Shown here one piece after another: positions 1 to 28,956 of a DNA stretch of 28,956 bases (the first letter of the stretch is position 1; the number at the start of each line of letters is the position of its first letter). Source of the DNA: a virus; the IMG/VR virus record IMGVR_UViG_3300037342_000050, positions 1-28,956 of that record; one strand, written 5' to 3'. The notes under the pieces were generated by a model that was not told the origin of the DNA, did no database searches, and saw nothing but the letters and a program-made list of their open reading frames with translations. Both the position numbers and the translations under genes were made by a program.

Positions 1-1
1 C

Positions 2-502
2 GAGATACGCAGGCTTCGGGAGCAGGCCGAGAGGGAGGAGCGTGAGCGCCGTATCGCCGCCGAGAAGGCAGCTAGGGAGGCGGAAGTCGCCCGCATCGCC
101 AAGGAGCAGGCCGACGCAGCCGAAGCCGAGGAGCAGAGGAAACGCCTTGCCACAGGGGAGTCCGTCCCGCTCACCCTGGAGGAGGACGAACCGGAGCCCG
201 AGATGGAGGAACCCCCGCCGCCGGCCCCGAAGTCGCAGGCGCAGGTCGCCCTTGAAGCCGCGCTTCACGCCCCCGCGCCCGTCGCAGCCAGACCGCAGGG
301 GGTGGCCATGCGTGCGACCCTCAAGATTGCCAGCGTGGACGTCGCCAAGCTGCCGGAGCCGTTCATCACCAAGACGGCGAACATGGCGGGGATCAGGGCG
401 ACCTTCTGCAACGGCTGGAAGGACGGTGACGCGCTGCCCGTCTGCCCCGGCGTCACGTTTGAGGTGGAGCGGAGCGCGGCATCGACACGTCAGCGCATAT
501 GA
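2..502 (+). CDS. Coiled-coil phage protein, 5' end missing
   Basis: The reading frame is open from the left edge of the window to a TGA at 500-502, so the N-terminus is missing. The visible 166 residues begin with a charged Arg/Glu/Ala-rich stretch (about residues 1-50) that should form a long helical coiled coil. An acidic, proline-rich linker follows. The last 65 residues look like a small folded domain beginning near Met-Arg-Ala-Thr-Leu at 309. The layout resembles phage coiled-coil accessory proteins found beside recombination genes, but I do not recognise the family. The stop overlaps the next start (ATGA at 499-502), so it is the upstream member of the replication operon. An internal ATG at 203 gives only 99 residues and is less likely to be the true start because the coiled coil is continuous upstream. 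Confidence 0.75.
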   Translation, partial: EIRRLREQAEREERERRIAAEKAAREAEVARIAKEQADAAEAEEQRKRLATGESVPLTLEEDEPEPEMEEPPPPAPKSQAQVALEAALHAPAPVAARPQGVAMRATLKIASVDVAKLPEPFITKTANMAGIRATFCNGWKDGDALPVCPGVTFEVERSAASTRQRI

Positions 503-921
503 GCATGGAGGAATATCAGAAGGCTTCCACAGAGGCCAGCGAGCGAGAGATCGAGACGGCGCTCGCGGAGCACGTTGCCGGGCTTCCTGTGCTTACCGGC
601 ATTGAAAAGAGCATTTACGGGAGGGCCTTTGGAGACACCAAGGAGTTCAAGATGCCCACGATTGACGGGCAGGGATGGTTTGCGTCTGAGGCCCCGCGCT
701 ACCTGCATGACCTTCGCGCCATGTTTGAACTGCTGGACAAGTGGCCGCACGGGTTTGAGTGGGGCAAGAGGGGGGTTTATTCCACCGCGCCTGGCGAGTA
801 TTTCTGCACGATCCCCGTGACCGGAGCCCGCGACGGTAAGTTCTATAGGGCCGGCGCGAGCACTCTGGAATTGGCGGCAGCCAAGGCACTCATGATGACC
901 AAGGAGCTCGCAAACCCATGA
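499..921 (+). CDS. Hypothetical phage protein, 140 aa
   Basis: Encodes 140 residues that I do not recognise. The N-terminal third is acidic and helical (Glu/Ala/Ser-rich). The middle contains aromatic residues (Trp, Tyr, Phe) in a pattern typical of a small globular domain, and the C-terminal part ends in an alanine/leucine-rich helix. No signal peptide, membrane segment or cysteine cluster is visible. The ATG overlaps the previous stop (ATGA), and the stop overlaps the next start in the same way at 918-921, so translation is probably coupled. Position between the coiled-coil protein and the nuclease/resolvase/helicase set suggests a DNA-metabolism accessory role, which is inference from context only. 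Confidence 0.75.
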   Translation: MSMEEYQKASTEASEREIETALAEHVAGLPVLTGIEKSIYGRAFGDTKEFKMPTIDGQGWFASEAPRYLHDLRAMFELLDKWPHGFEWGKRGVYSTAPGEYFCTIPVTGARDGKFYRAGASTLELAAAKALMMTKELANP

Positions 922-1175
922 GCGACGAAACCCTAACCGACCCTGAGGTCACGCCCGCTGTACTGGACCTGATGGGCCACTTCCTGCGCGATGTGCCGCA
1001 GATTGGTCGCGGGGACTTCATGCGGACAAAGAATCTGCTTCGCGGCATCCGGCTTGAGCGCGACCCCTCCCTCTTGGAAGGCCAGCACTTCGGGCGCCAG
1101 AAATGCCACCCGGGGTACAGGCAGGTTCGCAGTAACGACGTTGGGCTGGAGGTGGAGCAATATGAGCGAGCCTAG
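918..1175 (+). CDS. Hypothetical phage protein, 85 aa
   Basis: A small 85-residue protein of unknown function. It begins with an acidic segment, then a basic stretch rich in Arg and His (about residues 35-70), which would suit nucleic-acid contact but is not a recognisable motif. The start ATG overlaps the preceding stop. An AAGGAG sequence lies about 11 nt upstream (near 900), one of the few plausible Shine-Dalgarno sites in the window. The 3' end overlaps the next gene by 14 nt. No paralogue is seen in the window. Confidence 0.65.
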   Translation: MSDETLTDPEVTPAVLDLMGHFLRDVPQIGRGDFMRTKNLLRGIRLERDPSLLEGQHFGRQKCHPGYRQVRSNDVGLEVEQYERA

Positions 1176-1548
1176 AATACCTGAGAGGGTCCTTGCCACG
1201 CTTCTGCGCCTATCCGCCGAGCCGGGTAGCGGCGAGAATTGGCGCATGGCGCAACGCGCCGAGGTCGCTGGTGGCCCAATCACAGACCTGTCTTATTTCG
1301 GCAAGGAGCCATTCCTCTACAGTCACGTCCCGACGATCATGGTTGATCGCAAGGATCTGTGCGGCGCGGCGCTGGAATACGTCGAGGGCTACCGCGCTGC
1401 GAAGCATGAAACGAAGGTCGCCAACGACCGGGCGCAGCGAATGAGGATCGTCCTGAGCGGTCTTAATAGCGTGCTCCGTTACATGGAGATACTGGACCAC
1501 CCGGCGCTCACAGACGAGGACCGTAAGTTTATCGAATCGGGAGAATGA
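1162..1548 (+). CDS. Hypothetical phage protein, 128 aa
   Basis: The frame opens at 991, but the ATG at 1162 is preferred. It is preceded by GGTGGAG at a reasonable distance and overlaps the previous gene by only 14 nt, whereas the upstream part is a shadow of that gene. The product is about 128 residues, mostly helical, with a central segment holding Asp-Arg-Lys and alanine-rich helices and an acidic C-terminus. No known domain is recognised. The stop overlaps the ATG of the nuclease gene (ATGA at 1545-1548), so it belongs to the same operon. Confidence 0.65.
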   Translation: MSEPRIPERVLATLLRLSAEPGSGENWRMAQRAEVAGGPITDLSYFGKEPFLYSHVPTIMVDRKDLCGAALEYVEGYRAAKHETKVANDRAQRMRIVLSGLNSVLRYMEILDHPALTDEDRKFIESGE

Positions 1549-2696
1549 GCGCCAAGCCACGCATCCGTGCGAGTGAGTTAGACTCCCTCATCCGCTGCCC
1601 CGGCAGCCGGACGCTGCGGGCCATCGTGGAGCGCAGGGGAGGCGACGACGCCAAGGAGGGAACGGCGCTCCACTGGATGATTGCCCAGCATCTCGTGCGC
1701 GAGATGAAGGCGACCGCGCCGGACTTGGGCGACATCGCCACCATCCTGCCAGCCTACAGGCTCTCGGATAGCGTCAAGTGGATCGTTCCCTGGTGCGTCT
1801 CGCAGGTGGAGGAGCACATACCCTCCTTCTACGCGCTTGAGGTCGAGACGGAGCTTGAATGGGAGTTCCCGCGCTTCGTCCTCACCGGCCACATCGACTG
1901 CGCGGGCACGTCGCCCGACGGCGCAATCGCCCGCGACTTCGACTGGAAGTGTGGCCGCATCGCGGTGGACGCCGCAGACGAGAACTGGCAGGTGCGCGGC
2001 TACCAAGTCCTGCGCCGCAAGGTCTATGGCATAATGGCGTCCCAGTTTCGCATCGCCCAGCCGTGGAACGACGACGACTTCGACGAGCGCGTAAGCCTTT
2101 CCGAGATCAGCGGAGCGGAGGCGCTGGACGCCCTCTGCGACGAACTGGAGGGTGCGGTCAATGCGGCCCTCGACAGGCCGATGGAGGTTGAAACGGGCGT
2201 TTCGCAATGCAAATACTGTGTGGGCCAAAACTGTCCCGCAATCCGCGAGGAGATCGAACTTATGAAAATGACGCTGACGCCCGAAGCCTTGGGCACCATC
2301 CGGGCGACCCCCGACGACGCAACGCTCGTTGACTGGGTGATTCGCGGCAGGACGCTCACGAAGCCGATAGACGACGCTGCGGCGCTTCTCAAGGAGCGCA
2401 TCGAGGCCAGCGGGCCGATAGCCTACGAGGGCGGCACCGCCCGCCTCTCCGAGGAGCCCAGCGGCTTCGACGTCGTGGACCCGGCGGGCATGTACCGCGA
2501 GATGACGGCGGTCCTCTCCCCGGAGCAGATGGGGCCAGCCTTGTCGTACTCGGGCACGAAGATCAAGAAGGCATTGAGCGAGGCGCTCAATATCCCACTC
2601 GGGGGCAAGAGCGCCGTGACCGCCAAGGGCTTCTTCGAGGCCCGGTTCGCCGCGTTCCTCAAGGCCAAGACGAGGAAGCTGCTGCATTTTGGATGA
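1545..2696 (+). CDS. DUF2800-like PD-(D/E)XK nuclease with probable Fe-S cluster
   Basis: A 383-residue protein with the signature of RecB/Cas4-type PD-(D/E)XK nucleases as seen in phage DUF2800 proteins. Visible motifs in order: Cys18 in an N-terminal Leu-Ile-Arg-Cys-Pro-Gly motif; GTALHW at 39-44; GHID with Asp118; an Asp-x-Asp-Trp-Lys motif at 131-135 giving the catalytic Asp133 and Lys135; and Gln154 in a Gly-Tyr-Gln motif. Cys222, Cys225 and Cys230 with Cys18 match the one-plus-three cysteine layout that holds a 4Fe-4S cluster in AddB/Cas4-type nucleases. About 150 further residues form a C-terminal region. It sits just before a RusA-like resolvase and a helicase, so a role in DNA end processing or recombination is inferred. 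Start chosen by ATGA coupling to the previous gene. Confidence 0.8.
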   Translation: MSAKPRIRASELDSLIRCPGSRTLRAIVERRGGDDAKEGTALHWMIAQHLVREMKATAPDLGDIATILPAYRLSDSVKWIVPWCVSQVEEHIPSFYALEVETELEWEFPRFVLTGHIDCAGTSPDGAIARDFDWKCGRIAVDAADENWQVRGYQVLRRKVYGIMASQFRIAQPWNDDDFDERVSLSEISGAEALDALCDELEGAVNAALDRPMEVETGVSQCKYCVGQNCPAIREEIELMKMTLTPEALGTIRATPDDATLVDWVIRGRTLTKPIDDAAALLKERIEASGPIAYEGGTARLSEEPSGFDVVDPAGMYREMTAVLSPEQMGPALSYSGTKIKKALSEALNIPLGGKSAVTAKGFFEARFAAFLKAKTRKLLHFG

Positions 2697-3198
2697 TATG
2701 CCGCTCGACCTGGAGGAGCCCCCTTCGTCCGTCCGCTATATCTCGTTCTTCGTGGTGGGCACGCCGTCGCCCGGCGGCTCCAAACGATTCGTAGGCTTCG
2801 GTAAGCGCACGGGGCGCGCCATCCTGATAGACGACGCAGGCGAGCGCAACCGCAACTGGAAGGCCGCAGTCGCAGCCGAGGCGCACAACGCCAAGGTCGC
2901 CCAGAAGTGGATAACCTGCCCTCCCGGCGTCGCGCTGTCGTGCGAGATGGTGTTCCTCATGCCCCGCCCCAAGGGGCATTACCGCACCGGCAAGAACGCG
3001 GGCCTGCTCCGCGAGGGTGCGCCGGCATCCCCCACGACCAAGCCCGACACGCTCAAGCTGGCAAGGTCCACGGAGGACGCCTGCACCGGAATCGTGTGGG
3101 CTGACGACGCCCAGACGGTCCACCTGACGCTCATCAAACGCTACGCCATGGCGCACGAGTCGCCGGGCTGCGAGATACTCTGCCATGCCCTACCTTGA
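2689..3198 (+). CDS. RusA-like Holliday junction resolvase
   Basis: A 169-residue protein of the RusA endodeoxyribonuclease type, which cuts Holliday junctions and replication forks in phage recombination. The C-terminal half carries the family signature: a Lys-Pro-Asp motif, then a helix (Leu-Ala-Arg-Ser-Thr-Glu-Asp-Ala), then Gly-Ile-Val-Trp-Ala-Asp-Asp-Ala-Gln and a final Lys-Arg-Tyr strand. The second Asp of the usual Asp-x-Asp-Asn is absent, as in the KPD-type variant of the family. The N-terminal PGGSKRF segment matches the early strand of RusA proteins. The frame opens with TTG at 2689, overlapping the nuclease stop by 8 nt. ATG at 2698 would shorten it by three residues and is equally plausible. 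Confidence 0.75.
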   Translation: MDDMPLDLEEPPSSVRYISFFVVGTPSPGGSKRFVGFGKRTGRAILIDDAGERNRNWKAAVAAEAHNAKVAQKWITCPPGVALSCEMVFLMPRPKGHYRTGKNAGLLREGAPASPTTKPDTLKLARSTEDACTGIVWADDAQTVHLTLIKRYAMAHESPGCEILCHALP

Positions 3199-4933
3199 GC
3201 TGGAGGAGCCGGAGGGGGAGATAGAACCCGGCGAGGTGGACCTGCCTATCCCGGGAGGCATGACGCTGCGGGACTACCAGAAGCGGGCCATCCTTGCGGT
3301 CGAGGAGGGTTGGGCGACGTACAAGAGGCAGCTTGTCGTCATGGCGACAGGCACGGGAAAAACCGTGACCTTCTCCAAGATCGCGCAGGACGAGGTGCGG
3401 CGTGGCCGCAAGGTCGTCATCGTTTGCCACACTGAGGAGTTGATCGCGCAGGCCGCCGACAAGCTGCTTCGTTGCACGGGAATCGTCGCGGGCATAGAGA
3501 AGGCCGATGAGTATGCGAGTGCGTCCGACTCCGTTGTTGTCGCATCCATCCAGACCCTCTCGCGGGAGAACCGCCTCCTTGGATTTCCGCAGGACCACTT
3601 CGGCCTCGTAATCATAGACGAATGCCACAGAAGTCTGAGTGTGACGCACCTGCGCGTCATTAATTACTTTCACTTTGGCGAGCGCAGTTTGGACCCCGAC
3701 TGGGTTGCCCCCCTTCCCGGCGAACCGTGCGAGAGATTTGCCCGCATCCTTGGATTCACCGCAACGGCGGATCGTGGGGACAGGCGCAATCTCGGCCAGA
3801 TCTACGATCATTGCCCCCGCGAGTGCGAGTTTGGCCTGCTGGAGGCATGCCGCGAGGGCTATCTGGTGCGTCCAGTTGCCAAGCTGCTCCCCCTCAAGAT
3901 CGACGTCGAGGGCGTGAAGATGCGGGGGCGGGACTTGGACTCGCAGGAGGTCGCGGAAAGGCTGACGCCGCTCCTGAACGAGATAGCACGCCAGATAAGG
4001 ATCGAGGCGTGGGACCGAAAGACAATCGTGTGGCTTCCGTCGATCGACAGCGCCCGAAGGCTCTCCGAGGCTCTTGCCGCCACCGGCCTCAAAGCCAATT
4101 TCGTCTCGGGCGAATGCCCGGACAGGGCGGAGAAGATCGAGGCGTTCAGGCAGGCAGGACCTGGCTCCGTCATGTGCAACGCCATGCTGCTCACGGAGGG
4201 GGTGGATATCGTGGACGTCGACTGCGGCTGCATGCTTCGCGTCACCACGATCCGCAGCCTACTGGCGCAGGCCATGGGTCGCGGGATGCGCGTGCTGCCT
4301 GGTGTCATTGACGGGCTGGAGACAGCGGCGGAGAGGCTTGCGGCCATCGCCAAGTCCGCCAAAAGAATGATGCTAATTTTGGATTTCACATGGGTGTCAA
4401 CGCGCCTTGACCTAGTTAAGCCGGTGGACCTCGTTATCCAGCGCCCCGACCTTCGCAAGCAGGCGGAGGAGACGGCTGAGAGGACGGGGATAACGGACCT
4501 CCTGGACCTTGAGGCAACGGCGTCCCGCGACCTGCTTGTGTCGCTACAGGAGGCGGCCAAGAAGCACGCGAGGAAGGCCGCGAGGACGCTTGACCCGCTG
4601 GCGTGGGCGGTGGAACTGGGCGACGCCCGACTTGCCGCCTACGAGCCCGAGACGGAGCTGGAGAGACGTCCCCCGACCGAGGGGATGCTCAACTTCCTTC
4701 GCCGCCAGCGTATCGACGTCAGCCAAGTCACCTGCTTTGGGCTGGCTAGGGAGATGATAGCCCGCATAACGAACAGGTTCAGGATGGACCTAGCGACGCC
4801 CCACCAGCTTCACTTTCTCGCGCAGCTTGGCTTTGACCGCGAGAAGGCCGTCGTCCTCTCGCAGCGGGACGCCACGGCCACCATCGACGCGCTGCTATCC
4901 GAAAAGAAGAACCGCCATGCACAACGAAAGTAA
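3185..4933 (+). CDS. SF2 DEAD/DEAH-box helicase
   Basis: A 582-residue superfamily 2 helicase of the type III restriction/SSL2-like group, expected to use ATP to unwind or translocate on DNA. Motifs in order: an LRDYQ motif near residues 28-32; Walker A ATGTGKT at 54-60; the DECH Walker B at 145-148; Thr-Ala-Thr (motif III) at 192-194; an LLTEGVDI motif V near 335-342; and QAMGRGMR (motif VI with arginine finger) at 362-369. The C-terminal 200 residues are a charged helical extension without recognised domains. It overlaps the resolvase by 14 nt and the downstream methyltransferase by 17 nt. With the nuclease and resolvase it forms a replication/recombination module. It could also act as a replicative or origin-opening helicase, which the sequence cannot decide. 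Confidence 0.85.
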   Translation: MPYLELEEPEGEIEPGEVDLPIPGGMTLRDYQKRAILAVEEGWATYKRQLVVMATGTGKTVTFSKIAQDEVRRGRKVVIVCHTEELIAQAADKLLRCTGIVAGIEKADEYASASDSVVVASIQTLSRENRLLGFPQDHFGLVIIDECHRSLSVTHLRVINYFHFGERSLDPDWVAPLPGEPCERFARILGFTATADRGDRRNLGQIYDHCPRECEFGLLEACREGYLVRPVAKLLPLKIDVEGVKMRGRDLDSQEVAERLTPLLNEIARQIRIEAWDRKTIVWLPSIDSARRLSEALAATGLKANFVSGECPDRAEKIEAFRQAGPGSVMCNAMLLTEGVDIVDVDCGCMLRVTTIRSLLAQAMGRGMRVLPGVIDGLETAAERLAAIAKSAKRMMLILDFTWVSTRLDLVKPVDLVIQRPDLRKQAEETAERTGITDLLDLEATASRDLLVSLQEAAKKHARKAARTLDPLAWAVELGDARLAAYEPETELERRPPTEGMLNFLRRQRIDVSQVTCFGLAREMIARITNRFRMDLATPHQLHFLAQLGFDREKAVVLSQRDATATIDALLSEKKNRHAQRK

Positions 4934-5624
4934 CCTCATGCAGACCGCCGAGAACTGGTGGGTGCTGCGCCACGACACCCACCTCAGCCGATGGATCGAG
5001 CACCACCGCCGCCTCGACATCGCGGTGGGGGAACTCCTCCCCTTCCAGAAGTACATCCCTGTTGGCGGCACGGTGATCGACGTCGGGGCGTCCTTGGGCG
5101 ACCACACGGCGACCTACGCCGACTTCGTGGGGCCGACCGGCAAGGTCATCGCCTTCGAGCCCAACCCCGACAGCGCGGAGTGCCTTCGCCGCAACATGGC
5201 AGGCTACCCCAACGTGCTGGTCGTCGAGGCGGGGCTCTCGGATTCCACCGGCACGGCATGGCTGGAGCGGGACGCCAACGTGGGGGCATCCCACCTGACG
5301 CGGGCCACCGAGGGATCGACCGGCGACGTCCGTACCGTGACGCTGGACGACTTCGTGGCGGCGAACCCCGGTTGGCTCAAGCGCCTCGACTTCGTGAAGA
5401 TCGACGCCGAGGGCTTCGAACCGTTCATCCTGGACGGGGCGACAAAGACCCTGGCACGCTTCCGGCCGGTCCTCATGCTGGAGGTGAACCAGGGCCAGCT
5501 CCAGAAGCAGGCGATTCTCACCGAGGAGCTGCTGGCGCGGCTGTCGGGCGCGCAGTACAAGTACGCGGCGTGCAGCGGGTCCGAGGGAAGCGACCAGTGG
5601 GACGCCTTGGCTCTCCCGCGGTGA
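4917..5624 (+). CDS. FkbM-family methyltransferase
   Basis: A 235-residue SAM-dependent methyltransferase of the FkbM type. The SAM-binding signature VIDVGASLGDHT lies at residues 53-64, the acidic EPNP motif at 81-84 and the FkbM hallmark KIDAEGFE at 161-168, with the expected length. Family members typically O-methylate sugars or other glycan-like substrates. The open frame begins at 4827, but ATG 4917 overlaps the helicase by only 17 nt and starts the recognisable domain. ATG 4938 is another possible start. Its place at the end of a DNA-metabolism operon is odd. Together with the glycosyltransferases elsewhere in the window it may modify a phage or host glycan (inference). Confidence 0.85.
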   Translation: MHNESNLMQTAENWWVLRHDTHLSRWIEHHRRLDIAVGELLPFQKYIPVGGTVIDVGASLGDHTATYADFVGPTGKVIAFEPNPDSAECLRRNMAGYPNVLVVEAGLSDSTGTAWLERDANVGASHLTRATEGSTGDVRTVTLDDFVAANPGWLKRLDFVKIDAEGFEPFILDGATKTLARFRPVLMLEVNQGQLQKQAILTEELLARLSGAQYKYAACSGSEGSDQWDALALPR

Positions 5625-5911
5625 GCCTTCGGATAGCCATAAGCCTCTACTGCGACCGCTGCGGGGCGTTCCTCTGCAAGGACTGGAGCCGCGGCTGCGG
5701 GGAGGACGGGCGCAGGCGCAGCGTGGCCGCCGTTGCCCGCAAGATGCAGGTCATGGCCCCGGGGGTCTCGGAAACCACGATCGAGCACGTGGAGCACGTC
5801 TGCGCGGACTGCCGGAAGGAGGAGGATTTCGGCACGCAGGAGGCGGTCAGGACGACCTTCTATCCGAGGCCCAAGGGGCGCGGGTTTCCGCCGCTGCCGG
5901 GGGCTACCTAG
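5621..5911 (+). CDS. Small zinc-binding protein (two CxxC)
   Basis: A 96-residue protein starting at a GTG whose last two bases belong to the methyltransferase stop (GTGA at 5621-5624). It has a CxxC at residues 11-14 (Cys-Asp-Arg-Cys) and another at 61-64 (Cys-Ala-Asp-Cys), separated by an Arg-rich stretch, plus single cysteines at 19 and 26. The paired CxxC motifs suggest one structural zinc site bridging the protein. The family is not recognised. It ends with a basic Pro/Arg/Gly tail. The end overlaps the convergent minus-strand gene by 8 nt (5904-5911). Confidence 0.65.
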   Translation: MSLRIAISLYCDRCGAFLCKDWSRGCGEDGRRRSVAAVARKMQVMAPGVSETTIEHVEHVCADCRKEEDFGTQEAVRTTFYPRPKGRGFPPLPGAT

Positions 5912-6143
5912 CCGCCTGCGTCTTTAGCGACCGCAGCGGAAGCGGCTGCACCTTGCGCGCGGCCTCGGGGAACATCGGCACAATCCGTCCCGTTTTCTCG
6001 TCGTGGGTGAGCATCTTGGGCATAAGCTCGGCTGGCGGCGGTGAATATGGCTTCATGGCCAGCAATCGTGCCCATTTCTGAAAAGCCCGCCAATGGGGTG
6101 TTTGCTCCACCACCCCCCAGTCCGTCTTTGGCTTCTTCGGCAT
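5904..6143 (-). CDS. Hypothetical small basic protein, 79 aa
   Basis: A 79-residue basic protein with no recognised domain. It starts with a lysine-rich tail (Met-Pro-Lys-Lys-Pro-Lys), has two tryptophans in a short helical segment and ends with an Arg/Lys-rich stretch. No membrane segment or cysteines are present. It is the last gene of the leftward operon and meets the plus-strand zinc protein with an 8-nt overlap. No Shine-Dalgarno is visible, as the start is preceded by CCCACCCC. It is 12 nt downstream of the coiled-coil membrane protein stop, and the tight packing supports it as real. Confidence 0.6.
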   Translation of the reverse strand: MPKKPKTDWGVVEQTPHWRAFQKWARLLAMKPYSPPPAELMPKMLTHDEKTGRIVPMFPEAARKVQPLPLRSLKTQAAR

Positions 6144-6155
6144 GGGGTGGGCCGG

Positions 6156-6605
6156 TTAGCGCGGGGTTGGCCGCGATGTCAGTTCCGACATTCGCTCGCC
6201 TTGGTCCGTCACCTTCTGGTCAACGGTAGCCACCTTGACGTCGAGCGCGTGGACGTCGGCGCCCACCTGCTTCACCGCCGCGAATATTCGCTCCTCGACC
6301 GCGCTCGTCTGGTCCTGCCTCGCCGTGACCCCGACCAGGATCGCCGTATGGCCATCCGCGATGGCCGACACCTGCTTTAGCTGCGCCTTCAGGGCGTCCA
6401 CATCGGCCTTGGCCGCCACGACGTCGGGATTGAAGCTCGCGGTCTTGGCGGAGAGGTAAACCAAGCCCGCCAAAAGGAGGCAGCCGACCGCGCCAAGGAT
6501 GCCCTTCAGCGCCCACTTGAAGGCAACGCTGCCAACCCTTGACGCGATCCGGTCCGCAGGTGAGGAGGAGAAATCCGGCTTTCGTTCGTAGGCCGCGCTT
6601 GGCAT
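6156..6605 (-). CDS. Membrane-anchored coiled-coil protein, 149 aa
   Basis: A 149-residue protein with one predicted membrane segment at about residues 33-53 (Trp-Ala-Leu-Lys followed by a Gly/Leu/Ala/Val-rich run), then a long heptad-like helix (Ala/Val/Asp/Lys pattern) to the C-terminus. That is the layout of a single-pass protein with a coiled coil on one side of the membrane. It might belong to a lysis or membrane-attachment set, but no spanin or holin motif is recognised. The preceding 166 bp hold an intrinsic terminator and a second small hairpin, so it probably has its own minus-strand promoter between 6606 and 6695, though I could not identify clear boxes. Confidence 0.65.
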   Translation of the reverse strand: MPSAAYERKPDFSSSPADRIASRVGSVAFKWALKGILGAVGCLLLAGLVYLSAKTASFNPDVVAAKADVDALKAQLKQVSAIADGHTAILVGVTARQDQTSAVEERIFAAVKQVGADVHALDVKVATVDQKVTDQGERMSELTSRPTPR

Positions 6606-6661
6606 GGCAATAGGGTGAGTAAGTACTTAACCCCATAGCCAAGCAAGTTACAAAGAGTACG

Positions 6662-6680
6662 CCTTTTCACGCGAAAAAGG
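6662..6680. other. Small AT-rich hairpin CCTTTT/AAAAGG
   Basis: CCTTTT at 6662-6667 pairs with AAAAGG at 6675-6680 around a 7-nt loop (CACGCGA). It lies between the terminator at 6700-6727 and the next gene on the minus strand. It may be part of a transcription control region. Function unknown. Confidence 0.35.
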
Positions 6681-6690
6681 AACTCGCCAA

Positions 6691-6727
6691 AACGCAAAAG
6701 GCCCCCTCCCGCGTCCGAGAGGGGGCC
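6691..6727 (-). terminator. Intrinsic terminator
   Basis: A perfect 9-bp stem joins GGCCCCCTC (6700-6708) and GAGGGGGCC (6719-6727) with a 10-nt loop. Read on the minus strand it is followed by TTTTGCGTTTT (complement of 6691-6700), the T-tract expected of a Rho-independent terminator. It lies 45 nt past the stop of the 86-aa membrane protein and would end the long leftward transcript before the 149-aa gene. Confidence 0.85.
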
Positions 6728-6771
6728 GATCGCCGGGAGCGACCCGGAGTCGTAGTATGGAGGAAATGTCG

Positions 6772-7032
6772 TTAGGCTGCCGGAGGCGTGGCAGCGGGCG
6801 TCGGGGCAGGTGCGGGAGTCGGCGCGGGCGCGGCGTGGATCAGGCCGACCTTCGTCTCGAGGGCGACCACGCGCACCTCCAGGTCATGCGCCAGTGTCGT
6901 TGCCTCAGCCTTTGCGTCCGCGACGTCGGCCTTGGCCTGCGCTGCGATCGTGAGGCCGTTGTGCTTGGCTTGATATGCGAGGAGGCCGCCGAGGATGGCG
7001 ACCACGAGGAGGACTATTTCTATGATGGTCAT
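6772..7032 (-). CDS. Small single-pass membrane protein with Pro/Ala tail
   Basis: The frame is open to 7281, but the true start is the ATG at 7032-7030. It overlaps the stop of the upstream gene as ATGA and immediately precedes a membrane helix. The product is about 86 residues: a hydrophobic segment at residues 3-20 (Ile/Val/Leu-rich), an Ala/Lys/Glu helix with heptad-like spacing, and a C-terminal Ala/Pro/Thr tail (residues 68-86). Such layout is common in small phage membrane accessory proteins. Holin or spanin roles are possible but not supported by any specific motif. It lies 45 nt before the terminator at 6700-6727. Confidence 0.65.
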   Translation of the reverse strand: MTIIEIVLLVVAILGGLLAYQAKHNGLTIAAQAKADVADAKAEATTLAHDLEVRVVALETKVGLIHAAPAPTPAPAPTPAATPPAA

Positions 7033-7901
7033 GTGTTTTGCGGGATGAACGTGCTTTGCGGGTTGGCTGACAGGGTAACAGACGGGGGCGCCAAGGCAAG
7101 AGCCGAGATGGTCTGTACGTGCGCTTGGATGGTGGCCGCCTGCGTGGCAATCGTCGCCACCGCAGCCGTATGCGCCGCCGTCACGGTGTTCAGCTTCTTT
7201 ACGGTCGAGAGGTGCGTGAACAGCCCGACGTGGGCTAGGACGAAGATGATGGCGCCAACGACAGCCGACCAGAACACCCACTGGCCGTACTTGGCGGTGA
7301 GGAGGGACAGCTTGGAAAGAAGGTCCGTCTTCTCTGCGGTCGTCTCCTCCAGTTTCGAGGTCGCCACCGCAACCGAGCCTGTGAGCGTGCCTATCTGCGC
7401 CGTCGCCGCCACGCGGTCCTTTACGTCCACGGCAAGCGCGGCGGTCTTGGCTTCGTTGTCGCCCTTGACCTCGGCAAGCTGCGCCTGTAGGTCGGCTATT
7501 AGCTGCGCCTGCCTCGCCTCCGTCGCGGCAGCCAGGGCCTCCCCCTGCGCCTCTGCGAGGGCCGAAAGCGGGTCGTCCGCGCCGATGGCGAGGGTATTGA
7601 ACTGGAGGGCCGCAGGGACGTCGGGAGGCACCGCCTTGAGCGCCCGCCCGGTCGCAACGTGGTAGGTGCCGCGTATCTGGGCCTGCCTCGCAATGTCGGC
7701 CTCCTTGGACTTGCGATCGGCGTCCTCACGCGCAATCGCCGCAGCCTGAGCCGCCTCCGCGCTCTTGAGGGAATCGACCGTGCCGGCGAGGGCCACAGCC
7801 TGCGTGTGCGCGTCCTTCAACTGGCTGCGCTCCTTCAAGGCGGCGGCGGAGGACCCCCCGAGCATCAGCACAAGCGCGGCGATAAGGAGGTCGATGCCCA
7901 T
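7029..7901 (-). CDS. Two-segment membrane coiled-coil protein, 290 aa
   Basis: About 290 residues starting at ATG 7901, which follows the methyltransferase stop with 1 nt between (TGA C ATG). The longer open frame to 7964 is a shadow of that gene. A hydrophobic helix spans residues 3-22, a long Ala/Lys/Glu/Asp-rich helical region runs from about 23 to 205, and a second hydrophobic helix with Trp and Phe (Trp-Val-Phe-Trp start) lies near 207-228. The C-terminus is Thr/Ala/Val-rich. No enzyme motif is seen. With its downstream 86-aa neighbour and the 149-aa protein it makes a run of membrane coiled-coil proteins. A role at the host membrane during entry or lysis is inference. Confidence 0.7.
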   Translation of the reverse strand: MGIDLLIAALVLMLGGSSAAALKERSQLKDAHTQAVALAGTVDSLKSAEAAQAAAIAREDADRKSKEADIARQAQIRGTYHVATGRALKAVPPDVPAALQFNTLAIGADDPLSALAEAQGEALAAATEARQAQLIADLQAQLAEVKGDNEAKTAALAVDVKDRVAATAQIGTLTGSVAVATSKLEETTAEKTDLLSKLSLLTAKYGQWVFWSAVVGAIIFVLAHVGLFTHLSTVKKLNTVTAAHTAAVATIATQAATIQAHVQTISALALAPPSVTLSANPQSTFIPQNT

Positions 7902-7902
7902 G

Positions 7903-8493
7903 TCAGGTCGGCGGCGGCAGCACGTAGTCGAGCGGCCTTTTCGTGAGCACGACCCACATGTCATCGAAAGTCTCGAGCAGGTGTGAGCACGCGTATTGCT
8001 GCGCCTCCTGATTCTTCTGCGCCCATGGCATACGAATTCCCGCCGGGCCCATCGCGTGATCGTAGTTGCACTTCAAATCATACGGCCCGTAGGTGAGCTT
8101 GTTCGCGTCGCGCCAGCCCTTGTGGAGGTAGTAGAAGAAGAAGGCGCACACGCTTGGAGGTACGTGGGTCATGTCGCCGATGGCCCTTTCGCTTTTCCAG
8201 TTCGGCACCGCGATACGGAACGTCCCTCCAACCTTGAGGAGCCGCCACGCCTCCTCCATCATCGGCCAGCGCAGCTCGCGCGGAACGTGCTCGAGGAAAT
8301 GGCTGGCGTGAAACTCCGTGACGGTCCCCTCCTTGGCGAAGGTCCACGGCAGCTTGAACAGGTCGGCCTTCACCGCGACGTCGGGCGCGTAGAGATCCAC
8401 CCCGATGTAGCCAGGGACGCAATTTCGGCCACACCCCAAATCATATTTGAGTTCCGGCGGTTGCGGAGTCTGCTTTTTCGTTTTCTTGCTCAT
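7903..8493 (-). CDS. Class I SAM-dependent methyltransferase
   Basis: A 196-residue methyltransferase of the type 11 (UbiE-like) fold. From the N-terminus: a DLGCG motif at 18-22 (SAM binding), GVDL at 31-34 (acidic ribose contact), the HFLEHV motif at 65-70 and LLKVGG at 85-90, typical of Methyltransf_11 proteins. The substrate is unknown. Since it sits directly after a glycosyltransferase it may methylate a sugar or nucleotide-sugar product (inference). Start chosen at ATG 8493, giving a lysine-rich N-terminus. The open frame reaches 8565, but that part overlaps the glycosyltransferase gene. Its stop is 1 nt from the next ATG, so the two are cotranslated. Confidence 0.85.
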   Translation of the reverse strand: MSKKTKKQTPQPPELKYDLGCGRNCVPGYIGVDLYAPDVAVKADLFKLPWTFAKEGTVTEFHASHFLEHVPRELRWPMMEEAWRLLKVGGTFRIAVPNWKSERAIGDMTHVPPSVCAFFFYYLHKGWRDANKLTYGPYDLKCNYDHAMGPAGIRMPWAQKNQEAQQYACSHLLETFDDMWVVLTKRPLDYVLPPPT

Positions 8494-8503
8494 GTAAAAG
8501 GGC

Positions 8504-9268
8504 TCAGTAAACAATTCCCGAATCGACGTCCAAATGGCCAACACGCACCCTTGTGTCGCAGGCAACCTTCATCCCCGCCCTCGCCGCGTTCTCGAAGAAG
8601 TAGAGGTCCTGCGTGTACGCCTTGGCGCCCTCGGCGGGGTCCCAACTCTGCTTCGAGACGAACCACGGGCGCGGCAGCTTCCTAAAGCACTCCATGCGAA
8701 AGAGCGTGAAGCCCATGCCTAGGCCGTTCGTCGGCTGTATCGTGTTCTCGACCGGGCGCTGCGGCACGAAGTTGAGCGGCTGCACCTTGGGGTCGCCGTA
8801 GATCATGGGCTGCCCAAGGTCGCCCTTCGTCCAGTAGAGCCCGCCCACGGCGTCGTAGTCGCGCATCCCCTCGTAGAGTTTCAGGAGGCCGTCGGGGGGC
8901 GGCAGGTTGTCGTCCTCGACCGTCAGGAGGTACTTGAACTTGGCCAATTGCGGGTTGGCGAGAATCATGTCTATCGCCGCGTTGTACGCCGCGCCGACCT
9001 CCATCCCCTCCATGAAGATCGGACCCCAGACTTGCTGGTTCATCGGGCGCATGAGGCCCTGCATCGCGCTGACGAACCTCGGGCAGAGGGAGCGACCGCC
9101 CCTTGTCGGGCAGACTATGACGGTCGAGAGGTTCTTGTAGGAGCGGCTGGCGTCGAGGCGGGCCTGCGCCTTCGCCATGTCGTCATTCTGCGCCCCTGCG
9201 TTGTGGGGGACTATGATGGCGGGTTTGATCTCCGGGGGCATCTTCGGCCCCAGAATCGCCCCCGCCAT
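8504..9268 (-). CDS. GT-A-like glycosyltransferase
   Basis: A 254-residue protein with the features of phage GT-A fold glycosyltransferases. A central strand ends in Val-Glu-Asp-Asp-Asn (residues 117-121), the likely metal and nucleotide-sugar site, followed by a Pro-Pro-Pro-Asp-Gly-Leu-Leu helix typical of the group. An upstream ARR-like segment and Ala-Tyr-Asn-Ala-Ala (94-98) also fit. The C-terminal part has a Gly-Met-Gly-Phe-Thr-Leu motif and aromatic-rich strands. It probably transfers sugar to a protein or glycan. It is flanked by a methyltransferase downstream and a Sec-signal protein and huge fibre genes upstream, so virion appendages are candidate acceptors. The 16-nt motif at 9271-9286 lies just before the start. 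Confidence 0.75.
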   Translation of the reverse strand: MAGAILGPKMPPEIKPAIIVPHNAGAQNDDMAKAQARLDASRSYKNLSTVIVCPTRGGRSLCPRFVSAMQGLMRPMNQQVWGPIFMEGMEVGAAYNAAIDMILANPQLAKFKYLLTVEDDNLPPPDGLLKLYEGMRDYDAVGGLYWTKGDLGQPMIYGDPKVQPLNFVPQRPVENTIQPTNGLGMGFTLFRMECFRKLPRPWFVSKQSWDPAEGAKAYTQDLYFFENAARAGMKVACDTRVRVGHLDVDSGIVY

Positions 9269-9270
9269 TC

Positions 9271-9286
9271 GCTAGTCAAGCCGGAA
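9271..9286 (-). repeat. 16-nt motif, copy 1
   Basis: On the plus strand this reads GCTAGTCAAGCCGGAA and matches 26630-26645 with one difference. On the minus strand it contains CCGGCTTGAC and sits 2 nt before the glycosyltransferase start. The other copy also lies before a glycosyltransferase gene, 28 nt upstream of its ATG. Confidence 0.5.
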
Positions 9287-9294
9287 GTGCGGTG

Positions 9295-9828
9295 TTACTG
9301 GAACTGGAGGAGGGCGTTTACAAGTTCCACCTGCTTGCCCGAGTTGGAGGGGTCGACGATCTCGATGAGGAATATGTCGTCGCCCCCCTGTGCGTTGGTG
9401 GCCAGACTCAACCACGGGCCAATTTCGCATTCGCCTGAGACAGCCGTGAATGTGGCGTACACGTCGTTGGAGTATTGCGCGAGCCATTGGTAATCGGCAA
9501 GGTTTCCATCCTTGAAGCTGGTCGATCCGTAGGGGATCGGGACAAATCGGACGATGACCTGGACGCCGGGGACCGGCGCAAAGGTCCCGCTGCCGGTGGA
9601 CACAAACACGACCCGGACCTGCGAGAAATTTCCGGTGTTGAACACCTGCGATCCGGTGGGAAGGCCGCCCGTGAGGTATAACGGCTGCGGAACATTTGTG
9701 AGCTTCGGCGTCAGGACGGTTCCTGCCGGCGGAGTCATCTGTAGCGACTGGAGGGCGGACGCGCTTGGAGAGAAAGCCGCGAGCATGGTGGCCCCGGCGA
9801 GAAGAACTGACCTTAGTATGTTTTTCAT
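9295..9828 (-). CDS. Exported protein with Sec-type signal peptide
   Basis: A 177-residue protein beginning with a classical signal peptide: Lys/Arg at the N-terminus, a hydrophobic core at residues 8-19 and a Ser-Ala-Ser-Ala cleavage site near residue 25. The mature part is mostly beta-rich, with Gly, Val and Pro-rich strands and a single Cys, and has no motif I recognise. Sec signals are unusual for virion proteins, so this may be a secreted or periplasmic effector, or a mis-evolved fibre-associated protein. It is flanked by the glycosyltransferase and the 778-aa fibre gene. An AGGAG-like sequence lies about 14-18 nt before the ATG, too far to be convincing. Confidence 0.7.
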   Translation of the reverse strand: MKNILRSVLLAGATMLAAFSPSASALQSLQMTPPAGTVLTPKLTNVPQPLYLTGGLPTGSQVFNTGNFSQVRVVFVSTGSGTFAPVPGVQVIVRFVPIPYGSTSFKDGNLADYQWLAQYSNDVYATFTAVSGECEIGPWLSLATNAQGGDDIFLIEIVDPSNSGKQVELVNALLQFQ

Positions 9829-9889
9829 GGCGCGCTGACGCTCCTACGGCGGCGGAATCAAGTCAAGCACATTTCCGGCTTAAATAGAA

Positions 9890-12226
9890 TCAGGCTTGGA
9901 ACTGATAAAAGTGGCGCCGGTTTACCCCACCTATGTTTGAATCAAAGATAATGGCCGGGAAAGCCACCGTCGCCGGGAATGCCGCTGAGGTCGCTGACCA
10001 CACGCCTTGACCAAGCAATAACGGGTTGTTGCTTGATCCCTGCCCAAACCCGGGCATGAAGGTCGAGACCTGGGGAAGTGAAAATAAGACTATGCTGGAC
10101 ACGATAATCGAACTCGCTGAAGCGCCCCCGGCGGTGGATGATGAAAAAGACTGAGCCATCCAATATTCCCCGGCTGACAAAGTTCCCGTTCCTCCAAACG
10201 AGAGATTAACAGCTCCAATAAAGCTGGCATTTGTGAGCCCTGTGGTCTGGCCGCTAAAGGAGGCGCTCGAGCTTCCGTTGGTGCTCCCGGTTTGCCACCC
10301 GTAGCTCATGGAAATGCTGGTAGCAGAGCATGACCATGCGCCGGACATCGTTGAAGAAGTGCTGAACAACAGCGATAGGTTCGTGCTGCCCGCCGCGCCG
10401 GTCACGGAGCGCGAGTATATCGCAAGCGCATTCGTTACTCCGAGTTGCCCGCTTGTGCCCACCGCGCTGCTCGCGCCGAACATATTTATTGAACCCTGCT
10501 GGTTGATCCGCGAGAATGACACGGCCACGGGCAGAACTATCGGATCGAAATATATTGTCCCTGAACCTAATGCGGCAGACGCATTTACCGCGATCAATGG
10601 CATAGGTTCAAATAACGAGGCGGTGTACCCCGATACAGCACCGGTCACGGTCGAACCGTTCAGCCCAAAGCTGATCCCGTTCGAATTTGAGAAGACCACG
10701 TTCGAGAGGTTGGTCGAGGTGGAACCGGCGCTCACATTGATCGCCGTGAGACTCGTCGCAATCGACGCCGTGAGGGTGCCCACGCCCGCCCCTGTGCTGA
10801 GACCGAAGGATACGCCGTTGCTGTTGTTGAACGTGATGGCCGAAAGGGCATTCGACGTGCCGCCTCCAGCCGAGACGTTTAGCGCGTAGCTCCCCGTCAG
10901 CGTCCCCACCCCCGCTCCGGTGGAGAAGCCGAAGCTCACGTTGTTGCTGTTCGAGAACGTCACGGCGCTCATGCTGGCGCTGCTGGCCCCGGCGCTCATC
11001 TTCACGCTGCCCTGCGTGGAGGCGACGGTCACGCTTGCCGTCATCACCGAGTTGTTCGAGAGCCCGAACGTCACGTTGTTCGAGTTGCTGAAATTGATCG
11101 ACGAGAGGCTGAGGCTCGTACCCGCCGCAGAGACGACGATGGCGTGGCTTGCGGTCATCGTGCCGACGCCAGCGCCGGTAGAGAGCCCGAAGGTCACGCC
11201 GTTGCTGTTGCCAAAGGTCACAGCCGAGAGTGCGTTCGAGGTTCCGCCTCCCGCCGACATATTTAGGGCAAAGCTGCCGGTCATCGTCCCCGCACCGGCG
11301 CCCGTGGACAGGCCGAAGGAGACATTGTTGGAATTGCTGAACGTCACGGCAGATAGCGCCGCCGAGCTTGCCCCGCCGCTGACCGTGATGCTGCCTTGGC
11401 TGGACGCCACGGTGGCGCTGGCGGTCATCACCGAATTATTGGAGAGGCCGAAGCTGACGTTGTTGCTGTTGCTAAACGTGATCGCGCTTAGGCTTAGGCT
11501 GGAGCCGCCAGCCGACACGAACACGTTGGTCAGGCTTGAGGCGACGGTCGCCGAGGCGGTCAGCGTACCGGCGTTGATACCGAACGAGACGTTGTTGCTG
11601 TTGCTGAATACGAGGGAGGTCTGCGCCGCAACGCTGGCCGTGACGGTCGAGACGTTCGTCCCAAACGACACGCCGTTGGAATTGCTGAACACGTAGGCTG
11701 TCTGCGCCGGGGCTGCCGAGAAGCTGGCGGTCAGGACCGAGTTGTTCGACATGCCGAAGGTGATCCCGTTGGAGTTCGAGAAGACGACCGTTCCGCTGCT
11801 GGCAAGCTGCGTCCCGGCGGACAGCGCGGCTCCGCCTCCGCCTCCGCCCACGATGGAGGCCGTCATGGTGGACCCGCTTAGGCCGAAACTCACCCCGTTC
11901 GAGTTGCTGAAGAAGACCTGCCCCGTGGCGGGGGAGGTCACGCCGCCCGCGACAAACTGGACCGCAGGGTTCTGGTGCCAGCTCTTGACGTTGCTGACCG
12001 CGTTGTAGTCGGCCGGGAGAAGGCCAAGGGCGTCCGCCTGAAGGGTCCACGCCTGAAGGGTGTTCGTCGTCGAATCAACCCAGAGCTTCAGGACCGGCGG
12101 GACGAGGAGGACGGTCGAGACGTTGATGAGGTCCGTCTGCGAACGCACGCCCGGGTCCACCGTCGGCGTGTTGTTCGTGAACGCCGGGGGCGGATTGTAG
12201 GCTGCGCTGCCGGGCCGGGTGTCCAT
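9890..12226 (-). CDS. Large repeat-containing fibre/appendage protein, 778 aa
   Basis: A 778-residue surface-fibre-like protein. The first 100 residues are a head domain with Thr/Pro/Trp content. Residues 104-530 are eleven copies of a roughly 20-residue core (Phe-Ser-Asn-Ser-Asn, then Gly or Asn, Val-Ser-Phe-Gly, Leu-Ser, then Ser/Thr-Met/Val-Thr-Ala-Ser), set in longer Ser/Gly/Ala-rich units that also recur. The last 248 residues form a non-repetitive Ser/Gly/Ala-rich domain, plausibly the receptor-binding or trimerisation tip. Asn/Ser/Thr/Gly content is extreme, and no catalytic residue is seen. The neighbouring 340-aa protein carries a twelfth copy and a related C-terminal domain, so the two are paralogues. 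Role as tail or head fibre is inferred. The stop is at 9890. Confidence 0.8.
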   Translation of the reverse strand: MDTRPGSAAYNPPPAFTNNTPTVDPGVRSQTDLINVSTVLLVPPVLKLWVDSTTNTLQAWTLQADALGLLPADYNAVSNVKSWHQNPAVQFVAGGVTSPATGQVFFSNSNGVSFGLSGSTMTASIVGGGGGGAALSAGTQLASSGTVVFSNSNGITFGMSNNSVLTASFSAAPAQTAYVFSNSNGVSFGTNVSTVTASVAAQTSLVFSNSNNVSFGINAGTLTASATVASSLTNVFVSAGGSSLSLSAITFSNSNNVSFGLSNNSVMTASATVASSQGSITVSGGASSAALSAVTFSNSNNVSFGLSTGAGAGTMTGSFALNMSAGGGTSNALSAVTFGNSNGVTFGLSTGAGVGTMTASHAIVVSAAGTSLSLSSINFSNSNNVTFGLSNNSVMTASVTVASTQGSVKMSAGASSASMSAVTFSNSNNVSFGFSTGAGVGTLTGSYALNVSAGGGTSNALSAITFNNSNGVSFGLSTGAGVGTLTASIATSLTAINVSAGSTSTNLSNVVFSNSNGISFGLNGSTVTGAVSGYTASLFEPMPLIAVNASAALGSGTIYFDPIVLPVAVSFSRINQQGSINMFGASSAVGTSGQLGVTNALAIYSRSVTGAAGSTNLSLLFSTSSTMSGAWSCSATSISMSYGWQTGSTNGSSSASFSGQTTGLTNASFIGAVNLSFGGTGTLSAGEYWMAQSFSSSTAGGASASSIIVSSIVLFSLPQVSTFMPGFGQGSSNNPLLLGQGVWSATSAAFPATVAFPAIIFDSNIGGVNRRHFYQFQA
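10637..11917 (-). repeat. Eleven-copy FSNSN repeat array
   Basis: DNA encoding residues 104-530 of the 778-aa protein. Each copy contains a sequence encoding Phe-x-Asn-Ser-Asn-x-Val/Ile-Ser/Thr-Phe-Gly. The complementary plus strand shows recurrent GTTGCTGTT and GTTGGAATT runs. Copies 5 and 8, and copies 6, 7, 9 and 10 (with a Ser-Thr-Gly-Ala-Gly insert), fall into two subfamilies, suggesting growth by duplication of blocks of two or more units. A single copy is found at residues 72-81 of the adjacent gene. Confidence 0.8.
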
Positions 12227-12241
12227 CTGGGATGTCCCGCC

Positions 12242-13264
12242 TTACAGGAAGTTCGTGCCCGTGGTGTAGCCGGAGAAGTTGAACATGATTCGGGTGGCGG
12301 CGGTCGCGGCAAGGATCGAGTTCGAGTTCAGGGCCACGCTGCCCGGGAAGGCGTTCGACGTCGCGCTGAACGTGCCGAAGCCCCCGTTGGGATCGAAGAA
12401 GCTGGCGTTCGACGCGGCGCTGGACGTCCCAAGCGGCCGGAACTGGAGCTGCCCGAACGTCTGCTGCATGAAGGTCAAGGCCAGCGTGTTCGCCAGATTC
12501 GAGGTCGAGCTGCTGTTGGCGAAGGCCAAGATGTAGCGCCCGGGGAACAGCGTCAGCGACATGGGCATCGGGATCGCCCGGAAGCCGCCCACGCTGGACG
12601 CAAGGTAGGAGGACGACTGCCCTGTCGTCGTCTGCATCGCCGTCGAGTTGAGGATGCCGATCGGCACCGTCATCGTCATGTTGCTGTTGCTGCTCCCCTG
12701 CGCGCTGAAGAAGAAGCTTCCGCTCCAGAAGGAGGTCGCCTGCGTCGAGTTCGTGCCGACGTCGCGCTGGTAGAGGGCGGCGCTGCCTGTGAAGCCGACG
12801 CCCCATGTCGAGTTCGACGCCTGCCCCGACGACGTGCCGACCGAGGCGAACAGGTTCAGGCGGAAGGCATTCAGCGGCTCCTCGATGTCGAACGGCGCGA
12901 AGTAGATGGAGTTCTGGCCCAAGGACGAATTGCTGACGATGGAGCTTCCGAAGGCCGGGGGGTTCCACTCCGAGGCGAGGCCGGTGGACTGGACGGTCCC
13001 CGTCACGACGCCGTTTGAGATGCCAAACGATACCCCGTTCGAGTTCGAGAAGGTGAGGGCCGAGAAGCTGCCCGCCGACGCGCCCGCCGAGACCCCCAGC
13101 TCCGGCGAGAAGTTGGGCAGCGTCGAGGCGAGGGCCAGGATGCTCCCGATCGGCACGCCGCCCAGTTCGTTGAACAGGATGCCGTTCGACCGCTTGATGT
13201 TGATCTGGTCGTCGGTGCCGATGACGCCGGTGAACGGGGGCTGGGGGACGTTTGAAAAGGGCAT
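12242..13264 (-). CDS. Fibre/appendage protein, 340 aa, paralogue of the 778-aa protein
   Basis: A 340-residue protein beginning with an Asp-Asp-Gln-Ile-Asn-Ile-Lys-Arg segment. It carries one FSNSNGVSFG repeat at residues 72-81, then a Ser/Gly/Thr/Ala-rich domain. Its C-terminal region shares the Ser-Ile-Tyr-Phe-Ala-Pro and Ala-Phe-Pro-Gly-Ser-Val features with the C-terminal domain of the 778-aa protein. That shared architecture marks a gene duplication, with the neighbour having expanded the repeat. A likely structural or receptor-binding role is inferred. There is no good Shine-Dalgarno: GAAGGA lies about 20 nt before the start, in the foot of a hairpin at 13274-13289. Confidence 0.7.
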   Translation of the reverse strand: MPFSNVPQPPFTGVIGTDDQINIKRSNGILFNELGGVPIGSILALASTLPNFSPELGVSAGASAGSFSALTFSNSNGVSFGISNGVVTGTVQSTGLASEWNPPAFGSSIVSNSSLGQNSIYFAPFDIEEPLNAFRLNLFASVGTSSGQASNSTWGVGFTGSAALYQRDVGTNSTQATSFWSGSFFFSAQGSSNSNMTMTVPIGILNSTAMQTTTGQSSSYLASSVGGFRAIPMPMSLTLFPGRYILAFANSSSTSNLANTLALTFMQQTFGQLQFRPLGTSSAASNASFFDPNGGFGTFSATSNAFPGSVALNSNSILAATAATRIMFNFSGYTTGTNFL

Positions 13265-13273
13265 GTGGTGGGT

Positions 13274-13289
13274 CGTCCTTCTTCGGACG
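13274..13289 (-). other. 5' UTR hairpin
   Basis: CGTCC (13274-13278) pairs with GGACG (13285-13289) around TTCTTC, within the leader of the 340-aa gene. The loop read on the minus strand is GAAGAA. It may cover a GAAGGA sequence and so affect translation, but this is only suggestive. Confidence 0.35.
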
Positions 13290-13321
13290 GTTTAGCGGTT
13301 ATTGTGGGCCTTGCAAGTTGC

Positions 13322-13648
13322 TTACTCGGGGTCGGGCGGCGGGACTGTCGGGCTGGACGGGTTCGTCTGCGTCGGGTTGCGGTAGGCGACGACGCTTCCG
13401 CCCGCGAGCTTGATGTAGCTGAAGCGGCCCGGCACCCAAGCGCCCGCCGGGATGGGGACGCTTGTCACGGTGCCGTTCACGCTCCCGCCCGTCAGGTCGC
13501 AGCCGGAGACCGCAGCGGTGGCGAGGAAGCCGTACCAGCTGCCGTAGTGGACGTTCGTGTCGCTGATGAAGTCGCTGTCACCCTCGCCGGGGAGGTTGGT
13601 GTCGACGACTTGGAGGGCGCTTGGCGTGTAGATTTTTGGTGCTCCCAT
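13322..13648 (-). CDS. Small structural-like protein, 108 aa
   Basis: A 108-residue protein of unknown family. It is rich in Gly, Ser, Pro and Val, has a central Tyr/Trp-containing segment and ends with a Pro/Asp tail (Pro-Pro-Pro-Asp-Pro-Glu). A single cysteine is present. The composition and position between connector-like and fibre genes fit a minor virion or tail protein. It has no visible Shine-Dalgarno. The start is preceded by a C-rich run (CCACCACCCGCC) instead. Confidence 0.6.
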   Translation of the reverse strand: MGAPKIYTPSALQVVDTNLPGEGDSDFISDTNVHYGSWYGFLATAAVSGCDLTGGSVNGTVTSVPIPAGAWVPGRFSYIKLAGGSVVAYRNPTQTNPSSPTVPPPDPE

Positions 13649-13668
13649 GGCGGGTGGTGGTTATGTTG

Positions 13669-14559
13669 TTAGAAGCCTATCGGGCAGTATTGGCCGTTCG
13701 CGGGCGCTGCCGGGTCGGCGATTTGGTCTTTCAGAAAGTACATGGCGTCCTTGTCACTCTGTATAGCCATGGCATCGCTCTCCTTGGAAATCGAGTTCCA
13801 AGAAGCGGTGCCCATGAGATCCTTGACCGCCATGGGAATGAGCGCGGTCTCGAGGAACTGGTCCGGCACGGTGAGTGTCGTCGCCGCCTGAATGTCCTGC
13901 TGGAGGAGCCGAAGCGGCCAGAAGGACATGCGTATCTTGATCGGGTACGCCTGATCCGGGAAGGGGAGGAACTTGAGCACCGCCCCCGGGAGCGCCCCCT
14001 GCGAGTTGCCAAGGTACTGCATCCACCACGCGCGCGGCATGGCCGGGCCGGTGTTGAGAATCCAGTTGGCCTCCCCGTTCTGCCGGCCGATGTTCATGGG
14101 GGAGAGGGAGACCTGCCCGGTGTTCGTGTAGGTCGGGTTGCCGATAACCCGGTCGAAGGGGTAGGTCGTCGAATAGAGGGCGTCGCCGTAAACCGTGACC
14201 GTCGCCGCAACCCCGGTCGGCCCGTTGTAGGGGTTCCTTAGCTGGGAGGTGCCGAGAATCTGGTTGTAGGAGGGGTCGCCCGCGATCAGCACCGAGCAGC
14301 CGATTTGCGTGGGACTGAAGACGCCGGAGGAGACCGCGGTCGAGCCCGCCGTGACCGAGATGTTGGTGAGCGTGACCGGCGCCGCCAGGGTGAAGCCCTG
14401 CGTCTGCTCCCGCAGGTACTCAGGGAGGGCGTTGTAGAGCCTCATCAGGGCCGCATTTGCCGCCTGAAGGACATCGTTCTGCTCCGTCAGGGAAAGGCCC
14501 GTAAGGAGCCCCTGCTTCGTCCGCCGGGCCACGCGCTCAAGGTACTGGACGGTCGTCAT
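13669..14559 (-). CDS. Probable head-tail connector-like structural protein, 296 aa
   Basis: A 296-residue protein placed directly after another connector-like gene, with an ATGA overlap at 14556-14559. The N-terminal 50 residues are helical (Leu/Ala/Arg-rich, Leu-Gln-Ala-Ala-Asn-Ala-Ala). This is followed by a beta-rich middle with a repeated Val/Thr/Ser pattern, then a helical tail. Trp and Tyr-rich segments near residues 160-180 (Arg-Ala-Trp-Trp-Met-Gln-Tyr) are distinctive. The two-gene arrangement after a capsid gene resembles head-tail connector or adaptor pairs. I do not recognise the family with confidence. GGAGGG seven nt before the ATG is a clear Shine-Dalgarno, one of few in the window. 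Confidence 0.7.
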   Translation of the reverse strand: MTTVQYLERVARRTKQGLLTGLSLTEQNDVLQAANAALMRLYNALPEYLREQTQGFTLAAPVTLTNISVTAGSTAVSSGVFSPTQIGCSVLIAGDPSYNQILGTSQLRNPYNGPTGVAATVTVYGDALYSTTYPFDRVIGNPTYTNTGQVSLSPMNIGRQNGEANWILNTGPAMPRAWWMQYLGNSQGALPGAVLKFLPFPDQAYPIKIRMSFWPLRLLQQDIQAATTLTVPDQFLETALIPMAVKDLMGTASWNSISKESDAMAIQSDKDAMYFLKDQIADPAAPANGQYCPIGF

Positions 14560-15302
14560 GCCGTGACCCTCCGTTCAGGCTCGGGCTGGAGGACGTTCGG
14601 GAAGCCGCCGCCGGTCCCAAGGGTCTGCATGGCAACGTCGCCGTCGGCCTCGATCTGCGCCAGTAGGTCCTTGCGGCTGAACTGGCTGCTGCGCGTGATG
14701 GCACGACGCGCAAGGGGAAGGAAGATGGACTCCGTGTAGAGGCGGGCGATGGGCAGCACGTTCGTCGACCCGATGGAGGCCACGGCGTAGTTCGTCCATG
14801 CGTAAACGCATTCGACAACGATGGTTCCAGGGAGGGGGACGACAGGGCCAAGGGCTCCGGGGGTGGGCGCAAGGTAGATGTTGATCTGCTCGATGTCCCC
14901 CTGCCCGGCCTGATTGTTCAGGTACTCGACCCAGTAGGCGATCGGGACGCCGGTATCCGTCCCGTAGAGCGTCTCCCCAAGGAAGATGCGGGCAAACTGG
15001 TCAAGTTCGCCCCGCGACAGGAGGGCGTTCAAGGGCACCTGCCCGTTGAGCCGAATCGGCCCCAGGACCTCCTGGATGGGCTGGGCAATGGCGTACATGC
15101 TGGTCCCCGCCGACAGGCCCACCGTGAGCGTCGCCCGGGTGAAGTAATCCTGCCCGGCCCGCTGGAGCGTCTGCCCGGCCCAGTTGAGGGCGATGATGAC
15201 GTCCTGCTGCGCCAGCGTAGGGGCTACGGTGGGGTCGGTCCCCTCGATCCCCAGCTTGGAGAGGAGGTCGTTTGCGGCTTGCTGTATTGTGAGGCCGGGC
15301 AT
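14556..15302 (-). CDS. Connector-like structural protein, 248 aa
   Basis: A 248-residue protein downstream of the capsid gene and a small unknown. It starts with a helix (Gln-Gln-Ala-Ala-Asn-Asp-Leu-Leu), continues with a Gln-Asp-Val-Ile-Ile-Ala-Leu-Asn helix and a beta-rich middle, and finishes with Arg-rich helices and a basic C-terminus. Its helix-rich start and position suggest a head completion or connector protein, with no specific motif to settle it. The adjacent 296-aa protein has a similar helical start, so the two could be distant relatives. The ATG is 1 nt after the stop of the 113-aa gene. Confidence 0.65.
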   Translation of the reverse strand: MPGLTIQQAANDLLSKLGIEGTDPTVAPTLAQQDVIIALNWAGQTLQRAGQDYFTRATLTVGLSAGTSMYAIAQPIQEVLGPIRLNGQVPLNALLSRGELDQFARIFLGETLYGTDTGVPIAYWVEYLNNQAGQGDIEQINIYLAPTPGALGPVVPLPGTIVVECVYAWTNYAVASIGSTNVLPIARLYTESIFLPLARRAITRSSQFSRKDLLAQIEADGDVAMQTLGTGGGFPNVLQPEPERRVTA

Positions 15303-15303
15303 T

Positions 15304-15645
15304 TCACGCGGTCGCCAGGGCTGGCTTCGGCCCGGTCTTGGCCTTCAGGCGGTGGGGGGCCATTCGTTCGATGAGTTCAAGGGCCTTGCCCACATCCTCC
15401 TCTGGCTCGAGGCCAAGGCCGACAGGGGGAGCCTCCGGCGGGTCGTCGGGGCACCGGCAGACCGTGGGGGGGAGGATCTTGCAGAGGGGGGAGCCGAAGC
15501 ATAGCTTCGACACCCGGTCGAAGTCGGCGATGTCGGTCGGCTCGCCCTTGTAGAGGAACTTCCCATATTTGGGGTTCCACGCATAGTCGCCCTTTCGCAT
15601 GCCCCCGACAACGGGGGAGCCGGGCACGGAGAATAGGAATCGCAT
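15304..15645 (-). CDS. Hypothetical protein, 113 aa, Cys/Pro-rich centre
   Basis: A 113-residue protein of unknown function. The N-terminal part contains a Tyr-Lys-Phe-Leu-Tyr-Lys-type aromatic/basic patch. The centre has four cysteines (Cys-x5-Cys, then Cys-x-Cys) followed by a Pro-rich acidic stretch, and the C-terminus is a Lys/Ala-rich basic tail. The cysteines could bind a metal, but no known zinc motif is recognised. It lies between the major capsid gene and the connector-like genes, which favours a head-related role. The start is preceded by ACC and no Shine-Dalgarno. Confidence 0.6.
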   Translation of the reverse strand: MRFLFSVPGSPVVGGMRKGDYAWNPKYGKFLYKGEPTDIADFDRVSKLCFGSPLCKILPPTVCRCPDDPPEAPPVGLGLEPEEDVGKALELIERMAPHRLKAKTGPKPALATA

Positions 15646-15654
15646 GGTTCGTAT

Positions 15655-15666
15655 GGGCCTATGCCC
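15655..15666 (-). other. Short leader hairpin GGGC/GCCC
   Basis: GGGC (15655-15658) pairs with GCCC (15663-15666) around CTAT, upstream of the 113-aa start on the minus strand. A 4-bp stem is weak evidence. Confidence 0.25.
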
Positions 15667-15672
15667 TTAATG

Positions 15673-15696
15673 GAGCCCCCCTTTGCAGAGGGGCTC
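15673..15696 (-). terminator. Probable terminator or attenuator hairpin after capsid gene
   Basis: A perfect 7-bp stem, GAGCCCC (15673-15679) with GGGGCTC (15690-15696), encloses a 10-nt loop. It lies 19 nt past the capsid stop (15715) on the minus strand. The downstream sequence is not a clear T-tract, so this may be a partial terminator that lowers expression of the downstream genes relative to the capsid, as is common for phage capsid genes. Confidence 0.5.
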
Positions 15697-15714
15697 GATA
15701 AGGCCACGAGGCTC

Positions 15715-17199
15715 TTACGTGATCGCCGGCAGGCCGAGCTCCGGGTAGGAGAGGGCGTGCGTCATGCAGACGAAGCCGGGATAGGTCCCGTTCGTGTTCT
15801 GCCGCAGCTGCTGGCCGAAGACGGACGTGATGTACTTCCTGGTCTCGAACCCGCCGTCCACGACCCACTGGGAACGCTGGTTCCTCATGGAGCCGTAGCC
15901 GCGGAGCATGAAGCCCGAGCCGAACATGACCGACTGACCGATCGGCACGCCGTAGGCGTTGCATTGGACGATCGTCGAGCCGATGGAGTGGTTCTCGTTG
16001 CAGAGACCCGCCCAGGGGCCGGTGTTCCATGTGACGTTGCCGACCGTGGAGAGCGCGACCGGACCATTCTGCACCGCAGCGAGGCGCTGCGTGATCGTGA
16101 TCGTGTTGCCGTTGTTGCCGGTCGTGTAGGCGTACATCGAGACGCCGCTTCCGTAGGGATCGCTGGGCGCGTTGATGACGAGGAAGTACTGCACGGCCGA
16201 ACCCGGCGAGTACGTGTTCAGGGACGTGAACGGGAAGGCGTAGTTGCCGAAGTACCTGAAGTACTGCGTGGTTGTGACCGCAGCCGCCGCAGCCGAACCG
16301 CCGCCCGCGACCGCGAAGGCCCCTGTCCCCGCCGTGATGGCGGTGCCGAGGTAAGCCTTCGGGTTGAACCCGGAGCCCGCGACCGCGTAGCCGTCGGCGT
16401 CAACCGGGTTGTACTCCCGGATGGAGTGGCCGTCCAGTTCCGCGTAGCCGCCCTGAAAGAGCGGGTTCTCGTCCCACTTCTCGCGGGGGGCCGCGTTCTG
16501 GAGGATGAGCTGGTAGTTCGGGTCCTGCTTGAGCCCGTAGAGGCCCGGGGTCGTCCCGACGACGCAGTACTTGCGAACCGGGGTCCCGCGAATGGTGCCC
16601 ACCTCGCAGGGGGTGCCACCCTTCGGCTTCAGGGCCTGGCCCATCATCAGGATGTCGTTGTAGGTCAGGACGTCGGCTGTCTTCAGGACGCCGACGGACG
16701 ACTTGCCGTTGGAGTTGAAGTAGTTGTTCGCCTGCCCCAGGAGCCGGATGGTCATGAAGACCCTCGCCGACTTCTCGCGGCCCATCCACTTGCCAAGCTC
16801 CTCAGCCTGGCCCGAGGCGAGCTCGCCCTGCATGCCGAGATACTCGTCGGTCCTCTGCGTGATGCTCGTCGCATTGCGCAGGTAGTCCGCGACCATCTGG
16901 TTGTTGTTGATGACGTCGGTCTCGAAGTCGCTCTGGACGTTGAACAGGTTGTCCCCGAGCTTGCCCGGGCCGTAGTAGCCCGCGCGCGCCGTCACGTTGA
17001 AGGTCAGGCCCTTGCCGACCGCGGTGTCATTGATGACCCAGATGGGCGAGTGCTTGCTCGTCCCCTCGAACTGCTGCCAGAAGTCCTCGGACTGCTCGAA
17101 GACATCGACAACCTTCTGCCAGATTTGGCGCACCGAGGCCGGGCTCATGTTGGCGAGCGCCAAGCCTGTGTTCGGTGTGCCGAGTTGGAAATTTGTCAT
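15715..17199 (-). CDS. Major capsid protein, N4-gp56/DUF4043-like
   Basis: A 494-residue protein whose pattern matches the N4-gp56/DUF4043 capsid family. The first third contains a Gly-Lys-Gly-Leu-Thr-Phe-Asn-Val segment, a Gly-Pro-Gly-Lys-Leu-Gly-Asp stretch, and a Gln-Arg-Thr-Asp-Glu helix followed by a Trp-Met-Gly-Arg-Glu-Lys motif. The middle holds a Cys-Val-Val-Gly strand, Pro-Asn-Tyr, Asn-Pro-Leu-Phe-Gln-Gly-Gly and a Ser-Ile-Arg-Glu motif. These correspond to the conserved coat-protein blocks of the family. The C-terminus is a beta-rich, Gly/Asn/Thr-rich region. It follows a scaffold-like gene and precedes connector-like genes. The start lacks a Shine-Dalgarno (TTTCACTTCC before ATG). 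Confidence 0.75.
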   Translation of the reverse strand: MTNFQLGTPNTGLALANMSPASVRQIWQKVVDVFEQSEDFWQQFEGTSKHSPIWVINDTAVGKGLTFNVTARAGYYGPGKLGDNLFNVQSDFETDVINNNQMVADYLRNATSITQRTDEYLGMQGELASGQAEELGKWMGREKSARVFMTIRLLGQANNYFNSNGKSSVGVLKTADVLTYNDILMMGQALKPKGGTPCEVGTIRGTPVRKYCVVGTTPGLYGLKQDPNYQLILQNAAPREKWDENPLFQGGYAELDGHSIREYNPVDADGYAVAGSGFNPKAYLGTAITAGTGAFAVAGGGSAAAAAVTTTQYFRYFGNYAFPFTSLNTYSPGSAVQYFLVINAPSDPYGSGVSMYAYTTGNNGNTITITQRLAAVQNGPVALSTVGNVTWNTGPWAGLCNENHSIGSTIVQCNAYGVPIGQSVMFGSGFMLRGYGSMRNQRSQWVVDGGFETRKYITSVFGQQLRQNTNGTYPGFVCMTHALSYPELGLPAIT

Positions 17200-17221
17200 G
17201 GAAGTGAAACGCTGATGGATG

Positions 17222-17238
17222 CACGGAATCCCTCCGTG
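17222..17238 (-). other. Hairpin in capsid leader
   Basis: CACGGA (17222-17227) pairs perfectly with TCCGTG (17233-17238) around a 5-nt loop. It lies 23 nt before the capsid start on the minus strand, between the scaffold-like and capsid genes. It could stabilise the capsid mRNA or be a processing site. Confidence 0.4.
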
Positions 17239-17281
17239 TGAGGGCCGTCTTAGCGTTCACTTCCCTGCCTTAACCGGGTGA

Positions 17282-18463
17282 TTAGAACTGCCTTACACCT
17301 AGCGACTTCATGAGTTTCTGGACGTCACCCTGGGTCTTGATAGAGGAAATGGCCGCGTCAACGGGGTTGACTTGCGGGGCTGCGGCCGAGCGCGACGACC
17401 CGGAGGGGAGGACCCCCTTGGGCGGCGGGCGCGGTGCCGCGGGCTGGGCCGGCGCGGCGACTCTGGCGGCAGATGCCTTCTTGGGCGCGATGGAGTTTTC
17501 CTTCGCAACCATCTGGGCGATGAGGAGCGGCTTGTTCGGGTCGTGGAACAGGGGGTCCGAAAGGGCCTCCAGTGATTCCTCGATCTCGATCATGCGCTGG
17601 CGAAGGGGGCTGTCCTTGTCCGAGACGAACGGGTAAAATTCTGCGGCGCGTGTCTCCGAGTCGGCGAATTGCCGGTCGTAGGCCGCTGCCTGCTGCGTTG
17701 CTCCGCGTTCCTCGGCCCTTTCAAGGGCGGTCCTCTGGCGGTCGAGCCTGCGCAATTGGACGTCGATCTCGCTGACTTTCGCCATGTCGATGTCCTTAGC
17801 TGCCTGGACCTTGTCGGCTTCCAGCCTCTCGATCGTGGAGTCAACCTCGCTGATCGTGCGCGGGAGCTTTGGGTCGCCTACGGGCGCGGGGGCCTCGGGC
17901 GCCGGGGCTGCGGGGGTGGCTGGCGATACGCCGAGCTTTTCCTTCGCCGCCGCGAGACACTGTTCGAGGGTCCAGTCGCGGTTCCGTATCTGGTAGGCTG
18001 CTGCGAGCCGACCGACCTCATCCTTCTCGTTGAGACGGATGCGCGCCCTGTCCGCCTTGACGGGTGTTACCTCGCCGGACGGTTCGGGCTCTGGGTCGGG
18101 TTCCGCTTGCGCGGCTGGCTCTGCGGGCTCTGCCCCTTCCACTGGTGCCGCTGGCTCGCCTTCCGGGGGAGTCCCCGCGTCGGGCGTGGCTGGTGCGGCT
18201 TCCGGGGCGGCTGGCGTCTCGGGTTCAACCGGGAACGTGCCGTCCTCCGGGGTCGGAGGGGGGTCCTTTCGTGGCGCCTGCTTTGTCAGCTCCTTCACGA
18301 GGTCTAAGACCCCCTTGGGATTGTTCGCTGACCCGAGAAGCGCCATCGTCGCCTTCTCTTGCTCTGCCTGGGATGTCTGCAATGAACTTGCCGGTTTGAC
18401 CGGCTGTGCAGGTTCTGCCTGTGGGGCGGAACCGGAGCTGACCCGCGGTTCTGTGGCTACCAT
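17282..18463 (-). CDS. Scaffold-like protein, Pro/Ala/Glu-rich
   Basis: A 393-residue protein. The first 130 residues are a low-complexity Ala/Pro/Glu region with a Lys-Thr-like positively charged section. About residues 205-300 form a strongly helical coiled coil with heptad-like Leu/Ile spacing. The C-terminal 90 residues are Lys/Arg/Pro/Ala-rich and basic. This disordered start, coiled coil and basic tail just before the major capsid gene match phage scaffolding proteins, with the basic tail likely binding the capsid shell. No catalytic motif is seen. A candidate -35 and -10 at 18495-18500 and 18474-18479 lie so close to the ATG that any transcript from them would have a very short leader. 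Confidence 0.7.
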   Translation of the reverse strand: MVATEPRVSSGSAPQAEPAQPVKPASSLQTSQAEQEKATMALLGSANNPKGVLDLVKELTKQAPRKDPPPTPEDGTFPVEPETPAAPEAAPATPDAGTPPEGEPAAPVEGAEPAEPAAQAEPDPEPEPSGEVTPVKADRARIRLNEKDEVGRLAAAYQIRNRDWTLEQCLAAAKEKLGVSPATPAAPAPEAPAPVGDPKLPRTISEVDSTIERLEADKVQAAKDIDMAKVSEIDVQLRRLDRQRTALERAEERGATQQAAAYDRQFADSETRAAEFYPFVSDKDSPLRQRMIEIEESLEALSDPLFHDPNKPLLIAQMVAKENSIAPKKASAARVAAPAQPAAPRPPPKGVLPSGSSRSAAAPQVNPVDAAISSIKTQGDVQKLMKSLGVRQF

Positions 18464-18468
18464 ATGGG

Positions 18469-18546
18469 GGCCGTTATTAACGGTTAATTTTTGTTGTCAA
18501 TACCTATTAACCATTAGGAGCCGTTGGGAACTTGTAATAACGGGCC
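18469..18546. promoter_or_regulatory. Divergent promoter and operator-like region
   Basis: The two structural operons start from here in opposite directions. CCGTTATTA (18471-18479) and TAATAACGG (18535-18543) form an inverted repeat, so TAATAA, a -10-like box, faces outward on both strands. On the minus strand, TTGACA at 18500-18495 is a consensus -35 located 15 bp from the left TAATAA. ATTAAC-G-GTTAAT (18476-18488) is a perfect palindrome around one base, and a second TATTAAC lies at 18505-18511, 30 bp from the first (18475-18481). The symmetry suggests an operator for one regulator controlling both operons. Confidence 0.55.
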
Positions 18547-18566
18547 GTTCGTGGCATGGCGGGGGC

Positions 18567-20741
18567 GTGGCAAACTACAAGGCCCCGGATTTGCGTAATC
18601 GTGCGCCCAAAGTCGAGACGCTGCCCGACCTGCGCCAGCGAATCACTCGCGTTTACGACATCCTCGGGGAGGTGCCGAAATTCCAGACGGCAGGAACGAC
18701 ACAACCGGGCGTCAGCGCGTACACTTTGCCGTGGGGCAGCGCGGACTCAGTGCCACCCTCTGAGGGTTCCTCGTATTCGAACTGCCTGCTGATAAAGCAG
18801 ACCATCGAGGGGCAGTTTGAGTTGAACGGCCCCGGCGATAATCCAAACACGATCTTCCCGACGCTCACGAGGGTTTACGAGCAGATAAGCGCGACCGGAG
18901 AAACCAAAGTCGGCGACGACGACACGACCATCGACCAAGACGGCCTTGTAGAAGTAACCCAGCACTTCCTCCAGTTCTCCGTATCGGTCAGCGGGATCAC
19001 CCCGACCTTCCTGACGCCGGGCACGTCATCCATCACTTCCGAGCCGGGCGCGACTTGCGTCCTCAAGGAGGAGATACGAACCGACGACGGAACCCTCCAA
19101 CGGATCGAGCGGCACTATATTTCCAAGGGGGAGATTTCACAAACGATCACCGACAAGTTCAACGGCGCGCTGGTCCTTACGACGCTCGTCTATGTGAACG
19201 AAGTCCCGCCGACTCCGAGCGGCGCGGTTCTCATCGACGCCAAGGTGGATCACCCGGGAGGGTTGCCCGTATATTCGTACACTTTTGCCAAGGGCCTCGG
19301 CCAAATCTCGCTGCAAACGGAGTACCGGCTGTCCCCGGACCAAGGCACGACCGGCGTAACCGTTCAGACGATACGCTACATCGCCGCGCCGGGAAGCAGC
19401 AACCCGATCACCAACCCGAGCGGTTACGAGGAGATCAGCATCTCCTACGAGGAGCAGGACGGATACCGCATGTGGACCGGCATCTACTCATTTGGCCAAG
19501 GCACCATCGCAACCGAGGTCGAGATTCGCCTGAACGACAAGCTCCAGATAACGACCATCACGGCGATCAACTCCGCGCCGTCCGCGCCGTCCCCGGCCAT
19601 CGGCGGCACGCTTGCGCTCATCTCGACCGACGTCCGCAACGGCACGCGCTTCGAGGACGGGACCGTCATCTACACGTACAAGTGGGCCGAGTCCGCCGGC
19701 GGCACGTCAGGCGCGCAGATTTCCGTCGATACCGAGTACCTGCAATCGGTCGATACCGGGACGAACGGCGTCACGAGGACGACCTACCGCTACATCGTCT
19801 CCGCCGGGGCCACCATCCAGCCGACATCCGGGCCTTCGGGCACCGTGCTGGTAAGCAAGAGCTACGAGGACGCGGAAGGATACGGTTTTTGGAAGACCGT
19901 CTGGGTGAAGGGCGCGGGCACAGTCTTCTCCGAGGTGGACACCGTTGAGACGGGCGCACTCGTCCGCTACCGGATCGTCGGCCTCGGCACGGCGCCCTCC
20001 ACGCCGTCGGCCACCATCGGGGGCACCGTCGTCTTGGTGGAGAGCGAGGTGAGGAACGAGAATGGCTGGCTCGTTTACGACTACCGCTGGGCTGAGGGCA
20101 ACGGCCAGACGAACATCACGACGCGCGGGGAATCCGACGGCGCGCTCCTCTACGAGGTGACGACCAACACGGCGGCGGCCTCCACGCCCGCCTATCCCGG
20201 CAGCGGCACGGCCTATCTGATCGACCTCCAGCAGACGCAAGGGCCGGGCTACGTCGTCAACCGGGCGACCTACAAGAAGCCGCCGACCGGGATCGCCCTT
20301 CTTCGCCGCATCAAGTTTTCGATGCCGGGTCAGATTGAACTCACGTCCCCGAACCCCGGCTGGGTCTTCGTCCCCCCGGTCAACATGGACATCCTGGCGA
20401 CGCAGACCTACACGTACCCAACGACGCAGGTCTCGACAACGCCCTTCACCATCAAGGCGTGGGCGGCCATCAATTACGGCTACACGCCCGTCGGCAGTTC
20501 CGTGGGCGTCGGCGGCCAGCAGGGATGCACGGGCTACCTCTCGGGCGCGACCGGCGGCAGCGGGGGCAGCGCCACCTTCAACAACATCCCGGTCAGCGCC
20601 TACAGCTACACGATTGCCGGGAGCACGCCGTCGTCCCCGCCCTCGGGCCCGACCCCGATCGACGTCGAGAACCGCGTCTATCTCGTCAGCACCGCAGGCA
20701 CCATCGTCTATGAGTCGATCGTGACCACCTACAGCTTCTAA
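18567..20741 (+). CDS. Modular structural protein with three repeated beta units, 724 aa
   Basis: About 724 residues beginning at GTG 18567. The longer open frame to 18030 is not credible because it lies antisense to the scaffold-like gene. The protein has at least three related units of about 130-140 residues, from near residues 216, 345 and 485. They show Ile-Gly-Gly-Thr or a related strand start, a Val-Tyr-Thr-Tyr-Lys-Trp-Ala-Glu-like strand and repeated Thr/Val/Tyr strands. This is a beta-rich virion or appendage protein. A final Pro/Thr/Gly-rich region precedes a short tail. No catalytic motif is recognised. The last base overlaps the next ATG (TAATG at 20739-20743). Confidence 0.7.
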   Translation: MANYKAPDLRNRAPKVETLPDLRQRITRVYDILGEVPKFQTAGTTQPGVSAYTLPWGSADSVPPSEGSSYSNCLLIKQTIEGQFELNGPGDNPNTIFPTLTRVYEQISATGETKVGDDDTTIDQDGLVEVTQHFLQFSVSVSGITPTFLTPGTSSITSEPGATCVLKEEIRTDDGTLQRIERHYISKGEISQTITDKFNGALVLTTLVYVNEVPPTPSGAVLIDAKVDHPGGLPVYSYTFAKGLGQISLQTEYRLSPDQGTTGVTVQTIRYIAAPGSSNPITNPSGYEEISISYEEQDGYRMWTGIYSFGQGTIATEVEIRLNDKLQITTITAINSAPSAPSPAIGGTLALISTDVRNGTRFEDGTVIYTYKWAESAGGTSGAQISVDTEYLQSVDTGTNGVTRTTYRYIVSAGATIQPTSGPSGTVLVSKSYEDAEGYGFWKTVWVKGAGTVFSEVDTVETGALVRYRIVGLGTAPSTPSATIGGTVVLVESEVRNENGWLVYDYRWAEGNGQTNITTRGESDGALLYEVTTNTAAASTPAYPGSGTAYLIDLQQTQGPGYVVNRATYKKPPTGIALLRRIKFSMPGQIELTSPNPGWVFVPPVNMDILATQTYTYPTTQVSTTPFTIKAWAAINYGYTPVGSSVGVGGQQGCTGYLSGATGGSGGSATFNNIPVSAYSYTIAGSTPSSPPSGPTPIDVENRVYLVSTAGTIVYESIVTTYSF

Positions 20742-21337
20742 TGGAATCGCCGCTTGAAAGGTCGAGGAGGGACATCGAGGCCGATTTCGCGGCCATGGCC
20801 GACGACTTCACAGTCAACCGCCTCGTCTATCCGCCCGACCGCCTGCCGACGCAGTTCGACCGCCAGATTGACCAGATACTAAGCCCCGTCTCCGGGGGTG
20901 GTGGCGGGGGGACGGCGGTCTATCCCTTCGACGTCATCTCGGCCGGCACGTCCAGCTTCACGGTGCAGCCGGGCACCATGAGCGGGCTCCTGCCCTCCAA
21001 TTACGCCAGCACCTTCACGCTCACGCCGTCCACCACCTATTACCTCCAGTTGGACTGCACGGCGTCGTCCGGCCAGATAGCGAGCGCGGCCCTCAACTTC
21101 GCCGGGAGCGCGCCCGCGGCCATCCCGGTCAACATGGGCCAGCCGCCTACGTCGTTCAGCTTCCTCCTCGGCATCCTCATAACGAACGGCGCGGGAGGGG
21201 GCACTTGGTTCCGCTGCATCGCCCCCGGGAGCCTGTTCGCCATCGGGGCCTTGCAGTACCAGACGAACAAGGCTTCCCCGTCGCCGGGCACGCTGCCGTT
21301 CGACAACTGGTACACCTGGCTGATCGAGCAGGTCTAG
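20741..21337 (+). CDS. Fibre-like structural protein, 198 aa
   Basis: A 198-residue protein. The first 50 residues are acidic and helical with an Arg-Arg-Asp-Ile-Glu motif. A run of six glycines follows, then a beta-rich Ser/Thr/Gly domain with the Thr-Leu-Thr-Pro-Ser-Thr-Thr-Tyr-Tyr-Leu-Gln-Leu segment common in phage fibre domains. A Gly-Thr-Trp-Phe motif lies in the C-terminal third. The start overlaps the previous stop and the next gene begins 4 nt past its stop. Together with its neighbours it belongs to the rightward appendage operon. The specific family is not recognised. Confidence 0.65.
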   Translation: MESPLERSRRDIEADFAAMADDFTVNRLVYPPDRLPTQFDRQIDQILSPVSGGGGGGTAVYPFDVISAGTSSFTVQPGTMSGLLPSNYASTFTLTPSTTYYLQLDCTASSGQIASAALNFAGSAPAAIPVNMGQPPTSFSFLLGILITNGAGGGTWFRCIAPGSLFAIGALQYQTNKASPSPGTLPFDNWYTWLIEQV

Positions 21338-21341
21338 CGCC

Positions 21342-23324
21342 ATGTGGACATGGGAGACAACGCGGGCGGCGGTCTTGGCCGGGACGTCCAGCTATTCGTC
21401 AACCGAGACGTCTAGCGCGACCGTCAACGGCTCAACGACCGTCTTCACGGAGACCCCTGTCGGCGCGTCGCAGTCCACGGCTTCGAGCTTCATGTCGGCC
21501 ACCTCCAGCGAGGCAGGCGCGACGCAGGAGTGGTCCTCCGTTCAGGACTTCGTGGTGTACCAGAACGTGACCTTCGTCCACATCGAGAGCGGGACTGTCG
21601 TCGGCAGCAACTCGACGTCCTTCGGGCCGGTCAACAGCAGCACGTCCACGCACAGCCATTCCCAGTTCAGCGCCCTCACGATCTCGAACCTCACCAACTC
21701 GGCCGGACTGACGAACGCCACGACGTCCGTCACGGGGACCTCCACGCACACGACGCTCGTCACCGTCTCGGCCCCGACGTTCACGCAGAGCTACGTCTAT
21801 TCCACTCAGACCTCAACCACGAACACCCCGGTTGTGACGACGGCGACCTCGACCTTGGGGGCGACCTATCCCAACACCTCCACAACCAGCTTCACGGAGA
21901 CGACGACAGGGACGCCCACCTCTACCACCTATTCGGCGCTGACGACCGTCCTTTCATCCAGCACCTATTCAGCCACGGTATCCGTCACCTCGACCGCCAA
22001 CTTCACGACCACGGTCAACAACACATCCTCGGCGGCGAACCAGTTCGTCCTCTACGACACCGTTGTCCTCGCGGCATCGACCGACTGGCTGTGGTCGCTG
22101 ACGGCGGCAGGACCCGGCGACCCGACGGCGGTTGCGGCCTCGTTCACGCAGACCACCATCAGCTTCACCTTCGGGAGCGTGACCGTGCCTGTCGGCAGCT
22201 ACAACCCGACGGCGACCTTGGCGACCGTGACCTACACGTCGGCCTCAAGCTACCAATCGACGACCACCACCTACACGACCAGCGCCAGCACGAGTTCCAC
22301 CTACGCCGTGGGCGCGGTCCCGACGACGACGACCACCACCTTCGGGAGCACGACCGGGACGACGGTGGCCGCTGCGCTGCCCCTCACAAGCACCGTCTCC
22401 GAGACGATCACGTATCTGACTACGCAGGGAACGACGCTCACCTATTGCAGCCAGCAGACGGTCTCCAGCTCCTTCGCCTACAATGTCGGCACGAGCGTCA
22501 CGGCGGTCTTCACGCAGACCGACGGGACGTTTGTGACGACTGGCGCGGGCGGCACGCTGACGACGCTCGTCACCTACACGCAGCCGTCGGCCAACGGGGC
22601 CAACCCGCAGGGGGCGGAGACGATATTCATAGGCGATGGCGATTACTCGTCCTTCCAGACGGTACAGCTTATCAATGGAACCTCGACCGTGACCGTGACG
22701 AACTCAACGACGCAGATTGCCTCCGGCGTGGACATTATCGGCCAGACCAACGCCTCGGCCTCGACCTACGCCAGCGGCGCACAGGCCGCGCAGACCTTCA
22801 CCAGCGCAGTCGATCCCGGTGGGGCAACGATCACCTTTGAGTCCATGCTCTCCGTCACGGATTCGACGATCCCGCCCGGCTGGCAGCCGACGCCCTCCAG
22901 CTTCGGGGCCGACAACTCGGTGGGGACAAACATCAGCGGCCCGGCGTCGATAGAGGCGACCGGCTCGGGCTGGCCGTCGGTTTCGCTGGCCGTCCCCACG
23001 GGCACGGAGACGTACATCCTGACCGGCACGGTGCCGACGACCGATGTCAACCAGCTTACGACGACCGCCTTCGGGGGGTTCGACTGGGTATCGACGACCT
23101 CGACCAAGGGGACGCTGACGGTGGGCATCCTTCGGATAACGACCTGCGACAGCTTCTCCAACACCGGGACGACCGAATCCACCTTTGACACCGGCCACTC
23201 GACCTATTCTATGGCCTCGGGCCAAGGGGCGGCGGCAGAGACGGTTCCGGCGGTGTATTCGGCCAGCAGTTCCCAGGAGCCCAATCCCTTCGTCTCCTTC
23301 CCAGCCTATCCCGTGACCACATGA
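21342..23324 (+). CDS. Giant Ser/Thr-rich mucin-like surface protein, 660 aa
   Basis: A 660-residue protein dominated by Ser and Thr. In residues 133-230, counted directly, 56 of 98 residues are Ser or Thr. Asn, Val, Ala and Tyr make up most of the rest, and Lys and Arg are almost absent. Short patterns such as Thr-Ser-Thr, Ser-Thr-Tyr and Thr-Thr-Thr recur, without a fixed period. The last 160 residues are less repetitive and may form a folded tip. The composition is like mucins and glycosylated bacterial adhesins, suggesting an extended stalk decorated with O-linked sugars (inference). The next gene, a glycosyltransferase, overlaps its stop as ATGA at 23321-23324. Confidence 0.75.
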   Translation: MWTWETTRAAVLAGTSSYSSTETSSATVNGSTTVFTETPVGASQSTASSFMSATSSEAGATQEWSSVQDFVVYQNVTFVHIESGTVVGSNSTSFGPVNSSTSTHSHSQFSALTISNLTNSAGLTNATTSVTGTSTHTTLVTVSAPTFTQSYVYSTQTSTTNTPVVTTATSTLGATYPNTSTTSFTETTTGTPTSTTYSALTTVLSSSTYSATVSVTSTANFTTTVNNTSSAANQFVLYDTVVLAASTDWLWSLTAAGPGDPTAVAASFTQTTISFTFGSVTVPVGSYNPTATLATVTYTSASSYQSTTTTYTTSASTSSTYAVGAVPTTTTTTFGSTTGTTVAAALPLTSTVSETITYLTTQGTTLTYCSQQTVSSSFAYNVGTSVTAVFTQTDGTFVTTGAGGTLTTLVTYTQPSANGANPQGAETIFIGDGDYSSFQTVQLINGTSTVTVTNSTTQIASGVDIIGQTNASASTYASGAQAAQTFTSAVDPGGATITFESMLSVTDSTIPPGWQPTPSSFGADNSVGTNISGPASIEATGSGWPSVSLAVPTGTETYILTGTVPTTDVNQLTTTAFGGFDWVSTTSTKGTLTVGILRITTCDSFSNTGTTESTFDTGHSTYSMASGQGAAAETVPAVYSASSSQEPNPFVSFPAYPVTT

Positions 23325-24361
23325 AGCTCGCCATAACCGTAGCCGCGACCGCCAACTACTGCTACGCGATGAAGACTCTCGGTCGGCGCGTGGCGGCCAA
23401 CCTCAGCGCGGCGGGGTACAGTGGCAGCGGGACGGCCATCATCGCGGGCGACAACAGCAGGCAGGTGAAGGATGCGGTCAAGGCGTGGAAGGACGCGCTG
23501 CCCGACCACTGGGCGGTCATCCACCTCGACGTCGCGGAGGAGAACAAGGACGACGTGAACTATAAGGCGGGCGCGCAGATGCTTATAGCGAGGCTTCGGG
23601 GCGCGGCGTTCTCGGAGGCCCGCAGGGTGGGCGCCGACCATTGCTGGAGCCTCGACAGCGACACGCTGCCCCCGGCGAATGCGCTTCGCTGCATGCTGGA
23701 CATGCTTCGCTTCGACGCGGGCTACTACGCCGTCTCCACCTGCCCCTACCCCAACGAGGCGTTCCTCGGGGGGCGAGGCACCCCGCAGAACCCCATCGCG
23801 GAGGACTTCCTTGAGACTGAGCGGCTGCTGACGGACGAGCTCAAGGCCGAGAAGGCGGCGCTCGAGGTCGAGATCAAGCGATTCAACGACGAGAAGGTGA
23901 CGGCGCTGCCGCCCGAGTTCATCGAGCGCAGGAAGAAGTACGACGAGGCGATGAGGAAGTGCCCGCCGGACGGGAACGTCTTTCAGGTGATGGGGAAGCA
24001 CGGCTGGAGGCGGCGGGGCTGGCTGGATCAGGCGTACCCGGCGATCGGCAAGGGCTCGGTCGTCCCGTCCGACTGGTGCGGCTTCGGATGCACCCTCATG
24101 GGCCGGGACGCTCTGGCGCTCGCCAACTTCGAGGGCTACGACGGGAACGGCACGGAGGACCTGTTCGTCGTATGGAGGCGCTGGTGGCCCGCCGGGCTGC
24201 ACATCAACGTCATCCCCCATTGCCCCTGCGATCACGTCATCTGGGCCAAGAAGAAGGGGGGCAGCGAGACGGAGTTCACGCTAATAGCATCTGGACATGA
24301 GACGCAAGGAGAGTGTATAGGACACCTAAGAACGCAAAAGACCCCTTGGGTCGAAACCTGA
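23321..24361 (+). CDS. GT-A-like glycosyltransferase, 346 aa
   Basis: A 346-residue glycosyltransferase-like protein. The N-terminus (Met-Lys-Leu-Ala-Ile-Thr-Val-Ala) is a beta strand, and the probable nucleotide-sugar motif is Leu-Asp-Ser-Asp-Thr-Leu-Pro-Pro at 111-118, a DxD-type sequence. The middle is a charged helix (Glu/Lys/Asp-rich, near residues 165-210), and a conserved-looking Gly-Thr-Glu-Asp-Leu-Phe-Val segment sits near residue 286. A Cys/His-containing C-terminal part follows. It is coupled by ATGA overlap to the mucin-like gene, which makes that protein a prime candidate acceptor. It differs from the 254-aa minus-strand enzyme in length and motif context, so it is not a simple duplicate. 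The stop is 1 nt before the next ATG. Confidence 0.75.
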   Translation: MKLAITVAATANYCYAMKTLGRRVAANLSAAGYSGSGTAIIAGDNSRQVKDAVKAWKDALPDHWAVIHLDVAEENKDDVNYKAGAQMLIARLRGAAFSEARRVGADHCWSLDSDTLPPANALRCMLDMLRFDAGYYAVSTCPYPNEAFLGGRGTPQNPIAEDFLETERLLTDELKAEKAALEVEIKRFNDEKVTALPPEFIERRKKYDEAMRKCPPDGNVFQVMGKHGWRRRGWLDQAYPAIGKGSVVPSDWCGFGCTLMGRDALALANFEGYDGNGTEDLFVVWRRWWPAGLHINVIPHCPCDHVIWAKKKGGSETEFTLIASGHETQGECIGHLRTQKTPWVET

Positions 24362-24362
24362 G

Positions 24363-25133
24363 ATGCCACTATTCCCCCAGACGATGCGCCGGGACGGGAG
24401 CATGATCTCCCGCAGGCTTGGGACACCCTCGCAGCCGCAGGTGACGCTCTCCGGCATGCCCGGCGGTCCCGGGCCGGTTGGCACCGCGGCAAACCCCTCC
24501 CCGCAGGCCGTGGGCGGGGCATCCCCCCTTCGCTCGGCGTACAAGGCCACCCCGAGTTCGGGCGGCATTATCCAGGCTGGCAACAAGGGGGCGGTCTTGA
24601 AGTACGTCGCCCCCGACGCGGGCTACAAGGGACCGCAGGCGACCGGCTTCGGGCTGTCGCCGCAGCAGCTTTCGACCCTCCAATCGGCGTCGCCGGCCAA
24701 CCGGCCGGACCAGACCGAGCGGGCGAATCCCCTGACGAACGGCGGCGGCGCTCCACAGGTGGCGGGAACCTCTGTCCCGGTTGAGAAGCCGACCTTGGAC
24801 CCGGGGAAGGCCATGGGATTCAGTTCCAAGGGGAACGCCGTCCCGCAGGGGCAGGACATGGAGCCTAGGAACGAGGCGAGTCCGGCGCCGGACACGACCG
24901 CTGCCGACACCCCGCAGGGGGACAGCCTCACGGCGGGCGACGGGGCCTACCAGAGGAGCTTCACGAACCCGACCAGCGCCAGCCTCTACCGCAGCTTTGT
25001 CTCCAAGCTCTTTCAGGGGAGGCAGACGCCTGCGCCGAGTTCCGGGCTCACGAAGTCCATGGGGCCGGGTGCCTCCAAGGGGACGATGGGCGTCTCGAAC
25101 GAGGACTACGAGGGGCCGGACGGGGAGAATTGA
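24363..25133 (+). CDS. Gly/Pro-rich hypothetical protein, 256 aa
   Basis: A 256-residue low-complexity protein rich in Gly, Pro, Ser, Ala and Thr, with a basic N-terminal segment (Arg-Arg-Asp, Arg-Arg-Leu) and an acidic C-terminal tail. There is no predicted membrane segment and no catalytic motif. The repeated Pro-Gly patterns fit an unstructured linker or virion decoration protein. It ends the rightward operon and overlaps the convergent minus-strand gene by 28 nt (25106-25133). Its function cannot be assigned. Confidence 0.55.
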   Translation: MPLFPQTMRRDGSMISRRLGTPSQPQVTLSGMPGGPGPVGTAANPSPQAVGGASPLRSAYKATPSSGGIIQAGNKGAVLKYVAPDAGYKGPQATGFGLSPQQLSTLQSASPANRPDQTERANPLTNGGGAPQVAGTSVPVEKPTLDPGKAMGFSSKGNAVPQGQDMEPRNEASPAPDTTAADTPQGDSLTAGDGAYQRSFTNPTSASLYRSFVSKLFQGRQTPAPSSGLTKSMGPGASKGTMGVSNEDYEGPDGEN

Positions 25134-25459
25134 GTCCCCGACAGACGGGAGAGTTCGCCAAGGATCTGCTTCTCGCCTTCGTCAACGAGGTCGATCAGTT
25201 CGCGCAGGACCACGCATTGCGCGCGCAGGATTTCGCGCTCCTCCGGCGTGCAGGGCTTCTCCTTCGTGTCCGGCGGGTGGTAGATGAGGCTGGAGGGGCG
25301 CGTGTTGTACGCCTCGACCGCCTGCGCGAACTTGTCCCTCACGCGGCGCATGAAGTAGCGGTCGAAGGCTTCCGTCCGCTGGAGCGTGCGGATGTCCTCA
25401 AGGTCGCGGCGGGCCGAAATCTCCTGCGCCCGCAGGTTGTCAGCGTCCTGCTGGGTCAT
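25106..25459 (-). CDS. Small coiled-coil protein, 117 aa
   Basis: A 117-residue, mainly helical protein. An N-terminal charged helix (Gln-Asp-Ala-Asp-Asn-Leu-Arg-Ala) is followed by an Arg/Glu/Lys helix, a short Tyr/Pro loop with one Cys, and a Leu/Val/Glu-rich coiled-coil-like C-terminal helix. No family is recognised. The start ATG overlaps the GT9-like gene stop (ATGA at 25456-25459). The 3' end overlaps the plus-strand Gly/Pro-rich gene by 28 nt, and no terminator hairpin was seen between them. Confidence 0.65.
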   Translation of the reverse strand: MTQQDADNLRAQEISARRDLEDIRTLQRTEAFDRYFMRRVRDKFAQAVEAYNTRPSSLIYHPPDTKEKPCTPEEREILRAQCVVLRELIDLVDEGEKQILGELSRLSGTQFSPSGPS

Positions 25460-26601
25460 TCCCTCGCCAGCTTCTTGACCTTGGCGATTACGGTCTCGGG
25501 CTTGATGCCCGCCAGAACCTCGCAGAGGCCCTGCTCCCTTGACGGGCAGTTCTTCGGGAACTTGGCGCGCACGGCGCTCCCGCCCTTCTCATGGAAGAAG
25601 CATGGGCTGCATTTGCCGCGCCCCTGGATGCCGAAGACCGACGGCGAATAGACCGTCCGCAGCGCCCACGGGAACGGGCCAAAGAGCCCCACGGAGGGCA
25701 CGTCCAGCGCGCCTGCGATGTGGATGAAGGCCGAGTCGCTGCCAAGGAAGCAGCTTGCGCCTTGGATCACGGCGGCGGTCTTTCGGAAGGAGAGCCCATG
25801 GCTGGACAGGTTGCGCACGTTCGGGCCGTCGGGAACGCGCTCAAGGTTCTCCCTGCGTCCGATCAGGTACACCTCCCACGCCGTCTCCTTCTGGAACGCC
25901 TCGACGATGGTCGCCAACTGCTGCATGGGGTACACGCGGCAGAGGCCCGACATGGAGGCATCGACCTGAATGCAGAGGCGGCGCACGTTCGGGATGCGCG
26001 GGTACTGGACCTTGGCCCACGCGGCTTCGTCGTCGCTGACGCGGTACTCGGGCTTTCGGTCGCTGGTCTTCGGCGTCCACTCGCTCACGTCGTCCTTCGA
26101 CCCCTTGAGCCACGCCTTCTTCGGGTGGGCGATGCCGATTATTTCCGCGAACACGTCGGCCATCGGGATGTCCTCGGCGCGGGGGTTGTTCTCGATCGCG
26201 TTCTCAAGGAACACCCAAGCGTCGTACTTCGCGTGCTCGGCCTTCGTGAGGGGATAGCGCACGATGTGATCGACGTAGGGGAGCCCCTTCATCACGTCGC
26301 CGTAGTCGCGCATGGTCGCCACCGTGAGGACGACCCTCGGCCAGCGCCGCTTCATCTCGCGCAGGGCGGGGGTGAGATTGGTAAGGTCGCCAAAGCCCCC
26401 TACGCGCACGATGACGACCGACTCCCCGTTCCAGTCGGCATTGTCGTCGAAGGGGCGGCTCTCAACGAGGGGCGTCATTTTGCCCGCCCCGCATAGGTTG
26501 ATGAGCTGCGCCCCCGTGATGTCCTCGCAGAGGTATTCGCCGGGCTTGATCGTCTGCTCTGCGTCGATGACTATTTCTTCGGGGAGGGTGACAACGTGCA
26601 T
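25456..26601 (-). CDS. GT9/heptosyltransferase-like glycosyltransferase
   Basis: A 381-residue protein with the features of glycosyltransferase family 9 (heptosyltransferase). The N-terminal domain has Val-Gly-Gly-Phe-Gly-Asp-Leu-Thr-Asn-Leu-Thr-Pro (67-78), the usual acceptor/donor-site loop. The C-terminal domain has Gly-Ser-Asp-Ser-Ala-Phe-Ile-His-Ile-Ala-Gly-Ala-Leu (287-299) and a Gly-Leu-Phe-Gly motif, with cysteines at 331, 334, 352 and 360. GT9 enzymes transfer sugars to glycans such as lipopolysaccharide core, so a role in modifying a phage or host surface glycan is likely but the acceptor is unknown. The leader holds the second copy of the 16-nt motif shared with the other minus-strand glycosyltransferase. 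No Shine-Dalgarno. Confidence 0.75.
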   Translation of the reverse strand: MHVVTLPEEIVIDAEQTIKPGEYLCEDITGAQLINLCGAGKMTPLVESRPFDDNADWNGESVVIVRVGGFGDLTNLTPALREMKRRWPRVVLTVATMRDYGDVMKGLPYVDHIVRYPLTKAEHAKYDAWVFLENAIENNPRAEDIPMADVFAEIIGIAHPKKAWLKGSKDDVSEWTPKTSDRKPEYRVSDDEAAWAKVQYPRIPNVRRLCIQVDASMSGLCRVYPMQQLATIVEAFQKETAWEVYLIGRRENLERVPDGPNVRNLSSHGLSFRKTAAVIQGASCFLGSDSAFIHIAGALDVPSVGLFGPFPWALRTVYSPSVFGIQGRGKCSPCFFHEKGGSAVRAKFPKNCPSREQGLCEVLAGIKPETVIAKVKKLARE

Positions 26602-26629
26602 CGGGCGGCAGCGTGGTAGGGGCCGGAAG

Positions 26630-26645
26630 GCTGGTCAAGCCGGAA
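26630..26645 (-). repeat. 16-nt motif, copy 2
   Basis: Plus-strand GCTGGTCAAGCCGGAA, 15 of 16 bases identical to 9271-9286. It lies 28 nt before the GT9-like start. On the minus strand it includes CCGGCTTGAC, where CTTGAC is -35-like, but no good -10 box follows. Confidence 0.5.
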
Positions 26646-26693
26646 ACTTTCGTTGACAGCGGCAGTCCGGCAGAGCACCTTCCCGGCGTTCTT

Positions 26694-26996
26694 TGATCCC
26701 TGAATTGAACGTAGGTGGGTAAGCGATCCTTGCCAGACGACGCAGCGCCAGAGTGGGGCGCGGCCCTCCCATGGGCGCTCTGGTTGCTACCATGTCGCTT
26801 GGCAAGGAAGTACCCGCAGCGGAGGCCAGCCCTAGGACCGGGGCGCGGCGTCTGTACAAACGTGGTACCGGTCCCAAAACGGTCTGTACGGGTGTCCGCT
26901 ACGGTGGCCCCTCCAACTAGACGCAGCAGCACGCGCTGGAAATCAAGACGTGACAGCCCGCAGGTGTAGCGCCCTGCACGCTCAATTCAGGGATCA
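26694..26996. ncRNA. Candidate structured non-coding RNA (about 303 nt)
   Basis: No convincing gene lies between 26602 and 27039. TGATCCCTGAATTGA (26694-26708) and TCAATTCAGGGATCA (26982-26996) form a perfect 15-bp closing helix, with CGT (26710-26712) and ACG (26978-26980) adding 3 bp past one mismatch. Inside, further stems are visible: TCCTTGCCA/TGGCAAGGA (26727-26735/26800-26808), continuing through G-U and A-C positions to CGAC/GTCG; CCAGAG/CTCTGG (26748-26753/26778-26783); GGACCGG/CCGGTCC (26835-26841/26868-26874); an 8-bp bulged stem at 26884-26904 with a GTGT loop; and GCAGG/CCTGC (26960-26964/26973-26977). Such nesting is typical of large ornate RNAs. A TTGACA at 26653-26658 could be its -35 box, but the -10 is poor. 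The strand is unproven. Confidence 0.55.
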
Positions 26997-27003
26997 ACCC
27001 ATC

Positions 27004-27039
27004 TTGACTCGCGCCCCGCGCCTGTCGTAGAACGACCCC
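27004..27039 (+). promoter_or_regulatory. Promoter for the 73-aa gene, possibly leaderless
   Basis: TTGACT (27004-27009) and TAGAAC (27028-27033) are separated by 18 bp and resemble -35 and -10 boxes. The expected transcript start, six or seven bases on, would fall at about 27040, which is the A of the start codon. That would give a leaderless message, in keeping with the absence of a Shine-Dalgarno before this gene. Confidence 0.45.
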
Positions 27040-27261
27040 ATGGCTGACAACTGGATCGCCAAGTCGGGCGTCGATAAGCCCGGTCACAAGGGACGTCTTC
27101 ACCGCGCCTTAGGCGTGCCATCGGACAAGCCTATCCCGTCAGGCAAGCTCTCCGGCGCCCTCAAGTCGGCCAACCCCCACCTGCGCCACATGGCCCGCTT
27201 CGCCGCGAACGTGAAGGGGCTTGGCGGCAAGCGTAAGACGAAGCGGCTGTTCGGGAGGTAG
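27040..27261 (+). CDS. Small basic phage protein, 73 aa
   Basis: A 73-residue, highly basic protein. The N-terminal Ala-Asp-Asn-Trp-Ile-Ala-Lys segment, the His-Lys-Gly-Arg-Leu-His-Arg-Ala-Leu-Gly-Val-Pro motif and the Pro-Ser-Gly-Lys-Leu helix resemble a widespread family of small phage proteins of unknown role (beginning with Asn-Trp-Ile-Ala and containing Leu-His-Arg-x-Leu-Gly-Val-Pro). The C-terminal half is rich in Arg/Lys/Gly and suits nucleic-acid binding. No Shine-Dalgarno precedes the ATG. A -35/-10 pair upstream would place the transcript start at the ATG itself. Confidence 0.7.
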   Translation: MADNWIAKSGVDKPGHKGRLHRALGVPSDKPIPSGKLSGALKSANPHLRHMARFAANVKGLGGKRKTKRLFGR

Positions 27262-27483
27262 TCGCTCGGGCGAGCCGCCTCCATCTCTTTCGCGTGCGCT
27301 CGTCGGGGTAGTCTTCCGGCAGCGTTTGCCTTTCCACGGGGACAAGCATGAGGCGGAGCACCTTCATTGGCGATTATCCCTTTGACGCATAGAATAAAAT
27401 TGCCGAATTTGCGGAATTTCTGTGCAAGCCGTTCTTGTTAAACCGCAAAGGTTTATGGTGCAATTTCTCGGCTCCTTGATGTA
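27262..27483. other. Non-coding spacer, partly AT-rich
   Basis: This stretch has no credible gene. The first third is GC-rich; from about 27370 it becomes AT-rich, with AAACC-gcaaa-GGTTT as a small stem near 27440-27455. The minus-strand open frame through it (27744 to 27364) has an implausible composition and crosses the stem-loop array, so it is not called. No clear promoter was found. Confidence 0.4.
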
Positions 27484-27701
27484 CTCCGCGCTCTCGGAAT
27501 ATGTTTCCGATGTCGGAGATGATTGGGAAATCGAAAGGGGGTGCAGGGCCTGCATTCCACGCAGGAGACCGCACCCCCAAGAGATAACTGGATACGTACT
27601 CCAGCCACCATCTGCCGACACCGGCCTCCAGCATTCCACGCTGGGGGCCGCTCTGTTTCTAACGGCGGCACACATCGCTTGACCGCCAATCGCTGTCAAG
27701 C
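27484..27701. ncRNA. Candidate structured RNA with five stem-loops
   Basis: Five consecutive stem-loops fill 218 nt. H1: CTCCG/CGGAG (27484-27488/27514-27518) around TCGGAA/TTCCGA with loop TATGT. H2: GGGGGTGC/GCACCCCC (27537-27544/27571-27578) around CCTGC/GCAGG with loop ATTCCAC. H3: CTGGA/TCCAG (27588-27592/27600-27604) with loop TACGTAC. H4: an 11-bp stem with one G-U pair (27622-27632/27640-27650), loop ATTCCAC. H5: GCTTGAC/GTCAAGC (27677-27683/27695-27701). H2 and H4 have different stem sequences yet identical 7-nt loops, the pattern expected of conserved RNA-binding loops. The element could also be a DNA recognition site for a protein. Confidence 0.5.
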
Positions 27702-27712
27702 AAGATGCCTGC

Positions 27713-27877
27713 GTGAAGGAGCCTCCCCCTCTCGGCCATCGCAAGAAGCACGTCGCGGTTTACGAGACCGGACAGCAGGCCCAGGTTAACTTCGCCGCCA
27801 GCTTCAAGGCCATCATGGCGTCGCGGGTCAAGCTGGTGCGAGCGGGCAGCAAAAGGGGTAGGGCGACGGGGGCCTGA
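27713..27877 (+). CDS. Possible small basic protein, 54 aa
   Basis: A GTG-started frame of 54 residues with a basic N-terminal part (His-Arg-Lys-Lys-His) and a basic C-terminal tail. It is preceded by an in-frame TGA at 27680-27682, and the next gene begins 18 nt after its stop. No Shine-Dalgarno is visible. The sequence looks protein-like, but it is short and the call is uncertain. Confidence 0.3.
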   Translation: MKEPPPLGHRKKHVAVYETGQQAQVNFAASFKAIMASRVKLVRAGSKRGRATGA

Positions 27878-27894
27878 AGGAGTTGCGGGGTCTC

Positions 27895-28134
27895 ATGAAA
27901 ATGAGAATACTCAACGGAATCCTTTTGCTGGTAGGCACGGCAATTCTTGTGAGGGTCCTGCTCAATCCACCAACCTTCTCATTGATGGTGCGGGATGTGA
28001 ACAACTACCCCGTTTTTCGCAGGGAACCGGAATACGGCAATTGGGCCGGCCAAATTCTCGCAGTAATAGTTGCCACAGGCGTAGCCTGTTACCTTACGCG
28101 AAAGAGAGATACCGGAGATAGGCCGCCGCGGTGA
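27895..28134 (+). CDS. Small two-pass membrane protein, 79 aa
   Basis: About 79 residues with two hydrophobic segments, near residues 5-24 (Ile-Leu-Asn-Gly-Ile-Leu-Leu-Leu start) and 54-71 (Gly-Gln-Ile-Leu-Ala-Val-Ile-Val start), separated by a polar loop containing Arg-Arg-Glu-Pro-Glu-Tyr. The short basic tail ends in Arg-Pro-Pro-Arg. This suits a small inner-membrane protein. The frame opens at TTG 27883, but ATG 27895 is preferred because an AAGGAG sequence (27877-27882) lies 12 nt upstream. The GC content is lower here. The TGA lies inside the 13-bp stem described at 28127-28159. Confidence 0.55.
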   Translation: MKMRILNGILLLVGTAILVRVLLNPPTFSLMVRDVNNYPVFRREPEYGNWAGQILAVIVATGVACYLTRKRDTGDRPPR

Positions 28135-28159
28135 GGCGCTTGCGTTGCGCCTCACTGCG
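28127..28159. terminator. 13-bp hairpin overlapping a stop codon
   Basis: Bases 28127-28139 (CGCGGTGAGGCGC) pair with 28147-28159 (GCGCCTCACTGCG) with a single G-U pair and a 7-nt loop, TTGCGTT. The TGA of the membrane-protein gene (28132-28134) lies inside the stem. No T-tract follows on either strand, so it may be a factor-dependent or bidirectional terminator, or a protecting hairpin. Confidence 0.45.
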
Positions 28160-28183
28160 TGGACGGTGAATTATCTTGCCTGC

Positions 28184-28198
28184 ACCCCATGCCGGGGT
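28184..28198. other. Short hairpin containing the left 13-nt repeat
   Basis: ACCCC (28184-28188) pairs with GGGGT (28194-28198) around ATGCC. The 13-nt sequence CCATGCCGGGGTC found here recurs at 28808-28820. Confidence 0.4.
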
Positions 28199-28199
28199 C
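28187..28199 (+). repeat. 13-nt direct repeat, left copy
   Basis: CCATGCCGGGGTC. An identical copy is at 28808-28820, so a roughly 610-bp stretch with its two small genes is flanked by short direct repeats. Confidence 0.45.
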
Positions 28200-28213
28200 T
28201 AAGTGCGCAATTC

Positions 28214-28588
28214 ATGGGCTTTATTTTAGAATCTCCAGAATGCGGAAGTGATAATGCGGCAGCAGAACATCCAATTGGTCTATCGGCTCCAACTGAACAC
28301 GGCAGCGAAGATTGGGCATTTCAAACACTCCTTCGCGGGGCATCAGCGAACGGTTTAGGGGGAATAATTCTGTGGGAAAGAACCGAGCCTGCGCATCCAT
28401 GGGCTCGGATGCTGTGCCTTTGGCTATTAATGAACCGTCCCGCCCTCGATACGTACAGGGCAACCTTGGCGCTGAATCGGATTCCCGACCCTTCCGCTGG
28501 CGTTCGCTTTCTGGATTACTTCCATCCATCCGTCATCGAGTATTTAGCCGCGCAACAGAGGGCCGCAAGCGAACAAAAGGCGGTCTGA
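28214..28588 (+). CDS. Hypothetical protein, about 124 aa
   Basis: The frame opens with TTG at 28145, but ATG 28214 is preferred because the earlier codons cross hairpins at 28127-28159 and 28184-28198. From there about 124 residues. The first 40 residues are Ser/Glu/Gly-rich with one Cys, the middle contains a Trp-Ala-Arg-Met-Leu-Cys-Leu-Trp-Leu-Leu segment, and the C-terminal half is a helical stretch with Asp-Tyr-Phe-His-Pro-Ser-Val and a Gln-Gln-Arg-Ala-Ala-Ser-Glu tail. It reads like a genuine soluble or regulatory protein, but I recognise no family. No Shine-Dalgarno is visible. Composition in this stretch differs from the structural genes (more AT), which may indicate a recently acquired accessory gene. 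Confidence 0.5.
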   Translation: MGFILESPECGSDNAAAEHPIGLSAPTEHGSEDWAFQTLLRGASANGLGGIILWERTEPAHPWARMLCLWLLMNRPALDTYRATLALNRIPDPSAGVRFLDYFHPSVIEYLAAQQRAASEQKAV

Positions 28589-28608
28589 AAAACCAAGGTG
28601 CCTGCTAT

Positions 28609-28773
28609 TTGGCGGCTGAGGTTTTGCCTGTCACTTGTCAGGGTTGCCGAAATACCGGATGGCTTCGAGTTTTGACTCGGGGAGAAGGGCTGTGTTCATG
28701 CCGTGAGAGTGGCTGGAATGTTCTATGCGTCAAGGACGTAATTACCCCTTCATTGCTAACAGGGCGGTCGTAA
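28609..28773 (+). CDS. Small zinc-ribbon-like protein
   Basis: About 54 residues in the frame ending at TAA 28771-28773, probably starting at TTG 28609. A weak AAGG lies about 10 nt upstream. The motif Cys-x2-Cys-x2-Thr-Gly-Trp, followed 8-9 residues later by Cys-x-Cys-Arg, matches the zinc-ribbon pattern frequently seen in small phage and helicase-loader proteins. A single zinc site is likely. Its function is unknown. The start is uncertain because the frame overlaps the 124-aa gene further upstream. Confidence 0.4.
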   Translation: MAAEVLPVTCQGCRNTGWLRVLTRGEGLCSCRESGWNVLCVKDVITPSLLTGRS

Positions 28774-28799
28774 AGGCCGTCCATGCAAGTTCATAAAAG

Positions 28800-28829
28800 C
28801 GGCATCACCATGCCGGGGTCGCTACCCGG
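28800..28829. other. Overlapping small hairpins between convergent genes
   Basis: CGGCAT/ATGCCG (28800-28805/28810-28815, loop CACC) competes with CCGGG/CCCGG (28813-28817/28825-28829). The region lies between convergent genes and may be a weak bidirectional terminator, but no T-tract follows. The 112 bases from 28774 to 28885 otherwise show no gene. Confidence 0.3.
28808..28820 (+). repeat. 13-nt direct repeat, right copy
   Basis: CCATGCCGGGGTC, identical to 28187-28199. Together they bracket the two small accessory genes at 28214-28773. Confidence 0.45.
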
Positions 28830-28886
28830 CCGCGAGGCCCGTGTGGCAGTCGGTCTGCCCTCCGTTGAAACAGCGCGGGAGTTGCC

Positions 28887-28956
28887 TTAGAATTTGGGTT
28901 TCCCCTTCAGCTTCCTGCTGTCACGCGCCGGCGCATCCGGCGAGATGGTGAAAGTC
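28887..28956 (-). CDS. C-terminal end of a minus-strand gene
   Basis: The minus strand is open from the right edge to TAA (complement of 28887-28889). The 22 visible residues end in a basic run (Arg-Lys-Leu-Lys-Gly-Lys-Pro-Lys-Phe). The start lies outside the window, so no function can be given. Confidence 0.45.
   Translation of the reverse strand, partial: TFTISPDAPARDSRKLKGKPKF

Follow-up and report, generated by a model that had tools for sequence, protein, structure and literature searches.

The window, the whole stretch of viral DNA that was analysed (28,956 nt; IMG/VR record IMGVR_UViG_3300037342_000050), carries a 303-nt element between a glycosyltransferase family 9 (GT9) gene and a small gene that is read in the opposite direction. 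The features of this locus are as follows.

25456–26601, minus strand: GT9 gene, a conserved neighbour (Pfam PF01075, E 4.7e-12)
26633–26638, minus strand: TTGACC, which belongs to the promoter of the divergent GT9 gene and is conserved in relatives without the RNA
26653–26658, plus strand: TTGACA, likely −35 element of the RNA, near the TTGAC spacing of the family and within extra DNA absent from the relative G007
26676–26681, plus strand: CACCTT at the −10 position after a 17-nt spacer, a poor match to TATAAT that a consensus scan missed
26693–26712, plus strand: 5′ strand of closing helix P1, a 20-nt arm (19/20 complementary in the window, 20/20 in relatives)
26694–26996, plus strand (likelier than minus): candidate structured noncoding RNA gene (fold z −3.1; 1 and 3 substitutions against 13.5 and 19.0 expected; no Rfam match and no coding support)
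26715–26817, plus strand: long interrupted hairpin P2 of 103 nt, with a 7-bp base, a 15-bp middle and an 11-bp upper stem (domain z −3.73; pairing probability of the middle stem 0.94)
26818–26977, plus strand: 3′ part with alternative, poorly determined stems (z +1.45; stem probabilities 0.2–0.8), holding the variable sites 26874 and 26881
26978–26997, plus strand: 3′ strand of closing helix P1 (C at position 26981 in the window, T in relatives)
27004–27009, plus strand: TTGACT, which belongs to the promoter of the small gene downstream and is conserved in G007
27040–27261, plus strand: small gene for a 73-aa basic protein, 72% identical in phages without the RNA

A sequence-only reading of this DNA had described a perfect 15-bp inverted repeat closing the element. 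This repeat is present at 26694–26708 and 26982–26996 and extends further, by one T-A pair outward and, after an A26709/C26981 mismatch, by three more pairs, so that P1 comprises 19 of 20 possible pairs in the window (16 perfect bp, one mismatch and 3 more). All 20 pairs are matched in both homologues of the element, which were found only in the IMG/VR contigs G001 (3300048819_000116, 65.6 kb) and G002 (3300036790_000196, 65.0 kb). These copies are 98–99% identical to the element, with 1 and 3 differences, respectively, and each is the single copy in its genome, at the same place as in the window. The longest arm pair within 600 nt measures 20 in G002, against a maximum of 16 in 50 dinucleotide shuffles of this 65-kb sequence.

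Further copies were sought by several routes. A DNA similarity search of phage and plasmid records gave no match to the element. Scanning for the 15-mer of the arms returned 60 contigs, only two of which hold both arms; a covariance model finds nothing in the others, which look like chance 15-mer matches, and a scan with an internal 15-mer returned G001 and G002 only. No further copy was detected in 80 loci around relatives of the small gene or among relatives of the glycosyltransferase, head protein and portal. The covariance model represents three near-identical sequences on the plus strand, and diverged relatives could escape its negatives. Its matches in L211, L236, L170 and L172 were rejected as weak (11.9–15.4 bits) and partial (49–177 nt); read directly, the L211 stretch is an unrelated short hairpin. 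The search for homologues in metagenomic phages suggested by the sequence-only reading yielded two copies and no diverged one. One 5.4-kb contig of a Verrucomicrobia metagenome-assembled genome encodes a head protein of 34% identity (L242, 488–1972), which may be a weak hint to the host group; 289 genomes of that phylum, searched with stricter filters and without a positive control, gave no element.

Fold, coding potential and constraint

On the plus strand, the 303 nt fold to −141.3 kcal/mol against a shuffle mean of −121.7 kcal/mol, and none of 100 dinucleotide shuffles was as low. The element is thus more stable than dinucleotide-shuffled sequence, with a signal that comes from P1 and P2 only: the interior without P1 is of average fold stability overall, and the 160 nt of 26818–26977 are less stable than their own shuffles. 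At least five further stems had been proposed inside the closing helix. This description suits the 103-nt hairpin (z −3.7) and fails for the 3′ part, where most stems have a low pairing probability. As P1 and P2 alone hold the fold signal, the picture of five nested stems can be trusted for these two only, and the closing helix and the 103-nt hairpin are the sole structural parts of the element that are well supported. Among the three near-identical sequences, with three variable sites, no pair is altered on both sides and yet kept. The two substitutions specific to G002, at 26874 and 26881, turn a C-G pair of the predicted plus-strand structure into U-U; in the minus-strand fold of G002, both sites are unpaired.

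The element matches no known RNA class that was searched. As the sequence-only reading had anticipated in recognising no tmRNA, RNase P, 6S or group I intron signature, the Rfam 15 covariance models (including these four, GOLLD and ROOL) gave no match in the window at the gathering threshold, and the best match once the threshold was relaxed scored 16.4 bits (cut-off 42, E 3.9) and is a chance match. ARAGORN detected neither a tRNA nor a tmRNA, no RNA matching the element was found in the literature, and the longest antisense match in the phage genome was 12 nt, the same as for shuffled sequence.

Most of the element is also spanned by an 84-aa open frame with a GTG start (26715–26969), which is what a protein-coding gene would have in its favour. 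However, this frame has no Pfam match, its start does not lie at the promoter-to-start distance of the family, and both G002 substitutions within it fall at codon positions 1 and 2, in keeping with the earlier view that no gene is credible here. Terminal complementary repeats around one long hairpin would likewise suit a retron-type RNA (msr-msd with a1/a2 repeats), but no reverse transcriptase (PF00078) was found in G000, G001, G002, G007 or G008 by a search that detected control genomes, which argues that the element is not a retron. That it is either a retron-type RNA or a protein-coding gene is therefore very improbable.

The 382 codons of the GT9 gene differ at 17 third positions between the window and G001 and at 24 between the window and G002. 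At this rate, 13.5 and 19.0 changes would be expected in 303 nt, against the 1 and 3 observed (Poisson P 2e-5 and 7e-6, respectively), in a comparison where third positions are imperfectly neutral and exchange between phages may blur the rates. The downstream small gene is far more diverged, with 34 substitutions in 222 nt; the two flanking genes thus differ from each other in divergence and each exceeds the element. Since the element has changed much less than the adjacent GT9 third codon positions, it is constrained beyond neighbouring near-neutral sites, without coding, and has probably been kept by selection. Recent exchange could account for part of the high local identity of the element, but the adjacent gene diverges more.

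Presence, absence and the portal–GT9 junction

The element is missing from a related phage. Two contigs, G007 and G008, match at 99.98–99.99% and represent one phage; together they span a genome of ~65.8 kb that is essentially complete, and G009 is a fragment of the same phage. This genome is colinear with that of the window phage, has an 81% identical major head protein and carries the same divergent GT9 and small genes. The gap between the start codons of these two genes is 88 bp in G007 and 438 bp in the window: both flanking TTGAC motifs are conserved, while the element and its upstream TTGACA are missing. A covariance-model search of G007/G008 gave no convincing copy elsewhere. G007 has a tRNA-Met gene upstream of its giant virion gene (L169, 14578–14652).

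Ten loci, reached through relatives of the portal protein, were compared at the interval between the portal and GT9 genes. This gap is only 46–47 bp in L252, L255 and L260, contains small open frames in L251, L253 and L256, and, in L259, holds an open frame with a tRNA-Met gene (CAT; 7577–7650). The L263 gap appears to be noncoding, and that of L264 combines noncoding DNA with a 106-aa open frame. The small gene and the RNA element occupy the gap in the window phage, G001 and G002. Because its contents vary in this way among relatives, we read the junction as a cargo site, apparently across the phage family, and the element has the form of moron-type cargo: an extra unit between genes that are adjacent in relatives, with a promoter of its own as judged by motif and spacing only.

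Other differences were noted at this junction and elsewhere. Window positions 27262–28805 (~1.54 kb) are missing from G001 and G002, where 27261 joins 28806 directly; the longer open frames of this stretch have no Pfam match, and it would represent more variable cargo. The ~537 nt of apparently noncoding DNA in L263 (7232–7770, equivalent to L246 963–1500) include two TTGACA-type promoter-like sites, one of them TTGACA-N17-TATACT, and a terminator-like hairpin; the fold of this noncoding DNA is not significant, and it possibly holds one or two small RNAs. Window positions 9775–11684 are 68–77% identical to G001 in surroundings of ~98% identity, and perhaps represent a fast-changing or exchanged receptor or tail gene. 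Upstream of the element, a 16-nt stretch (26630–26645) is repeated exactly at 59646–59661 of G002 and 17256–17271 of G001.

The ends of the element had also been considered as possible terminal inverted repeats of a mobile element. The repeats are indeed perfect in the relatives, and some phages of the group carry the element where another does not, as would be expected if these 20-bp repeats bounded a small non-autonomous mobile element. However, the several copies or different sites and the target duplication of a transposable element or MITE are not seen: the element is single-copy in G001 and G002, occupies the same site in three phages, shows no target duplication at its flanks and has no homologue in phage or plasmid records, and the full arm pairs occur in no other viral contig from the arm-pattern scan. 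The extra DNA also takes in ~45 bp of promoter outside the repeats, and P2 is a strong internal hairpin. A DNA structure for replication or packaging fares no better, given that the GC-skew extremum of G002 lies near 29 kb and not 38 kb, and that an essential DNA site would not be expected to be absent from G007. Overall, a DNA element of either kind is quite unlikely.

Two features would be in line with a packaging RNA like the phi29-type pRNA, working with the portal and terminase: the place of the element in the junction after the portal gene, and the long helix between its 5′ and 3′ ends. Such a packaging part is expected family-wide, so its absence from relatives counts against this role: the colinear G007/G008 phage, with its 81% identical head protein and related portal and terminase, lacks the element, which was likewise not found in nine further portal-relative records, several of them fragments. 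The element is therefore not a general companion of the packaging and head machinery with which it occurs, and there is little chance that it is a packaging RNA. More broadly, its absence from so close a relative makes any essential role in assembly or packaging unlikely.

Promoters and strand

A TTGACA had been reported 35 nt upstream of the element, and this motif is present at 26653–26658 (~40 nt before the 5′ helix strand). A consensus sigma-70 scan called no promoter at the element, which led to a spacing rule specific to the family. In 11 of 14 GT9 loci, GCTTGAC is found with its TTGAC 34–37 nt before the start codon, and the loci concerned (L250–L263 and L068) display this lineage-wide pattern with no clear −10. 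In G002 and G007, TTGAC is also enriched 36–41 nt upstream of gene starts, with 8 cases where other bins have ~2. This suggests that family promoters are driven by the −35 element and yield nearly leaderless transcripts. When this spacing is applied to the TTGACA at 26653–26658, the predicted plus-strand start falls at 26687–26690, a few bases before P1.

The proposal of plus-strand transcription agrees with this promoter pattern, but not with the folding energy, which is better on the minus strand (z −4.75 against −3.15), nor with the one substitution that preserves a G-U pair. A functional RNA on the minus strand would lie upstream of the GT9 gene and would be either cut from the structural operon of that strand, whose order is terminase, large virion protein, portal and GT9, or produced by transcription inside it. 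Besides the stronger fold, its high-probability helices are more compact (for example 26895–26902 with 26816–26823, P 0.89–0.96), this is the direction of the portal and GT9 genes, and the sole closing-helix substitution, C26981, is A-C on the plus strand and keeps its pair, as G-U, only on the minus strand. Against this, the extra DNA includes a family-type TTGAC before the plus-strand 5′ end, whereas none precedes 26997 on the minus strand. The GT9 gene has its own promoter motif after the element, which is therefore not a usual GT9 leader. Minus-strand scores of the covariance model are no test of the question, as the model derives from the plus strand. We consider a minus-strand RNA rather unlikely and the plus strand probable, clearly the favoured of the two, although strand is the weakest part of the account.

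A candidate accessory RNA gene and known systems

Strong constraint, a non-random fold and a promoter motif of its own make a structured noncoding RNA, as originally proposed, the best reading of the element. The closing helix as a sequence feature, the position at a cargo site, the fact that a colinear relative lacks the element, and a promoter motif at about the family spacing lead us to favour, with moderate confidence, a moron-type accessory structured RNA gene, carried as cargo at the portal–GT9 junction and transcribed from the plus strand. Several observations stand against this reading: there are only three near-identical sequences, the −10 is poor and no sigma-70 site was called, and the 3′ half is no more stable than its shuffles.

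As an accessory structured RNA gene, the element would belong to a phage lineage that has no close record in the phage collection and would be one of the cargoes of the variable portal–glycosyltransferase junction. The lineage-type promoter (TTGACA, 26653) would give a plus-strand transcript from ~26687–26690, whose ends would close into the 20-bp helix around the 103-nt hairpin and a less defined part of 160 nt. No terminator follows the element, so its 3′ end would probably arise by cleavage at or after the closing helix, or else the transcript continues into the small gene. Rather than serving virion assembly, the RNA would then have a dispensable role during infection, for example in contact with RNA, protein or defence systems of the host. 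It is quite possible, and we put this forward tentatively, that it founds a new RNA family unrelated to any described: dispensable, ~300 nt long, carried as cargo next to the portal gene under a lineage-specific promoter and acting on the host, perhaps as a decoy for defence systems or by binding ribosomes or proteins.

Few phage-borne structured RNAs are known, and the functions of most are open. Here, matched relatives with and without the element make a presence/absence comparison of a single RNA gene possible, and the portal–GT9 site, whose cargo differs from relative to relative, is where further accessory genes and RNAs of this uncultured phage group may be sought.

The sequence-only reading had raised membership of the large ornate phage RNAs, which we do not uphold for an element that is 303 nt long, has no Rfam match and has just two homologues, both nearly identical to it. 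Among phage RNAs of unknown function, GOLLD and ROOL form RNA nanocages and are often found near tRNA islands (PMC12286853). The element resembles them in being phage-borne, structured and without a known protein partner, and a relative (L259) has a tRNA-Met gene in the equivalent junction. However, many GOLLD RNAs exceed 800 nt, much of the fold of the element is ill-defined, and no shared architecture or sequence has been demonstrated. The ends of pRNA pair, and like the phi29-type pRNA the element is a phage RNA gene with paired ends, here near the portal gene, but it is missing from a close relative with the same head and portal genes. Complementary ends and a long hairpin inside are shared with the msr-msd RNA of retrons, whereas the reverse transcriptase is lacking from all five records. 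With phage morons and other cargo genes, the element has in common its own promoter motif, a place between conserved genes, variable presence and a site that holds other cargo in relatives. Morons are usually protein genes, whereas this one appears to be a noncoding RNA, and we would class it as a new candidate family among phage genes for structured RNAs.
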